Assembly: GCF_000711215.1 (NCBI RefSeq)
Contig: NZ_JOMF01000004.1
Coordinates: 248,001-312,000 of the forward strand
Length of the DNA: 64,000 nt
Direction of reading: 5' to 3'
Source: Methanomicrobium mobile BP
GTDB lineage: Archaea > Halobacteriota > Methanomicrobia > Methanomicrobiales > Methanomicrobiaceae
Below the pieces are notes generated by a model. It worked only from the letters and a program-made list of their open reading frames with translations. It was not told the origin of the DNA and made no database searches. How positions within the stretch are numbered: position 1 is the stretch's first letter; each line of letters begins with the position of its first letter. This document shows, in pieces, positions 1 through 64,000 of the stretch. A program made the position numbers and the translations under genes.

Positions 1-64
1 TTAGGGGGTTTTTCCGCAACCGCAACATCGCGGCATCGCATGCGGCCCGCATACGTCACATGCG

Positions 65-3000
65 TCACATGAAACTCGAGAGATCCAGCTGTTCCTGCGG
101 CGGCTCTCCAAAGGTCGACTTTATGAAGAGATTGAGCACCTCGACCCTCTGCCTCGTATACTCCGAGATATCATACTCCTCGCACATGCGGATGGAAGGC
201 TCAAGATACTTCTTGATTGAACCCTCGTAGATTGTCGCATTCAGCGAATTGCCGCATACCGTGCACTTCCCCGCCAGCGGCATGCGCCGGTATTTAGCGC
301 CGCATTTGGTGCAGCGCAGTTTCTGCTTCGAGAACGAGTTGAGATTACCCATAATATCGCGCAGGAAATGCGTCTTTAAGATTCTCTCGGCGAGATCGCT
401 CTCGTCGACGGCGCGGATAATCCTTCCGAGTTCAAGTTGCGCATCCAGCTTATCGGACATGGACTTGATGGTGTTGTAGGATGAGACGTGGGGACCGGCG
501 GAAATGTCGGTGGTATCGTGCGTGAACATGATACCCTCATACTGCGCCGGCGACCCGAGCCTCGAATCGACATTGTCTATCTCCTTCGAGATATCCTTAG
601 GATTCGCGTATTCCAGACCGCCGAGATAGACCCTGAGCGGATAGTGATCGCAGGCATCCACATTGTGCGACTCGCCGTCGACCTCCTTGGGGTCTATGCG
701 CTTTGTAAGAACCAGCGGCGCATCCATCGAACCGCCGCGTGTCGCGGGGAGGAAAGCCTTGGAGAAGTTGATGAGACCGTCGAGAAGGAGCATTACGCAG
801 TCCTCGTCGCCGTCGCAGTTACGCCTCTTCGCCGCGTGGAAATACGGGTGACCGTAGCCGACAAGCGCCTGCGTAAAGCCGATAAGGCGCACCAGGACGC
901 CGGCACTCGTATGCGGCGCAAGACCTATCAGAAGCTGACCGACAAGGTCCTCCTTCTTCTTCGCATTGTAATACGGACTCATGCCGTATAAATCGACCAT
1001 CATCTCGTCGATGAACTTCGCCACATTGCAGAGCCAGTTGCCGCAGTCCTCGGAGACGAGGATATCCTGACATTTAAGCTCAAGAACCTGCGAATCGCTC
1101 CGAAGCGGTTTGCCGTAGACGTCGTAGTCGTAACCCAGTTCGACGAGCCGCGACCACGGAACCGAGATCTCGCTCGGGCGGAAATGCGTAAGCGGCAGAT
1201 CAATCATATCGTAGCGCACCGTGCCGTCTTTGAAGACGCAGAGATTGTTTCTGGCGCGAATAAGACCTTTCTCGAGGACTTCCACGCATTTCTCCGCCGA
1301 CGACATACCCTTTACGCCCTTGAGAATCTTAATCTCGGAGTTGAGCATGCCGAGATGCTCGAGCGCATTGTTGTACTCGCTCTTGATGTCGACCTTCAGC
1401 TGCTGAACGCAGGTTCCTTCGACATCCCCGCATCTGGGGCAGAGAGCGCCTGCCTCAAGCCTCATTCCGCATTTGGGGCAGTGATATACGGGCATGGTGT
1501 GACCGCCGCAATCGCAGATATTGCGGAATGTCTCCTTTCCGCAGACCTCGCACTCGCGCAGCCCGACCTCCATCTCGACGATTCCCGAGGTGCCGCTGCC
1601 GACAATGGCAAAGCCTTTCTCGATATCGCCGCTGTTGGTATCCGCCTCCTTGCTCTTGGAGGCCTCCTGGAAAGAACGGCGCGAACCGCCCTCGGCGCCG
1701 ACGGGGAAGAGCACATGCGGCTTACCCGTCATCTCACGCGGCTTTGACTTGCCGGGGCGTCCCATTCTGCCGCCGATCCTCGTTCCCGCCTTCGAGCGCA
1801 TCTTAAATCCCGAAAGATGCCCGGCAAGCTCAAGCGAGTTTGACCTGTGCTCCGCCGCAACCTTCTGCGTCTCTTCGTCATCAAGGGAATGTATGCGCTT
1901 AAGATTCTCATCCAGACCCAGACACGCAAGGAATACGAGGGGACGGTCGACGACGAGCATGCCGTTTCTCACCTTGTGAAGGACAAGCAGTTCCTCCAGA
2001 ATCTCCTTTATCTCGGGATTGTTGGGGATACAGAGGACGGGAGTATCCGCGGAGACAACCCGCGGCATGAGATCCGAAGGCGCGGGGAGATCCACATGCG
2101 CCGCGGGGCAGTAGGTTGTATTGGGACCTTTGCCGGATTCGGCGTCATAGGCGGCGACGGGCTTTTTCGTCCCCGAATCAGTTCCGGCAGTGCCCGATGC
2201 CGTATCCCCCGCACCGCCGTGGTCCAGAAGCGTGTTCTGCGATGCCGCGTTTGATGACCCGTTTGTCTGGTTTGCCGCCGCATGAGCCGCATCCTGCGCA
2301 GTCATCCCGGCGGCTGAGTCAGTAGCCGTGCCCGTCTCTCCCGCCGTCGAGAAAAATGCCTTCTCCCCGACATATCCCGAGAGCGTAAACAGTCTCTCGC
2401 AGGAGATATCGTCCCAGATATACATGAAGTCGGGATGGAGATAGTAACCCTCTTTGCAGAGCGCAATCGCTTCCTTCTCGGTCTTGGGGCGCTCCTTCCA
2501 GTCGTTCTCCTGAATCCACCACTCGTGGCAGTATGAGGCGGGGACAAGAACGTGGTTGTTCTCGAGGAACTCGCCGAAACTCACAAGCATCTCGCCGACG
2601 TCGATTATCGACGAGATACTCTTCATGAGCGGAAGCGCCTCGCGGATTGTGTCGATTCTGACAACGTCGCCGTTGAGCAGCCGAATCGTAGGACCTTCTA
2701 TGGTATCGACGGGAACAACACCCACGGCTTTACCCGGGCGCTCGACCTTCATCTGAGTGCCGACCGCGAGATAATCCCCGAGAAGGTGTAAGGTAGCGGG
2801 GGAAAAACCCGCGCCCGCAAAGCCCGTGTTCCTCGAGCGCCCGTATCTCAGACGGAAACCACCTTTTCTCATCGGATACGCGAAGATGGGTCTTCCTCCG
2901 AGGACATCGTGGATGAACTTGTCCTTCGGCTTTATCTTGACGGAATCGTCTTTCTCCTCCTCTTCCGCGGGTTTTGCCGCCGCGCCCGAGACGAGTGCGT

Positions 3001-3832
3001 CCAGCCACTCCCAGCCGTCCATATGGACTTTGCGGACGATCTTCTGAATCTTGGGGGCTTTCAGACCCATACCCTCCGCTATGACGAGGCACATGCCGCC
3101 GCGGATGACGTTCGTCTCAATCCTCTCGAGGTTTCTATAACCCGAGACCTCGACCTGCTCGGTAGGTTCGCCGTCTATGCATACGGGGCAGTTGCGGACG
3201 ATGTGGCGCAGATCGTCGTCCGGCGGCAGATACTGAAGACTCGATATCGAGTTGTATTTCTTTATCTCCTCGACATAGCGCTCAACCTCTTCGTCACGCG
3301 GGATGTAGCGGTTCATCTTCAGGGCTTTTCGGACGTAGTCGCCGACGAGAACCGAGAGTGCCTGCGCCGTTCCGCCCGCACTGCGTATGGGTCCCGCATA
3401 GGCTATCTTAAGGTATTCCGTGCCGTCATCGTTCTTGCCGATACCGATATTTCCTATACCTTCGGTAGGCGCGGCAACCACACCTTCGGTCAGGAGTGCC
3501 ATGGAAGTTCTTATTGCATGGTCGAGGATTGCGACCTTGTCGGTCTCTCCGAACATTCCCGCGACGAAATCGTCACCTATCTTAAGCGAGACCTCTTCGC
3601 GCGACATCTCCTTTCCGAGTTCGCGGAGACGTTTGGCTACCCCCTTGTAGCCCATCAGAGCCTCGACGCGGTCGGCGAGGTCGCTTGCGATGGGGATTTC
3701 TATATCGGTTCGCGGGTCATATCCCTTCTTTCGCGCCTCTTTCGCAATACCTATGCACTCCGTCAGACCGTCCTCTATCGAATTGAAGTAGTCGTTCATC
3801 TTCGGCGACGCCTTCGGAGCATGATCTTCCAT
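65..3832 (-). CDS. polC: DNA polymerase II (family D) large subunit DP2
   Basis: Catalytic subunit of the euryarchaeal replicative DNA polymerase PolD; it works with the exonuclease subunit DP1, which is not in this window. The protein is about 1256 residues. The catalytic segment reads NCDGDED near residue 1005, the site where many archaeal DP2 genes carry an intein; none is present here. Cysteine pairs near residues 760-800 and a C-terminal CxxC...CxxC finger near 1174-1197 fit the DP2 zinc modules. The ATG at 3832 (MEDHAPK) is chosen because the 32 codons upstream look non-coding. Residues about 495-575 form a low-complexity Ala/Thr/Gly/Ser-rich insertion that does not look like conserved polymerase sequence. 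It is transcribed divergently from thyA. Family assignment is secure. Confidence 0.96.
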
Positions 3833-4067
3833 GACTGATAATTTGCGTTTTGATTTAATATAGTACTCAAAATTAATGCCCTTGGCAGTTTCGGTAAACA
3901 GCCCGCAGTTATTGTGCCGACTCCGCATTCGGCGCAGGATTGCGGTTTATCAGTTTTTGATTACTTCAAAGATGACGCCGCTTGTCTTGCGAGAGACAAA
4001 TACGTATTACTAAATAATCATGCGTAAATGATCTGTTAGCAGAATCTGTGATCAAAAGGGGAGAATC

Positions 4068-4841
4068 ATGTTTAATGTTCGCGCTTTCTCAATAGGCAAG
4101 GCACATGAAGAAGTCTTGAAGACCATACTGAAATACGGCGTATATATAGTGACGGAAGACAACGAAAAGACCATTGAGCTTCCGGAACCACTCAATATCC
4201 ATGTAAAAGAGCCGTTTGCGGATTACATGGTAAGCCCTCTCAATATGTTCCGCGAGGGCGCCATGCAGAAGTATGTCCACGATCTCTTATACGGCAACGA
4301 CAACGACTTTGTCTATACATACCATGACAGGCTCTTCGATTATCCGGTTACCGTCGGCAGCGGGGATGACGCGGGCTGCGGCGGTTTTGATGCCGCGGAG
4401 AGAAAACTCGTTTCAATCGGCGACGGCGACGGAAAAGGCATAGATCAGATTGAGTATATCATCGACAAACTGAAGTCCGATCCCAATTCGCGACGTGCGC
4501 AGGGCATTACATGGACACCCTACAAGGATACGGTCTCGGACAATCCGCCGTGCCTGCAGAGAATCCAGTGCTTCGTGCGTGACGGCGCTCTCAACATGTA
4601 TGTGGAATTCCGCTCAAACGACATGCTCTCGGCTCTCGGCGCCAACATGTATGCCCTCGTGCACCTTCAGAAGATGATTGCCGACGGCGTCGGCGCAAGT
4701 GTCGGCTGGTACTCTCATACCTCGGTATCGGCGCACATGTATCATGAGCGCGACCACGAAGAGCTCGTAAAATACATAAAAGGTCTCGGGCTTGCCGACG
4801 TTATCAAGCACTACGAGAGCGGAAAATATATACAGATATAA
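4068..4841 (+). CDS. thyA: Archaeal-type thymidylate synthase
   Basis: Converts dUMP to dTMP by reductive methylation using a folate-type C1 carrier (in methanogens probably a tetrahydromethanopterin derivative; that part is family knowledge). The 257-residue protein contains the active-site signature NPPCLQRIQ with the nucleophile at Cys162, followed by the dUMP-binding stretch EFRSNDM and an LHQ-like VHLQKM segment. The fold is the shorter methanogen form of ThyA, not the flavin-dependent ThyX. The start is supported by a strong ribosome-binding site (GGGGAG) ending 4 bases upstream. Divergent from polC, so replication and dTTP supply genes share a 235-bp control region. Confidence 0.92.
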   Translation: MFNVRAFSIGKAHEEVLKTILKYGVYIVTEDNEKTIELPEPLNIHVKEPFADYMVSPLNMFREGAMQKYVHDLLYGNDNDFVYTYHDRLFDYPVTVGSGDDAGCGGFDAAERKLVSIGDGDGKGIDQIEYIIDKLKSDPNSRRAQGITWTPYKDTVSDNPPCLQRIQCFVRDGALNMYVEFRSNDMLSALGANMYALVHLQKMIADGVGASVGWYSHTSVSAHMYHERDHEELVKYIKGLGLADVIKHYESGKYIQI

Positions 4842-4894
4842 TCCCTTTTTCAAAAAAATAAAATTAATATCTATTTTTTCAGATTACGGACAGA
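4842..4894. terminator. Convergent T/A-rich terminator between thyA and the HEAT gene
   Basis: The 53-bp gap between two genes that face each other holds CCCTTTTT followed by an A-run and then TATTTTTT. Each strand therefore shows a T-tract just past a stop codon, the usual form of archaeal intrinsic termination. Inferred from composition only. Confidence 0.5.
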
Positions 4895-5377
4895 TCAGAC
4901 GTTTTCGGGGTCGAAGCGCAGTTTGTGTAGCGTGACAACGGCGCAACGGTGAGGGATGCTCTCGGGGTCGGTGGAATCTATGAATTTCTGAAGCGGCGCT
5001 ATTGCGCTCTCGCCGATTCTGACAAGCGACTGCGAGGCAAAACCGCGTGTAATGCCGTCTTCGGTCTCAAAGATCTCGAGCAGTTCCGCGATTGCAGGCT
5101 CGCCTATCTCTCCGAGTGCCGCGGCACAGTAGCGTTTGACATCGTCGTCGGGGTAGACCTTGAGCGTATATGTCAGCTGCGGTATTGCGGGCTCGCCTAT
5201 CCTTGCGAGTGCCCCCGCGATATACCAGCGGGCATCGTTCTCTTCTATCTCGCAGAGTGCCGCTATAAGAGGCTCGATTGCCTCATCCCCGAACGCGACA
5301 AGCTCTTTTACCGCCGCACGCCTTGCCTGCAGGTCGCCGTTCGTTATGCTCCCGATATTCTCCGATATTGTGCTCAT
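4895..5377 (-). CDS. HEAT-repeat protein (PBS-lyase-like)
   Basis: A 160-residue soluble protein built from about four to five HEAT repeats of roughly 30 residues, each carrying a version of AIxPLixaL followed by (V/I)RxxAaxALGeIGepA. Such proteins are usually scaffolds for protein-protein contacts; the partner cannot be read from the sequence. The open frame extends further upstream, but those residues are Asn/Arg/Gly-rich and unlike the family, so the ATG at 5377 (MSTISENIG) is preferred. There is no signal peptide or membrane segment. It is divergent from the acylphosphatase gene and convergent with thyA. A role in tetrapyrrole or phycobilin lyase chemistry is not implied despite the historic family name. 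Confidence 0.8.
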   Translation of the reverse strand: MSTISENIGSITNGDLQARRAAVKELVAFGDEAIEPLIAALCEIEENDARWYIAGALARIGEPAIPQLTYTLKVYPDDDVKRYCAAALGEIGEPAIAELLEIFETEDGITRGFASQSLVRIGESAIAPLQKFIDSTDPESIPHRCAVVTLHKLRFDPENV

Positions 5378-5529
5378 ACTGATTCCCGTATAATTATATC
5401 GTCTTTCTTTATTTCTTTCTTTATTATTAGTCCCTGTTTTATCAGTCCCTGTCTGTCCGACCGCGGAGACATTCGAAAAGACTGATATCAATGCAGATAT
5501 TATAATCTGGTATGGGTAACGGCAATATC

Positions 5530-5835
5530 ATGTCGGGGATTGAGGATACGGCTTTACATCGCGTAATTACGGTTGAGGCTTACGTGTCCGGCAAGGTGCA
5601 GGGTGTGGGATTCAGAGCATGCGTGAGAAATATTGCCGCGGGGCTTTCGCTCACGGGCATTGTGCAAAACCTCGATGACGGCAGGGTTTTCTTTGCGGCA
5701 ACCGGCGACTCCGCATCGATTGACAAACTTATCTCGTCCCTCCACGAGTGCCCGCGTGCAATCGTAAAAAACATTGACGCCAAAGAAGTTCCGTTGCGCA
5801 GTTTCGATGGCTTCAATATCGTGCGCATACCTTAA
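5530..5835 (+). CDS. acyP: Acylphosphatase
   Basis: Small cytoplasmic enzyme hydrolysing acyl phosphates such as acetyl phosphate and carbamoyl phosphate. The motif SGKVQGVGFRACVRNIA contains the phosphate-binding Arg, and TGIVQNLDDGRV contains the catalytic Asn, both in the usual positions of this roughly 90-100-residue fold. The frame is open from an ATG at 5512, but a TATA-like ATATTATAAT at about 5496-5505 would place the transcript start close to 5525, so the ATG at 5530 (MSGIEDT) is favoured and would give a nearly leaderless message. Convergent with the Cas1-like gene downstream. Confidence 0.88.
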   Translation: MSGIEDTALHRVITVEAYVSGKVQGVGFRACVRNIAAGLSLTGIVQNLDDGRVFFAATGDSASIDKLISSLHECPRAIVKNIDAKEVPLRSFDGFNIVRIP

Positions 5836-5936
5836 AAACAGGCATACCTTAAAAGCGCATTTCTTTATTCATTCGTTTTTCTTCGGCATACTTTGGTTTT
5901 CTTTGCATTTTTTGCCGTTATTCAGTAAATATCGAT

Positions 5937-6884
5937 TCAGTAATTTATCTTGAACGACTGATTTTCGGCGATGGAATCGCGGTAAGAGAGCACGCATCTG
6001 TCGATATCGTTCTGGTTTATCGACATGTGAAGTTCGTCGGTCAATGCATCCATAATCTCGTCGTTTAAATGACAGCGCTTCGTTCCGATATCATAGCTGT
6101 CTTCTTTCAGGATTTCGGCGGCAATCTTAAAGACCGCGGAATCGACCATCTTCGCCTTAAGCGGATCAATCAGATCCAGAACGAGAGACATTGAACCTTC
6201 GCGGAGCACGCCGATATCGCCGTCGAGGTCGGCGCCGATTATCGAGACGCAGCAGTTGCCGAAGAGCATCGAGTATCCCAACGAGAGCATGGAATTTATC
6301 GGATCTTTATGCGGGCGCGGAGTGCGGCGCCTGAATCCGAATATCGGGTTTGTCGACCGCGATATCGTCTCGTAATACATATCCGCGGATAGCTTCTGAA
6401 TCCGCCGCAACTCCTCCATCGTTATCAGATACTCGACGTCATCGAGGAGATTATACAGGAACTCGCGTTCGCCCTCGTAGTAGAGGTTTCTGCCGGCGGT
6501 CTCCGAGACCTTATCGATAAGCATCATCCGCGATTTTATCGAGGAACGGACAATCTCGGAGGCACGGGTGTATTCCGGCGCCTTCATCTGAAGACTTCGG
6601 ACCGCCTCGTCCTGCCGAAAGCCGAAAGGCCTAAGAACCGATAGCGGTCTGCCGTCGGCATCGAAGAAAGAGACGGATGCATTGTTCTTAAGGAGCTGAG
6701 TTATCGCGGAGGTATGGATGTTGTGACCGCCGCAGACCAGAAGGTGCGTTATCTCAGAGAGCGGATACTCCCTTACCGCACCCTTCTTCTGAACAACGAG
6801 GGTTGTTGCGGTTGCCTTAATGTGTCCTCCGAATCCGTTGACAATCTGCCACGGCACAGCAATCTTTTCCATTGACGGTCCCAT
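5937..6884 (-). CDS. cas1: Stand-alone Cas1-family protein with altered catalytic site
   Basis: A 315-residue Cas1 homologue. The C-terminal domain is clear: GFRRRTPRPHKDPINSMLSL, YSMLFGN, then SLVLDLIDPLK. In active Cas1 integrases the metal is held by a Glu in an EGxxAxxYF helix, a His in GFLH and an Asp in LDL. Here the helix reads IQKLSADMYY (Gln163 at the Glu position; Ala167 and Tyr170 conserved) and GFLH reads GVLR (Arg228 at the His position), while Asp237 and Asp240 remain. No cas2, other cas gene, CRISPR array, family-B polymerase or terminal inverted repeat is visible nearby, so this is a Cas1-solo and not obviously a casposon. Loss of integrase activity is inference; a DNA-binding role is possible. 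A second ATG lies at 6872. Neighbours are acylphosphatase and a solute-binding protein, neither linked to DNA. Confidence 0.85.
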   Translation of the reverse strand: MGPSMEKIAVPWQIVNGFGGHIKATATTLVVQKKGAVREYPLSEITHLLVCGGHNIHTSAITQLLKNNASVSFFDADGRPLSVLRPFGFRQDEAVRSLQMKAPEYTRASEIVRSSIKSRMMLIDKVSETAGRNLYYEGEREFLYNLLDDVEYLITMEELRRIQKLSADMYYETISRSTNPIFGFRRRTPRPHKDPINSMLSLGYSMLFGNCCVSIIGADLDGDIGVLREGSMSLVLDLIDPLKAKMVDSAVFKIAAEILKEDSYDIGTKRCHLNDEIMDALTDELHMSINQNDIDRCVLSYRDSIAENQSFKINY

Positions 6885-7094
6885 ACCCGTGCGGATTTAT
6901 TGTTTTTACCGCCGCACGGCATTTATGTAATCTGTAATTATATTGGTTTAATTGATTCATAATTGAATCCATTCGTTTGTGATTTATTCATACGTGATTT
7001 CGTCCGTGAATCCCCCGCGGCACACAATTTTCGCATGATCGCGGCATGTCAAACTGCAAATAATTATTTATATCAACTTCACATAGTAACAAAC

Positions 7095-7925
7095 ATGAAC
7101 AAAAATAATGTTGCTGTATTTTCAGTCCTTGTGTTCTTACTGCTCATTCTGACGGCAGGATGTACACAGACGACGAACCCGACACCGCAGGGAACGGCGA
7201 CGCCTACTTCTGCAGGCACGGTCACCTCGGAGAAAGTATTTGTCATAGGTGTCGACGATGCCTATCCGCCGTTCACGTATACCGATGCAAACGGACAGGT
7301 CTCGGGATTCGACTATGACTGCGCAAATCTCATTGCCCGCGATCAGGACATTAAGGTCATCTTCAAGTCAATGAACAGGGAAGATTTGTTGAACGCACTC
7401 AAGAACGGCGAGATTGACGTAATCTATTCGGCATACTCCAAGACACCCGAGAGAGCGGAGAGTATGCTCTTCTCCGATGTTTACTGGGTAACCAACAAGG
7501 CATTTGCCGTAAAGACAGGTTCCGCACTGAAGATGGATGACATAAACAGAGGAAGAGCGATTATCGGTGCACAGGCAGGCTCGACTTCCGCCGACTGGGT
7601 AAAGACCGAGTTAATCGATACGGGACGCATGCCCGCCACTTCACTTCAGGTCTACGAAACACTCGAAGATGCTCTCGACGTACTTCAGACCACAACGAAA
7701 CTTGACACGGTTATCGCCGATGTTCAGGCAATCAAGCTGAACATGAACGGAAGAACCCTTAATGTTCTCGGCACGGTCCCGTCGGGCGAGGAATACGTTA
7801 TAGGTATCAGCAAGGATCACCCCGAGCTTGTCGAGAAATTCAACACGGGTCTTGCAAACCTCAAGAAGAGCGGCGACTGGGACTTAATGGTCGCAAAATA
7901 CGGCTTAGACACCAAGAAGAACTGA
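7095..7925 (+). CDS. Polar amino acid ABC transporter substrate-binding lipoprotein
   Basis: Extracytoplasmic solute receptor of the bacterial family 3 type (polar amino acids). The 276-residue protein starts with a lipoprotein signal, a hydrophobic stretch ending in LTAGC with the modified Cys at 23, followed by a Thr/Pro linker of about 25 residues. The mature part opens with FVIGVDDAYPPFTY, the family's ligand-binding entry, and continues through GFDYD and the KTPERAE region. The frame is open from further upstream, but only the ATG at 7095 gives a proper signal peptide. No permease or ATPase gene is adjacent, so it is an orphan receptor or one supplying a transporter encoded elsewhere. 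Ligand not predictable. Confidence 0.88.
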   Translation: MNKNNVAVFSVLVFLLLILTAGCTQTTNPTPQGTATPTSAGTVTSEKVFVIGVDDAYPPFTYTDANGQVSGFDYDCANLIARDQDIKVIFKSMNREDLLNALKNGEIDVIYSAYSKTPERAESMLFSDVYWVTNKAFAVKTGSALKMDDINRGRAIIGAQAGSTSADWVKTELIDTGRMPATSLQVYETLEDALDVLQTTTKLDTVIADVQAIKLNMNGRTLNVLGTVPSGEEYVIGISKDHPELVEKFNTGLANLKKSGDWDLMVAKYGLDTKKN

Positions 7926-8295
7926 TTTCAATATAACCGGTTCTTTTTTTTCGCTTTTAAACAATCTTTTGAAATATCGAAAATTATATCCCGTTTCTTT
8001 CCGTTTATTCCCGTTATCTTTTCTGTGTAACTTCCCGCCGCAACTCCCCTGCCGTAACTCTGCCGGTTCATCACCATGTTTTAATCCGATTGTAATGCTG
8101 CTGTAATGCAAATTGTAATGTTGATTTAATGCAATTGTGTCGTGCTGCTGCATCGTTGCGGTATCGTTGACGGTAATCGCATTGGCGTGCAGTGTCACTA
8201 CTGCGTCATCATTGCTCGGGATGAAAGACTTAAAAAAGGAAAATGTGATTGTGGGAAAATGTGATTGTGGAAAAATGTGATTTTGTCTGTTATCT
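7926..8295. other. 370-bp convergent intergenic region
   Basis: Lies between the solute-binding protein and lonB, whose 3' ends face each other. It begins with a T-rich tract (7943-7960) that may end the upstream transcript, has scattered copies of TGTAATG around 8090-8130, and ends with a three-copy 16-bp tandem repeat. No convincing gene is seen on either strand. Confidence 0.6.
8238..8285. repeat. Tandem repeat, 3 x 16 bp
   Basis: Three adjacent copies of GGAAAATGTGATTGTG (8238-8253, 8254-8269, 8270-8285); the first two are identical and the third is imperfect. It sits ten bases past the lonB stop codon, inside the likely 3' untranslated region of that gene. Confidence 0.9.
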
Positions 8296-10635
8296 TCAGT
8301 TCGCGGCTGCGGTCGCATCCGACTTCTTCGGTGCAAACTTCTCGATCATGTCCGCCGGAGAAAGCCTTGCAAGCTCGGCTATCTTCTTAAGGAATTCTTC
8401 TTTATCCGGACCGTCCACAAGTGCAATCTTAAGCACGTCCGAGATATCGCTCACGGGTATAACCTCGACCATTTCCTTGTATCTGTCCTCGATGAGAACA
8501 TCGGCAAGATTGGACTTGGGGATAATAATCGTCTTTATTCCCGCCTTTGCCGCAGCCTCTATCTTGTAGGTCGCACCGCCGATTGGCAGGACATTGCCGC
8601 GAACCGAGAGCGAGCCCGTCATTGCGACATCCTGCCTTACGGGGATGCCCTCGACGGCGCTTATGACCGCGGTTGCCACGCTTACGGATGCAGAATCTCC
8701 CTCAACGCCGTTATACGTGCCTATGAACTGAATATGCACATCCATGTTCCTGATATCGCGGCCCGTGAACTTCTTCACTATGGCGCTCACGTTCGTGATG
8801 GACTCCTTGGCAATCTCCTTCAAAAGACCCGTGGCTATTATGCTTCCCGACGCACTCTGCGAGGGCGCTATTGCCGCCATGATGGGCAGGACCTGACCCG
8901 AATCAGAGCCAACGACCGCAAGACCGTTTACGCGTCCGATTTCGGCGCCGCTGACTATTGTAAGCTCATAATCGCGGGCTCTCTTCGTGTAGTCGTCCGA
9001 GATCTGGTCTTCCACCGAACGTGCAATCGCCTTGGCTTTCAGAACGTGCTCGACCGTTGTAATCTTTGCGTTCTCCTGCCTTGCCATATCGCCGGAAACA
9101 CGGATAAGACCGCCCATGTCACGGAGTTTGAGCGTGATATGTCCTTTGCGGTTGCTTCTGCGCCTTGCCTCGCGCATAATCTCCTCGATGGCGCCGCGGT
9201 CAAACGGCGGGATCTTGCCGTCGTTGTGAATCTCCTGCGCAATGAAACGGATGAACTTCCTCTGGTTCTCGGGCGTGTCCGGCATCGAATCCTTCATGAA
9301 GATCTCGTAACCGTATCCTCTGATACGGGAACGCAGCGCCGGGTGCATTCCTTCCATGGCATCGAAGTTGCCCGCCGCGACCATGACAAAGCGGCAGGGG
9401 ACAGGCTCGGTCTTTACCATCGCACCCGAAGACCTCTCGCTCTGACCGGTTATCGGGAACTCGCCCTCCTGAAGAGCGGTGAGCAGATTCTGCTGGGAAT
9501 GTGCCGTAAGCGTGTTTATCTCGTCGATGAAGAGAACACCCTTGTTTGCCTTGTGAATCGCACCCGCCTCGACCCTCTCGTGTGCGGGTGTCTCGAGACC
9601 TCCCGACTGGAAGGGGTCGTGACGGACATCTCCCAGAAGTGCGCCGGCATGCGAGCCCGTGCCGTCTATGTAGGGTGCATTGCTGTCCGGCTCGTTGGAG
9701 ACAAGGAGCTTGGGGACCATTATCTCTTCTTTCGGGCGCGAATACTGAAGTGCCATGAATATGAAAGCCGCGCCTATGATACCCATTAGGAGCTGACCCG
9801 TGATAATCGCGTATCCGAGGATACCGAATATCAGTATCATTACGAGGGTATTTCGGGTCTGGGCATGCTTCTTTGCCTCGGCCTTGAGACCCGCGACCAT
9901 CTCTCTTCCGCTTCCCGCCTTGAACGTGCGGATAATGGGGACATTCGGGTCGTCGCCGTTGGGGTAGACCAGAATATCCTGCAGATCCTCTTTGGGAAGG
10001 AGTTCCGCCATCGCTTTCGCAAGCATCGATTTACCCGTTCCCGGAGTTCCTATCATCATGACATGGCGTCTCTGGGTTGCCGCCTTTCTGATGACCTCAA
10101 CGGCATGCTCCTGTCCGATTACCTGATCGATAAGCCCTTTCGGTATCTCGATGTCGGCGGATGTCTCTATCTTATCCAGATCGATATCGTCAAGCTTCAT
10201 GAGCGTTTTGCCCGAGCCGTTATCTCCGCCGTTGCCTGCGGTCACCGACGCGCCCACGTTTCTTATGGTTATGACAGGGCGGTTATCTCTTTGAGAAGGT
10301 TCGGTTATCTCATTCTCGGGCACCTTATGCTCGAGTATCTTATCTTCCCGTGCTTCGGGTGCTTCCGCCGCTTCGGATACATCCTTCTCAGAATCGGATA
10401 CGGACTCAGACACTGTCTGCCCCGATTCGTCGCCGGTTGACTCCGCCGCGCCGTCACCTCCGGATAAGTCTTCCTTATAGATGTCTGCGCGTGACTCCTC
10501 AGCGCATGACAATACCGCATTCCGACTTATATCTGACCCTGCAATGCCGGAGTCGCGGAGGGGGGTGGAAACGGGGTTTTCAGACAATACCCGTTCATTT
10601 AATGGAGGATTTATATTTTTATCGCTATCATCCAT
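8296..10635 (-). CDS. lonB: Membrane-anchored ATP-dependent protease LonB
   Basis: Archaeal Lon protease that unfolds and degrades damaged or regulatory proteins at the inner face of the membrane. In the 779-residue protein the Walker A motif GTPGTGKS is at 196-203, two closely spaced transmembrane segments lie at about 263-297 inserted in the AAA domain as expected for LonB, Walker B VLFIDE is at 367-372, and the protease dyad is Ser648 (VEGDSAS) with Lys691 ([10 protein letters not shown]). The first 150 or so residues are an acidic, Ser/Glu-rich extension without recognisable domain, longer than usual for LonB. The ATG at 10635 is the only good start. Divergent from prs. Confidence 0.95.
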
Positions 10636-10719
10636 GGATCAATACTACCTCTTTTAAACGATAGTAATTAAAAGATTCATTCGTGATAGTTTAAGTACTT
10701 TCTATAAGAGGCACAAGCT

Positions 10720-11568
10720 ATGAAAATACTCTGCAACGAAAAATCTCAGGTTTTAGCCGCAAAAACTGCAAAATGCACGGGTCTTGAACTTGCCGCAACC
10801 GAATTCAAAAAGTTCCCCGACGGCGAGCTCTACATAAAGACCGGAAAGACGGATGACGAGACAATTCTCATATCGAGTTTCAATGACAGCGATTCCTTCA
10901 TCCAGACCCTTCTCATGATAGATGCCTGCGAGAATTCCGAGGTTACCCTCGTCATCCCGTATATGGGCTATGCAAGACAGGACAAGAAGTTCAACGACGG
11001 TGAGTCGATAAGCGCAAGAGCGATTGCAAGGGCTCTCTCCGACGGCGTCAAAAAAGTCTACACGATAAACAACCACGAGAAGGACAACCTTAAGCATTTC
11101 AGGGTTCCCGCCGAGGATCTGACGCTGGCGCCCTATATCGGCAAATACATCGAGTCGCTTGGTCTTGACGATCCCTTAATCCTCGCGCCCGACGCGGGTG
11201 CTGCGGATTTCGCCGCCGACGTCGCACGCGGTCTTAATTTCGACTGCGACCACCTTCAGAAGACACGTCATTCGGGTACCGAGGTCACGATGCAGCCCAA
11301 GGAGCTTGACGCAAACGGCAGATGCGTCGTTATCGTCGACGACATCATCTCCACGGGCGGCACGCTTGCGACCGCATCGGGTATGCTTAAGGCACAGGGT
11401 GCGGTCAGTGTCCATGCCGCATGCGTCCACGGCGTTTTCGCAAGCGGCGGCTACGCAAGACTCAGTGCGGGCGGTCTCTCGTCGGTTGCCTCGTCCGATA
11501 CCATCGAGTCGGCATCTTCGGTCATAACGGCTGCCGAGTGCATCAAAAACGCGATATTTAAGAACTGA
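10720..11568 (+). CDS. prs: Ribose-phosphate pyrophosphokinase
   Basis: Makes PRPP from ribose 5-phosphate and ATP for nucleotide, histidine and folate-like cofactor synthesis. The 282-residue protein has the KFPDGELY entry, the SFND(S) segment, the YMGYARQDKKF ATP/metal region and the PRPP loop VDDIISTGGTLATA. It is shorter than bacterial Prs, as usual for archaeal enzymes. A GAGG ribosome-binding site precedes the ATG. It is followed at short spacing by nob1 and gfcR, the latter also with a PRPP-type fold, so the three may be co-expressed. Confidence 0.95.
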   Translation: MKILCNEKSQVLAAKTAKCTGLELAATEFKKFPDGELYIKTGKTDDETILISSFNDSDSFIQTLLMIDACENSEVTLVIPYMGYARQDKKFNDGESISARAIARALSDGVKKVYTINNHEKDNLKHFRVPAEDLTLAPYIGKYIESLGLDDPLILAPDAGAADFAADVARGLNFDCDHLQKTRHSGTEVTMQPKELDANGRCVVIVDDIISTGGTLATASGMLKAQGAVSVHAACVHGVFASGGYARLSAGGLSSVASSDTIESASSVITAAECIKNAIFKN

Positions 11569-11603
11569 TTTTCAGGAAACATAACCGAAAACGAGGACTT
11601 CAC

Positions 11604-12128
11604 ATGAGCGAATCCGATGAAAATGGGCGAAGTGCCGGAGGCGACAGCGCCGCAGGTGCCGCGGACGAGCAGGTTAAAGTCCTCGATTCCTCTTTCTTTT
11701 TTCTGGATATTCCGATAGCGGGAACAAAGTTTGCCGTGCCGCCTTCGGTGGTCGCCGAGATGAAAGACCTGCGCTCGAAGTCGAAACTTGACGCCATGCT
11801 TGAGGACGGGCGGCTTTTCGTCTCGGAGGCGTCGCCTTCGACCAGAAAGCGTGTTGTTGCGGCTTCGAAGAAATCCGGCGATTACGGCGTAATCTCGGAG
11901 ACCGACTGCGACGTGGTTGCGCTTGCCCTCGAGATCGGAGGGATTGTGGTCACCGACGACTTCGCACTCTCCAATACCGCCCAGACCCTGGGTCTTACGG
12001 TTATTCCCGTTCAGATGCGCAGGGCAAAGAAACGGCAGTGGAAGTATCGGTGCACGGGCTGTCTGAAGTTCTGCGACGCTCCCGGAGTCTGCGATGTATG
12101 CGGCTCGGAGATAATGCGGATAAAGTAA
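11604..12128 (+). CDS. nob1: rRNA maturation endonuclease Nob1
   Basis: PIN-domain nuclease that trims the 3' end of 16S rRNA in archaea. The 174-residue protein has a PIN domain starting VLDSSFFFL with the first catalytic Asp, continuing through VVAEMKDL and ETDCDVVALAL and ending at VVTDDFAL, then a C-terminal zinc ribbon with CxxC...CxxC (RCTGCLKFCDAPGVCDVCG). The N-terminal 25 residues are a Gly/Ala/Asp-rich lead. GAGG upstream of the ATG supports the start. Follows prs by 35 bp. Confidence 0.9.
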   Translation: MSESDENGRSAGGDSAAGAADEQVKVLDSSFFFLDIPIAGTKFAVPPSVVAEMKDLRSKSKLDAMLEDGRLFVSEASPSTRKRVVAASKKSGDYGVISETDCDVVALALEIGGIVVTDDFALSNTAQTLGLTVIPVQMRRAKKRQWKYRCTGCLKFCDAPGVCDVCGSEIMRIK

Positions 12129-12207
12129 ATGCGTGATTGCGGATTAAGCCGCGGCAGGCATCGGCACATAAGGTTAACTTATAAGGTTCAAGATCCAACT
12201 CTAATTT

Positions 12208-12849
12208 ATGTCATCACTCGATGAACTCATAAAGAAAGCAAAGACTCTGCACTCCGAAGGACGCAGCACCAGTCAGATTGCCGATGAAATGAGCCTTTCG
12301 GCAGAGACCATCACATGGCTTCTGACACAGCAGAAAGGCGAAAAAGCGGCGCCGAAAGATATCGTCATCGACTGGTCGGCGATAAGCAGCTGCTCGGATA
12401 CACTCCACGATGCCGCCGCAATGCTCTATAAGAGATATATCCATGCACTCGAGGCGGAGCTTAAGGACGACGAAGACATCTGCGACAAACTCCCCGAGGT
12501 CATTGTGGGCGTTGCACACTCGGGTATCCCCATTGCCGCGATAATCGCGAGCGAAGATCCCGAATCGCGGTTCACGATGTTCCACCCGAAGAAGCATGCG
12601 ACCGGCGACAACCCGACGGGTTCGCTCAACAGCAGTTTTGCCGATGTGGCGGGCAAGAGATGTCTCATTGTCGATGACGTAATCACAAGCGGCAATACAA
12701 TAAAAGAGGCTGTGGAGATAATCCGAAGCCACGGCGGAACGCCCGTTGCCGTCTGTGTCCTCTTTGACAAGCTCGGAGATAAGGAAGTCAATGCCGGCGG
12801 CGTCAAAGTCCCGATATACTCGCTTGTGAGAGTCAGCAGAATAGACTGA
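12208..12849 (+). CDS. gfcR: HTH-PRTase regulator GfcR (orotate phosphoribosyltransferase-like)
   Basis: An archaeal protein joining an N-terminal helix-turn-helix (residues about 5-40, with TSQIADEMSLSAETITWLL) to a type-I phosphoribosyltransferase domain with a PRPP loop LIVDDVITSGNTIKEA. Homologues in haloarchaea regulate glycolytic genes; in methanogens the role is not established, so the name is by homology. It is not the biosynthetic PyrE, as shown by the HTH. A TATA-like ACTTATAAGG about 30 bases before the ATG suggests a leaderless transcript. The PRTase loop looks intact, so PRPP or a nucleotide may be the effector. Confidence 0.85.
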   Translation: MSSLDELIKKAKTLHSEGRSTSQIADEMSLSAETITWLLTQQKGEKAAPKDIVIDWSAISSCSDTLHDAAAMLYKRYIHALEAELKDDEDICDKLPEVIVGVAHSGIPIAAIIASEDPESRFTMFHPKKHATGDNPTGSLNSSFADVAGKRCLIVDDVITSGNTIKEAVEIIRSHGGTPVAVCVLFDKLGDKEVNAGGVKVPIYSLVRVSRID

Positions 12850-12906
12850 ATATCATATCTTTTCATTTATTCATATCCGTTCTTTTTTGTCAGTTTTTCA
12901 GCATTT

Positions 12907-12970
12907 TCCATCATATCTCCATCATTTATCCATCATATTTCCATCATTTTCCATCATATTTCCATCATTT
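12907..12970. repeat. Tandem repeat, about 6 x 11 bp
   Basis: Six consecutive copies of TCCATCATWTN (one copy is 10 bp) fill the space downstream of gfcR and upstream of the thermosome promoter. Not coding. Alternate copies carry ATAT and ATTT, so the older unit may be 22 bp. Confidence 0.88.
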
Positions 12971-13044
12971 CCCACGTTATACTGCCTGTTTTCATTACGG
13001 ATAGCAGGTATTTTTTTCGGGACATAACGGATACAATCAGCAAG

Positions 13045-13062
13045 TTATATATAGAATTACAA
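13045..13062 (+). promoter_or_regulatory. TATA promoter block shared with the second thermosome gene
   Basis: The block TTATATATAGAATTACAA lies about 41 bases before the thermosome ATG. The core TATATAGAAYTACAA recurs at 51509-51523 before the other thermosome gene, with one base different and similar spacing. It contains a TATA box; the added conserved flank suggests a common regulator, probably stress-linked. Confidence 0.75.
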
Positions 13063-13102
13063 TTCAACATTTGAGGAGAACTTTACAGAGGAGCATCTGC
13101 AA

Positions 13103-14707
13103 ATGTTAGCAGGACAACCTATAGTAATTCTAAGAGATAATGTCGAAGTAACAAGCGGAATGGAAGCACAGCACTCAAATATCATGGCTTGCAAAGCCAT
13201 TGCGGAAGCTGTCAGAACAACGCTTGGTCCACGCGGAATGGACAAAATGCTCGTCTCACCGACCGGCGATGTGGTAATCACAAACGACGGCGCAACAATC
13301 CTTCACGAGCTCAAGGTAGAGCACCCCGCAGCCAAGATGGTCATCTCCGTTGCCGAAGCACAGGATGACGAGGTCGGAGACGGAACCACAACAGCCACCA
13401 TTCTCATCGGCGCCCTCATGGAAGAGGCCGAATCCCTGATGAAGAAGGGCATTCACCCGACCGTCATTGCAAAAGGATACAACCTTGCAATGCACAAGGC
13501 AATCGAGGTCCTTGAGGCAAACGCAATCAAAGGCGACATAAAGAAGAAGGACCTGCTCGAGAAGGTCGCGGCAACCGCAATCACCGGCAAGTCAATCGAG
13601 TCGATGAAGAGCAAGATAACTCCTATCATAGTCGATGCCGTTCTTAAGGTCGCACAGAAGGACGCGACGGGCAAGAATAACACGGTCGACGAGGATGACG
13701 TAAGAATCAAGACAATCGTCGGCGACAGTCTCGACGATGCCGAACTTATCGAGGGATTCCTGATTGACAAGACACGCTGCGACACGGGTATGCCAAAGCG
13801 CGTCTCAAAGGCGGTAGTTGCACTTCTTTCGCAGCCGCTGGAGATCAAGAAGACCGAGACAAAGTCAAAGATCAAGATTACCTCATCCGAGCAGGTTGCG
13901 GCTTTCTCCGAGCGCGAAAAAGCGGCATTAAAGGCATTTGCGGATAAGATCAAAGCCTCCGGCGCCAACGTCGTTCTCTGTCAGAAGGGTATCGCCGACG
14001 CTGTCCAGTACTACCTTTCGCACGCCAAAATTCTGGCAATTCAGGATGTTCCCGAGAAAGACATGAAGGCATTTGCACGCGCTCTCGGCGGCACTATCGT
14101 AAACACACCCGATGACCTCGGAAAGGACGTATTCGGCACGGCAGACCTTGTCGAGGAGATGAAGGACGTCAAGGTCACGAAGTTCATGGGCTGCAAGAAG
14201 GCAAAGACCGTCACAATCCTCATCAAAGGTTCCAACCAGATATTCGTCGACGAACTCGAGCGTGCCGCATATGACGCCGTCCGCGTCGTAATGGATGCCA
14301 TCGAGGACGGAAAGTATGTTGTCGGCGCCGCGGCAATCGATACCGAACTCAATCTCGAGATCAACAAATATGCCGCAACCGAAGGCGGAAGGGTTCAGCT
14401 TGCAATCGAAGCCTTTGCAAGAGTCTTTGAAGCAATTCCGAACACTCTTGCCGAGAATGCGGGTCTCAACGCAATCGACATCATCGTCGACCTTAAGAAG
14501 GAGCACACAACCCACAAGAAATACGCGGGTATCAACGTCCTTACCGGAAAGGTAGAGGATATGTATAAGGCAGGCGTTCTTGAGCCGATGCGTGTCAAGA
14601 AGCAGGCAATTCAGAGTGCGGCGGAGACGGCATCCCTTCTTATCCGCGTCGACGACATGATGATCTCAAAGTCGGCGGCACAGATGGCAAAAGAAGGAAA
14701 GGCATAA
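13103..14707 (+). CDS. Thermosome subunit (group II chaperonin) without GGM tail
   Basis: ATP-driven folding chaperone forming double eight- or nine-membered rings. The 534-residue protein carries the group II signatures [21 protein letters not shown] and the ATPase loop GDGTTT at residues 92-97. The C-terminus ends [10 protein letters not shown] and lacks the Gly/Met-rich tail found on the second subunit in this window. Upstream, two purine-rich ribosome-binding candidates (TTGAGGAG and AGAGGAG) and the shared TATA block support the start. The two subunits probably form mixed or alternative rings. T-rich terminator sequence follows at once (14714-14745). Confidence 0.95.
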
Positions 14708-14817
14708 TCCCATAATATTTTTTCAATATCTTTTTTCACATCTTCTGTAACATCTGTTGTGAGAGCGTTATTTTTATCAATTAACATGGACAATATGTAA
14801 TGTCGGATTTATTTTGA

Positions 14818-14901
14818 GCCGAGATAGTCTAGTCCGGCAGGGCGGTGGATTCGAAATCCACTGGCGGCAACGCCTCGGGAGTTCAAATCTCTCTCTCGGC
14901 G
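14818..14901 (+). tRNA. tRNA-Ser(CGA)
   Basis: Acceptor arm GCCGAGA pairs with TCTCGGC, the anticodon stem GTGGA/TCCAC encloses TTCGAAA with anticodon CGA, a long variable arm (class II) is present, and the T arm is GGGAG/CTCTC around TTCAAAT. No CCA is encoded and no intron is seen. T-rich sequence follows. Confidence 0.95.
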
Positions 14902-14966
14902 CTTTTACGTTTTTTCCTAAATCTGAGGAAAGATTTTTTAAATTTTAAAAATACATTGATCGCCGT

Positions 14967-15935
14967 TCAATAGTTTCTTATGATTATCTCGTTAATCTCA
15001 CCGCGTTTTCCGGCATCGGAGTTGATTCTGCGGCTTGCCCTAACTCTTTCGATTACAAAGCCGTCATAGAGGTCGTCGAAGAAACTGTCCCCGGGGTCGG
15101 TGTTCTTCGGGTCGGAGTTGCTGAGCATGAGCCTTGCGCCGGCATCACTGCATCTGCGGAAAAACTCCGCGAGTCTCTTCTGCGAGCCGTCATCGAAGGT
15201 ATCCGCCGCATAGCTGTTGAAAGACGCCGTTCTGCTAATCGGGCGATAAGGCGGGTCGAGATAGACGAATGCCCTCTCTCCCTGCTCCTTTATCGCTTCT
15301 TCGAGCAGGGTAAAATCACCGCAGTGTATCTCCGTATTCGAGAGAAGCCTGCCGTATGCGAGGATAAGGTCGCGGTTTGCAATCCTCGGGTTCTTGTATC
15401 TGCCGTGGGGCACGTTGAAGAGTCCCTCGGAGTTAACGCGATAAAGCCCGTTGAAGCAGGTGCGGTTTAAGAAGATGAGCTCCGCGGCATGATATACGGA
15501 CTGCGACGGCGAATGACTCCGCTTTTTGCCCCTGAGGGATTTTCCGCCTCCGCAGAATCCGTCCGTGCCCTTCGCCGCGTTGAAGGAATCGCGGTGCCTT
15601 AGGTAGCACTCCTTTCGCCTTTCGGCATCGAGCGGGAGGTATTCGCCCGCGAATTCTTCCAGAATCGCGATAAGTTCGGCAGGGCGGTGTTTTACGGCAT
15701 AATATGCGGTGTAGAGGTCGCGGTTGATGTCGCAGATATGACACTTTGAGAAACGGCATTCGGAGTTCAGATAAGAGTAAACGGCGCCGCCGCCGACGAA
15801 CGGCTCGAAATATACGGTTTTTGCATCGGCGATGCCGTCGGGCAGCCGCTTCACAATCGCGGGCAGAAGCTGACCTTTACCCCCCGCCCATTTCAGAAAC
15901 GGCTTTATCTTTTCGTGCACGCTGTCTTCCCGCAT
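14967..15935 (-). CDS. Dam-family DNA adenine-N6 methyltransferase (orphan)
   Basis: Transfers a methyl group from SAM to adenine in DNA. The 322-residue protein shows the class alpha order of D12/Dam methylases: SAM-binding FLKWAGGKGQLLP near residue 12, FEPFVGGGAVYSYL, the target-recognition middle (LIFLNRTCFNGLYR), then the catalytic DPPY (VYLDPPYRP). A possible TTG start at 15998 and an ATG at 15953 exist; the ATG at 15935 is preferred because AGAGG lies 8 bases upstream. No restriction endonuclease gene is next to it, so it may be a solitary methylase. Target site (perhaps GATC) is a family-based guess. Confidence 0.88.
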   Translation of the reverse strand: MREDSVHEKIKPFLKWAGGKGQLLPAIVKRLPDGIADAKTVYFEPFVGGGAVYSYLNSECRFSKCHICDINRDLYTAYYAVKHRPAELIAILEEFAGEYLPLDAERRKECYLRHRDSFNAAKGTDGFCGGGKSLRGKKRSHSPSQSVYHAAELIFLNRTCFNGLYRVNSEGLFNVPHGRYKNPRIANRDLILAYGRLLSNTEIHCGDFTLLEEAIKEQGERAFVYLDPPYRPISRTASFNSYAADTFDDGSQKRLAEFFRRCSDAGARLMLSNSDPKNTDPGDSFFDDLYDGFVIERVRASRRINSDAGKRGEINEIIIRNY

Positions 15936-16141
15936 TTTCAGTGCCTCTACCATACACGTCTTGTCGAGATACCGAACCGTGACCCGACCGAATCGCAAGA
16001 CGCCCGCATTAACTGTAACTGTATAACTGGTATGCCATGAGGCAATATGATATTATCACCCGCCAACTCACCAAGAATTATTAGGAATAAATGAAAAACC
16101 TTTGATAGCGGCGTTGTAAATGCCGACGGAGAATAACGCTT

Positions 16142-16711
16142 ATGTCAGATGTAATTATCCTCAACGCAAGTCCGAGAAAGAACGGCAACACCGAGATACT
16201 CTGTAAGGAATGTGCCGATGCACTCGAATCCAACGGAATCAGAACCGAGATAATCTCGTTTACCGGCTGCGAATTCACGTCCTGCAAGGCCTGCGGATAC
16301 TGCGGCAAACACGGAAAATGCTCGATTGACGACGGGCTCAACGATATAATCGCCAAGATTCGCGAGGCATCGGGTCTTGTCGTAGCCTCGCCGGTCTACT
16401 TCGGCACCGCACGCGGAGACCTTATGTCCGCAATACAGAGAATCTCGATGGTCTCCTACGGCGGCGACAGATTCCTTTCCAAGATGGTCGGCGGTCCGAT
16501 TGCCGTCGGCAGACGCGGCGGTCAGACAGCGGCGCTTCAGGAACTCCTCATGTTCTACTTCATCAACGATATGATAGTCGTCGGCTCGGATTACTGGAAT
16601 ATGGCATTCGGCAGAGACAAGGGCGAGGTTGCTGACGACGAGGAAGGCGTCCGTACGGTAAGAAAGTTCGGCGAGAACATCGCACTCGTAATCAAATCCC
16701 TGAACGGATAA
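16142..16711 (+). CDS. Iron-sulfur flavoprotein (flavodoxin-like)
   Basis: FMN-binding electron carrier of the NADPH-dependent FMN reductase fold. The 189-residue protein starts with the FMN phosphate loop LNASPRKNGNT and has the compact cluster motif Cys48-x2-Cys51-x2-Cys54-x5-Cys60 characteristic of methanogen iron-sulfur flavoproteins, expected to bind a 4Fe-4S cluster. SPVYFGTARGDL is the flavin isoalloxazine region. In Methanosarcina relatives this family takes electrons from ferredoxin and is linked to oxygen or peroxide detoxification; the partner here is unknown. It stands alone and is convergent with apgM. Confidence 0.9.
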   Translation: MSDVIILNASPRKNGNTEILCKECADALESNGIRTEIISFTGCEFTSCKACGYCGKHGKCSIDDGLNDIIAKIREASGLVVASPVYFGTARGDLMSAIQRISMVSYGGDRFLSKMVGGPIAVGRRGGQTAALQELLMFYFINDMIVVGSDYWNMAFGRDKGEVADDEEGVRTVRKFGENIALVIKSLNG

Positions 16712-16732
16712 TCCTAAAAGGGAAAAAATAAT

Positions 16733-16801
16733 TTTTTTAGTTTGTTTTTTAGTTTTATTAGATTTATTAATCTTTTTTACTTTTATTTTTTTATTTTTCT
16801 A
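16733..16801 (+). terminator. Long T-rich terminator tract after the flavoprotein gene
   Basis: Between two convergent genes there is a tract made almost only of T and A with repeated T-runs of 5-7 bases. It is a probable multi-step archaeal terminator for the plus-strand transcript. Confidence 0.6.
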
Positions 16802-16826
16802 GGTCAATTTTCTTATATTACTGGCC

Positions 16827-18005
16827 TTAATTTCCGAAGAAGGTATGCAGGAAATCCTTCGCATTCAACTGACCGTATCCGCCGTATGCCGCCGCTTCCG
16901 CCTCGGAATATACCTGACAGCTGTCGGCTTCGATGCCGGGACCCATGATTGCAAACGGAATCGGATCGGCGGTATGCGTCTTGAGCGCAATCGGGGTGGG
17001 GTGGTCGGGCAGAACGGCAATCCTGAGTTCTTCGCCCTCGAAAGCATCGAGGATCTCGCCTATGACACCGTCAAGCCTCTCAATCGCAAGCACCTTCTCC
17101 TTCAGACTGCCGAGGTGACCTGCCTCGTCGGGCGCCTCCACATGCATGTAAACGAAGTCAAGACCGTCTTTTAAGGACTTTATCGCGTAATCCGCCTTTG
17201 CTTTGTAGTCGGTATCGAGGTAACCCGTTGCCCCGGGCACCTTGATGGTCTTCATGCCCGCACATACCGCAATACCGTTTAAGAGGTCGACTGCCGAGAT
17301 CATGCCGGCGCTGACGCCGTACTTCTCCCTGAAGTTCTCAAGGACGGGCTTTTTACCGCCGCTCCACGGCCAGATCTGTGTGGCTGGAGTCTTGCCCTCC
17401 GCAATCCTCTTCTTATTGACGGGGCTGTCCTTAAATACCTCGCGGCTTATCGCGACGCACTCCGCAAGAATATCTTCGTCGCCGCCTTTGGGGACGTATT
17501 CCGCAATCTTCTCGCCGGTGATGTCATGCGGCGGTTTTGTCGTCGCGCCCCTGCCGTCGCCGATAACGAGCAGATTCCTGTAGCTTACGCCCGGATATCC
17601 GCGTGCACGTGCGGGGAGCTTCTCGTTGAGCTCCTTAAAGAGAAGTGCACCTTCCGCCGACGAAATGTGCCCCGCCGAGAAATCGTTCATGACGCCGTCG
17701 GTGACATTCACAAGGTTGCAGCGGTATGCAAGATCCGCGGGCTTCAAATCGATGCCCATGCTTACGGCTTCGAGCGGACCGCGTCCGGTGTAACATTCTT
17801 CGGCGCGGTATCCGAGGACGCCCAGATTTGCGACATCGCTTCCCGGGTCGAATCCCTGAGATACCGTCCTGAGCATTCCGCACCGTCCGCGCTCCGCAAT
17901 AAGGTCCATGTTCGGAGTGTTGGCAAATTCGAGAGGAGTCTTGCCGTCTATCTCATCGCATTTCCAGTCCGCCATTCCGTCTCCGAGAACCACAATATAC
18001 TTCAT
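16827..18005 (-). CDS. apgM: 2,3-bisphosphoglycerate-independent phosphoglycerate mutase
   Basis: Interconverts 3- and 2-phosphoglycerate in glycolysis and gluconeogenesis. The 392-residue archaeal-type enzyme begins MKYIVVLGDGMADW, supplying the metal Asp of the alkaline-phosphatase superfamily, and continues with the catalytic-Ser segment QGFDPGSDVANLGVLGY, DFVYMHVEAPDEAGH and VLPDHPTPIALKTHT, which provide the metal-binding Asp and His residues. The frame continues 58 codons upstream but those look non-coding; the ATG at 18005 gives the canonical N-terminus, with GGAGGAT upstream as ribosome-binding site. Confidence 0.94.
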   Translation of the reverse strand: MKYIVVLGDGMADWKCDEIDGKTPLEFANTPNMDLIAERGRCGMLRTVSQGFDPGSDVANLGVLGYRAEECYTGRGPLEAVSMGIDLKPADLAYRCNLVNVTDGVMNDFSAGHISSAEGALLFKELNEKLPARARGYPGVSYRNLLVIGDGRGATTKPPHDITGEKIAEYVPKGGDEDILAECVAISREVFKDSPVNKKRIAEGKTPATQIWPWSGGKKPVLENFREKYGVSAGMISAVDLLNGIAVCAGMKTIKVPGATGYLDTDYKAKADYAIKSLKDGLDFVYMHVEAPDEAGHLGSLKEKVLAIERLDGVIGEILDAFEGEELRIAVLPDHPTPIALKTHTADPIPFAIMGPGIEADSCQVYSEAEAAAYGGYGQLNAKDFLHTFFGN

Positions 18006-18220
18006 TTTATCCTCCGGAAAATCTAAGGTATTGTCTATTTTTATTCGTCTTCTACCGCATTTTTCGCGGTCGAATTTTTTGTTTACTCTATAACATTGTC
18101 TTATCGGATAATATAGTGTGTTTTCTGTGCAAAACACACGGACACACACCGACCCGAACCGACCGACATCGATCGGCATGACCGGTATCGACCCGAATGA
18201 ACCGAATGAACCGAATTATC

Positions 18221-18256
18221 CTATTCTATCCGATTCTATCCTATTCTATCCTATTC
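18221..18256. repeat. Tandem repeat, about 3.6 x 10 bp
   Basis: Units CTATTCTATC, CGATTCTATC, CTATTCTATC and a partial copy; the array runs into the last codon of the epimerase gene. Just upstream, GAACCGAAT is also repeated twice (near 18198-18215). Confidence 0.85.
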
Positions 18257-19201
18257 GAAATAATTCAGTTCGTCCAGGAGGGATTTTACCGCACTTCTGA
18301 CCGATTCTTTCGAGGTTGTCTCGGGCTTCCATCCGAGCGCCTTCAGTTTATCGACGCTCAGCTGCATCTTCGGGACATCTCCTACCCAGCCGCGTGTTCC
18401 GCCGGTGTATCTGAACTTGACATCGGAAAGCTTCATCTCGCTTACGACAATCTCGGCAAGCTCGGTTACGCTTATCCAGTCTTCGGAGCCGATATTGTAG
18501 AAATTGAAGGTATCCTTCGAGTTATCGACGGCGAAGAGGACGGCATCCACACAGGCGGATACCTCGAAATACGACTTCGACTGCTTGCCGTCGCCGAGGA
18601 TCTCGAGTTCTTTGGGATTGTCCATGAGTTTGTGGACGAAATCCCAGATTACGCCGTGACTGCTTCTCGGTCCGATAATGTTTGCGAATCTGAAGACCAC
18701 AGCCCGCATATCGAAGGTGTAGGCATACGAGGCAATCATCGCCTCCGCCGCTAGCTTTGAACCCGCGTAGATTGAGATGGGTATCATCGGGGAATAGTCC
18801 TCGGGTGTCGGGATTACGTCCGCCTCCCCGTAGACCGTCGATGTCGAGGTGAAAACAATCGTCTTTACGCCGTTATTCCTCATTGCCTCGAGGACGTTGA
18901 TTGTCGCCGCCGTATTGCTCTCAAAGACGGGCTTGGGTATACCTGCGCTCGCACGGACGTCGGGGTCGGCGGCTATGTGAAAGACCCTGTCGGCGCCGGC
19001 AAAACTCTTTTCCCAGCCCGATTGTGCCCTCAGATCCGCGTTAAGGAACTCAACCCTTCCCGAATCGATGTGCTTTTGGATGTTCTCAAGTCTGCCTGCC
19101 GAAAGGTTGTCGATGACAAGTATTCTGTCACCGCGTTTAACAAGAGCGTCGACAAGGTTTGAGCCGATAAAGCCCGCTCCGCCCGTAACTATCGAATACA
19201 T
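18251..19201 (-). CDS. NAD-dependent nucleotide-sugar epimerase (GalE-like)
   Basis: Extended short-chain dehydrogenase acting on a UDP- or dTDP-sugar, most likely a UDP-glucose or UDP-N-acetylglucosamine 4-epimerase. The 316-residue protein has the NAD loop TGGAGFIGSNLVDAL at the N-terminus, DNLS after beta-2, the catalytic Ser-Tyr-Lys set (TSTSTVYGE and YAGSKLAAE) and the FRFANIIGPR substrate segment. It is far from the N-glycan genes in the 42-48 kb region but could supply that pathway. The exact sugar cannot be read from the sequence. Confidence 0.88.
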   Translation of the reverse strand: MYSIVTGGAGFIGSNLVDALVKRGDRILVIDNLSAGRLENIQKHIDSGRVEFLNADLRAQSGWEKSFAGADRVFHIAADPDVRASAGIPKPVFESNTAATINVLEAMRNNGVKTIVFTSTSTVYGEADVIPTPEDYSPMIPISIYAGSKLAAEAMIASYAYTFDMRAVVFRFANIIGPRSSHGVIWDFVHKLMDNPKELEILGDGKQSKSYFEVSACVDAVLFAVDNSKDTFNFYNIGSEDWISVTELAEIVVSEMKLSDVKFRYTGGTRGWVGDVPKMQLSVDKLKALGWKPETTSKESVRSAVKSLLDELNYFE

Positions 19202-19490
19202 TTTCTCCCCGATTGATGTAGATTGTATTGTTTCGTTCTGTTATCGTCCGTTTATTTCGGATTTCCATATTAGTTTGGTAATGTTTGATTATATACTTTT
19301 GAGTAACGGATTTCCGAATGCGGTTTGACATGCGATCCTTGCGGTCAGAAAGCAGCCGAATGCTGACGAATGCGACGGCAGACTCTTTCGTTATACCGTC
19401 GGGTAAGGATGAAATTTCTGAGACATTCACAAATCCCGTGAAACAGGCAGTAAGTAAGAATATAAATGATACTGCACAACATTTGAGAGA

Positions 19491-20297
19491 ATGGATAGAA
19501 AAATTGCTTCCGGACTTCTGGATGAGATACGGAGTAAAAAGCCTCTGATCCACCACATAACCAATTACGTCACGGTAAACGACTGCGCCAACATCACAAT
19601 CTGTGTCGGTGCATCGCCGGTTATGGCAGACAGCATAGACGAAGTGGAAGAGATGACGGGTATCGCGAACGCCCTTGTCCTTAACATAGGCACCCTCTCG
19701 GCTTCGCTCATTGACTCGATGATTGCCGCAGGCAAAAGCGCAAATCGTAAAGGAATACCCGTTATTCTGGATCCCGTCGGAATCGGGGCAACGAAGTTCA
19801 GGACCGAGAGCGTTCTTCGGCTCTTAAAAGAGGTAAAGTTTGCCGTTATCAAAGGCAATGCGGGTGAGATAGGTGTTCTCGCCGGCGCTCAGGCTACGGT
19901 TCGCGGTGTCGATTCGGGAAGTCTCGAAGGCGACCGCGTCGAGGTCGCAAAGAAGTGCGCCGAGCTTACCGGCAGCGTCGTCGTGATGACAGGCGAGGTC
20001 GATATCGTCTCGGACGGCGAAACCGTGCTCACGGTCTCTAACGGTTGCAGCAGAATGGGCGCATTATCGGGAACGGGCTGCATGACGGCGTCCGTAATCG
20101 GGGCCTTCTGTGCGGTTACCGACCATTACCTCACTGCCGCGGCGTGCGGCGTTGCGCTCATGGGTCTCTGCGGTCAGAAAGCGGCAGTCTACGCAAAAGG
20201 ACCCTACTCGTTCAGGGCAGGTCTTGCCGATGAGATGTCACGCCTGAAATCCGTCGAATTCGCAGTGGATGCCAAGATTAAGCATATTAAACCATAA
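19491..20297 (+). CDS. thiM: Hydroxyethylthiazole kinase
   Basis: Phosphorylates 4-methyl-5-hydroxyethylthiazole for thiamine salvage. The 268-residue protein shows the ribokinase-like ThiM pattern: PLIHHITNYVTVNDCAN near residue 20, GASPVMAD, LDPVGIGATKFR, VIKGNAGEI and the anion hole ALSGTGCMTASVIGAF. A TATA-like AATATAAATG at 19459-19468 lies about 25-30 bases upstream of the ATG, implying a very short leader. It precedes thiE by 40 bp, so salvage kinase and coupling enzyme are co-expressed. Confidence 0.95.
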   Translation: MDRKIASGLLDEIRSKKPLIHHITNYVTVNDCANITICVGASPVMADSIDEVEEMTGIANALVLNIGTLSASLIDSMIAAGKSANRKGIPVILDPVGIGATKFRTESVLRLLKEVKFAVIKGNAGEIGVLAGAQATVRGVDSGSLEGDRVEVAKKCAELTGSVVVMTGEVDIVSDGETVLTVSNGCSRMGALSGTGCMTASVIGAFCAVTDHYLTAAACGVALMGLCGQKAAVYAKGPYSFRAGLADEMSRLKSVEFAVDAKIKHIKP

Positions 20298-20337
20298 TCT
20301 TTTTAATCATTTTTTAACATCATAAAATACCGTAATC

Positions 20338-21090
20338 GTGGTCAAAATGCCGTCGGAATCAAACTCTCACGGAAATCCTCATGGAAACGTCCATGCAAAT
20401 TCCCATGCAAATCCGCATACAAATCCGCATACAAATCCAAATCCCTACGCACTTTACATCGTCACCGACATAAAAGTCTCGGGGGGACTTTCGCATGAAA
20501 GACAGGCGGAACTCTGTTTTGCGGGCGGCTGCGATGCTCTTCAGCTACGCGAAAAGGATACGGGCTATGAAGGGCTGATTGCAACCGCAAAGAACATTGT
20601 TGCCTTAAAACAGCTTTTTGAAAGAGAAAACCCGAATTACCACCCGCTTTTTTTCGTCAACGACAATATCGACGTCGCCGTGAAGTCGGGTGCCAACGGT
20701 GTCCATCTGGGACAGGATGACATGCCGCTTTCGGAGGCACGCAGGCTTATGCCGAAATCAACCGGGTTTCTCATCGGCATCTCGGTCGGCAACGTCGAAG
20801 AAGCCCTCCGTGCCGCAGCCGACGGCGCCGACTACGTCGCATTAAGCCCCGTCTTTGACACGACCTCCAAGGATGACGCGGGGAGCGGAAAAGGGCTGAA
20901 GATGCTCTCCGAAATCAGAAAGGCAGTCGGCAATGATTTCCCCGTGATTGCGATAGGCGGCATCAATGCCTCGAATGCAAAATCCGTGATGGACGCGGGC
21001 TCGGACGGTTGCGCGGTAATCTCGGCTGTTCTTGCCAAACCCGACGTAACCGCAGCGGTAAGGGAACTGAGAAAAATAATCCTTTCCTGA
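20338..21090 (+). CDS. thiE: Thiamine-phosphate synthase with histidine-rich N-terminal tail
   Basis: Joins hydroxymethylpyrimidine pyrophosphate and thiazole phosphate to make thiamine phosphate. The core (from about residue 36) is a TIM barrel with YALYIVTD, DALQLREKD, FFVNDNIDVA, GVHLGQDD, GISVGNVEEA and VIAIGGI, all standard ThiE elements. The first 35 residues are unusual: His recurs every fourth residue at 11, 15, 19, 23, 27 and 31 in an HxNx pattern encoded by 12-bp repeats. The start appears to be GTG at 20338; an ATG at 20347 also keeps the tail. The tail may bind metal or may be a neutral repeat expansion. Confidence 0.92.
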   Translation: MVKMPSESNSHGNPHGNVHANSHANPHTNPHTNPNPYALYIVTDIKVSGGLSHERQAELCFAGGCDALQLREKDTGYEGLIATAKNIVALKQLFERENPNYHPLFFVNDNIDVAVKSGANGVHLGQDDMPLSEARRLMPKSTGFLIGISVGNVEEALRAAADGADYVALSPVFDTTSKDDAGSGKGLKMLSEIRKAVGNDFPVIAIGGINASNAKSVMDAGSDGCAVISAVLAKPDVTAAVRELRKIILS

Positions 21091-21111
21091 CGCTCTTTTT
21101 AATTATGCCGT

Positions 21112-21183
21112 AATAATTGATAATGTCACAATAAATGATATTGTCGTAAAAAACGATAGTGTCGCAATAATTGATGTTGCTGT
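21112..21183. repeat. Tandem repeat, 4 x 18 bp
   Basis: Four imperfect 18-bp units in register (21112, 21130, 21148, 21166), each of the form AATAATTGATANTGTCRY. The array fills the gap between the convergent thiE and MATE genes. Confidence 0.85.
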
Positions 21184-21217
21184 AAAAATCGTGCTTTTTT
21201 AAATTTAAGATTGAATC

Positions 21218-22678
21218 TCAGCTTTCGCCGCCGAGATCCAGTTTCTTCTTCAGCCAGCCGCCGTGGCGGAAGAAGAGATAGTTGGTCGCGCACATGCAGA
21301 TCACACCCAGAACGACCGCATACCAGATACAGTCTATCGGATAGCCGCTGATCATCAGGTAATACGAGGCAGAGCACTGGACAATGAGCATGCCGATGAT
21401 TGCCGAATACATTCCGGGTCTTGTGGCGCCGGCGCCGTTCATCGCGAAACCGAGCGTCATCGCGGTCGCAATCAGACAGTACGAGAGCGGTATCACATGC
21501 ATGAAGCTTATGCCCACGTCAAGAGCCTCGTCTTCAAGACCGAAGATATAGAGGAGATCCGAGGCATAGATGCTGTATATTGCCGTAACTATGCAGATGA
21601 AACCCACCGAGAGCGCAACGGCATATTTGACAGCCTGTTTTGCGCGGTCGGGTCTGTTTGCGCCGAGATTCTGACCGACCATGATGGCAATTGCCGTTCC
21701 GAATCCCATGACTATGATGAGTCCCAGCATATCGAATCGTATGCAGATGCCGTATGCCGCAATCGTAGCCTCGCCGTAGAAGGCAATTATCCACATCATG
21801 AGCATGAAGGATACGCTTCTGACACCCATCTGAACGGCACTCGGAACTGCGACAAAGATAACATCAATGAGCAATTTAGGCTCTAATTTGAAATGCACGG
21901 GCAGCCTTACGGGTCTTGACCGGTATGCCGGCAGGAGATAGATAATACCTGCGAAGACAAAGATACCGAATGCCCTCGAGAGAATTGTGGCATATGCCGA
22001 ACCCGTTATTCCGAATGCGGGCAGACCGAATAAACCGTTAATCAGGGTCGGATTCAGGATGATATTGACGATGTTGATGGCTATCATCACATACATCGGA
22101 GTCTTTGAATCGCCGCTTGCCTGAAATGCGGTCACGATAATCATCAGTACGACTATCGTAAATATACCCGTGAGAAGTGGCGCGAGGAATCGGGCGCCTT
22201 CGGCGGCGACTTCGGCATCCTGGCTTAAGATTAAGAGAATGTCCTCGGACCAGAATATACCTATCAGCGCAATGATTACCGAGACTATTGCCGCCATAAT
22301 CAGGGAATGCGCCAGAATTACCGGTATTCGGTCATGATTGCTCGAGCCGTAGGCGCGGGAGATGAATGCCGCCGTCGCCGTCATCAGACCGATGAAGACG
22401 GTCATGAGCACCATAATTACCGACATGCTCACCGAACCGCCGGCAATCGAGGTGTTGCCCAGCTGTCCTATGAAGTACATGTCAACGATCTCAAGGACAC
22501 TCTGAAGAGCGTTGCTCAGTATAATCGGCAGTGCGACTATGAGAAGGGCTTTTATAAGGTTACCTTCGGTAATTATATTGCCGTTTTCCCCCTGTCCGCC
22601 CTGCTCTCCGGACTTGGGGCTTATCTCTTCGGTAATGATCTCATCTCCAATTTCGGCAGTAAATTCCGCCACGCACAA
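21218..22678 (-). CDS. MATE family efflux transporter
   Basis: Multidrug and toxin extrusion antiporter of the inner membrane, expected to use Na+ or H+ to export organic compounds. The 486-residue protein has about 12 hydrophobic segments and two MatE halves, the first beginning ALPIILSNALQSVLEIVDMYFIGQLG and the second VPSAVQMGVRSVSFMLMMWI. The N-terminus is an acidic soluble stretch of about 35 residues. No ATG fits: the start is either TTG at 22678 or GTG at 22672. A TATA-like ATTATATCC near 22709-22717 suggests a very short leader. A second MATE gene is at 31295-32827. Confidence 0.9.
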   Translation of the reverse strand: MCVAEFTAEIGDEIITEEISPKSGEQGGQGENGNIITEGNLIKALLIVALPIILSNALQSVLEIVDMYFIGQLGNTSIAGGSVSMSVIMVLMTVFIGLMTATAAFISRAYGSSNHDRIPVILAHSLIMAAIVSVIIALIGIFWSEDILLILSQDAEVAAEGARFLAPLLTGIFTIVVLMIIVTAFQASGDSKTPMYVMIAINIVNIILNPTLINGLFGLPAFGITGSAYATILSRAFGIFVFAGIIYLLPAYRSRPVRLPVHFKLEPKLLIDVIFVAVPSAVQMGVRSVSFMLMMWIIAFYGEATIAAYGICIRFDMLGLIIVMGFGTAIAIMVGQNLGANRPDRAKQAVKYAVALSVGFICIVTAIYSIYASDLLYIFGLEDEALDVGISFMHVIPLSYCLIATAMTLGFAMNGAGATRPGMYSAIIGMLIVQCSASYYLMISGYPIDCIWYAVVLGVICMCATNYLFFRHGGWLKKKLDLGGES

Positions 22679-23007
22679 TCCTGTTTCGGCGTATTGACGG
22701 CAATTATCGGATATAATGTATTTTCAGACGCCGATCCGCTGTCGATGTGTAAACTGATTTTGACTTTATAGTATATCAGACATTACATTCAGCCAACAGG
22801 GACTTGTTTTTTTTGCCGCTTTGTTTAATCCCGATGAGGCATGCAATCACGGGTCGCGGCAGAAAAATCTTAAAAAATGGAAGTCAGGTAAAATAAAGAT
22901 AAGAATGATTGATTTTATATTTGTTCTTCGTACGGAATCACGCGGATTTGTGGATTTGCTGTTTGCTTATTCGCGTATTTGCGATTGCGTATTCGCGTAT
23001 TGAGGAC
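22679..23007. other. 329-bp intergenic region upstream of the MATE gene
   Basis: Contains the MATE promoter (TATA-like near 22712) and the 3' flank of the CofE-like gene. That flank is T/G-rich on the plus strand, so the minus-strand transcript tail is A/C-rich. TATTCGCGTATT occurs twice (22968-22979 and 22990-23001). No gene is seen. Confidence 0.6.
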
Positions 23008-24201
23008 TTACTCGGCCGTGTAGTTGTCGAAGTATCCCTGAATCAGAACAATCGGTGTTCCTTTATCGCCGCTGCCCGACGTGAGGTCACAGAGTGAGCC
23101 GATAAGGTCGGTGAGCTGGCGCGGGGTTGTTCCTTCCGAGACCATGTTGCCGACAAGGTCCTTGTCCTTGTTGCGTATGTATTCCTTGATTGCCGATTTG
23201 AGCTCGTCGCCGCAGAGCTCGGCGAATTCGTTGTCGGCAAGATACTTGAGTTTTACTTCATTGGGCTGTCCGGAAAGACCTGCCGTGTATGCCGGCGACA
23301 CTACGGGGTCGGCAAGTTCCCAGATCTTTCCGATTGGGTCTTTGAAGGCGCCGTCACCGTAGATCATGACCTCTATGAGTTTGCCCGTCTTTGCGACAAG
23401 TTTCTTCTGAACGGCGTTGACGAACTTCTCGCAATCTCTCGGGAAGAGCTTTACTTTATCTTCGGTTGCCTTGTTCGAGCCGAGCAGACCGTATTTCTCG
23501 TTGTAGCCGCTGCCGTTTACGGAGGATGTCAGAATCTCGTCAAGACCGCAGACAGCCTCGGCACCCGCGGCTTTTAAGAGTCTCTTTGTGCGTTCGCGGG
23601 TGTGGATGTCGCATGTGAGGATATTCTTTGCATACGGCAGAATTGCTCTTGCGTCGTTTGCGAATATGACCTCGACCTCGGCGCCGCAGTCGCGGATAAG
23701 GTCGGAGTAATATTTTACGTAGTCGACGCCGGTGAACCTGTGGACGTTGTCGCCGAAGAGCTCGCGGTAGCGCTCGAGTGTGAGAACGTCTTTGTAGGGG
23801 TCGACTCCTTTGGCGTCAAGAGCGTCCCACGATATCAGGTGGTTGCCGACCTCGTCGGAGGGGTAGCTGAGCATGAGGACTACTTTCTTTGCGCCCTTTG
23901 CTATGCCGCGAAGACAGATTGCAAAGCGGTTGCGGCTTAATATCGGGAAGATTACGCCTATGGTGCCGCCCTTGAGTTTTGCTTTTACGTCCGCGGCTAT
24001 GTCGTCGACGGTTGCGTAGTTGTTCTGCGAGCGTGCCACCACAGCCTCGGTTACGGCGACGATGTCGCGGTTCTCGAGCGTTATGTGCTCAACTTCCGCC
24101 GCTTTAAGCACGGACTGCGTTACAATCTCGGCGAGATCGTCGCCGCTTCTGATAATGGGCGCACGTATTCCGCGTACGACCGTTCCAATCATTCTTTCCA
24201 T
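23008..24201 (-). CDS. Coenzyme F420-0:L-glutamate ligase (CofE) family protein
   Basis: The 397-residue protein has the CofE/FbiB-type N-terminal pattern VRGIRAPIIRSGDDLAEIV followed by ENRDIVAVTEAVVARSQ, and later GDGAFKDP and the SAIKEYIRNKDKD region. True CofE, about 250 residues, adds glutamates to coenzyme F420; this longer form is a related family found in archaea and bacteria whose substrate is not established, so it may be a gamma-glutamyl ligase acting elsewhere. The ATG at 24201 (MERMIGTVV) is preferred over an upstream start at 24234. It stands alone with no other F420 gene near. Confidence 0.65.
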   Translation of the reverse strand: MERMIGTVVRGIRAPIIRSGDDLAEIVTQSVLKAAEVEHITLENRDIVAVTEAVVARSQNNYATVDDIAADVKAKLKGGTIGVIFPILSRNRFAICLRGIAKGAKKVVLMLSYPSDEVGNHLISWDALDAKGVDPYKDVLTLERYRELFGDNVHRFTGVDYVKYYSDLIRDCGAEVEVIFANDARAILPYAKNILTCDIHTRERTKRLLKAAGAEAVCGLDEILTSSVNGSGYNEKYGLLGSNKATEDKVKLFPRDCEKFVNAVQKKLVAKTGKLIEVMIYGDGAFKDPIGKIWELADPVVSPAYTAGLSGQPNEVKLKYLADNEFAELCGDELKSAIKEYIRNKDKDLVGNMVSEGTTPRQLTDLIGSLCDLTSGSGDKGTPIVLIQGYFDNYTAE

Positions 24202-24475
24202 GGATAAATAACCCTTATAGTTTATGATACACATTATTCATAATTTTTTCATAAAGGGCAAAGGGGTTGAACGGGTATATACAATGGGGACATAACCTTA
24301 CAACAACATTACAAGAACCTTATATTTTTTTGAGGAACCTGACCAAAACTGTGCCATTACTGTTTCACAACCTCGTCAAACCTAATCGCAACCTCGTCAA
24401 TACTCATCAATTACTCATCAAAATCAGAATGCAATCAACGAAAAAAATTTATTTAAACGACGAATATTTTTAATC

Positions 24476-24904
24476 ATGAAGAAATTAGCATTAATACTCG
24501 GACTTTCGGTAATTGCCTTAGTACTTGCATGCGGTTGTACGACTACGTCCACGTCCTCATCCTCATCTTCGGTCAGTATAACGCTTCCTTCCGAGGTCGT
24601 CATAACCGGAACATGGGAGATCAACAAAGAAGACCTGTCTTCGAATCCCATGCCCATCGAAATCGAATTGGATGCCCTCAATCAGGGCAAATCCGATGCA
24701 AAGAATGTTCAGGCAGACATAGTATTCACCTATGACGATAAGACGATACTGACAGAAAAGGCAGACATCGGAGATATATCGGCAGGAAATTCAAAAGAAT
24801 TCAAAGCGAAATATATGCTTGACATTCCGGAGACCTTCGACAGAACCAAATTCGACATGACCATAAGCAACATTTACGTCGACGGTCAAAGCCTGAATGA
24901 GTAA
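24476..24904 (+). CDS. Small secreted lipoprotein, paralogue A
   Basis: A 142-residue putative lipoprotein: signal peptide with hydrophobic core and a Cys-Gly-Cys lipobox (Cys19 or Cys21), then a Thr/Ser linker, then one domain of about 105 residues with alternating beta-strand pattern (WEINKEDLSSNP, ALNQGKSDAKNV, IVFTYDDKTIL). The domain resembles CARDB/DUF11-type immunoglobulin-like adhesion folds, with the phrase 'NQGxxDAKNV' typical of such repeats; this is pattern-based. It is the first of three related genes in a row. About 45 bases before its ATG are similar to those before paralogue B. Confidence 0.72.
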   Translation: MKKLALILGLSVIALVLACGCTTTSTSSSSSSVSITLPSEVVITGTWEINKEDLSSNPMPIEIELDALNQGKSDAKNVQADIVFTYDDKTILTEKADIGDISAGNSKEFKAKYMLDIPETFDRTKFDMTISNIYVDGQSLNE

Positions 24905-25067
24905 ATAATTCGTCGAAACAATCCGAAATTATTCAAAACATCAAAACTCTTTTTTTGGCATTTTTATTTTTGCGACATTCCGATTGACCTAAACAGCGCC
25001 GCAATCCTCATCGAATCGGTATGCAATCAACATAAGCAATTTATTCATCGGACGAACATTTATACGC

Positions 25068-25493
25068 ATGAAGAAAACTGCATTGATACTCGGAGTTTTG
25101 TTGATTGCGTTAGTCCTCGCCTGCGGTTGTACGACCACGTCAACATCTTCGTCCACGGTCAGTGTCACGGGACCGACCGTGATAGCCGTAGACGGAACCT
25201 TTAAAGTTCTCGAAGCAGACGAGTCAAAAAATCCCACACCCTTTGAAGTCGATTTGATCGCCGAAAACAGGGGTAATTACGATGCGGATAACGTTAAGGC
25301 AGAGATTATCATCATCTACGACGGCGAACAGATACTGACCGATATGGCAGAATTCGGATATATCCAGAAAGGCAAATCAAACAATCTCCAGAAATCCTAT
25401 GATCTGACTCATCCGGATGCCTTCGACTTTGATAAACTAAGGATGAAGGTCGGCAAAATATATGCCAACGGAGAATTACTGGTTGAGCCATAA
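25068..25493 (+). CDS. Small secreted lipoprotein, paralogue B
   Basis: A 141-residue putative lipoprotein closely related to paralogue A: near-identical signal peptide and CGCTTTSTSS linker, and a domain aligning throughout (SKNPTPFEVDL, NRGNYDADNVKAEI, IYDGEQILTDMA). Upstream, ATGCAATCAAC and the spacing to the ATG match paralogue A, so the duplicated segment included promoter or leader sequence. Function unknown; likely anchored outside the membrane. Confidence 0.72.
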   Translation: MKKTALILGVLLIALVLACGCTTTSTSSSTVSVTGPTVIAVDGTFKVLEADESKNPTPFEVDLIAENRGNYDADNVKAEIIIIYDGEQILTDMAEFGYIQKGKSNNLQKSYDLTHPDAFDFDKLRMKVGKIYANGELLVEP

Positions 25494-25724
25494 TAATATC
25501 AAAACAGATAACGAAAAAGAAACAAAATAACAACAAAACTTCTTTTTTTTCAATTCTTCAGCGATTAAATTTCATAATAAGAATGACACATAGCAGATAC
25601 ATCTCATATTTAGAACAGTTTCCATCATTGTAAATTTAGATAAGTCAAAGGTTTTTTTTCGCCAGTGCAATTGATTTACGAGATTGACGAAACATATATC
25701 ACTATCCAATAAATATTAAAAAAC

Positions 25725-26120
25725 ATGAAAACAAAAGAGTTGGTTTTGGGACTGTTAGTAGTTTCTTTAATCCTATCGTGTGGATGTGCTGACGTTGTTG
25801 GGGGATATATACAGATATCTGTAAACGGAAACTGGCAAGTAACTGGATTTGATGCACTAAAGAACCCCATGCCTGTTAAAACAGAATTAACTGCCGTTAA
25901 TCAAGGCACCGCTGATGCAAAAGATGTTCGAGTAGATGTTATTTTCCTATATAATAATAAACAGATACTGAAGGAACAGGCATACTTCGGCATTATACAA
26001 GCAGGAGACGCAAAAACAATACAGTCAACATTTTTCCTAACCCTTCCTGAAAATTTTGACGGAGATAAAATTGAAATGAAATTTGGAGACATTTATTCCG
26101 AGGGAGAAAAACTGACATAA
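25725..26120 (+). CDS. Small secreted lipoprotein, paralogue C (AT-rich)
   Basis: A 131-residue third member: signal peptide ending ILSCGC, a shorter linker, then the same domain (WQVTGFDALKNPMPVKTEL, NQGTADAKDVRVDVIF, YNNKQILKEQAYFG). It lacks the Thr/Ser linker of A and B. Its codon choice is visibly more AT-rich (TTA, AAT, ATA) than in neighbouring genes, and the 230 bp before it are not clearly shared with A or B. It may be an older copy under different pressure or a separate arrival. Confidence 0.7.
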   Translation: MKTKELVLGLLVVSLILSCGCADVVGGYIQISVNGNWQVTGFDALKNPMPVKTELTAVNQGTADAKDVRVDVIFLYNNKQILKEQAYFGIIQAGDAKTIQSTFFLTLPENFDGDKIEMKFGDIYSEGEKLT

Positions 26121-26217
26121 AATGTTTGCTTAATTTCATTTTTCTCTTTTATCATGATTATGATGTATTAAAACAAAAATACATTCAAAAATTCATTCAT
26201 TGAAGTCATAAAAAAAA

Positions 26218-26291
26218 TGGACCCGGGGGGATTCGAACCCTCGATCTCTGCCGTGTGAAGGCAACGTCCTAACCAGCTAGACCACAGGTCC
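26218..26291 (-). tRNA. tRNA-Val(CAC)
   Basis: On the minus strand the acceptor GGACCTG pairs with CGGGTCC, the anticodon loop TTCACAC carries CAC, and the T arm holds GGTTCGAATCC. No intron, no encoded CCA. Confidence 0.95.
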
Positions 26292-26452
26292 CTGCATAAC
26301 TCGGTTCGCGGCAGATCAAGTCACTGCATATATGCGACTTATCCGCGTCACCGCGAACAACAATATTCATTGCAGTTATCTCATATTAGATTTTTTCATT
26401 ATTCACGCCCGCATCAGTGAATATTTATTTTTCAACGACAATTCAAACAGTA

Positions 26453-27823
26453 ATGAGAGATGAAGACAGGCTGATACTCTCGGCAACGACGATAACCGCT
26501 TTCATGACGCCGTTCATGGGTTCCTCCATCAATCTCGCAATTCCCGCAATGGGACTGGAATTTTCGGGAAGCGTCCTGCTCCTCTCGTGGATAGTATCCG
26601 CCTATCTTCTTACATCGGCGCTCTTCATAGTCCCCATGGGACGCTTTGCCGACATGCGCGGACGCTGGAAGATATTCGAAGCCGGTATCCTGCTCTTTGC
26701 CTTAAGCTCGCTCATATGCATGCTTGCCCCGTCCGCCGCCGTACTGATACTTGGCAGAATCGTTCAGGGTATCGGCAGCGCAATGATATTCGCAACCGCG
26801 ATTGCCATCATCGCCGTCCATATCCCCAGAGAACACCGCGGATACGCACTCGGCATCAACGTCGCCGGCGTCTACCTCGGAACCACACTCGGACCCTTCC
26901 TCGGCGGCTTCCTTACCGAATATTTCGGCTGGAGAAGTCTCTTTCTCTTCACCATAATTATCTCGGTAATCGCCATGGCAATGACCCTTCATGTCGCCAA
27001 AGGCTTTAAGGAAGAGAAGAGTGCGGAAAAATTCGACACACTCGGCTCGGTGATATATGCGGCGATGATTCTTAGCGCAATGCTTGCCGTAAGCATAATC
27101 TCGCAGGCAAGCATACCGCTCTTTATCGCCGCCGTCATCCTCTTTGCGGCATTCTACAGGTACGAACTCCGCCACGAAAACCCCGTATTCCAAATAAAAC
27201 TCTTCAGGGGCAATAAGAGATTCACTTACTCGAATCTGGCGGCGCTGATAAACTACAGCTCGACATTCGCCATCAGCTTCTTCTTCAGCATCTACCTTCA
27301 GACGGTCAGAGGATTCGATCCCATGATCTCCGGCATGCTCCTTATCTCACAGCCCGTTTTCCAGATGATATTCTCGATATATATCGGCAAACTCTCCGAC
27401 AAATACGACTCGGGAATGCTGGCAGCCTTCGGAATGGGTCTTATCACGGTAAGTCTGATTACCTTCATCTTCATAACCGCGGATACGCCGGTATGGATAC
27501 TCATGATTGCGCTCTGCATCACGGGAATAGGATACGGCTGTTTCTCGGCGCCGAACACCCATACGGTAATGGACAGCGTCGAAGACAGATCATCGGGCGT
27601 GGCATCCGGCGTCTTAAGCACAATGCGGGTCTCGGGCATGATGATCTCGATGGCGCTCGCATCCCTCGTATTCTCCATCGGCGTCGGATCCGCCGTCCTC
27701 GCGGAAGCCGATCACACGGCACTGGTATCCTCGATAAATCTCGGATTTATCCTGTTCTTCTTCCTCGGCATAATCGGCACATGCTCGGCGCTGATATCCT
27801 ATAAGTCGCCAAAACGGGCATAA
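26453..27823 (+). CDS. MFS multidrug exporter (DHA2/EmrB type)
   Basis: Proton-driven efflux permease. The 456-residue protein has about 12-14 hydrophobic segments. Motif A variant GRFADMRGRWKIFEAG is in the loop after segment 2, and motif C-like GVYLGTTLGPFLGGFLTEYFGWRSLF marks the drug:H+ antiporter families. A GTG at 26417 is open in frame, but the ATG at 26453 starts the conserved part (MRDEDRLILSATT) and is preferred. Flanked by tRNA genes on both sides, outside any operon. Substrate unknown. Confidence 0.9.
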   Translation: MRDEDRLILSATTITAFMTPFMGSSINLAIPAMGLEFSGSVLLLSWIVSAYLLTSALFIVPMGRFADMRGRWKIFEAGILLFALSSLICMLAPSAAVLILGRIVQGIGSAMIFATAIAIIAVHIPREHRGYALGINVAGVYLGTTLGPFLGGFLTEYFGWRSLFLFTIIISVIAMAMTLHVAKGFKEEKSAEKFDTLGSVIYAAMILSAMLAVSIISQASIPLFIAAVILFAAFYRYELRHENPVFQIKLFRGNKRFTYSNLAALINYSSTFAISFFFSIYLQTVRGFDPMISGMLLISQPVFQMIFSIYIGKLSDKYDSGMLAAFGMGLITVSLITFIFITADTPVWILMIALCITGIGYGCFSAPNTHTVMDSVEDRSSGVASGVLSTMRVSGMMISMALASLVFSIGVGSAVLAEADHTALVSSINLGFILFFFLGIIGTCSALISYKSPKRA

Positions 27824-27996
27824 GGATCTCGGACATAAAGGCATAAGCACGGAATAACGACAAAACGAGCAGCAAATAACCAGCAGATATACATCAAAGA
27901 GCCATATAAAGCGCAACTGAACAGAGAACAAACAAAAAGAACACAGAACAAACAAAAAAACAGAATATTATATTCCGGTTAAATGACTTTTTTGAG

Positions 27997-28067
27997 TGCA
28001 CCGACCGGGAATTGAACCCGGGCTATTGGCTTGGAAGGCCAAAGTCATGCCACTAGACCATCGGTGC
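27997..28067 (-). tRNA. tRNA-Gly(TCC)
   Basis: Acceptor GCACCGA pairs with TCGGTGC, anticodon stem TTGGC/GCCAA encloses CTTCCAA with anticodon TCC, and the T arm contains GGGTTCAATTCCC. Minus strand, no intron. Confidence 0.95.
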
Positions 28068-28224
28068 AAACACAATCGACTTGTGCCATTATAGATTGAA
28101 GTTTCTTCTTATTAATTCTTCTTATTGGCAATACTCACAAAAATACTGCCGAAAACACGGCTGAAAATATCAAAACAGGAAATATCAAAAATATTAAAAT
28201 ATAAAAAAGGGATTTGTATCGGCG

Positions 28225-29127
28225 TCAGTATCCGCGCATCTCGGATTCAATCTTCTCAAGCGCCGCAACACGTCTCTCGAGGGACGGGTGCGTCGATAAA
28301 ATCTCCATCAGGCTCTTTCCCGTAAGAGCCGGAATGATAAAGAACGCGTTTGCGCCCGCGACTTCCTGCTTGTACTTCTCGGGAACGCTGTCCATTCTGC
28401 CGCTGATCTTGTTGAGCGCCGAGATAAGCGCACGCGGATTGCGCGTGATGACCGCACTTCCCCTGTCCGCAGCAAACTCGCGGTATCTTGAGAGAAGAAG
28501 CATAAGAAGCGTCGAGACAATCCAGACCGCGATTGCAACAATGAACATGATAATCCATGCCCCGTTATTGTTGCGTCCGTCGAGAATGTTCATAAAGAAC
28601 GCATTGTGGATAATAATCGACGCAACCATTGCAATGAAACTTGCAATAGTCATCGTCAGGATATCGCGGTTCTTGACATGCGAAAGTTCGTGCGCCATGA
28701 CCGCTTCAAGCTCTTCCTCGGTCAGAAGTCTCATGATTGAGTCGGTAGCGGCAACAACCGCATGGCTCGGGCTTCTTCCCGTCGCAAACGCGTTAGGAAC
28801 CGACGACGGCATGATGGCAATCCTCGGCATCGGCAGATTCGCCTCCGTGCAGAGCTTGCGAATCATACGGTGAAACTCGGGATACTCGTTTTCTTCGACG
28901 ATCTTGGCGCGGGTCGTCATCAGCACAAGCTTATCGGAGAAGAAGTACTGGGCAAACGCCATCACGAACGCAAGACCTATCAGCAGATAAAAGTGTCCCG
29001 GGAAGAGGAGGTTGATTACACCTATAAAGAAGATATAGACTAAGAGAATCAGAATCCATGTAAGAAAAACACGTCCCGTAAGACCCCAGTCTCTCTTCCA
29101 TTGATTTGTACTGCTTACATTGAACAT
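28225..29127 (-). CDS. htpX: Zinc metalloprotease HtpX
   Basis: Membrane protease that removes damaged membrane proteins. The 300-residue protein has two hydrophobic segments near the N-terminus (about 20-42 and 46-64), the zinc site His146-Glu147-Leu-Ser-His150 (AHELSH), two more membrane segments at about 160-200, and the third ligand Glu region (YREFAADRGSA). NAFATGRSP before the zinc site is conserved in the family. Together with LonB it forms the membrane protein quality-control set in this window. Divergent from the phosphothreonine-lyase-like gene. Confidence 0.94.
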   Translation of the reverse strand: MFNVSSTNQWKRDWGLTGRVFLTWILILLVYIFFIGVINLLFPGHFYLLIGLAFVMAFAQYFFSDKLVLMTTRAKIVEENEYPEFHRMIRKLCTEANLPMPRIAIMPSSVPNAFATGRSPSHAVVAATDSIMRLLTEEELEAVMAHELSHVKNRDILTMTIASFIAMVASIIIHNAFFMNILDGRNNNGAWIIMFIVAIAVWIVSTLLMLLLSRYREFAADRGSAVITRNPRALISALNKISGRMDSVPEKYKQEVAGANAFFIIPALTGKSLMEILSTHPSLERRVAALEKIESEMRGY

Positions 29128-29279
29128 ATGTACAATATAATTTGCGTATCATTGTTTAAATACATCATTACGTTATCAAACGGCATTACGGCGCCCGGGA
29201 TGACGTCCGAGATTACCCCCAGATCTCGCCGTGATACGAATCGAAATATTTTAGAGAATAATCTCAGATACTCATTATC

Positions 29280-29948
29280 ATGGAGGAAGATGCAGAGATC
29301 GAAAGTCTGGGTGATGCCGCCTACGGTATCTTCGAGATTTTCTTAAATCGGGGACTTAAAGAACGCGGACGCTATCTTTTCGAGAGAGTCGAGAGCAATG
29401 AGGATTTCTTTGCCGACTTTAAGAGCATCTTCCTTGAATTCGAGCGCGACTACGGAATGCTTGCCGACGCTCTCACGGAGAACTTCGAATCCGTGGAAGC
29501 CCTGTATGAGAATTTCCGCGCCGGCGAAGGCGTAATCCCCTCAAAGACACACAGGATGTACTGGATTGTTCAGGACGCACCCGAAAAGACCGCATCCCCC
29601 GCACCCGCAGGTCCGGACGAAGACGACAAGGGCGGCAAATGGCTGGTCTTTGCCGATGCCGCCGAAGCCGACGAACTCTGGAGAAAGATTCGTGACGCCA
29701 CCGCCGCAAACAATCTCGGCATCTGGGCAAAAGTCTCGACAGCAAAAGCACTGCCAGAATCGGACGACAACAGGGTCGTAATCTATGTTAGCACGGCAGA
29801 CTGGTCGGACGAGAAGGACGTCATGGAAATCCGCGAAAAACTGAGAGCCTTGGGCGTCGAGAAAAGAATCGGCTACAAGAGAAACATCGAGACCTATCAG
29901 GGCGAATACTCCGAAGGCGGCAAAAAAGTCACTTACTACAGCGCTTAA
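29280..29948 (+). CDS. Two-domain protein with C-terminal phosphothreonine-lyase-like (DUF1917) domain
   Basis: The 222-residue protein has a helical, acidic N-terminal part of about 90 residues (EIESLGDAAYGIFEIFLNR, EFERDYGMLADALTENFES), a Pro/Asp linker, and a C-terminal domain of about 105 residues starting GKWLVFADAAEADELWRKI with AKVSTA and VVIYVSTADWSDEKDV. The latter matches the archaeal family annotated as putative phosphothreonine lyase domain (BLES03/DUF1917), whose activity in archaea is not shown. The N-terminal part is not recognised. Soluble, no neighbours of informative function. Confidence 0.7.
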   Translation: MEEDAEIESLGDAAYGIFEIFLNRGLKERGRYLFERVESNEDFFADFKSIFLEFERDYGMLADALTENFESVEALYENFRAGEGVIPSKTHRMYWIVQDAPEKTASPAPAGPDEDDKGGKWLVFADAAEADELWRKIRDATAANNLGIWAKVSTAKALPESDDNRVVIYVSTADWSDEKDVMEIREKLRALGVEKRIGYKRNIETYQGEYSEGGKKVTYYSA

Positions 29949-30065
29949 CAGTGCATAATTCAGTGCATAATTTTCGCGATAAATTAGATTGAAGATCGGA
30001 TCGTGCTGATCAAATCCAAAAAAATATTTGCGGGGATTTTCCGTGAAAACCCGCCAAAATAAGAA

Positions 30066-30212
30066 TTATGCTTTTCTCTCTTTGTTCTTCGGTCTGAGAT
30101 TGTCCGAGCCGCACTTGCGGCATGTCTTTGCACGCTTTGCATTCCTTGCATTGCATTTCATACAGACCTGCACATCAAGGAGTCTTGCTTCTGCTTCCGG
30201 GAATTTTGCCAT
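30066..30212 (-). CDS. rpl40e: Large ribosomal subunit protein L40e
   Basis: A 48-residue zinc-binding ribosomal protein. Cys17, Cys20, Cys31 and Cys34 form the finger, and the basic tail [11 protein letters not shown] contacts rRNA. The ATG at 30212 gives the standard N-terminus [13 protein letters not shown]. Its minus-strand transcript lies next to rdgB, an arrangement common in euryarchaea. Confidence 0.95.
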
Positions 30213-30395
30213 ATTATATACCCCTGAGTTAACTTTCAGTTCTATATACAACGACGTATACGATATTAAGATTTTTGGAACGGCGGTTTCAAAATCTGTG
30301 ACTGACAAAAATTCCGCCCGAAAAATACCGTTAAATATCCGCAAAAAATCTGCAAAAATACGCAAAAAAATGTTTCGATGAAAATGGCGGGGGAA

Positions 30396-30947
30396 TTATG
30401 CGCGGTTTTGCACATACCACTTCTTGAACTCGGTGAGCGCACGCGCCCTGTGCGAGATCATGGACTTCTCTTTGAGACCTATCTCGGCAAAAGTCCTGCC
30501 TTCATACTCGAATATCGGGTCGTATCCGAAGCCGTTGCTTCCGCGCGGCACCTTGGTTACCTTTCCCTTTACCTCGCCCTCGAATACGAATATCCCTTCG
30601 GAATCGGCATAGGCAATCGCCGTCACGAAAGTGCCGTTTCTGTCGGGAAGTCCCGCAAGAAGCGAGAGAATGCCCGAGATGCCAATCGTATCCAGCACAT
30701 AAGCCGAATATGCCCCCGGGAAACCCTTGAAAGCGTTGATGAAGAATCCCGTGTCATCGACGATAACGGGCTTTTTCAGGAGTTCGTAGGCTTCATGCGC
30801 CTTGAAACGCGCAATCTGCCCCACGTCGTCGCTCTGAATCTCGGTAAGATCCATATTGATGTGATCGACGCTGCATATTCCCTCGAAGAATGCCGCGACT
30901 TCACGTGCCTTATTCTCGTTTCCGGTCACCACTGTGATCTCATTCAT
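30396..30947 (-). CDS. rdgB: XTP/dITP diphosphatase (RdgB/HAM1)
   Basis: House-cleaning enzyme that hydrolyses deaminated purine nucleotides (ITP, XTP, dITP) to monophosphates, keeping them out of DNA and RNA. The 183-residue protein has the opening VVTGNENKAREV, VDDTGFFINAF, GFPGAYSAYV and the GFGYDPIFEYEGRTFAE block, all conserved in the family. The ATG at 30947 follows a GAGG-type site. L40e lies downstream on the same strand. Confidence 0.95.
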   Translation of the reverse strand: MNEITVVTGNENKAREVAAFFEGICSVDHINMDLTEIQSDDVGQIARFKAHEAYELLKKPVIVDDTGFFINAFKGFPGAYSAYVLDTIGISGILSLLAGLPDRNGTFVTAIAYADSEGIFVFEGEVKGKVTKVPRGSNGFGYDPIFEYEGRTFAEIGLKEKSMISHRARALTEFKKWYVQNRA

Positions 30948-31294
30948 ATATCTCCTCGACCTGCCCCTGTTTTTATAATTTTTAAAATGCCGTTATAAGA
31001 TATAAAATTATACCAAAAAACAATAGGTATTCGATCGAAAATCCTAAAATTTATGAAATACACGCTGTGAACTTAAGAGAATCCCACAGGAATTAACCGA
31101 CATGTGCCCGTATAAAATCAAAAAACACAATATTCTGAGAAATATTTAGAAAAAAATATGATTTTCGGATTTGTCATATTTGTTATGCGCCGAGATATAA
31201 AAAATTCACACCATTGCCTAAATTATGATCACGCGGTAAATCATGCAAGATTAATTACGCTGACAAATACCGAAACAATACCGGATTCCGGCAA
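30948..31294. other. 347-bp AT-rich intergenic region
   Basis: Holds the rdgB promoter side (TATA-like runs near 30970-31010) and the 3' flank of the second MATE gene. Very AT-rich with no supported gene; a short plus-strand frame across the end overlaps the MATE gene antisense and is not convincing. Confidence 0.55.
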
Positions 31295-32827
31295 TTATAC
31301 CGCAGCGCCAGCCTCATCCCGTCGAAGCGTCTCCCGAATCTTAAAACGGACATAGAGATACGACCAGACAAATGCGACGGAATCGCCGATGATGTAGCCC
31401 AGAACACATCCCCACCAGACGCCGTACTGTCCGAGCCCCATGAATTTTCCGAGAAGGAAGGCGAATATTGCCACAAAGACAACCTCGCGGCAGATACTGA
31501 TGCACAGCGAAGTTCCGCCCTTGCCGATACCCTGAAATAGCGAATTCGCCATAAGCCCCAGCGCCGAGAACGGATAGTAAAGGCACATAATCTGCATGAA
31601 AAATACGAAATCGCCGATAAGATGCGCTCCGCCCTCGGTATAGGTGAAGAGATACGCGATGTTAGGCGCAAACACATATGTGAACGCACCTATGACCGCG
31701 CTTATCACGATACCCATTCCGACGCCGTAAAGAAGCGTAATCCTGAGATTGTCGTATCTGCCGGCGCCGAAGTTCGCACCGTAGACCGAGATTGCCGCAG
31801 TCGCAATCGAGACCAGCGGCACAAGCGCCACCATCACGACCGTCCACGCGCTCGTGTAGACCGCGACCGCATCTTCGCTGGCGACATCGACAAGGAGCAG
31901 ATTGATGACAATCACGGCAATCGCGATGAGAAAATACTCCAGGCTTGCGGGAATGCCGACAACGAGCATATCTTTGATGATTTTGCCCTCGAATCTGTAG
32001 CAGTTCCAAGAGAATCTGAAATAGGAGTCTTTTCTCACGCAGAACCAGTAGAGCATTACACAGGAGACCGTCGCAACCGAGATTATCGAAGCCCATGCCG
32101 CGCCAGCAATCTTCCAGTCCAGCACGTAAATGAAGATCGGGTCAAGGATAATGTTCAAAACAGCCGACGCCGCCATCGCATACATCGGCCGCTTCATATT
32201 GCCCTCCGACCTGAAAACAGCGTAACCTATCTCGGTAAACAGGAACATCACCGTTCCCGTAAAGAGAATCTGCGCATAGGTAAACGCCAGATCGATTGTA
32301 CTTCCCGCTCCAAGGGCAAGCAGAATCGGCTTCAAGAATATAAGCCCGGGTACCGTAATCAGAACCGCGACTGCCGCCGTCAGAATAAACGAGTGCATTG
32401 CGGCGTTGTCCGCCCTTACCCTCTCGCCGGCGCCGATAAGCCGCGACAGAAGCGAGTTGACACCGGCGCCTATGCCGGTACCGAGACCCAGAACCATGAT
32501 GATAAGCGGCACGGTAAATCCGACCGCGGCAAGAGCGTCGCTTCCCAGACCCGCCACCCATACGGCATCGATGAGGTTATAGACCGACATCAGCATCATC
32601 GCCGCAATCAGGGGAATCGAGAGCTTTATGAGCGCGATCTTCGGATCGCCGGTGAGAATCTCCACGCCTTCGGTGGTTCCGGCGGTCTCGGGGATTTCGG
32701 GAATTTCGGTGATTTCGGGGATTCCGGTTTCCGTCTTCGATTTGCTTTCGCTATCGGCGGCAGGATCGACCACATCTTTCAGATCGCTCTTTTCGCTCTT
32801 TTCGCTCATCTCGGTCATCTCGGGCAT
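31295..32827 (-). CDS. MATE family efflux transporter (second copy)
   Basis: A 510-residue antiporter with about 12 membrane segments. A charged N-terminal stretch of about 55 residues, rich in Glu/Ser/Pro with near repeats (SEKSEKSD, IPEITEIPEIPE), precedes the first MatE domain (KLSIPLIAAMMLMSVYNLIDAVWVAGLG). The second half opens VGIPASLEYFLIAIAVIVINLLLV. It is not a close copy of the MATE protein at 21218-22678. Substrate unknown. The ATG at 32827 is followed by the low-complexity stretch, so a later start would be possible only by losing it. Confidence 0.9.
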   Translation of the reverse strand: MPEMTEMSEKSEKSDLKDVVDPAADSESKSKTETGIPEITEIPEIPETAGTTEGVEILTGDPKIALIKLSIPLIAAMMLMSVYNLIDAVWVAGLGSDALAAVGFTVPLIIMVLGLGTGIGAGVNSLLSRLIGAGERVRADNAAMHSFILTAAVAVLITVPGLIFLKPILLALGAGSTIDLAFTYAQILFTGTVMFLFTEIGYAVFRSEGNMKRPMYAMAASAVLNIILDPIFIYVLDWKIAGAAWASIISVATVSCVMLYWFCVRKDSYFRFSWNCYRFEGKIIKDMLVVGIPASLEYFLIAIAVIVINLLLVDVASEDAVAVYTSAWTVVMVALVPLVSIATAAISVYGANFGAGRYDNLRITLLYGVGMGIVISAVIGAFTYVFAPNIAYLFTYTEGGAHLIGDFVFFMQIMCLYYPFSALGLMANSLFQGIGKGGTSLCISICREVVFVAIFAFLLGKFMGLGQYGVWWGCVLGYIIGDSVAFVWSYLYVRFKIRETLRRDEAGAAV

Positions 32828-33123
32828 ATACGGCTTCCTTTTAGGATATACGAATCATCCCGGGGAAAAAGGAGTTCTTCGGGATACCAGAATAGATTGG
32901 ACCGCGACAGATATAAAGATAACAAGATTTACGAACGCAACAAAATTTACGAACGGAAACGACCGGGTTTAGCGAAAAAGAGAATGCCAAAAAACATAAA
33001 GATTGGAATAATGATGTTTGATGATTATCGGGAAGCATTGAAGAGTCTGATCATGCCGAATCACATGCGGGGAAAAGCATGCGACAGGTATGATCAAAGA
33101 TCAAATGAACTGAAATAATCGGA

Positions 33124-33228
33124 TCAGTTCTTGGACTTCTTTGCACCGCCGCAGCCGCATCCGCAGCCGCCGGTTGACTTCTTCTCTTCTTTCTTTTCCT
33201 TTTTGTCTTCTGGTTTCTTACATGCCAT
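33124..33228 (-). CDS. 34-residue Lys-rich peptide with CxCxC motif
   Basis: A short gene: Met-Ala-Cys, then a Lys/Glu-rich helix-like segment (residues 4-18), then GGCGCGCGG (Cys at 22, 24 and 26) and a basic end. The case for a real gene is a TATA box (TATATAC on the minus strand, about 33251-33257) placed about 25-30 bases before the ATG, as for a leaderless archaeal message, plus biased composition. Possible metal-binding or nucleic-acid-binding peptide; function unknown. It lies downstream of kae1-bud32 in the same orientation. Confidence 0.6.
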   Translation of the reverse strand: MACKKPEDKKEKKEEKKSTGGCGCGCGGAKKSKN

Positions 33229-33388
33229 AAAATATCATAGTCATGCCAAGTATATACGCTTTCTTAACGCGGTAAAAAATAAAAAGCGTATTTTGGGCTT
33301 AATTGAAATCCGAGCGAAATATGCCGTTTAATTATGCCTGATTTCGAACGGAAAATAAATGAAATCCTAACCGAAAAACGGTGCGGGA

Positions 33389-35008
33389 TCAGTGCAGATA
33401 GCGACCGCGCATCTTTATCTCGTCGACACGCTCCAGAACATCCGCCGCATCTTTAAATGCCGCGGCATAGCCTTCCGAGAATGACTTAAGAAGATGCGAC
33501 ATCTCGGGCGCCGTGCTCTCGAGTGTCCTGAAGAAGACATGCAGATCCACGCCCCTCGACTCAAGCTCGGTCGAATTGTAGGCAAGACCGAAATCGATGA
33601 CATACGGCTTTGATGCCCCGCTGCCCGTGTCATCCGCGACTATGATATTCGAGGTCGTCAGATCCCCGTGGATGATGCCGCCGGAATGAAGCCTGCCGAC
33701 CGCAACGCCCGCATTGTAGACGTTTTCGTCATTGAGAACAAGCTTGAGCATGCTGCCGCGGATATTCTCCATAACAATCGAGTCATGCGTAATATCGCGG
33801 ATAACGGGGGTTGCCACACCGCATCTGCGGGCAAGGGATATCATACGCGCCTCGGCACGCGTCCTCTCGGCAATCAGACGCCTGTCAAGCTCCGCCGTGC
33901 GGTAACCCTTCGAAAGACGCCGCTTGAGAACGTTCCTGCCGCCGTCGCAGAGCGTCACGACCGCCTCCGCGCCTCTTGCGTTGCCGCATTCGATGCGGTT
34001 TGCACGCTCATAAGAAAGATTGCCCGTATCGCTGCGCCAGCGGACCTCCACATCGTCGGAACGGAAATTCGGATTGACCGCGGAATCCTCCGGAGACAGA
34101 GTCTGCCCCGCCTCGAGCATAATCTTCCCCGTATATGCGATCATCGCGCCGTTATCGCCGATATACTTCCGTTCGGGCACATAAAAACTCGCGCCGCGCT
34201 CATCGCACATCTCGCCAAGCATCTCCTGAAGACGCCGGTTTGCGCCGACGCCGCCGACGAGCAGCACCTCATCCTTTCCCGAATGGGCAAGCGCCCTCTC
34301 GGTAACCTCGACGCACATAGCAAACGCCGTCTCCTGATACCCCGCGCAGACGTCCTCAATCGGCGCTTTCGAGTCCTTCGCCGCCGACATCAGCCCCGAA
34401 AACGCCAGATCCATACCCTTCACGGTATACGGAAGACTTATCGGACTGCCCTCTTTTGCATACTTCTCGACGAGCGGACCGCCAGGGTGCGGAAGACCCT
34501 TGCTCCTCGCAAACTTGTCTATCGAGTTCCCGAGTCCTATATCCAGAGTCTCGCCGAAAATGCGGTAACGCGATCTCAAAAATCCCAGAACCTGCGTATT
34601 TGCACCGCTCGCATAGAGAACAATCGGATCTTTGCAGCCGCAGGCAAACCTGCCTATCTCGACATGCGCAACGCAGTGATTGACGCCGATGAGCGGAACG
34701 CCGAGCGTGAGCGCAAGCGTGCGTGCCGCAGTTCCCACCGTCCTCAGACAGGGGCCCAGACCCGGACCCTGCGAGAAGGCTACGCCTGCAATCTTATCGA
34801 GATCCGTCTCGGAAAGCGCCTTCGAGACGACTTCCTTTAAGACCGAAGCATGATGCTGCGCCGCTTCGCGGGGGTGGATACCTCCGGATGGCGGACTGTA
34901 GGGATTCGAATAAAGAGAGATTAAATCCTCTCCGAAAACAGAGGCACTGAGGTTCCATGCCGTCCCCTCAATTCCAAGTATTTGCCCTTCAGGCACTCCT
35001 TCAGGCAT
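33389..35008 (-). CDS. Kae1-Bud32 fusion: tRNA threonylcarbamoyladenosine synthase and kinase
   Basis: Core of the KEOPS complex that puts t6A on adenosine 37 of ANN-decoding tRNAs. Residues about 1-325 are Kae1 (ASKHA fold): LGIEGTAWN, HHASVLKEV and the metal-binding NHCVAHVEIG, then SGANTQVL. Residues about 335-539 are the Bud32 atypical kinase/ATPase: GYRTAELDRRL, IIHGDLTTSNII and VIDFGLAY. Fusion of the two is normal in many euryarchaea. The ATG at 35008 (MPEGVPEG) is chosen; upstream codons overlap rps27ae. It ends a ribosomal and transcription gene cluster, 13 bp after rps27ae. Confidence 0.95.
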   Translation of the reverse strand: MPEGVPEGQILGIEGTAWNLSASVFGEDLISLYSNPYSPPSGGIHPREAAQHHASVLKEVVSKALSETDLDKIAGVAFSQGPGLGPCLRTVGTAARTLALTLGVPLIGVNHCVAHVEIGRFACGCKDPIVLYASGANTQVLGFLRSRYRIFGETLDIGLGNSIDKFARSKGLPHPGGPLVEKYAKEGSPISLPYTVKGMDLAFSGLMSAAKDSKAPIEDVCAGYQETAFAMCVEVTERALAHSGKDEVLLVGGVGANRRLQEMLGEMCDERGASFYVPERKYIGDNGAMIAYTGKIMLEAGQTLSPEDSAVNPNFRSDDVEVRWRSDTGNLSYERANRIECGNARGAEAVVTLCDGGRNVLKRRLSKGYRTAELDRRLIAERTRAEARMISLARRCGVATPVIRDITHDSIVMENIRGSMLKLVLNDENVYNAGVAVGRLHSGGIIHGDLTTSNIIVADDTGSGASKPYVIDFGLAYNSTELESRGVDLHVFFRTLESTAPEMSHLLKSFSEGYAAAFKDAADVLERVDEIKMRGRYLH

Positions 35009-35021
35009 TATTCCATATTGT

Positions 35022-35204
35022 TTAATTGTTGAATTCAGTATAGCCGCACTTGCCGCATGCCAGTCTGTCCTTGTGCTGTGCCATAAAGACACCTGCACCG
35101 CAGCGCGGGCAGTTCTTGCGCTGTGCAACAGCCTTGTCGCCCTCAACCTTGTACATCGAGGAGCGCTTTACTGCCGCTGATTTTGCCGGTTTCTTTGCTG
35201 CCAT
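35022..35204 (-). CDS. rps27ae: Small ribosomal subunit protein S27ae
   Basis: A 60-residue zinc-ribbon ribosomal protein with Cys32, Cys35, Cys50 and Cys53 ([23 protein letters not shown]) and a basic N-terminus. Located 2 bp downstream of rps24e, the usual archaeal pairing. Confidence 0.95.
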
Positions 35205-35206
35205 AT

Positions 35207-35509
35207 TTATGCCTCTTCCGCAGGTGCAGCTTCCTTAGCCTGACAGCGCTTGACCACATACTCAAGCTCGGTAGCCTTAAGCTCGTCTGCAGATCCGTAA
35301 ATGCGTGCGGTTCCCTTGATCTCCTGTTTTCCGAACTCGCACTTGAATGAATCGACAACGCATTTCTCCGTCTCGATATTGCGCAGTGCGCAAAGCTTTC
35401 CTAAAACATCCTGTCTTGAAGGGGTCGCGCCTTCATATTTAAGGACAAATTCAAGCTCCGTGCGGTTAAGAAGCTTGTTTTCGTTGTCTCTGGTAAATTC
35501 AAAGTCCAT
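35207..35509 (-). CDS. rps24e: Small ribosomal subunit protein S24e
   Basis: A 100-residue ribosomal protein beginning [19 protein letters not shown] with the family pattern [16 protein letters not shown] and [26 protein letters not shown] ribosome-binding site precedes the ATG. Followed by rps27ae and kae1-bud32 on the same strand. Confidence 0.95.
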
Positions 35510-35599
35510 CGATATCCCTCAAATATTGTCTACCGTTTTATTTAAAACCGATTGAAAAACTTTCTTAAAAGACCGTGCAAATCGATTTTCGATATGCTC

Positions 35600-36139
35600 T
35601 CATCGGGCAGAGTCTGCACAATCCCTTCTCTCGAAATATGAAAAAAGCTCATTTGCCTGTTCTTTTGCCGCATCGTCTATTATTTTGACGACTACGCCCT
35701 CACCCGGCTGACCGTAAAATACCGCGCTCTCTGTAGGAAGCATCCTTACAAGCGGAATCACCGCCAGATCCTCCTCGCCGTTGACATGAACGAGCGCGGG
35801 CTTTGTGTCCGTTGAGTACGTAGAACATTCTATGGCGCTCTTAAGCGCATCTATCAGTTCATCCGTGATATATCCCGCCGGGTTCGAGACCTCAAAGCGT
35901 TTCACGCTCAAAGCCTGCGTGGAGAGGTGCGCATCTCTGAAAGGCACGCGCATAGTGCTCCCGTCTATGACGCAGATACTCGGAATAATGCCTTTTTTGA
36001 CGATACTCGAAGTAACGACGTCGCCTACGGCATAAAGCCGTCTTTCGCCGGCATACAAAAGAGCGCTCTCGATATCCGGAAAGAGAACTCCGAAAGGAGC
36101 CTTAAACCTGACCCGATCTTTCTCAGGCAGATACCACAT
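35600..36139 (-). CDS. GTP-dependent dephospho-CoA kinase (DUF359)
   Basis: Last step of archaeal coenzyme A synthesis: phosphorylates dephospho-CoA with GTP, replacing bacterial CoaE. The 179-residue protein shows FGVLFPDIE, YAVGDVVTSSIVKKGIIPSICVIDG, ERCASL-equivalent RVPFRDAHLS, SNPAGYITDELIDAL, NGEEDLAVIPLVRMLP and YGQPGEGVVVKI, the conserved blocks of this family. In the minus-strand cluster between spt4 and rps24e, a common archaeal order. Confidence 0.92.
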   Translation of the reverse strand: MWYLPEKDRVRFKAPFGVLFPDIESALLYAGERRLYAVGDVVTSSIVKKGIIPSICVIDGSTMRVPFRDAHLSTQALSVKRFEVSNPAGYITDELIDALKSAIECSTYSTDTKPALVHVNGEEDLAVIPLVRMLPTESAVFYGQPGEGVVVKIIDDAAKEQANELFSYFERRDCADSAR

Positions 36140-36165
36140 GATAAAAAAGTATGATGCCGATTCTT

Positions 36166-36369
36166 TCAGCGGACTTTAAGGGCATACCTGCCCGGCATGT
36201 CTATGTTCATCTTCTCAGCAATCTTCGAGTGTTTGGGGTCGACAATATAGAGATATCCCGCCCAGTCCTCGCTTAAGTTCGAACTTCCGCAGGTAACGCA
36301 TGCCTCGCCGTCGACAACGTGGTGACAGTTGCGGCATACTCTCAGAACCTTTTTAGTTTTTGACGCCAT
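36166..36369 (-). CDS. spt4: Transcription elongation factor Spt4 (RNA polymerase subunit E'')
   Basis: A 67-residue zinc protein that pairs with Spt5 to clamp RNA polymerase. The finger uses Cys12, Cys15, Cys24 and Cys27, followed by SEDWAGYLYIVDP and the C-terminal IAEKMNI..GRYALKVR. It overlaps the end of rpo7 by 17 bases, indicating translational coupling. Confidence 0.95.
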   Translation of the reverse strand: MASKTKKVLRVCRNCHHVVDGEACVTCGSSNLSEDWAGYLYIVDPKHSKIAEKMNIDMPGRYALKVR

Positions 36370-36931
36370 CGGCTACATCTCCGCCATGTAAAAGATCTTC
36401 TTCAAGCCACGTGCCCGTACCGAGACCTGCCTGTCTCATCGTAAGACCGACCTTCGACTCGTGCGGGTCGCGCTCGGAAAGACTCAGCGATACGACACGT
36501 GCGCGCACGGTATCGCCGACGCTTATCTTCCTCTTGGACTCCTGACAGATGAGAGTGTTGTTCTTCTCGTCGTAATTTATGAAATCGTCGGAGATCTGAC
36601 TTACGTGAAGCATTGCATCGATGGGTCCGAGAGATACGAATGCACCGAAACTTGTAGTCTCGACGACCTCGCCCTCGATAACCTCCTGCATTGCAAGGCG
36701 CAGCACAACCGCGTCGAACTCGACATAGTAGTAGACGGCGCCGTCGCCGGGGATGATGTCGCCCTCGCCGATCTCGTGAATCTCGGTAACGGCAATGAAA
36801 ATACCTATCTCTTTATCGATACTGCCTTCGAGCTGTCTCTGAAGTTCATCAAGGACAACCGACTTCAAGTCCTCTCCGAGACGTCCCGGGGGCACGCGCA
36901 CTTTATCCTGAAGTTTAATCTTATAATACAT
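36353..36931 (-). CDS. rpoE1: RNA polymerase subunit Rpo7 (E')
   Basis: Stalk subunit of archaeal RNA polymerase. The 192-residue protein has an N-terminal RNP-like domain (MYYKIKLQDKVRVPP) and a C-terminal S1 RNA-binding domain (EGEVVETTSFGAFVSLGPIDAMLHVSQI). The start is supported by CAGGTGA just upstream. With spt4 directly overlapping, the two are one transcript. Confidence 0.95.
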   Translation of the reverse strand: MYYKIKLQDKVRVPPGRLGEDLKSVVLDELQRQLEGSIDKEIGIFIAVTEIHEIGEGDIIPGDGAVYYYVEFDAVVLRLAMQEVIEGEVVETTSFGAFVSLGPIDAMLHVSQISDDFINYDEKNNTLICQESKRKISVGDTVRARVVSLSLSERDPHESKVGLTMRQAGLGTGTWLEEDLLHGGDVADGVKN

Positions 36932-37136
36932 ATTTCACCTGTTTTTCATTCAGCGGATTTATGCCGGTCAATCAAGATTCGCGCCGGGCTGCCGCCGCGC
37001 CGTCCCGCCGACGTGTCAACGCCGGATTCGGATTGAAATCGGGTCGGATTTCGGTCGGAATTAACGCCGCGCGCGAAGAAATCTTATACCTTCTGCCGGA
37101 ATGACTCACACCTGCGGAGTCTGATACTGTACTTAT

Positions 37137-37553
37137 TTAGCTTCTGATTATATCAAGTGTCTTCTGGTTGCGAAGAACAATGATATCTATACCGCATCTG
37201 CTCAGCTTCTTCTTCAGACCGCGGTCGTTCGTCATGACAATACATCCGGAATTCTCCGCAAACATGACAATCATGTCATCCACGGGCACGGTTTCGCTCG
37301 GATTGTCGCAGACCGTGCACCTCTGCGAGAGCCTCAGACCCACTCTTGCCGCGGACGCGCCGCGCCCTCTGCCCTGCGAGAGTCCTTCAAGCTCGTTGAC
37401 GACACCGCGCAGGGTAATCGGCTCATAACTGCCGATAAGCATCTCGGTCTCGGTGAATACGTCTACGCCGAACTCCCCGGGAATCATGAGCGCATTGGCA
37501 TCGAAAAGAACGCGCGGCACGCGCGGCATCTCGTCTGAGGTCTGAGTGTCCAT
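37137..37553 (-). CDS. PIN-domain nuclease (Fcf1/Utp24-like)
   Basis: A 138-residue single PIN domain. Acidic metal ligands are seen in VLFDANALM (Asp18), VNELEGL, PVDDMIV and TNDRGLKKKL. In archaea this gene typically sits between aif2g and rpo7, as here, and is related to the eukaryotic rRNA-processing nuclease Fcf1; it is not evidently part of a toxin-antitoxin pair because no antitoxin gene is adjacent. The frame is open further upstream; the ATG at 37553 is chosen, and the next at 37529 is an alternative. Confidence 0.85.
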   Translation of the reverse strand: MDTQTSDEMPRVPRVLFDANALMIPGEFGVDVFTETEMLIGSYEPITLRGVVNELEGLSQGRGRGASAARVGLRLSQRCTVCDNPSETVPVDDMIVMFAENSGCIVMTNDRGLKKKLSRCGIDIIVLRNQKTLDIIRS

Positions 37554-37625
37554 AAAAAAATTTGAAATTCCGGATTTATCTTCCGTATTTATCGGAATAT
37601 CTGATATCGGATTAATCAATCGGAA

Positions 37626-38870
37626 TCAGGATTTGTCTCCGAGGAGAGTTCCCATTCCGATAAGTCTCCAGCGTCCGCCGACCATTCTGCTGATTGCAAT
37701 GCGCGAGCCGACCTTGACGCAGACCGGTCTCTTGAGATCGACCTCGACGACATCTTTCTTTGCGCCGGCAACAACACCCACCGTGACTGCGGTGCCGACC
37801 GAGAGCATGAGCGGCTCCCTGTGCTTTAACGGCTCGATTACGAACTCGTCATCGGCGCCGACAACCCTCTCCATGAGCGAGACCTTGAAGGAGAGCCTGC
37901 TCCAGACCGGCGGCAGTTTGCCCTCAAGACCCACGACCTGACCGGAGAGCGCATCGCTCTTTGTGATCGCGGGGTCAAGTTTGGTTCCGATAGCGATAAG
38001 ACCGCCCGGGGTAGCCTCCGCGATTCTGTTTACACCCGAGTTCGTCGTCGTAATCTTTGTCAGAATCGGCTCCCAGCGGACCTGATTCTCCGTCTCGACC
38101 TTTCTGCCCGGGCGAATCTCGATATCGTCGCCCTCTTTAAGGACACCCTGGATGAGCGAGCCGCCGATAACGCCGCCTTTGACATCGCGCCAGTTGCATC
38201 CCGGCTTATTGATATCGAAAGATCTTGCGATAAGCATCACGGGATCCTGCGTCGGATCGCGCTTGGGAATCGGGAAGTACTCGTCGATAGCCTGAAGCAG
38301 AACGCCGATATTGATTCCTTTCTGTGCGGAAACTGGGATAATCGGCGCATCCTCGGCAATGGTTCCCTTCACGAACTGCTTTATCTGTTTATAGTGAGCA
38401 AGTGCCTGATCCTGCGAGACGACATCGATCTTGTTCTGAACAATTATGATATTCTTGATTCCGACAAGCTCCAGAGCCATTAAATGCTCTTTTGTCTGCG
38501 GCTGCGGGCATTTTTCGTTCGCGGCAATGACGAGCATGGCGCCGTCCATGATGGCGGAACCCGAGAGCATCGTCGCCATGAGCGTCTCGTGACCGGGTGC
38601 GTCGACAAACGAAAATGTTCTGTAGGGAACGGTCTCCGCGCCGCAATGCGGGCAGACTTTCGCGGACGAATAGGCATCCGCGCCCTCACAGTTGGGGCAT
38701 TTGTATACGGTCGCGTCCGCATATCCTAGGCGTATGGAGATGCCGCGCTTTATCTCTTCGCTGTGTCTGTCCGTCCATTGTCCCGTAATTCCCGCTACAA
38801 GAGTGGTTTTACCGTGATCGACATGACCTACAAGACCGATATTTATATCCGGAATAAATTCATTGCTCAC
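37626..38870 (-). CDS. eif2g: Translation initiation factor aIF2 subunit gamma
   Basis: GTPase that carries initiator Met-tRNA to the small subunit. The 414-residue protein has G1 [10 protein letters not shown] at residues 15-24, a zinc knuckle CPNCEG...CPHCG, G3 [10 protein letters not shown]4 NKIDVV and the three EF-Tu-like domains. Length and order are standard. First gene of the minus-strand cluster that runs down to kae1-bud32. Confidence 0.97.
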
Positions 38871-39299
38871 TGATTCTCAGACCTCCTTGGATATTGCCGA
38901 ACCGCAATCAGATTTTGTGGTCGTGCCGCCGGTTTAGGCGGATATGATTGAATAAACCGGATTACACAAAACAGTTCGGAATTAGAAGTTGATTTCTGCA
39001 GTAGTGTATGACTGTAAAAGGAATAAAACTTAGCATATTCACTCCAGTAAAACGTAAATGCGCATGTGACTTTGTCACGGATTGCGACGGTTACGGTAAG
39101 GTTAAATGTTTGAGGACGAACGATGAAATGTTTGCTAAAAATATATTCGGCGAATATCGACATTTTATGAAAAAATTTTGGGGAACCTATGGAGTGCCTG
39201 CACAATAAGTAAGAAAGAATAATATAAATGTACGCAAAAAGTAAAATTATGTTATCAGGGCATGACGTGAGTCCATGATCTCTGATTAAGGTGAAAAAT
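38871..39299. other. 429-bp divergent control region between aif2g and nikR
   Basis: Contains the promoters of two divergent genes. A TATA-like AATATAAATG near 39219-39230 lies about 75 bases before the NikR start, followed by an imperfect palindrome and an AAGGTGA ribosome-binding site. Open frames across this region on both strands are short or overlap known genes antisense, and are not supported. Confidence 0.6.
39254..39286 (+). promoter_or_regulatory. Imperfect palindrome upstream of nikR (possible operator)
   Basis: Outer arms ATCAG (39254-39258) and CTGAT (39282-39286) are inverted repeats; inside them CATGA occurs twice (39261-39265 and 39274-39278). It lies between the TATA-like box and the start codon, a place where binding would block transcription, so autoregulation by NikR is possible. 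Inference only. Confidence 0.4.
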
Positions 39300-39743
39300 A
39301 TGGTACATGATTCAGATCTCTCAAGAATAGGCATATCGCTTCCGAAAAATCTTCTCGACAAGTTTGATGAAATACTGAATTTAAGAGGATATTCTTCACG
39401 TTCCGAGGGCATACGTGATGCTATCCGAAGTTATATCACATATTATCAGTGGATGTCCGATGTCACCGGCGAACGTCAGGGAGTCATCACCATGGTCTAC
39501 GATCACGAGCACCGCGGTCTTATGCAGGTCCTTACCGAGATTCAGCACGAGAACATGGATATTATCCAGTCCTCGCTTCACTCCCACGTAAGCCATGACA
39601 AATGCCTTGAAATTATCCTCGTCCGCGGCGATGCCGGCGACATCAAGAGGATTGCCGAGACACTTATGGCGCAGAAGGGTGTTGACTCGGTCAAACTCAC
39701 GACAATACCGATTGAGGACGAAGCACACTCACACTCGCACTGA
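39300..39743 (+). CDS. nikR: Nickel-responsive regulator NikR
   Basis: Ribbon-helix-helix DNA-binding protein with a C-terminal ACT-like nickel-binding domain. In the 147-residue protein the RHH part is residues 7-50 (RIGISLPKNLLDKFDEIL, YSSRSEGIRDAIR). The high-affinity nickel ligands known from E. coli NikR (His76, His87, His89, Cys95) correspond to His83, His94, His96 and Cys102, with exact spacing. The C-terminus HSHSH could bind further metal. Nickel control matters in methanogens for F430, hydrogenases and CODH. The ATG at 39300 with AAGGTGA upstream is preferred over an in-frame GTG at 39291. Confidence 0.95.
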   Translation: MVHDSDLSRIGISLPKNLLDKFDEILNLRGYSSRSEGIRDAIRSYITYYQWMSDVTGERQGVITMVYDHEHRGLMQVLTEIQHENMDIIQSSLHSHVSHDKCLEIILVRGDAGDIKRIAETLMAQKGVDSVKLTTIPIEDEAHSHSH

Positions 39744-39834
39744 AATCGGATAAGACTGCAAAACACATCATAATACAAAATAACTCGAATAAGTTAAAAA
39801 CAGCATTAAAAATACTTTTTTTCAAAGTATTGCC

Positions 39835-39882
39835 ATTTTCAAATTATGTCATTTTCAAATTATGTTATTTTCAAATTATTGC
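39835..39882. repeat. Tandem repeat, 3 x 16 bp
   Basis: Units beginning ATTTTCAAATTATGT at 39835, 39851 and 39867; the third diverges at its end. Follows a T-run behind nikR. A second short direct repeat, ACGAATATTCAA, occurs at 39905-39916 and 39920-39931. Confidence 0.88.
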
Positions 39883-39987
39883 CATAACAGATATAACAAT
39901 TTTTACGAATATTCAATCTACGAATATTCAAAAGATATGGAATTTGTGTGAAGGATAAATAATTCTCAATACTGTTTACTATTCCGA

Positions 39988-40290
39988 TTATCCGGCGCCG
40001 ACGCCGTTTACGTTGTCGAATGCGTCGCTTATATCCTTGGCATTCATGTCTTCCGCACGCTTGAGCCTGTCAAGATCGGAGAACTCTTCTCTTACCTGCT
40101 TTTCGGCAACGGCTTCGGCGCGGATGAGTTTGTCGATTCGGTATCTCAGTCCGGTCGAATCGAGTGTCGCATATATTCCGCCGATACCCGTACCTTCGTC
40201 GGGAATATTTTCAAGCGCAACCACGCGCCCCGTTGTTCCCGTGCTCGGATACCTCACGATATCTCCGACGGCAATTTCACCTTCTTTCAT
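39988..40290 (-). CDS. DUF2098 family protein of methanogens
   Basis: A 100-residue protein whose first half is a small beta domain (GDIVRYPSTGTTGRVVALE, GIYATLDSTGLRYRIDKL) matching DUF2098, followed by a charged helix (VAEKQVREEFSDLDRLKRAED). Function unknown. It is divergent from the YcaO gene with only about 67 bp between starts, suggesting shared control and possibly a linked role. Confidence 0.75.
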   Translation of the reverse strand: MKEGEIAVGDIVRYPSTGTTGRVVALENIPDEGTGIGGIYATLDSTGLRYRIDKLIRAEAVAEKQVREEFSDLDRLKRAEDMNAKDISDAFDNVNGVGAG

Positions 40291-40357
40291 CAGATGATAT
40301 TTTGTGTCTTACGAAAATATAAGCATTGATATAAACATTAAAGTCGAATTTTTTTCA

Positions 40358-41647
40358 ATGAGCGTTATCACAATCAATAAAGTCAAAAAAACGGATACTG
40401 CCGCAGAAGACGGATACTGCCGCAGATCAAAGAGTTCCGGGGAGACCGCGGAGATTTTAAAGCCTCTCATGCAGGACATCGGCGCTATCGACTTCTTTGA
40501 GATAACATCACTTGACAGACTCGGAATACCCGTCTATACAATAGCAAGACCGCGTGCGGCATGGGGCGGGGCACGCATCCACACGGCCGCGGGCGTCACC
40601 CCCGCAGATGCCAAGGCGGCATCGCTCATGAGCGCAGTCGAACGCTTCAGCTCCGAATACAGAAACGACGCAATGGAGTTTTCAAGCTACGAAAGACTGG
40701 GTCTTACACGTGCCCTCGACCCCGCGGAACTCATACTTCCGCGATCCCTTGAAATCGGCGAAGAACTTCACTGGGTTTTGGCAACCGACCTTATGAGCGG
40801 GTTTGACACGGATGTGCCGGAATCAGGAACAGAAGGAGAAACGGAGAACATAACCGATGATTTCACTCTGACCGACTGCGCAGAGATGTATATCCCCGCA
40901 AACGCGGTATTCCACCCCTACGACCCGCTCGGAATGGCGCAGCAGCTCTTCAGGAGCGATTCCAACGGTCTCGGCGCGGGAAACACGACGGAAGAGGCAA
41001 TATATCATGCGCTCTGCGAGGTCATAGAGCGCGATGCGCTGAGCGCCGCCGAGAAAAGCCGCAACCTGGGGAAGAGAGTCATAATCGACGATAACGCGCC
41101 GCAGGTCTTAAGGAACCTTCTCGCAACCTTCGAGAATAACGGCATCGGCATAAATCTCTGGAGTCTGCCGTCAAAAGGAGCGGGCGTGACCGTCGCCGCC
41201 GCCTGCGACGATTACACGACCCGCGATCCAGCCATGCTTGTCACCGGATCGGCATACGACCTCTCACCGGTTAATGCCGCAATTAAGGCACTCATCGATG
41301 TGGCACAGAGGCGTGCCTCACGCTTAAACGGCGAGTATGCCGATAAGAACGCCGATCAGAAATCGCTTCTCGAGAGAGCCGGTTATGACAGACTTAAAAG
41401 AATCAACTCAATGTGGTTCGGGTCCGCGAATGCCGAATGCGAGACATGCCGCATCTCCGAACTGCCCGATCCGAGCACGGATTACATCAACCGCGACATA
41501 GGAATCATTCTCTCATCGATTCGCGACAGCGCTGAATTTGTTTTTGTCGCCGATCTCACAAAGGTAATGCCTGCGGTTCGTGTGGTTATCCCCGGCTTTG
41601 AGATATCCTGCGTTGATCCGTCAAGAGTAAAGAAGACAAACCGATAA
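40358..41647 (+). CDS. ycaO: YcaO-type McrA-glycine thioamidation protein
   Basis: ATP-dependent cyclodehydratase-like enzyme that converts a glycine of methyl-coenzyme M reductase alpha subunit to thioglycine (methanogenesis marker protein 1). The 429-residue protein has the YcaO blocks TIARPRAAWGGARIHTAAG, AVERFSSEYR, NGLGAGNTTEEAIYHALCEVIERDA and DVAQRRASRLNGEYAD. A TfuA partner, needed in some organisms, is not seen next to it. The ATG at 40358 gives the family start; an upstream ATG at 40304 would add 18 atypical residues. A/C-rich tail and T-rich terminator follow. Confidence 0.92.
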   Translation: MSVITINKVKKTDTAAEDGYCRRSKSSGETAEILKPLMQDIGAIDFFEITSLDRLGIPVYTIARPRAAWGGARIHTAAGVTPADAKAASLMSAVERFSSEYRNDAMEFSSYERLGLTRALDPAELILPRSLEIGEELHWVLATDLMSGFDTDVPESGTEGETENITDDFTLTDCAEMYIPANAVFHPYDPLGMAQQLFRSDSNGLGAGNTTEEAIYHALCEVIERDALSAAEKSRNLGKRVIIDDNAPQVLRNLLATFENNGIGINLWSLPSKGAGVTVAAACDDYTTRDPAMLVTGSAYDLSPVNAAIKALIDVAQRRASRLNGEYADKNADQKSLLERAGYDRLKRINSMWFGSANAECETCRISELPDPSTDYINRDIGIILSSIRDSAEFVFVADLTKVMPAVRVVIPGFEISCVDPSRVKKTNR

Positions 41648-41775
41648 CAATCCTATCACAATTCAATAACACAATAACAATCCAATATCTGAATAACAAA
41701 AAACAGAAAATAATTTTGAAATGATTTTATCGGATTTTTAAAAAATATTGGATTTTTTTCTTTTTTAGCCGGCGG

Positions 41776-44388
41776 TCAGTTCACGCTAAGACCGTTCATC
41801 ACGGCATCCTCGCTTACCTTAAAGGTCTGCTGTGTGCCGCGGATTCTGTAGTCACCGAGAACCTTGGTTCCGTAGTTGTTTCCGGTTGTGGAATACGGAA
41901 CCGTGAAGTAACCGTCCGTGCTGCGCTGCGAATAGGTAAACTTACGTCCCTGATCGGACTCGAGATCAATCTCGATTATACCGTCGCCTTTAACCTTCGC
42001 ACCTTTTACATATTCAAAGACCTTGACATATTTTAAGGTTGTAGCTGCGCTGAACGGCGACGAGGGCGATTCATGGATAAGTCTGTAGTGCTCCAGTGCC
42101 GGAACTTCACCCGACGGTGCCGTCAGTGAAAGACTGTATATTCCCGCCCCGTATCCTGCCCTGGCATTTGCATTGTATGCATCAACCGCTGCCTTTGCAT
42201 CGGCATAGCTCATCTCCCTAGCATCGGTAACAATCGGGATGGGTATTGAGTAGAGGCTGCCGTCAACGTACTCAACATAGTATACGGAAGTCGGTTCAAC
42301 CATGGAGCCGTCAAGGTTGTGCAGCCTCGAGATCATCGTATTGTAATACTTCTCCGAGTAGAGGTTTCCGGTACTGATTGAGTTATCCGGATTTATCATG
42401 GCGAAAGTCTGCTGATACTGACCCGTACCCGCACTCGAATTATACCATGTGCACATTGCCCAGAACTTCGCCGTGTCCATCTCGGCATCCGTGATTACAT
42501 AGCGTGTATCCAGGTTGTCAAGTATGGCGTTGGACGCCGCTTCATCCTGCTGAATGAAGTATGCCGCAGCCCCGTTAGGACCTGCGACACCACGTTGGAA
42601 CGGGTTGGAATTCGGCGCTCGCTTGGATATGAAGGTTATCCAGTGTCCGTAATCCCACCATGTCATTATGCCGTAGGCCTCTTCCGGATTCTCATACGAG
42701 TCTCGTGTGTATATTGCGTAGTAATCAATGCCCGTATCGGGTGTATTCTCACCCATCCAGCTCAGGGCTTCTTCCCAGTCGGGTGTCATGCCGCCCTGTT
42801 TCATCGCATTTCCTAGGGCAATATCATGTGTTGCCGAGAAATATACGAACGGTATCGAGAGAAGAACTGCAAAGATTAATACGCCTGCGGATAACAGGTT
42901 TGCATGATCTTTTTTAGAGACGGGTTTTGCTTTCTTTGCCGACTTCTTTGATTTTTTGCCCGCGGCAGTCTCTTCGGCATTATCCTCCGAGGCTGAAGCA
43001 GTCTCAGTTTCTGAAGGCTTCCCGGACTTTTCCGACTTTATTCCTATAAGAAGCAGAAGATCCTTCAGACCGTATTCCGCAGCCCATGCTACGAAGATAC
43101 CGCCCAGAAGTGCGACGTTAACGGCAAGATAATACTCGTATCTTATCTGAATCGTCGTCGCATAGAGCATCATCAGTGACCATATTATGACAAAAAGATA
43201 GATCTGTTTGGATTCTTTCACGAATCTGTAAGCCGCCGCTATGAAACCCAGAACCATGAGGATAAGTCCGAAGTTGAAGGATGACCATGCACCGTCAAAC
43301 TCCCAGTGCTTTGCCTCCTGAATTGTAAGGAGATTCGCACTGTATCCGAAGAATGAATTTAATCCGTTGATGACGAATGCATAGATCTCGGGAGTTACAA
43401 AGATAACAAACAGGAATCCGGCAACGCACATGCCTGCGATTGCACCCGCATAATATGAGAGAGGTTTCTCTCTGAGACCGCGTTCAATTACGTATAATAC
43501 AAGGGTTGCAAGAATGAGTGCGATATAAGCTACGGGATGTCCTAAAGAGTACCATGAGAGCACCATACCTGTATGGTGAAGACCTATTATGAAGAATCCG
43601 AGTATCGCAACTCCGAATGTGACAACGTTGAGCAACACGAGGTATTCGGTTGTCCTGCCTTTTATTCTGTCCCAGATAAATTGAATACCTGTATATATTG
43701 CGGCAATAAGGGCATACAGAATCATTGTCGGCATATTGGCAAGACCTATGACATATGCGATACCGCATAAGACCGCTATCAGTGCGGGGATTTTCAGGCT
43801 TTCTTTATCGCCGAAATCTATGGGATGCTCTCTTACATATGCTAGATAAGCAATATACATCAGACAGAAAAGTGCGCCGAAGAAGGTCTCGGCGACATGG
43901 TGATCGACGAAACCGAATAAAGAACGATAAAGGAACTGACCGGCGACGATTGCCGTGAAGAGTGCGGTTATGATACCTGTCTTCCAGTCTTCAACCTTTG
44001 CTCCGACAAAGTACATAAGTACCACGGTTGCGGCACCCATCAGCGCCGGCAATGTGGATGAGACATACATTATGTCGTAACGTGTTGCCGCGCCGGCGAT
44101 TATACACATGATTGATGCAATCATCGGGAAGAGCGGACCCCAGAAGTTGTCCATACCATACGGATAATATGTCATCGGGTCAAACCACGGATACTGAAGA
44201 GAGTTGGCAGTCATTGACTCTATCTGTCTCAACATGTACCACGGGTCGTTTCCGAGCAGATTTGGCAGGGTCTCCGTAAATAACCCGTCTGCCGGAAGCA
44301 TCCTCACCCAGAGTGCAAATGCCGTAAATACGGCAAGCAGGACAATGAGGATAATATTTCTCAACTTTGCAATTTCGGATATATCCAT
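41776..44388 (-). CDS. aglB: Archaeal oligosaccharyltransferase AglB (STT3)
   Basis: Transfers a lipid-linked glycan to Asn-X-Ser/Thr sequons of exported proteins on the outer face of the membrane. The 870-residue protein has about 13 membrane segments in its first 530 residues, an early acidic motif at LLGNDPWY (46-51), the catalytic signature WWDYGHWI near residue 576 and a soluble C-terminal domain. A Lys/Ala/Ser-rich cytoplasmic loop around residues 455-495 is low complexity. It adjoins sugar-modifying genes transcribed divergently, so this is the N-glycosylation locus; S-layer protein and archaellin are likely targets. Confidence 0.95.
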   Translation of the reverse strand: MDISEIAKLRNIILIVLLAVFTAFALWVRMLPADGLFTETLPNLLGNDPWYMLRQIESMTANSLQYPWFDPMTYYPYGMDNFWGPLFPMIASIMCIIAGAATRYDIMYVSSTLPALMGAATVVLMYFVGAKVEDWKTGIITALFTAIVAGQFLYRSLFGFVDHHVAETFFGALFCLMYIAYLAYVREHPIDFGDKESLKIPALIAVLCGIAYVIGLANMPTMILYALIAAIYTGIQFIWDRIKGRTTEYLVLLNVVTFGVAILGFFIIGLHHTGMVLSWYSLGHPVAYIALILATLVLYVIERGLREKPLSYYAGAIAGMCVAGFLFVIFVTPEIYAFVINGLNSFFGYSANLLTIQEAKHWEFDGAWSSFNFGLILMVLGFIAAAYRFVKESKQIYLFVIIWSLMMLYATTIQIRYEYYLAVNVALLGGIFVAWAAEYGLKDLLLLIGIKSEKSGKPSETETASASEDNAEETAAGKKSKKSAKKAKPVSKKDHANLLSAGVLIFAVLLSIPFVYFSATHDIALGNAMKQGGMTPDWEEALSWMGENTPDTGIDYYAIYTRDSYENPEEAYGIMTWWDYGHWITFISKRAPNSNPFQRGVAGPNGAAAYFIQQDEAASNAILDNLDTRYVITDAEMDTAKFWAMCTWYNSSAGTGQYQQTFAMINPDNSISTGNLYSEKYYNTMISRLHNLDGSMVEPTSVYYVEYVDGSLYSIPIPIVTDAREMSYADAKAAVDAYNANARAGYGAGIYSLSLTAPSGEVPALEHYRLIHESPSSPFSAATTLKYVKVFEYVKGAKVKGDGIIEIDLESDQGRKFTYSQRSTDGYFTVPYSTTGNNYGTKVLGDYRIRGTQQTFKVSEDAVMNGLSVN

Positions 44389-44583
44389 AAATTATTCCTT
44401 ATTGATATCTAGATTTGAATCTTTTATAGATTTTTATGACTTATACACCATATCTCGATTTAGATCAAGATTCATCATTGCAGCAATTCCTGCTGAATCA
44501 GATAAAGAAATAAGCATTATCAGATAGAAATTATATCAGATTGTTAAATCTTTAAAACGTTCAAACGTTCACCAGGTCGATTT

Positions 44584-45198
44584 ATGGAAACTCTAATAAC
44601 AGGCAAAAATCCGAAGATAGGTAAATATGCCATCCTCGGCGAAGATCCTGATAAAATAACCGAACCTCTGGTTATCGGGGACAACTGCAATATACGCTCG
44701 CATACCGTAATCTACAAAGGCAATCGTATAGGCGACAATTTTCAGACAGGTCACGGTGCAATGATTCGTGAGGAGAATGTAATCGGCGACAACGTAAGTA
44801 TCGGCACACACAGCATAGTTGAGTGCGGAAATACCATAGGAAACAATGTAAGGATACATTCGAACTGTTTTATTCCGGAATTTGTAGTCATAGAGGATAA
44901 TGCCTGGATAGGTCCTTGTGTTGCAATCTTAAACACACTTCATCCGCCGTGCCCGAATTTCAGCAACTGTGCCAAAGGTGTTGTCATAGGAAAAGGTGCA
45001 AAGATAGGCGGAAACGTGACCATAGGACCTAAAGTAAAGATCGGTGCAGGCGCTGTAATCGGTTTCGGCTCGGTTGTGGTCGATGATATCCCAGAAAATG
45101 CGGTTGCGGTCGGCAACCCTGCCCGCGTCATAAAAGAAAAGACCGAATTGAACTGCGTGATGAAAAAATTTGAAAGACCGTATATGTGGGAACAATAA
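44584..45198 (+). CDS. Left-handed beta-helix N-acetyltransferase (WbpD-like)
   Basis: Probable UDP-2-acetamido-3-amino-2,3-dideoxy-glucuronate N-acetyltransferase. The 204-residue protein is mainly hexapeptide repeats, (I/V)GDNxxI and IGxxxxIGxxVTIGPKVKIGAGAVIG, forming a trimeric beta-helix with the acetyl-CoA site between subunits. It directly precedes the aminotransferase that would make its substrate. Confidence 0.88.
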   Translation: METLITGKNPKIGKYAILGEDPDKITEPLVIGDNCNIRSHTVIYKGNRIGDNFQTGHGAMIREENVIGDNVSIGTHSIVECGNTIGNNVRIHSNCFIPEFVVIEDNAWIGPCVAILNTLHPPCPNFSNCAKGVVIGKGAKIGGNVTIGPKVKIGAGAVIGFGSVVVDDIPENAVAVGNPARVIKEKTELNCVMKKFERPYMWEQ

Positions 45199-45205
45199 GG
45201 TGAAA

Positions 45206-46318
45206 ATGATGGATAAATCAATAAAAAAGATAAATATGGCAGAGATGCTCTGCGACGACGAGATACAGAGTGCGGCGGCATCCGTTCTTAAGAGCGGGAA
45301 CTACATCAAGGGCGAGCAGAACCGCGGCCTTGAGAAGGAATTTGCCGATTTCTGCGAGGTAAAACATGCCGTAACCGTAAATTCGGGAACAAACGCACTT
45401 ATATTGGCGTTGAAATGCCTCGACATCAAACATGGAGATGAGGTGATTGTTCCGTCCCATACATTCATTGCCACCGCAAATTCGGTTCTTTTCTGCGGCG
45501 GCAGACCTGTTTTCGCCGATATCACCGGGGACAACATGACAATAGACCCCGAAGACATCAGAAAGAAGATAACGCCGAGAACAAAGGCAATTATACCCGT
45601 ACACATCTACGGTCATCCCTGCAATATGGATGCAATAAAAGAGATTGCCGATGAAAAAGGACTCTATATTATTGAAGATGCCTGTCAGGCACACGGCGCG
45701 CTGTATAAAGGAAGAAAGATCGGATCCATCGGGGACGTAGCGGCATTCAGTTTCTTCCCGTCCAAGAATATGACGGTCTGCGGCGATGGTGGCGCCATAA
45801 CCACTGGAAACGATGATTTTTACGAGATGGCATGCGCCCTTCGCGATCAGGGCAGAAAAGAGGGTGAGAAGTACCATCACGATTACCCGGGACTCAATCT
45901 GCGTCTCAGTGAAGTTCATGCCGCAATCGGAAGAGTGCAGTTGAAGCATCTTGCGGAATGGAACAGACAGAGGCGTATCAATGCCGCGTTTTACAGCAAA
46001 TACTTTGAAGATTCAAAGAATGTCACTCTTACAAAAGAATCGAAGGATGTCGTGGCTGTATATCACCAGTATGTAATACGGGTAAACGACCGCGACAATC
46101 TTCAGAAATACTTAAAAGAAGCAGGTATCGCAACAGGCATTCATTACCCGCTCCCCGTGCATCTTCAGCCGGCAATGAAGGGGCTGACGACACCTGTCAG
46201 ACTGCCGGTAACCGAGGCTGCCGCCGAAAAAATACTTTCAATACCCGTTCATCCGTTCCTTACGGTAGCCGAGCGTGAGTATATCGCCGAAAAAATCACT
46301 CAATTCCATGAGAACTGA
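45206..46318 (+). CDS. DegT/DnrJ/EryC1 sugar aminotransferase (WbpE-like)
   Basis: PLP-dependent transaminase making an amino sugar, likely the 3-amino group on a UDP-GlcNAc-uronate derivative. The 370-residue protein has NSGTNALILALKCL, EVIVPSHTFIATANSVL, the PLP aspartate segment IIEDACQAHGALYKG and the Schiff-base lysine in SFFPSKNMTVCGDGGAI. Ribosome-binding site AAGGTGA lies directly before two adjacent ATGs (45206, 45209); either may be used. It is 7 bp after the acetyltransferase stop codon. Confidence 0.9.
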   Translation: MMDKSIKKINMAEMLCDDEIQSAAASVLKSGNYIKGEQNRGLEKEFADFCEVKHAVTVNSGTNALILALKCLDIKHGDEVIVPSHTFIATANSVLFCGGRPVFADITGDNMTIDPEDIRKKITPRTKAIIPVHIYGHPCNMDAIKEIADEKGLYIIEDACQAHGALYKGRKIGSIGDVAAFSFFPSKNMTVCGDGGAITTGNDDFYEMACALRDQGRKEGEKYHHDYPGLNLRLSEVHAAIGRVQLKHLAEWNRQRRINAAFYSKYFEDSKNVTLTKESKDVVAVYHQYVIRVNDRDNLQKYLKEAGIATGIHYPLPVHLQPAMKGLTTPVRLPVTEAAAEKILSIPVHPFLTVAEREYIAEKITQFHEN

Positions 46319-46463
46319 TTAGAATTGATTTTTTTGTGCGGTAACACAAACTACTTTTTTATTCAGATCATACATTAAACGGATAACGCAAACTGATAAC
46401 GAGATTTGTTGAAAGATATTGATACTCGTTTAAACACTATACTTATTGTCAAAGGCATAAACC

Positions 46464-47462
46464 ATGGTAGGAATAGGACTTATAGGCACGGGTTATTGGG
46501 GCAAAAACCACGCCAGAAACTGGAAAGAGATGCTCAAAGAAGGAATTATCGACAGATTAATCTTCTGCGACATCGACGAATCGCGCGTAAAGGAACTTGC
46601 AGGCGGAGAAGTCGAGTATACCACCGACTATAAGGAAATTCTCAAAAATCCCGAGATTAACGCCGTGGATATAGTAACGCCGTCGCATACGCATTTCCCG
46701 CTGGGACGCGATGCAATCCTTGCAGGAAAAGATGTCTTCGTCGAAAAGCCTATGACAATGAGTACTTCGGAAGCAAAGGACTTCGTAAAACTTGCGGAAG
46801 AGCATAAAAAAATCCTTATGCCGGGACATCTCTTCAGATATCATCCTGGTGTCACAAAAGTAAAAGAGATGATAGATAACGGCGATTTCGGACGTATTTA
46901 CTATCTTTACACAAACCGTCTTGCATATTCCGCACCGCGCCGCGACATGGGCGTCATGTATGCTCTCGGGGTTCATGAGCTTGATCTCTACTGTTACCTG
47001 CTAGGCACGAATTACCCCAACATGGTCAAGATGACCGAAGGAACTTTTCTGCAGCCTAAAATTGAGGAATTTGCCAGCATTCTTATGGGATTTGACAACA
47101 AAATCTCGGGTTACGCCACTGAAAGCTGGATCTCTCCTTTTGACAGGAAGATGCGAAATCTTACCGTTGTCGGCAGTAAATTGTCTGTAAAAATCGACTA
47201 CATGAAACACAACGAGATAGAGGTCTTTGACGGCGTTATAGAGACTCAGGAAGGAGATAACGGAATGTATCCTGTTGTGTCAAACGGAACCGTAAAGACC
47301 GTATCCATTCCGGAAAAAGAACCACTGAAGACCGAACTTACGGATTTCGTCAACAGCATTGTCACAAGAAAACAGCCGCTGTCAGACATGTATTCGGGTA
47401 TGCGCGCTGTTGAGATGGTCGAAGAATGTCTGAAATACGGCTTCTTCAAGCCGTCAAAATAG
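46464..47462 (+). CDS. Gfo/Idh/MocA-type sugar dehydrogenase (WbpB-like)
   Basis: NAD-dependent oxidoreductase, probably oxidising C3 of UDP-GlcNAc-uronate to give the ketone used by the adjacent aminotransferase. The 332-residue protein opens with the nucleotide loop IGLIGTGYWGKNHARN, then AVDIVTPSHTHFPLG and the catalytic-Lys motif FVEKPMT. Followed by a convergent glycosyltransferase gene. Confidence 0.88.
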   Translation: MVGIGLIGTGYWGKNHARNWKEMLKEGIIDRLIFCDIDESRVKELAGGEVEYTTDYKEILKNPEINAVDIVTPSHTHFPLGRDAILAGKDVFVEKPMTMSTSEAKDFVKLAEEHKKILMPGHLFRYHPGVTKVKEMIDNGDFGRIYYLYTNRLAYSAPRRDMGVMYALGVHELDLYCYLLGTNYPNMVKMTEGTFLQPKIEEFASILMGFDNKISGYATESWISPFDRKMRNLTVVGSKLSVKIDYMKHNEIEVFDGVIETQEGDNGMYPVVSNGTVKTVSIPEKEPLKTELTDFVNSIVTRKQPLSDMYSGMRAVEMVEECLKYGFFKPSK

Positions 47463-47483
47463 GATATGCGAAAAATATGAAAA

Positions 47484-48644
47484 TTATTCGGAACTCTTCT
47501 TTTCCTTTTCATCCAGTAGCTTGAAAAGTTCCTTTTCAATATCATCGGCGCGCTTATACCAGCTGTATTCACTGACATCCGGGGTGTATTCCCGCGGGTT
47601 GTCCATTATGTATTTGATTCTCTCGACAAACTGCTCATTGTTCTCATAGACAAAGGTATTGTCCCATCCGAGCGCCATTATTCCCGGCGCTGGCTTTATG
47701 AGCACCGGTTTGGCACATGCGGAATACTCAAAGAACTTGTTGGACATGGATATGCCGTACCATTCTTCGGATTTCAGCGGAATAATGCAGACATCCATTG
47801 CAGAGATATATTTCGGAAGTTCGGTGTGCTCGATAAGACCGGTAAATATTACACGGTCGGAAAGACCGAGATTCTCAGTCAGAGCTTTTAATTCATCAAG
47901 ATAGTCGGTAAACAGCGATCCGCCGACAATAAGCAGTCTGGTTTTGTCATTGTATTTTATCAGTTCGCGAAGCGTTTTTATCACTTCATCAAGCTCGAAT
48001 CTGCGTTCAATGCTGCCCAAAAAACCGATTACAAATTCATCGCGACTGATTCCGCAGAGGTTCTTTCCAATCATCGTGTCCATTGGCTTGAAATAATCGG
48101 TTGCAACGCCGTTGGGTATCATGCCGCATTCTATGCCCATATCATTGACCATTTCCTGAAGCTTGGGCGAGACCGTCGTTACTCTGTCACTGTGCTTTAA
48201 GTTGTATTTCGTGACGGCATAGACAAAGGAATGAACCATCTTTTTCAGTAAAGGATTTTTGTAATAGATTGCGGCGGAATCTGGGAACCAGTCCTTGAGG
48301 TCAAAAAGTACCGGAATATTATGTTTCTTTGCGGCTTTAAGCGCGGCGGTTCCCGCGAGAACATTGCCTGCCACAACAATATCTATCTTCTCGTCGCGGA
48401 TTATTCTGTCCATTACTTTATAATGGTGATACGCGTTGAGCGCATAATGCAGGGCAGGACTCTTTTGGAAATACTTTGTTGCTTCATGAACTTTCAGACG
48501 GGTCTTTCGCTCGGGACCTTCGCTTACATGAAAATGCGGCACATGTATCTCATGCCTTTGTGCAAGATATTCAAAGATATAATGGTGCCTTGATGGGATC
48601 GGGTGATGGATATAGTCCTGTGTGGATACCAAAAGAATTCTCAT
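47484..48644 (-). CDS. Group 1 (GT-B) glycosyltransferase
   Basis: Likely adds a sugar to the lipid-linked N-glycan precursor. The 386-residue protein opens MRILLVSTQDYIHHP, with an N-terminal acceptor domain and a C-terminal donor domain showing GFLGSIERRFELDEVIKTL, VIFTGLIEHTELPKYISAMDVCIIPL and a family-4-like EX7E region (EWYGISMSNKFFEYSA). The ATG at 48644 gives the family N-terminus; upstream codons look non-coding. Convergent with the oxidoreductase; sugar specificity unknown. Confidence 0.88.
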   Translation of the reverse strand: MRILLVSTQDYIHHPIPSRHHYIFEYLAQRHEIHVPHFHVSEGPERKTRLKVHEATKYFQKSPALHYALNAYHHYKVMDRIIRDEKIDIVVAGNVLAGTAALKAAKKHNIPVLFDLKDWFPDSAAIYYKNPLLKKMVHSFVYAVTKYNLKHSDRVTTVSPKLQEMVNDMGIECGMIPNGVATDYFKPMDTMIGKNLCGISRDEFVIGFLGSIERRFELDEVIKTLRELIKYNDKTRLLIVGGSLFTDYLDELKALTENLGLSDRVIFTGLIEHTELPKYISAMDVCIIPLKSEEWYGISMSNKFFEYSACAKPVLIKPAPGIMALGWDNTFVYENNEQFVERIKYIMDNPREYTPDVSEYSWYKRADDIEKELFKLLDEKEKKSSE

Positions 48645-48696
48645 GATTTTTCCCGCTGTTTTTTCTGATTTATACGTTTGAAAGAGCCATAAAGGT

Positions 48697-50061
48697 TTAT
48701 TTATTCGCGCATTGATTCGCGCGCCGCACCAGCGGCATGGAAAGATGCCGTCTTGCAACCGGCGGCACCTCATACCATCCCTCGGCAATCCTGCGCGGGA
48801 TCTCCGTAATCTCGGGTTCCATCGCCTTCGCGCCGCACTTCCTGCACTTATAGCCCTGACCGCGACCCGCGCTTGTCATCCTCTTGCCGCAGGCACATAC
48901 CGGCGGCTTTGTAACCGTATCTTTTGCAAGACTCAGAACGCGGATCTTCTCGAGATTCAGACTGCCGTTCTTGTAACTGCCGCAGACTGTGATGAAATCA
49001 CCGCGCCTCAGATTCCTTACGATATCCCTGAAATTCTTTGTCGGCTCATAAGCCATGCATTCGAGAACCCTGCCGGCATCCCCTTCGGCAATCGGCATAT
49101 CCGTGACCTTAAGCAGGACATGGCCGCCCTCAAGAGTCGCCGGAGTCTCCAGAACATAGCAGGGCAGGCGGTATGAACAGCCCTCCTCAATAGTTGAAAT
49201 ATCGCCGTCAATCAGGTGGGCATCCGTGCCCTGATTCGTGCGCCAGATCATCTGCCGTTCGGGATTTTCGGAGATTATGCAGGACCGCGCCTTTGAGACC
49301 GCATCGGGAGAGTAGCCGCGGATGCCGAAGAGAACCGGGTCGGGGGTATGCGGCACGCAGACAACGGCGTCGTTGACGGGATCCACCGAGTCCCAGGTCT
49401 GCGGATATGTTTCCTTCTCCGCCCTGAATATCGAATCGCGGTCGAACTCCCGTATGCCCTTAGACTTAGGATTGCGGTATGCGAGAAGTTCATAGGTAAA
49501 ATCCGGCAGGTCGGCGGAGACGGCCGCAGTCGCGCCGATAAGCCCGCGACCGAGTTTCCAGCCGCGATACAGGACATCGGGTCTGCTGTCAAGAAGCGCC
49601 TTCACCTCATCGATTGTGCAGAAATGGCGGAGCGCCTTCTCATAGAATGCGTGGGATATCGGCGATTCGCAGACGACGGCGCCGGGGTTCGTCTTTTCGC
49701 AGTCAAACTCGGCGTATTCGTCGATAAGCCCGCAGACCAGTTCGAAGAGTTCTTTTTTCTCATCGGCAATACCCGGTTCGCGTTCACTGCCGTCCCCGTG
49801 CCCTCCGTCATTGCCGCGTTCTCCGCAGCGGCTTTCAAGGACTATGCAGACCGCCGCATTGCCGCGGGTCTTAAACGGCGCGTTAGGATTCAGGCGTATC
49901 AGAAGCCTGTCCGCGATTGTATAACCGAGATTTTCCAGTCGTTCGCAGAGCAGTGCGCCCAGATACGTGGTGCACATACCGTCGGGCGAGTCCGTATCAT
50001 CGATACCGATACGAATCCGCGGAACCTTTGAAACGGTATCCCGATATATACTGCCTGCCAT
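48697..50061 (-). CDS. tiaS: tRNA(Ile2) 2-agmatinylcytidine synthetase TiaS
   Basis: Modifies C34 of the AUA-decoding tRNA-Ile with agmatine so that it reads AUA and not AUG. The 454-residue protein opens RIRIGIDDTDSPDGMCTTYLG (ATP/catalytic domain), then the FLD region RGWKLGRGLIGATAAVSA, an OB-fold around residues 320-395 and a zinc ribbon near the end (CACGKRMTSAGRGQGYKCRKCGA). An Asp/Gly-rich insertion (GERGNDGGHGDGSEREPG) around residue 85 is extra. Divergent from the HTH regulator. Confidence 0.94.
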   Translation of the reverse strand: MAGSIYRDTVSKVPRIRIGIDDTDSPDGMCTTYLGALLCERLENLGYTIADRLLIRLNPNAPFKTRGNAAVCIVLESRCGERGNDGGHGDGSEREPGIADEKKELFELVCGLIDEYAEFDCEKTNPGAVVCESPISHAFYEKALRHFCTIDEVKALLDSRPDVLYRGWKLGRGLIGATAAVSADLPDFTYELLAYRNPKSKGIREFDRDSIFRAEKETYPQTWDSVDPVNDAVVCVPHTPDPVLFGIRGYSPDAVSKARSCIISENPERQMIWRTNQGTDAHLIDGDISTIEEGCSYRLPCYVLETPATLEGGHVLLKVTDMPIAEGDAGRVLECMAYEPTKNFRDIVRNLRRGDFITVCGSYKNGSLNLEKIRVLSLAKDTVTKPPVCACGKRMTSAGRGQGYKCRKCGAKAMEPEITEIPRRIAEGWYEVPPVARRHLSMPLVRRANQCANK

Positions 50062-50331
50062 ATAACAGATTTATATTCAACTTCGGCAATCATTAACCTG
50101 TGGAAAAACCGCATGAACCGTGCACCCGAAACGTGCGCAACGGCGCCGGCGCGCTCTCATTGCGTCGGGCGTATAGAGGCAGTTAAATCCGTGACGGGCA
50201 ATCGGGGAGAGGTCGGATAAACAACCTAAACAGGTACGTAAAGGATATAGAGAGAATAAATAGAGAGAATAAAGAAAAGATCGGGAAGGGCAATCCTTAT
50301 CTGTTAGTCTGATAATCATAATCTAATCAAA

Positions 50332-51405
50332 ATGTCGCACGAAAGACTCCTTCAGACAGTTGTAAGCGTGCTGATAATGGCGGGCTACAACGTATCGGAG
50401 CGCTGTAAGATGCGCCCCCGCAGTTTTGATCTCATTGCGAGGAAGGGCGATACCATTATCATCGTAAAGATAGTGCCGCACATCGACAGCGTGGGAGAGG
50501 AGAGTGCGCATAACTTCGCGTTTATAGCAAAACACCTCAATGCGACGCCTATTATCATCGGCGAAAAGGCACGCGACTTTGAACTGGAACGCGGTGCGGT
50601 CTACCTGCGCTACGGCATAATCGCGACGAGCTCCACGACATTCTATGACTTCTTCGTAGACAACGTGCCGCCGCTCGTATACGCACAGCCCGGCGGTCTC
50701 TATGTCAATATCAACGGCTCCAAACTTCGCGAACTGCGCGAGAGCCGCAACATGTCGCTCGGCGATCTTGCGGGATCGCTCGGAGTCTCCAGAAGGACAA
50801 TCTCAAAGTACGAGAGCGGCATGAGCACAACTCTGGATATCGCAATCAGGCTTGAGGAGATCTTCGACAGCGCCATCGTCGAGGCCATCAATCTGCTCTC
50901 GCACGGCAGTGCGGGCGGACTCGAGGCTCTGCTTGACTTCGGCGGCAAAGGAAAGGACTCCAAAAGATCAAAGACCGGCGTCGCGGGTCAGGCGGGCGGC
51001 AGCGAGATCGCGGGAATCGGTGCGGGTGCAACGGGTTCCGCCGCGGTCGAGAGCGGTAAGGGCACGGCTCTGAGCACCTCTTCGGATGCGCCGGGCGCCA
51101 TTAAAATGCCGCAGGACTTCGAGAGGATGGGAATCATCACGCATACGATGCAGAGAGCACCATTCGAGGCACTCTGCTTCTATGAGGAATCCACGATTCT
51201 CACGGGATACGGCAGTTCGCAGAAAGCGCTCAAGCGCGCCGCACTCATAGGAAATATCTCGGATATCATAGACACGAAAGCAGTCTGCGTCCTCACCGAC
51301 TATCAGAAGCGCAAGAAGATAGGCAGGACACTCATAATCAGCGAGGAGGAACTCGGAACACTCGACAACGGCTCCGAACTCATCGCGCTTATCGATGAGT
51401 CATAG
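50332..51405 (+). CDS. Archaeal HTH (XRE-type) transcriptional regulator
   Basis: The 357-residue protein matches the archaeal family of putative HTH regulators: N-terminal domain (residues 1-125) with a nuclease-like fold signature FDLIARKGDTIIIVKI, a central XRE helix-turn-helix (LRELRESRNMSLGDLAGSLG, SRRTISKYESG) near 130-165, a Gly/Ala/Ser-rich linker (about 205-255) and a C-terminal domain starting near FERMGIITHTMQRAPFEAL. Target genes unknown. Located just before the GGM-type thermosome gene, with about 155 bp between. Confidence 0.85.
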   Translation: MSHERLLQTVVSVLIMAGYNVSERCKMRPRSFDLIARKGDTIIIVKIVPHIDSVGEESAHNFAFIAKHLNATPIIIGEKARDFELERGAVYLRYGIIATSSTTFYDFFVDNVPPLVYAQPGGLYVNINGSKLRELRESRNMSLGDLAGSLGVSRRTISKYESGMSTTLDIAIRLEEIFDSAIVEAINLLSHGSAGGLEALLDFGGKGKDSKRSKTGVAGQAGGSEIAGIGAGATGSAAVESGKGTALSTSSDAPGAIKMPQDFERMGIITHTMQRAPFEALCFYEESTILTGYGSSQKALKRAALIGNISDIIDTKAVCVLTDYQKRKKIGRTLIISEEELGTLDNGSELIALIDES

Positions 51406-51507
51406 ACCGCTTATCGCAGTCACGGGATAAACCGCGGGATAAACGACCGATTCATCCCGTTCATTTTTCTGATTTTTCATGCATTGAACAACAGCAATAC
51501 ATAACTT

Positions 51508-51523
51508 TTATATAGAACTACAA
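51508..51523 (+). promoter_or_regulatory. TATA promoter block shared with the first thermosome gene
   Basis: TTATATAGAACTACAA lies 38 bases before the thermosome ATG. It matches the block at 13047-13062 over 15 bases with one difference; the similarity continues less strictly on both sides. Confidence 0.75.
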
Positions 51524-51560
51524 ACCACTTTTTTAGGATAATTTTAGGAGAATATAATCA

Positions 51561-53222
51561 ATGGCAGCAAACCTTGGCGGACAGCCAATTTTTATATTAA
51601 AAGAAGGAAGCCAGCGCACACGCGGACGCGATGCGCAGAGCGGAAATATCGCGGCAGCTAAAGCAGTTGCGGGCGCAGTTCGTACGACACTCGGTCCGAA
51701 GGGCATGGACAAGATGCTCGTCGACACAATCGGCGACGTTGTAATCACAAACGACGGTGTAACAATCCTCAAAGAGATGGATATCGAGCACCCCGCGGCA
51801 AAGATGATGGTCGAGGTCGCAAAGACACAGGACGACGAGGTCGGCGACGGAACAACATCGGCAGTAGTCATCGCAGGTGAACTCTTAAAGCAGGCAGAGA
51901 CACTTCTCGAGCAGGACGTTCACCCCACGGTAATCGCACACGGTTACAGACTTGCGGCCGACAAAGCACAGGAAATCATCAAATCAATAGCAATCGACGT
52001 AAAGCCGACCGACATTGCGATGCTCAAGGCAATCTCGGGAACGGCAATGACCGGCAAGGGCGCCGAGGCTGCAAAAGAGAAGCTCAACGAGCTTGTCGTC
52101 AAAGCAATCACAATGATCGCGGACCCCGACGGAACCGTTGACACAGACTTCGTAAAGGTCGAGAAGAAGGTCGGCGGCACAATCGACGCATCCGAACTTA
52201 TCGAGGGTGTAGTCATCGATAAAGAGCGTGTCCACCCCGGCATGCCCAAGCAGGTCAAGAACGCAAAGATTCTTCTTTTAAACGCACCGGTCGAGTTCAA
52301 GAAGACCGAGGTCGACGCAGAGATCTCAATCACATCACCCGACCAGCTCCAGATGTTCCTTGACGAAGAAGAGAACATGATCAAGTCGATGGTCGACAAG
52401 ATTGTAAAGTCGGGCGCCAACGTCCTTGTCTGTCAGAAAGGTATCGACGATATCGCACAGCACTACCTTGCAAAGGCAAAAGTCCTCGGTATCCGCCGTG
52501 TAAAGAAGTCGGATCTCGAGAAACTCTCACGCGCAACGGGCGCAACAATCATCTCGTCAATCGATGCAATCGAGGCTGCCGAACTCGGAAAGGCAGGTCT
52601 TGTAGAGGAGAAGAAGGTCGGCGGCGAGGAAATGATCTTTGTTACCGGATGTAAGAACCCCAAGGCGTGCACACTTATCGTCCGCGGCGGTACCGAGCAT
52701 GTTGTCGACGAGCTTGACCGCGCACTCGAGGACGCTCTCCGCGTTGTCTCGGTTGCGGTCGAGGACAAGAAGTTCGTTGCGGCAGGAGGCGCACCGGAGA
52801 TTGAGCTTTCACTCAGACTCCGCGAGTACGCAGCCACACAGGAAGGACGTGCACAGCTTGCAATCGAGGCATTTGCAGCTGCCGTTGAGATTATTCCGCG
52901 CACACTCGCAGAGAATGCGGGTCTTGACCCGATTGACATGGTCGGAAAACTCCGTGCCGAGCACGAGAGCAAGAAGAAGGACAGCAAGACATTCGGTCTT
53001 AACGTCTACGAAGGAAAGCCGGTCAACATGCTTAAGGCAGGCGTCGTTGAACCGATGCGTGTAAAGACACAGGCAATCGCATCCGCTGCGGAAGCGGCAA
53101 TCATGATCTTAAGAATCGATGACGTAATCGCGGCTTCGAAGATGGGCGCGGGCGACGCACCCGAAGGCATGCCGGGCGGCGGCATGGGCGGAATGGGCGG
53201 CGGAATGCCCCCGATGATGTAA
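51561..53222 (+). CDS. Thermosome subunit with GGM-rich tail
   Basis: Group II chaperonin subunit of 553 residues with [21 protein letters not shown] and GDGTTSAVV ATPase elements, and a C-terminal Gly/Met-rich tail ([15 protein letters not shown]) projecting into the folding chamber. It is clearly related to the 534-residue subunit at 13103-14707 but differs in the tail. TTTTAGGAGAA before the ATG supports the start. The very uniform codon use (AAG, ATC, GGC, CTC) fits high expression. Confidence 0.96.
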
Positions 53223-53336
53223 GCACCGCTAATATAACACACTGAATATACCAAAATCCCAAAGATACAAAATAAAATACAAAACCGAATAAAATACGAA
53301 AACAAAAAAACAAATCCCAAAAAACAAAAACCCAAA

Positions 53337-53370
53337 AATATTTTTTGAGTTTTTCTTTTTTCTCTTAACC
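53337..53370 (+). terminator. T-rich terminator after the thermosome gene
   Basis: Several T-runs of 5-6 bases separated by one or two other bases follow a long A/C-rich, G-poor tail (53223-53336). The pattern fits archaeal intrinsic termination of the plus-strand transcript. Confidence 0.6.
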
Positions 53371-53413
53371 GCTTTAACGGATTTAATTGTTTTAAAAATT
53401 ATGGCATTAAGAA

Positions 53414-53959
53414 TCAGAATTCTTTTGCGAATGCCTGTGAAAGTTTGGACATTGCGTATCTGAAGCCGCTCGAGTCGGTCAGTGTCTTGCCGTCTGGCAG
53501 AAGGCTTACCTCTTCCGTAATTCCGTTCAACTTAGAGAAATACTCTATTTTGTATCTCTGCGCATTCGTCGCATTGTCGGCACCGATGTATTCCCAGCCG
53601 AACGGCTCTTCAAAGAGATATTTGTCGCCGTTTTCGTAGAATATCAGAATACCTCTGCCTTCACCGACAAAGGAGTATTCAATCGAGTAGCCGTTGCCGT
53701 CGAATTTGTTCACTTTCCCGGTCGATACCCATGTTGCCTTTATAGTATCGGGAGATACGGGTTCCGCGGTCAGGGACGCTGCCGATGCCGTATCCGTGCC
53801 CTGAGAATCGGAGGCAACACCTGCGGAACCTGAAGGGTTAGGCGGGTTTGCGATTGAGGTGCATCCCGCGGAAAGGATCAGCGCCGCCATTGCGAGAGCA
53901 ACGAGAACGGCTGTTGCGGAAAAGTTACTATATATGCATCTTTTTGTGCATCTTTTCAT
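53414..53959 (-). CDS. Hypothetical lipoprotein
   Basis: A 181-residue protein with an N-terminal signal (basic start, hydrophobic residues about 14-30) and lipobox LSAGC with Cys33, then a Ser/Asn/Gly/Pro-rich linker of about 25 residues, then a domain of about 110 residues rich in aromatic beta strands (WVSTGKVNKFDGNGYSIEY, GILIFYENGDKYLFEEP, WEYIGAD). No known family recognised. Convergent with the thermosome gene. Likely membrane-anchored outside the cell. Confidence 0.75.
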   Translation of the reverse strand: MKRCTKRCIYSNFSATAVLVALAMAALILSAGCTSIANPPNPSGSAGVASDSQGTDTASAASLTAEPVSPDTIKATWVSTGKVNKFDGNGYSIEYSFVGEGRGILIFYENGDKYLFEEPFGWEYIGADNATNAQRYKIEYFSKLNGITEEVSLLPDGKTLTDSSGFRYAMSKLSQAFAKEF

Positions 53960-54007
53960 GCATTAATGTAGTAAAAAAAGTTATAAAAGGTTTTCAGAGT
54001 TCAAAGT

Positions 54008-54880
54008 TCACAGATTTACGTTCAGACCGAGGATGTTTTTCTTTCCGGAAAAGACGTCTTCGGCGATCATGGAAAGACCGCGTGCCGCACACCATTCGTC
54101 GTAGACCGCGACTTTTTCGCCCAGAAGGTCCTCGATTTCGCCGAAGACAACCGGCGCGAGACTTCCCGCGAGTGCGACCTTTGCGCCGCGGTTGAGGAGT
54201 TTGAGCGATGCGCATTCCATCGCCGCAAACATGGCAACCGTGCTGTTTTGAAGTTCTTCGGGGACGTTTGCGCCGGCGCCGGCGTGCATGAACGCGTCAT
54301 TGGCGCTCCATTCGCCGTTGTCTATCTTCCTTATGCCGTCGACGTCGATTGCGCCGTGCGTGGTGCCGGGCGCAAATATACAGGCATCGAATGCGCCGAC
54401 GACCTTACCGCCGCTGACAAGGAGCGAGACCGTATTCGAGCTTATATCCGATATTATGACGTCGCCGCCGAGGTCTTTCGTAACGGCGTAGGCAATCCCG
54501 AGTTTTTCGGGGCTTGTCTGATGCGAGTATACCTTGAATCGCGGGTCGGTCGGTGAATTTCTGTGAATGCCGGGGATGACCACCGCGGGTATGCCGCTGC
54601 GGGCTATCTCGTCATAGACCTTTGTGCCGCCGCCGATGTGCTCCCCCGCTCCTTCGCGGGTGACGATACCGCGGTTTTTGACGGCTCTGATATCGGTTAT
54701 CTCCGAGATTGCATCGCCCATGGAGTAGCAGACGGCGATACCATCAATATCGTCAATGGGACATAGTTCCTCAAGCTGAGTATACTCAAAGGAGATTGCA
54801 TCCCTGCGCGAGATTTTGAAATGATTGTTGCACGATGCAAAACGCATTGCGGTTGTTCCGTGATCAATGCCTATGAACAT
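54008..54880 (-). CDS. Methanogenesis marker protein 12
   Basis: A 290-residue ASKHA-fold (acetate kinase/Hsp70-like) protein conserved in methanogens. It opens FIGIDHGTTAMRFA with the phosphate-1 loop, includes SDISSNTVSLLVSGGKVV as phosphate-2 and AGAGANVP with ALAGSLAPVVFGE as the adenosine region. Role unknown; its restriction to methanogens points to a function in methanogenesis or its cofactors. The ATG at 54880 is the clear start. Confidence 0.9.
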   Translation of the reverse strand: MFIGIDHGTTAMRFASCNNHFKISRRDAISFEYTQLEELCPIDDIDGIAVCYSMGDAISEITDIRAVKNRGIVTREGAGEHIGGGTKVYDEIARSGIPAVVIPGIHRNSPTDPRFKVYSHQTSPEKLGIAYAVTKDLGGDVIISDISSNTVSLLVSGGKVVGAFDACIFAPGTTHGAIDVDGIRKIDNGEWSANDAFMHAGAGANVPEELQNSTVAMFAAMECASLKLLNRGAKVALAGSLAPVVFGEIEDLLGEKVAVYDEWCAARGLSMIAEDVFSGKKNILGLNVNL

Positions 54881-55040
54881 AACTTGAATACTCTTCGTTT
54901 TTTTAATGTATGAATCTTGGTAATCGATGTCGCAGGGACTTTTTTGAACAGGCGTCAGGGAACATGCCGAAAATTACTCCGTTTTGCCCGCGCATTTTTC
55001 AAAAATATCGACGCAGACACCTGAAAAAAAAGATCCCTCG

Positions 55041-55106
55041 AAAAAGTGTACTGTCACTACATTTTTTCGTGGGAAAAAGTGTTGTCTGAGTACACTTTTT
55101 CGTGGG
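55041..55106 (+). repeat. Two tandem 33-bp units upstream of the DUF4143 ATPase gene
   Basis: Unit 1 (55041-55073) and unit 2 (55074-55106) both begin AAAAAGTGT, have 8 variable bases and end TACAYTTTTTCGTGGG; the 25 conserved bases differ at one site. Across the units, CGAAAAAGTGTACT (55039-55052) and AGTACACTTTTTCG (55089-55102) are a perfect 14-bp inverted repeat. The array ends 38 bases before the ATPase start codon. Confidence 0.9.
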
Positions 55107-55143
55107 AATTTATGTAGATGAAGATACAATATTACCATAAGAT

Positions 55144-56454
55144 ATGTATCGGGAACTTATCGGAGAACTTGCCGCGTGGAAAGACAGAGCCGACAGAAAG
55201 CCGCTTATAATCAGAGGAGCGCGTCAGGTCGGCAAAACATGGCTCATGAAGGAATTCGGAGATAAATACTACGCCAAGACCTATTACATCAACTTCGAGA
55301 ACAGCGAAACCTTAAAAGGCATATTCGAGAGAGACATAAACCCCTCGACCGTAATCCCCAATCTGGAACTCTACCTCGGCGAAAAGATAGATGCGGAGGC
55401 ATCCCTTCTGATATTCGACGAGATACAGGAGGTCCCGAGAGCGCTGACCTCCCTTAAGTACTTCTGCGAGGATGCGCCCGAATACAACATCATCTGCGCG
55501 GGATCGCTTCTCGGTGTGGCTCTTCATCAGGGCACATCCTTCCCCGTCGGTAAGGTGGAATTTCTATCGCTCTATCCGCTCTCGTTTACTGAATTCCTCA
55601 TGGCAACGGGCAAGGAACAGTTCGCCGGGCTGATCAAGGACGGCAATTTCGATACCGTATCACGTTTCAGAGACATCTACATCGCGGCACTGAAAAGTTA
55701 CTACTATATCGGCGGCATGCCCGAGGTTGTCGCCGATTTCGCAAAAAATGCCGATTATGAACGGGCACGCGAGATTCAGACGAGAATTATCGATGCATAC
55801 GGGCAGGACTTATCAAAACATGCGCCGTCGCAGATAATTCCGCGAATCAGGATGATCTGGGACAGCATCCCCGCACAGCTCTCGAAGGAGAACAAGAAGT
55901 ATATCTACGGACTCATAAAGGAAGGCGCACGCGCAAAGGACTTTGAACTTGCGCTTCTCTGGCTCTGCGACTGCGGACTGACATACAGAATCAACCGCGT
56001 AACCGCGCCGCGGATTCCTCTCAAGGCGTATGAGGACTTTAAGGCTTTCAAGCTCTTTGTCCTCGATGTCGGGCTTTTATCCTGCATGGTCTCACTGGAC
56101 AGCGCGACGCTTTTAAACGGCAACACACTCTTTTCGGAGTTTAAAGGGGCACTTACGGAGCAGTTCGTCGCTCAGCAGATTATGAGGATGAAGGGTCTGG
56201 ACTTATTCTACTGGACAAACGACAAGGGATCCGCCGAGATTGATTTTCTGACTTCGGTCGCCGTCGACCCCATACCGATTGAGGTCAAGGCGGAGGAAAA
56301 TCTGCGGGCAAAGAGTCTGAAGACATTCAGAGAGAAGTTCGAGCCGAAAACTTCGGTAAGAGTCTCCATGTCGGATTTCAGGATAGACGGAGATCTGATA
56401 AATCTCCCGCTGTATGCCATTGAAGCACTTCCGAAGGCAGTCGCGAAGAAGTGA
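55144..56454 (+). CDS. AAA_14/DUF4143 ATP-binding protein
   Basis: A 436-residue ATPase common in methanogens in many copies, with no settled function. The N-terminal AAA domain has Walker A GARQVGKT (25-32), NFENSE, Walker B LLIFDEIQ (88-95) and the sensor region ICAGSLLGVAL. The C-terminal DUF4143 domain (about 190-400) ends with a restriction-endonuclease-like pattern: TEQFVAQQI, DLFYWTNDKGSAEIDFLTS and PIEVKAEEN, where Glu, Asp and Glu-x-Lys could form a PD-(D/E)XK active site. A role tied to DNA or defence is therefore possible but not shown. Preceded by the 33-bp repeats. Confidence 0.88.
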   Translation: MYRELIGELAAWKDRADRKPLIIRGARQVGKTWLMKEFGDKYYAKTYYINFENSETLKGIFERDINPSTVIPNLELYLGEKIDAEASLLIFDEIQEVPRALTSLKYFCEDAPEYNIICAGSLLGVALHQGTSFPVGKVEFLSLYPLSFTEFLMATGKEQFAGLIKDGNFDTVSRFRDIYIAALKSYYYIGGMPEVVADFAKNADYERAREIQTRIIDAYGQDLSKHAPSQIIPRIRMIWDSIPAQLSKENKKYIYGLIKEGARAKDFELALLWLCDCGLTYRINRVTAPRIPLKAYEDFKAFKLFVLDVGLLSCMVSLDSATLLNGNTLFSEFKGALTEQFVAQQIMRMKGLDLFYWTNDKGSAEIDFLTSVAVDPIPIEVKAEENLRAKSLKTFREKFEPKTSVRVSMSDFRIDGDLINLPLYAIEALPKAVAKK

Positions 56455-56613
56455 TTTCAAAGAAGCGATTCACATAAAAAAAGGCATGCATAAACTATTC
56501 GGACATATTGTAATATTTCGGCAGCTGTGAAATATTCTTTCACCGCATTCCGAAGCCGCGCCGCATTTATTTCACTATCGCCGTTGACAATACGAAAATA
56601 TCTTTATAGAGTG

Positions 56614-56629
56614 CGTTATTATAGTAACG
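56614..56629. promoter_or_regulatory. Near-perfect palindrome with TATA core before the archaellin gene
   Basis: CGTTATTATAGTAACG reads the same on both strands except at two symmetric positions. It lies about 50 bases before the archaellin ATG, next to a second TATA-like TTTATAGA (56603-56610). It could be a promoter with an overlapping operator. Confidence 0.45.
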
Positions 56630-56677
56630 TACTGATAACTCCGCAAATATATCCGCAAGAAATTCGGGGAGGGGCTC

Positions 56678-57289
56678 ATGCATATGCGTTTGAACAGTGA
56701 AGAAGGCAGAGAAGAAGGTTTTACCGGACTTGAGGCGGCTATTGTCCTTATAGCGTTCGTAGTCGTAGCTTCGGTCTTCTCCTACGCCGTTCTGGGCGCA
56801 GGCTTTTACACCACTTCCAAGACGCAGGAGGTCATATATTCCGCCGTCGACAGCGCGGGCTCAACTCCGCAGCTTATGGGCAATGTCTACGGAATACGTG
56901 ATAATGACGGAAAGCACCTTCACGGCGTCCAATACTCGGTCGTTCTCGCTTCCGGAGGCAAATACATCGATTTCAGCACGCTTGACGTAACATGGAGCAC
57001 ACCGAACGCAGTTACTTCACTTGCGGCAAACGAGCCCCTAATAGTCAACGGACGCAACGATGTCGTCATAGGTCATTGGGGAATTGTCGGAATTAAGCCC
57101 GACAGTGCCGCAGGGGACGTTTTCCTTGAGCCCAACGAGATATTTACCATATACGTAAATCCCAACAGTTCGGATGAGGTCGCCGTCGGAGAAAGATTCA
57201 CCATCGAGATGAAATCTCCGAAATCCGGCGCATTCGCAATAACACGCACATGCCCCGATCAGCTCGACCCCATAACCGTGCTCAACTGA
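56678..57289 (+). CDS. Archaellin (archaeal flagellin)
   Basis: Filament subunit of the archaellum. The 203-residue preprotein has a class III signal REEG|FTGLEAAIVLIAFVVVAS: FlaK-type prepilin peptidase would cut after Gly14, leaving the hydrophobic assembly helix. The remainder is a beta-rich Flagellin domain with VDSAGSTPQLMGNVYGIRD and ERFTIEMKSPKSGAFAITRTCP. The motor operon (flaC-J) is not present here, so the archaellin gene is isolated. Only one N-X-S/T sequon, NSS near residue 166, was noticed by eye. An internal ATG at residue 3 is an alternative start. Confidence 0.92.
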   Translation: MHMRLNSEEGREEGFTGLEAAIVLIAFVVVASVFSYAVLGAGFYTTSKTQEVIYSAVDSAGSTPQLMGNVYGIRDNDGKHLHGVQYSVVLASGGKYIDFSTLDVTWSTPNAVTSLAANEPLIVNGRNDVVIGHWGIVGIKPDSAAGDVFLEPNEIFTIYVNPNSSDEVAVGERFTIEMKSPKSGAFAITRTCPDQLDPITVLN

Positions 57290-57440
57290 AATCATTTAAA
57301 AATCTATTTTTACGCTGTTATTTGCCATCCCCAATCCATATTCCTATTCATATCCGATTATCCTAACCCCATAAACGCAAGTATAATAACTACAGTCGCC
57401 ATAAAAGACTGTTAACGAAGAAAAAAAGGAGAGCAGAAAT

Positions 57441-57593
57441 ATGTGTTCAGGAGCAGGACCAATCGACGTTGAACTCGCCGAAAGACTGAAAGGCAGGAAA
57501 TACAAGTGCAAAAAATGCGGGGCAACCTTTGAAGCGGTGGGCAAACATCCCATGTGCCCCACATGCGAATCCGAAGACGTAGCCGAGGTCTGA
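57441..57593 (+). CDS. Small zinc-ribbon protein
   Basis: A 50-residue protein starting MCSGAGPIDVELAERL with a rubredoxin-like ribbon: Cys23-x2-Cys26 and Cys39-x2-Cys42, four cysteines for one zinc or iron. A purine-rich AAGGAGAG ribosome-binding site precedes the ATG. It lies 47 bp before the next gene on the same strand and may be co-transcribed with it. Function unknown; similar small ribbons occur in many methanogens. Confidence 0.78.
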   Translation: MCSGAGPIDVELAERLKGRKYKCKKCGATFEAVGKHPMCPTCESEDVAEV

Positions 57594-57640
57594 AAAGACC
57601 TCAAACGTCTGTTAGGACAAAATTACTTTTTTATCGATTC

Positions 57641-58159
57641 ATGACGGAATCGGAACTTTACCCGTTATACCGTGAATCGGATGCCGGAACCGACGGCGAC
57701 GATGCCGCATATCTGCTGATATCGTCAACGAAGTCGCCGGCATTCATACTCATAGGGCAGGTAAGCAGGCGCTTTGCGCTGTGCATAGAACTTCAGGAGA
57801 GGGAAATCTGTCAGACTCTCATGGAAGGTGACATGGTAGCCGTCTCCGCTCCCGAAGGCGGGGAACTCCGCCATGCCGCAATGCTCCTTGAGCTTGTGCG
57901 CAGTTACCGCCAGCCGCTCCTCGTCCTTCCCAAAGATCATGCCGGATCGAAGAGACTCTCCATGGTGGTCTCCGCCGGCAACGAAATTATCCCTAAATGC
58001 ACGATAATCCGCGGAACACATCCCGAGCAGAACGTCATCTGCTCCTCCGAAGAACTCTCGACACTGAGTTTTCATGCCTCAACCGACGGCGTGAAGGTCT
58101 CTTACCCGTCAAAAGAGATCTTCAAAGCCGAGATCATCAGATACTCGGACATATTCTGA
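57641..58159 (+). CDS. Conserved-looking protein of unknown function
   Basis: A 172-residue protein with an alpha/beta pattern (YLLISSTKSPAFILIG, RRFALCIELQEREIC, MVAVSAPEGGELRHAAMLLELV) and the segment RQPLLVLPKDHAGSKRL. No signal peptide, membrane segment or cysteine motif. I do not recognise the family. Start at the ATG 57641 is chosen because the frame upstream overlaps the zinc-ribbon gene. Codon use is like that of the neighbouring genes, so it is probably a real gene. Confidence 0.65.
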   Translation: MTESELYPLYRESDAGTDGDDAAYLLISSTKSPAFILIGQVSRRFALCIELQEREICQTLMEGDMVAVSAPEGGELRHAAMLLELVRSYRQPLLVLPKDHAGSKRLSMVVSAGNEIIPKCTIIRGTHPEQNVICSSEELSTLSFHASTDGVKVSYPSKEIFKAEIIRYSDIF

Positions 58160-58523
58160 AGACGCAACGGCATACACGGGTATCACGACATGTCCCATAT
58201 CACGTATGGAGAATATCGGACGGGAAATCGCAATATTACATGGCATTATACCGCATTATGCCACAATATACCGCATTATACAAAATTACGTCACATTACG
58301 CGAGATTATGGCATATTACGCCCTCACGATAACGGTACAAAAAACGCGGCAGTAAAAAAACGTCAATTTTTTCATTTTTAAGGAAATTTTTCTCATTTGT
58401 ATACAACATCATTCCGACAGTGAAAAAGAAGCCGAAATAATGACATTTTTACGCGCATAAAATGACAAACATTAATAGACTTCTTTTCAGATAATTTATG
58501 CATCGCCGTGAGAGGAGGGTTGG
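58160..58523. other. 364-bp region upstream of the ATP synthase operon
   Basis: The first part (about 58195-58325) holds loose repeats of a CATTAYRCCRCA-like phrase. A T-rich tract at 58368-58400 may terminate the upstream transcript. The promoter is likely GCGCATAAAATG near 58454-58465, giving a leader of about 35-45 bases ending in a strong GAGAGGAGGG ribosome-binding site just before ahaH. No gene seen. Confidence 0.55.
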
Positions 58524-58847
58524 ATGAAAACTGAGGTTCTCAAGAGCATCAAAGATTCAGAAGAAGAGTACAAAAAACTGATCAGCAATGCGCAGGAAGA
58601 CAAAAAGCGAACAATCGCAAATGCCGAAGCGGAAGCTGAAAATCTGATTGAAAAAGCACAAAAAGATGCTGCAGAGTACAAGAACAAGCGTATCGCAGAC
58701 GCACAATCCGATGCAAAATCAAAATCTGCACAGATTGTAAAGGACGGCTCGTCGATGGCTGAGGCCAAAAGACAGAAAGCAGCTGCTAACCTTGACAAAG
58801 CAGTAAACCTGCTTGTAGAACAGTTCAAGGTGAAGCTAAATGTTTAA
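58524..58847 (+). CDS. ahaH: A-type ATP synthase subunit H
   Basis: Peripheral-stalk coiled-coil protein pairing with subunit E. The 107-residue protein is nearly all charged helix with Ala/Lys/Glu heptads (ANAEAEAENLIEKAQKDAAE). First gene of the operon; a strong ribosome-binding site precedes it. Overlaps the next gene by 8 bases, implying translational coupling. Confidence 0.92.
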   Translation: MKTEVLKSIKDSEEEYKKLISNAQEDKKRTIANAEAEAENLIEKAQKDAAEYKNKRIADAQSDAKSKSAQIVKDGSSMAEAKRQKAAANLDKAVNLLVEQFKVKLNV

Positions 58848-60813
58848 AGTCCAGAGGATGAGCAAACTGCTCATCGCCGCGTCCAAAGATCAGCTTGACC
58901 CGATTGTACGTGAGTTGTACCGCTACAATATCTTCCATATCGAAGATTTTGTCGAACAGGACGCCGAAGGCTATGAAGGGTTCAGGATTGGCAAGCCAAT
59001 GCCCAACGCATCAAAGACTTCCGGAGATCTGTTAAGGATACGTTCCATTGAAAACATCCTCGGCGCAAACGCCGACAATGCGGACAGAGGAACGCTTCAG
59101 AAAGCAGACGCTCTCCACAAGAGTATCGGAGATTCTCTCCCCGAGATCGAAAAGGAAGTCAATTCTCTTGTAGCAAAGAGAAACGATCTCGAATCGAAGG
59201 TTCGGGACTGCGATCAGAAGCTTGCGGACCTTGAAGCGTTCAGGGCATTTCCGTTTGACCTTTCATTGTTATCAGGCTATGAAGGTTTTGCCGCAATTGC
59301 AGGACATATCCCCGCGGATGTTGAACTGCCTTTCGACTGTGAAAAGTTCTTCACGAAAGAAAGCGAAGGCAATCTCTTAGTTGCTGTCATCCCGAGATCG
59401 AAAGTCGGCGAAGCGGAGACATTCCTTTCGGAGAAGGGATTCGTATCCGTCGCCATACCCAAAGAGACCGGTGAGGCAAAAGCAAGGATTGAAGGGTACA
59501 CTCATGAGAAAAACAGTCTCAGCGATGAGATTGCAAAAATTAACGAGCAGATTGCTCAACTGAATGCAAAACACGCATCATTCATAGTGGCGTGCGATGA
59601 ACTGCTCACGGCAGATGTGGAGCGTGCGGAAGTACCGCTCAGGTTCGCCACTACAGAACAGACCTTTGTAGCCGAAGGATGGGTTCCGTCCGACAAGGTG
59701 CAGAGTCTGACGGCTGACTTGGAGAGAGTTACCGGCGGCAAAGTCTCGGTAACCGAAGAGGAAGTCGATTACGAGAAAGAATCGGTGCCTATCGAATACG
59801 ACAATCCCGACTTCTCAAAGCCGACCGAGGCTTTGATGGATATCTATTCTAGGCCGCAGTACAACGAATTCGATCCGACACTTCTTGTGTCGATAGTCTT
59901 CCCGTTATTCTTCGGATTTATCCTCGGAGATATAGCATACGGTCTTGTACTGTTACTGTTAAGTATCGGTCTGCGCGGCATGGTCAAAGACAGCATCGCA
60001 GGCAACCAGTTACTGGACGTTCTCAGAAACGCAAGTCTGACCAGTATATTCTTCGGAGTTTTATACAGCGAATTCCTCGGATTTGCATGTCCGTGGGAGC
60101 CGTTTATCATGAGCCGTCACTTCAGCATAGGCGTTGAAGGCGGACACGGTCCCGAAGCAATTATTCTCCTGATTGTAACCGCATGGATAGGTATCCTGCA
60201 CGTGACACTCGGCAGAATACTTCACATAAGAAACCTGTATGTCCAGCTCCCGAAAGGCGAGCACAGGAGCAAACTTGTCTTTGCCCAGTTCGGCTGGATT
60301 ATAGTTATGTGGGGAGTACTGCTTCTTATCTGGACGATAGCGGCAATTCCGCTGATGCCGGATCTTACGGCGGCTCCGCAGGTCGCAAACTTCAATGCGT
60401 TCCTTGTATTGGGTGCATTGATGATTGTTATCGGAATTATCGGTATCGGACGCGAATCCGCACTGGAACTCATGGAACTGCCCACAAACATCGTAAGTCA
60501 TGTGCTCTCATACACACGTCTTGCGGCTGTGGGTCTTTCATCGGTCGCAATCGCGGCTGTCGTCAACTATATCTCAATCAAAATGATGATTGAACCCGGT
60601 ATGGCTGACCTGAACGTGGTCGGAATCGTTATGATCGTCGCGGGTCTGGTAATATTCCTGCTCGGACATGTGCTCAACACGGCTCTGGGTCTCCTCGGAG
60701 GCGGTCTGCATTCCATTCGTCTGCATTACGTCGAGTTCTTCACCAAATTCTATCAGGGCGGAGGCAAGAAGTACATGCCGTTCGGAAAGATTCGCAAGTT
60801 CACCGAAGAGTAA
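58840..60813 (+). CDS. ahaI: A-type ATP synthase subunit I
   Basis: Membrane stator subunit that forms the ion half-channels (the a-subunit equivalent). The 657-residue protein has a cytoplasmic coiled-coil half (1-350) and a C-terminal half with about seven membrane segments, including the channel helix with the essential Arg in LSYTRLAAVGLSSVAIA. GxxLHxxRLHYVEFFTKF-like LGGGLHSIRLHYVEFF near the end is the family signature. Overlaps ahaH by 8 bases. Confidence 0.95.
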   Translation: MFKVQRMSKLLIAASKDQLDPIVRELYRYNIFHIEDFVEQDAEGYEGFRIGKPMPNASKTSGDLLRIRSIENILGANADNADRGTLQKADALHKSIGDSLPEIEKEVNSLVAKRNDLESKVRDCDQKLADLEAFRAFPFDLSLLSGYEGFAAIAGHIPADVELPFDCEKFFTKESEGNLLVAVIPRSKVGEAETFLSEKGFVSVAIPKETGEAKARIEGYTHEKNSLSDEIAKINEQIAQLNAKHASFIVACDELLTADVERAEVPLRFATTEQTFVAEGWVPSDKVQSLTADLERVTGGKVSVTEEEVDYEKESVPIEYDNPDFSKPTEALMDIYSRPQYNEFDPTLLVSIVFPLFFGFILGDIAYGLVLLLLSIGLRGMVKDSIAGNQLLDVLRNASLTSIFFGVLYSEFLGFACPWEPFIMSRHFSIGVEGGHGPEAIILLIVTAWIGILHVTLGRILHIRNLYVQLPKGEHRSKLVFAQFGWIIVMWGVLLLIWTIAAIPLMPDLTAAPQVANFNAFLVLGALMIVIGIIGIGRESALELMELPTNIVSHVLSYTRLAAVGLSSVAIAAVVNYISIKMMIEPGMADLNVVGIVMIVAGLVIFLLGHVLNTALGLLGGGLHSIRLHYVEFFTKFYQGGGKKYMPFGKIRKFTEE

Positions 60814-60851
60814 TTCAGGTTGGATAAGCACGTAACGAAGCGTAAACAACT

Positions 60852-60919
60852 GACAAACAGACAGAACAAAAACAAACCAAACAAGCAAACCCAACAAACA
60901 AAAACCGAAAAACAAAGAA
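60852..60919 (+). promoter_or_regulatory. T-free A/C-rich leader before ahaK
   Basis: Sixty-eight consecutive bases contain no T and only six G, so this part of the transcript cannot fold into stable stems by itself. It lies in the 159-bp gap between ahaI and ahaK, the only large gap inside the operon. Probably an unstructured element that keeps the proteolipid ribosome-binding site open. Inference. Confidence 0.5.
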
Positions 60920-60972
60920 TAATCTGAAAAGATAAAAAAGGTTAGAAAACTCAGAAAAACGAGGTATTAATC

Positions 60973-61224
60973 ATGGCAGTAGAAACAATGACAATTGAAG
61001 TAGCACAGGCATCCGCAGTCGGATTCAAAGCAATCGGTGCAGGTCTCGCAGTAGGTCTTGCAGGTATGGGTACAGGTCTCGCACAGCTCGGTATCGGCGG
61101 TGCGGCAGTAGGCGCAACGGCAGAGAACAAAGAGATGTTCGGTCTTGCACTTCTCTTCACGGTTATTCCGGAGACAGTCGTTATCTTCGGTCTTGTAGTT
61201 GCACTTCTCCTTCTCTTCACATAA
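60973..61224 (+). CDS. ahaK: A-type ATP synthase subunit K (proteolipid)
   Basis: Rotor-ring subunit with one hairpin of two membrane helices; 83 residues, so not duplicated. Helix 1 is GFKAIGAGLAVGLAGMGTGLAQLG and helix 2 ends IPETVVIFGLVVALLLLF. The ion-binding Glu is Glu67; Gln38 in helix 1 and Thr68 next to Glu67 resemble the ligand set of Na+-binding rings, but Phe72 replaces the usual Tyr. Preceded by the A/C-rich leader and a GAGGT site. Confidence 0.94.
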   Translation: MAVETMTIEVAQASAVGFKAIGAGLAVGLAGMGTGLAQLGIGGAAVGATAENKEMFGLALLFTVIPETVVIFGLVVALLLLFT

Positions 61225-61254
61225 AATTAAAAGGAATATCGGGAGTATTTGACA

Positions 61255-61833
61255 ATGGCATTAGATGCTGTAGTCGGTGAAATAAGGAACAAGGGTCTCA
61301 ACGAGGCAGCGGCTATCAACGCGGAAGCGAAAGCGGAGGCTGACAAGATATTGGCTGATGCAAACGCCAAAGCGGCGGCAATCAAATCCGCAGCGGAAGA
61401 AGAGGTCAAGCGTACGGTCGCACAGATTGACGCACGCGAAGTTGCGGCGGCAAACCTTGCCGTCAAGCGCGAAGTCCTCAACGCCGAGAAAGACCTTCTT
61501 GACAAGGTCTACACCGCGACGATTGACGCAATCAACGCTCTCCCCGACGATTTCCACAAGAAAGCAGTCAGAGAGCTTTGTAAAGCGGCAGCCAAGGAGA
61601 TAAGCGAGGGCGTATTCTACTGCAATGCACGCGATGCACCTGCAGTCGAAGCGGCGATTTCCGAGCTTAAGACTCTGTCCAAGTTTACACTGGCAGGAAC
61701 AAAAGAGATCTCAGGTGGCGTCATTGCCGAGAGCAAAGACGGGCAGCTTCAGCTGGACTTCAGCTACGGCGCTTATCTTTCAGACGTCTGGGAAACCGGA
61801 CTCAAAGACGCATCCGAGGCTTTATTCAAGTAA
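61255..61833 (+). CDS. ahaE: A-type ATP synthase subunit E
   Basis: Peripheral-stalk subunit, 192 residues from the ATG at 61255 (MALDAVVGEIR); an in-frame TTG lies two codons earlier. The N-terminal half is a long Ala/Glu/Lys helix (EAKAEADKILADANAKAAAIKSAAEEEV), the C-terminal half a globular domain ending in AYLSDVWETGLKDASEALF. Sits 30 bp after ahaK. Confidence 0.93.
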   Translation: MALDAVVGEIRNKGLNEAAAINAEAKAEADKILADANAKAAAIKSAAEEEVKRTVAQIDAREVAAANLAVKREVLNAEKDLLDKVYTATIDAINALPDDFHKKAVRELCKAAAKEISEGVFYCNARDAPAVEAAISELKTLSKFTLAGTKEISGGVIAESKDGQLQLDFSYGAYLSDVWETGLKDASEALFK

Positions 61834-61845
61834 GGAGGGAGAAAG

Positions 61846-62904
61846 ATGGCTGCAGTAAATACTACAGGCCCGGCTCCCTACATATACGCCTGCACACGTA
61901 TGCGTGTCCGCAAGGCCGCACTTCTTCCCCGCGAAGAATATATGCGTATGCTGAATATGGAGCTTCCCGAGATTACCCGTTTCATCGAAGAAACAAGGTA
62001 TAAGGCAGAGATTGATGAGCTTGCCTCATCGTTCTCCGGAGTCGACCTTATGGAGAATGCACTTTCGTGGAATCTTGCAAAGGATTACCAGAAGGTTCTC
62101 GAACTGGTCCCGGGGCATCTCAAGCACTTTACCAAAGCGTATCTTCTGAAGTGGGATATCAGGAATGTGCTTACACTTCTCAGAGCCAAGATACAGGGAG
62201 CTTCCGTAGGCAAGATCAAAGAAATTCAGATACCCGCCGGCAGTCTCAACAGGACGGTGCTGGACAGACTGGACTCCGAAGATTCGACCGACAGAATCCT
62301 CGACGGCTTAAAGGGACACATGTTATACGGTGTCTTCGAGCGCGAGATGTCTGCCGCGGTTGAATCGGGTTCTTTCGCACGCATGGAAAACGAGCTCTAC
62401 AAGGCATACTACTCAATCCTCTTAAAAGAGGCAAAGAGCGGTGTGAAAGGCGGAGCGGCTTTCCTCAAATATGTCAGGCTTGACATAGACACGAAGAACC
62501 TTGAGACCGTTTTCCGCGTAAAAGGCGAGAGCGACGGTGAAAAGATTCGCGAACTCATGATTGAGGGCGGAACCTTTACACTCGACGAGCTTGTCCGTTT
62601 TGCGGGTTCCGACTCTCTCGACGAGATGATCGAGACAATCAGGAAGAAACTCAATACGGAGGCTTTCGACTCCGCATTCGAGGCGGTCAAAGAGGCAAAG
62701 TCGTCACAGGGCGTAGAAATCGGTCTGATTAAGGCCAAACTTACCGAGATGGACAGAATATCAAAACTCTATCCGATGTCGGTTGCCCCCGTGATTGCGT
62801 ATCTGGAATTAAAGAGCTACGAGGTTTCAAACCTTCGTGCACTTGCACGCGGAAAGGAATCGAACCTTCCCTCCGAGAGCATAGAGGCTTGTATGGTGGT
62901 GTGA
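61846..62904 (+). CDS. ahaC: A-type ATP synthase subunit C
   Basis: Central funnel-shaped socket that links the rotor ring to the shaft (the V-ATPase d-subunit equivalent). The 352-residue protein shows the family's three similar helical repeats with [19 protein letters not shown]-like [15 protein letters not shown] at the start and [20 protein letters not shown] at the end. A GGAGGGAG ribosome-binding site is just upstream. Confidence 0.94.
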
Positions 62905-62905
62905 T

Positions 62906-63208
62906 ATGGAGATAGCAGTAGTCGGAAACAGTGAGTTCATACTTGGCTTCCGCCTTGCCGGAATCCAGAAGACCTATGCCGCCGACAGTGACGAGTCACT
63001 TGTCGAGCAGGTCAACAGGGCAATGGGCGACAAGGACGTCGGCATTATAGTACTCAAAGGTGAAGATATGCAAAAACTCCCCTTCAGGCTTCGCACCGCG
63101 CTTTCGGAGTCTGTAAAGCCGACTGTCATCGCCATAGGCGGCGAGACGGGCGGACTTTCAATGAGAGAGAGAATTAAGAGATCAGTGGGTGTTGATCTGT
63201 GGAAGTAA
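62906..63208 (+). CDS. ahaF: A-type ATP synthase subunit F
   Basis: Regulatory shaft subunit of 100 residues with a Rossmann-like fold: [19 protein letters not shown] at the N-terminus, IIVLKGEDM in the middle, and the C-terminal helix [14 protein letters not shown]. Starts one base after the stop of ahaC and overlaps ahaA by 10 bases. Confidence 0.94.
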
Positions 63209-64000
63209 AATCAAAGACAAAAGGAATTCTAAAAAGGATCTCCGGACCGGTCGTTACGGCTGTCAACTTCGACGCACACATGTATGATGTGGTCAGGGTT
63301 GGCAATGAACAGCTCATGGGTGAGGTCATCAAGATCGATGGCGACAAAGTTATCATCCAGGTTTACGAATCGACCGACGGTGTCCGCCCAGGCGAACCGG
63401 TAGAGAACACCGGACTTCCTCTGGCAGTTGAGCTTGGACCGGGTCTCCTGACAAGTATCTACGACGGTATTCAGAGACCTCTGGAAGTGCTCATGGAAAA
63501 GATGGGCAGTTTCATCGAACGCGGTGTTAACGCACCGGGTCTTGACCATGAAAAGAAGTGGGACTTTAAGCCCGTAATGAAGAAAGGCGACGAGGCAGCT
63601 CCGGGTGCCATCATAGGCGAGGTTCAGGAGACAAACATCGTAACCAAGATCATGGTGCCGCCGAACTTCAAGGGCGGAAAGATCACCGAGATCAAGAAGG
63701 GATCGTTCACGGTCGACGATATTGTCTGTAAACTCGATTCCGGCGAAGAGATCTGCATGATGCAGAAATGGCCGGTACGTGTCCCCAGACCCGTTATCGA
63801 GAAGAAGAACCCGGACGTTCCGTTACTTACGGGTCTTCGTATCCTCGACGGTCTCTTCCCCGTTGCAAAAGGCGGAACGGCGGCAATTCCTGGTCCGTTC
63901 GGTTCCGGAAAGACGGTTACCCAGCAGTCGCTTGCAAAGTGGTCCGATGCCGAGATTGTAGTCTATATCGGATGCGGTGAGCGCGGCAACGAGATGACCG
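63199..64000 (+). CDS. ahaA: A-type ATP synthase catalytic subunit A (partial)
   Basis: The 5' part, about 267 codons, of the ATP-hydrolysing/synthesising subunit; the gene runs off the window. It starts at GTG 63199 inside the end of ahaF and shows the N-terminal beta-barrel ([12 protein letters not shown]), the non-homologous insert region of A subunits, and the catalytic P-loop GPFGSGKT at residues 232-239. Subunits B, D and G would be expected downstream. Confidence 0.95.

What the first reader, a model, noticed from the sequence alone, without database searches (positions are those of the whole stretch)
5937..6884. Solo Cas1 homologue with the Glu and His of the integrase site replaced
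The protein aligns with Cas1 through the FGFRxRxP, DPxNxMLSLGYSML and SLVLDL blocks, yet the helix that should read EGxxAxxYF has Gln163, and the GFLH motif has Arg228. The Asp pair (237, 240) is intact. There are no other cas genes, no repeats and no mobile-element hallmarks nearby, and the frame is uninterrupted, so the gene is being kept. This suggests a Cas1 fold reused for a non-integrase task such as DNA branch binding or a structural role.
Basis: partly seen in the sequence, partly recalled or inferred. Interest (0 to 1): 0.78.

Follow-up and report, generated by a model that had tools for sequence, protein, structure and literature searches.

The report
Catalytically dead Cas1 kept by methanogens
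A whole order of methane-producing archaea keeps a relative of the CRISPR spacer-inserting enzyme Cas1 whose cutting site is broken but whose remaining structure is under strong selection; the group was reported in 2013-2014, and what it does is still unknown.

Summary
The gene lies on the minus strand (5937-6884) and encodes a full-length Cas1 homologue (Pfam Cas_Cas1, 1.2e-50) with Gln163 and Arg228 at the catalytic Glu and His positions. It is not a new find. It belongs to 'Cas1-solo group 1', described in 2013-2014 as restricted to Methanomicrobiales, vertically inherited and lacking a full active site; no function is recorded in the papers I could search. What I add: it is a near-universal single-copy gene of the order (217/232 genomes; 133/135 good-quality ones), not found outside it, kept in genomes with no other Cas1, and under strong purifying selection (dN/dS 0.02-0.05 within the genus). 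Gln and Arg are not conserved: over 122 orthologues both sites change about as often as an average column. Conservation has moved to H54, E139, R161, E172, R176, R270 and C271, on the former catalytic helix to the opposite face. The C-terminal domain has turned acidic, so retained Cas1-style DNA-branch binding is not favoured. Most likely it is a Cas1-fold protein domesticated as a non-integrase factor working through a new Arg/Glu surface; ligand unknown. One member (G131) has all four catalytic letters; its congeners do not.

The parts
5937..6884 (-). Cas1-solo group 1 gene; 315-aa frame, likely start at Met5 (6872), 311 aa
6396..6398 (-). codon of Gln163 at the catalytic-Glu position (E. 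coli E141 equivalent)
   Evidence: E in 32/32 CRISPR or casposon Cas1, in 12/122 solo orthologues
6201..6203 (-). codon of Arg228 at the catalytic-His position (E. coli H208 equivalent)
   Evidence: H in 32/32 CRISPR or casposon Cas1, in 52/122 solo orthologues
6174..6176 (-). codon of Asp237, invariant in solo and CRISPR Cas1 (E. coli D218 equivalent)
   Evidence: 121/121 and 32/32
6165..6167 (-). codon of Asp240 at the second acidic position (E. coli D221 equivalent); E56 D49 N13 A3 in orthologues
6354..6419 (-). former catalytic helix, residues 156-177, with the new invariant face R161, E172, R176
   Evidence: AF2 secondary structure; conservation; helix-face analysis
6723..6725 (-). codon of His54, solo-specific invariant residue (122/122)
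6468..6470 (-). codon of Glu139, solo-specific invariant residue (122/122)
6072..6077 (-). codons of Arg270-Cys271, near-invariant pair (R 119/121, C 121/121)
5512..5835 (+). convergent acylphosphatase gene, the only near-constant neighbour of the solo cas1 across the order
   Evidence: Pfam 5.7e-20; convergent and adjacent in 58 of 60 loci

Best explanation
A Cas1-fold protein was taken over at or before the root of Methanomicrobiales as a chromosomal, vertically inherited gene that does not integrate DNA. SHOWN: homology and fold, order-wide near-universality, single copy, independence from CRISPR loci, loss of constraint on the metal/catalytic site, strong purifying selection on the rest, a new set of invariant residues, and an acidic C-terminal domain. 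INFERRED: the protein still forms the Cas1 N-terminal-domain dimer and works by binding, not by cutting DNA. On the former catalytic helix conservation now points about 170 degrees away from the old active site (R161, E172, R176), so the new working surface is probably on the back of that helix, perhaps with R119, E139 and R270-C271, and contacts a partner protein or an anionic ligand. Which ligand is not known; I put a partner protein or complex somewhat ahead of nucleic acid because the basic DNA-binding positions of CRISPR Cas1 are mostly lost.
For: Pfam and NCBIfam matches; AF2 model pLDDT 93.5, pTM 0.90 from 45 orthologues; Foldseek best hits all Cas1, including A. fulgidus Cas1 and casposase 6opm at TM 0.82. 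217/232 genomes of the order and 133/135 good-quality ones carry it; a sample of 394 genomes of the phylum shows a clean gap, solo at least 311 bits against at most 125 bits for other Cas1. Nineteen of 60 relatives have it as their only Cas1, 11 of them at least 98% complete; 9 of 21 lack Cas2. dN/dS 0.023-0.049 within the genus, 0.07-0.2 in other close pairs. Active-site sites 163 and 228 need 21 and 27 changes on a tree of 121 orthologues against a column median of 23.5, while R161, E172, R176, H54, E139, C271 and D237 need none. Helix face: CRISPR conservation points at 18 degrees, solo at 188 degrees; projection p about 0.005 by shuffling. C-domain charge and lost basic columns. Solo is one clade apart from CRISPR and casposon Cas1 (SH-aLRT 94).
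Against: No partner, ligand, expression or phenotype evidence. The dimer was not modelled and no coordinates were available, so spatial clustering of the new invariant residues is inferred from secondary structure only. The helix-face signal in solo alone is weak (p 0.11 for its magnitude) and the solo sample is less diverse than the CRISPR sample. The new invariant residues may be structural salt bridges. D237 is still invariant, and a Glu/His pair with D/E survives in one member (G131, EHDE).
Confidence: 0.55

Rival explanations
1. It still binds branched or recombining DNA in the Cas1 manner, without cutting, as a repair or replication accessory or a chromatin-like structural protein.
For: Cas1 proteins bind branched DNA (E. 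coli Cas1, cited in PMC4046053). New invariant arginines R119, R161, R176, R185/R186, R187 and R270 could contact phosphates; K/R243 and R187 are retained.
Against: C-terminal domain net charge about -6 against +4 in CRISPR Cas1; K/R at columns 109, 257 and 278 fall from 75-91% to 4-6%.
Confidence: 0.25
2. It is an enzyme with a different or relocated active site built from the new invariant polar residues (H54, E139, R161, E172, R176, C271, D237).
For: An unusual number of strictly invariant charged or reactive residues appeared together with the loss of the old site. Krupovic et al. mention other catalytic residues as a less likely possibility.
Against: No known Cas1-fold enzyme uses such a site (own knowledge); several of these residues are on different elements and their proximity was not shown.
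Confidence: 0.12
3. It is a regulator or decoy of CRISPR adaptation, for example a non-catalytic partner that forms heterodimers with active Cas1.
For: Shares the Cas1 dimer fold; many relatives also carry active Cas1.
Against: 19 of 60 relatives, 11 of them at least 98% complete, keep it with no other Cas1; the window's genome has neither another Cas1 nor Cas2. CRISPR cas1 copies in these genomes come, go and carry stops while the solo gene stays.
Confidence: 0.04
4. It is a decaying or recently inactivated cas1, or a casposon remnant.
For: Active-site residues differ from CRISPR Cas1.
Against: Open in all but one of 60 relatives (the exception is a 59%-complete draft), dN/dS 0.02-0.2, order-wide vertical inheritance, no PolB, HNH, terminal repeats or array.
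Confidence: 0.01

Closest known systems
Cas1-solo group 1 (Makarova et al. 2013, cited in and described by Krupovic et al. 2014, PMC4046053)
   Same: Stand-alone Cas1 homologue, Methanomicrobiales only, no sign of horizontal transfer, incomplete active site; the window gene meets each of these.
   Different: Nothing in kind. My larger sample shows one orthologue (G131) with all four catalytic letters, which qualifies the 2014 statement that none has the full set, and adds order-wide universality and the moved conservation.
CRISPR-associated Cas1 (Pfam PF01867; for example A. fulgidus Cas1, PDB 4n06)
   Same: Fold, length, N-terminal beta domain plus helical domain, shared Q99, R187, N197, D237, D248.
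   Different: No Cas2, array or other cas gene; catalytic Glu and His not conserved; acidic C-terminal domain; shortened loop after the His.
Casposase (Cas1-solo group 2; PDB 6opm)
   Same: Cas1 fold (TM 0.82 to 6opm_B); not linked to CRISPR.
   Different: Casposases keep all four catalytic residues, have a C-terminal extension and sit in elements with PolB, HNH and terminal repeats; none of these here.
TTV1 inactivated Cas4-like nucleocapsid protein (cited in PMC5704561)
   Same: Precedent for an adaptation-module nuclease that lost activity and took a structural role.
   Different: Unrelated fold, viral, and not an order-wide chromosomal gene.

Membership tests
Cas1-solo group 1 | Cas1 homology over the full length | tested here: met
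Cas1-solo group 1 | Not associated with a CRISPR-cas locus | tested here: met
Cas1-solo group 1 | Confined to Methanomicrobiales | tested here: met
   217/232 of the order, none above 125 bits among other genomes of the phylum sample; nearest named contigs are Methanomicrobium sp.
Cas1-solo group 1 | No evidence of horizontal transfer; one clade of Cas1 | tested here: met
   One clade, SH-aLRT 94; subclades broadly follow families; conserved convergent acylphosphatase neighbour in 58/60
Cas1-solo group 1 | Incomplete catalytic quartet | tested here: met
   Window protein is Q-R-D-D; 1 of 122 orthologues has all four
CRISPR adaptation Cas1 (integrase) | Conserved E, H, D, D/E metal and catalytic site | tested here: not met
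CRISPR adaptation Cas1 (integrase) | Cas2 partner and CRISPR array | tested here: not met
   No Cas2 in the genome; no array in the window; whole-genome array search not run
Casposase (Cas1-solo group 2) | All four catalytic residues | tested here: not met
Casposase (Cas1-solo group 2) | PolB, HNH nuclease and terminal inverted repeats around the gene | tested here: not met
   Neighbours are acylphosphatase, HEAT-repeat protein, thymidylate synthase, PolD DP2 (not PolB), solute-binding protein, LonB; no flanking terminal repeats
Non-catalytic DNA- or partner-binding protein | Binding shown biochemically | not testable with these tools
   needs purified protein

The most novel reading that the evidence does not exclude
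The Cas1 fold has been domesticated as a core cellular factor of an archaeal order, with a new binding or catalytic surface on the back of the former catalytic helix, so that Cas1 has a housekeeping role outside CRISPR and transposition.
Probability: 0.4. Interest if true: 0.72.

Novelty: new member of a known kind. Interest (0 to 1): 0.45.

Why it matters
Cas1 is known as the integrase of CRISPR memory and of casposons. A Cas1 clade that a whole order keeps after giving up the integrase site would be a clear case of the fold being reused for ordinary cell biology. The group has been on record since 2013-2014 without an assigned function in the papers I could search; the residues and contrasts listed here (R161, E172, R176, R270, C271; acidic C-domain; G131 as the one intact-looking member) turn that open question into testable mutants and proteins.

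Tried and rejected
Glu158 or Glu172 as a shifted catalytic Glu: the helix aligns without gaps and Y170 and the D237 block fix the register. Pseudogene: rejected by open frames and dN/dS. Casposon: no PolB, HNH or terminal repeats. CRISPR helper: genomes with no other Cas1 keep the gene. Replacement of a missing Holliday-junction resolvase: an Hjc-family match exists in the window's genome and in 12 of 21 searched, near the cut-off, so the test says little. Operon partner: the only near-constant neighbour is the convergent acylphosphatase, which is not co-transcribed, so it gives no functional link. A claim that every orthologue lacks the Glu, true for the first 59, was dropped after wider sampling found 12 with E. 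The 2013 paper itself was not held. The four short 36-bit Cas1 hits in Methanosarcinaceae are ordinary type I-E-like Cas1.

Full report
WHAT IS THERE. The finding's frame is real but on the minus strand: 5937-6884, 315 codons. Orthologues start at Met5, giving a likely 311-aa protein. It matches Pfam Cas_Cas1 at 1.2e-50 over residues 15-284 and passes the NCBIfam cas1 cut-off. Among solved structures the nearest by sequence is A. fulgidus Cas1, 4n06. An AlphaFold2 model from 45 orthologues has pLDDT 93.5 and pTM 0.90, and its best Foldseek hits are all Cas1, including casposase chain 6opm_B at TM 0.82.

ACTIVE SITE. From established knowledge of Cas1 (E. coli E141, H208, D218, D221; named in PMC4046053), the metal site cannot be normal here.

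NOT THE RESIDUES THEMSELVES. In 122 orthologues the Glu site is H63, S16, E12, F11, Q7, D5 and others; the His site is H52, R20, N19, S12, Y9 and others; the second acidic site is E56, D49, N13, A3; D237 is invariant. On a tree of 121 orthologues built without these columns, sites 163 and 228 need 21 and 27 changes against a column median of 23.5, while R161, E172, R176, H54, E139, C271 and D237 need none. So constraint on the catalytic Glu and His is gone, and Gln/Arg are just what this lineage happens to have. One orthologue (genome G131) reads E-H-D-E; its three congeners read ENDE, ENDE and EKDE.

DISTRIBUTION. All 60 nearest genomes carry the gene, as do 217 of 232 genomes of the order and 133 of 135 good-quality ones. 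In a phylum sample of 394 genomes no full-strength match falls outside the order: the order's solo proteins score at least 311 bits, everything else at most 125. Named contigs with 96-99% identical proteins are Methanomicrobium sp. from ruminants. In the Cas1 tree the solo proteins form one clade (SH-aLRT 94) apart from CRISPR Cas1 and a casposase. The convergent acylphosphatase gene lies next to it in 58 of 60 loci, while the other side varies. This is vertical inheritance of a chromosomal gene.

NOT A CRISPR PART, NOT A MOBILE ELEMENT. The window's genome has no other Cas1 and no Cas2. Of 60 relatives, 19 have no Cas1 but this one, 11 of them at least 98% complete. Neighbours are housekeeping genes; there is no array and no terminal repeat. 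The DNA polymerase gene nearby is PolD DP2, not the PolB of casposons.

SELECTION. Within the genus dN/dS is 0.023 to 0.049, for example 5 nonsynonymous against 54 synonymous differences between the window's protein and its nearest relative; other close pairs are mostly 0.07-0.2.

WHAT CHANGED. Solo-specific invariant residues are H54, E139, R161, E172, R176 and R270-C271, with R119 and R186 nearly so. On the former catalytic helix the conserved face points to 188 degrees from site 163 in the solo group and to 18 degrees in CRISPR Cas1. Shuffling gives p about 0.005 for the solo signal pointing away from the CRISPR direction, though its magnitude alone is only p 0.11. The C-terminal domain carries about -6 net charge against +4, and basic columns 109, 257 and 278 of CRISPR Cas1 are lost. 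Caveat: the solo sample covers one order, the CRISPR sample several subtypes.

INTERPRETATION. The best reading is a Cas1-fold protein, probably still dimeric, that no longer integrates DNA and works through a new surface. Binding a partner protein or anionic ligand is my first choice, DNA-branch binding second, a relocated enzyme site third. The loss of integrase constraint and the domestication are shown by sequence; everything about the ligand is inference.

WHAT IS KNOWN. Krupovic et al. 2014 (PMC4046053), citing Makarova et al. 2013, describe Cas1-solo group 1: Methanomicrobiales only, no horizontal transfer, no member with the full active site, unlikely to be an active endonuclease. A 2023 review repeats this (PMC9939771). 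Searches of the open-access library found no functional study. The window gene is a new member of that known group; the wider sampling, the G131 exception, the moved conservation and the charge change are additions.

Noticed in passing
window 65-3928 (-), DP2 residues about 530-630: The PolD large subunit DP2 has a low-complexity Ala/Gly/Ser/Thr-rich insertion of roughly 90-100 residues inside the central domain; a near relative (L075) shares it, more distant relatives lack it.
   Followed up: partly
L173, L215-L225 (genus g37) and L183, L207-L209 (genus g28): Solo Cas1 in these genera keeps Glu or Asp at the catalytic-Glu site but mostly has Asn at the His site, a distinct partial retention.
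   Followed up: partly
L058 (genome G027): The only broken solo cas1 frame among 60 relatives, split in two overlapping pieces in a 59%-complete draft; may be an assembly error.
   Followed up: no
G010, G021, G033, G022, G053 second Cas1 matches: CRISPR cas1 copies in these genomes are fragments or carry stop codons, while the solo gene in the same genomes is intact.
   Followed up: no
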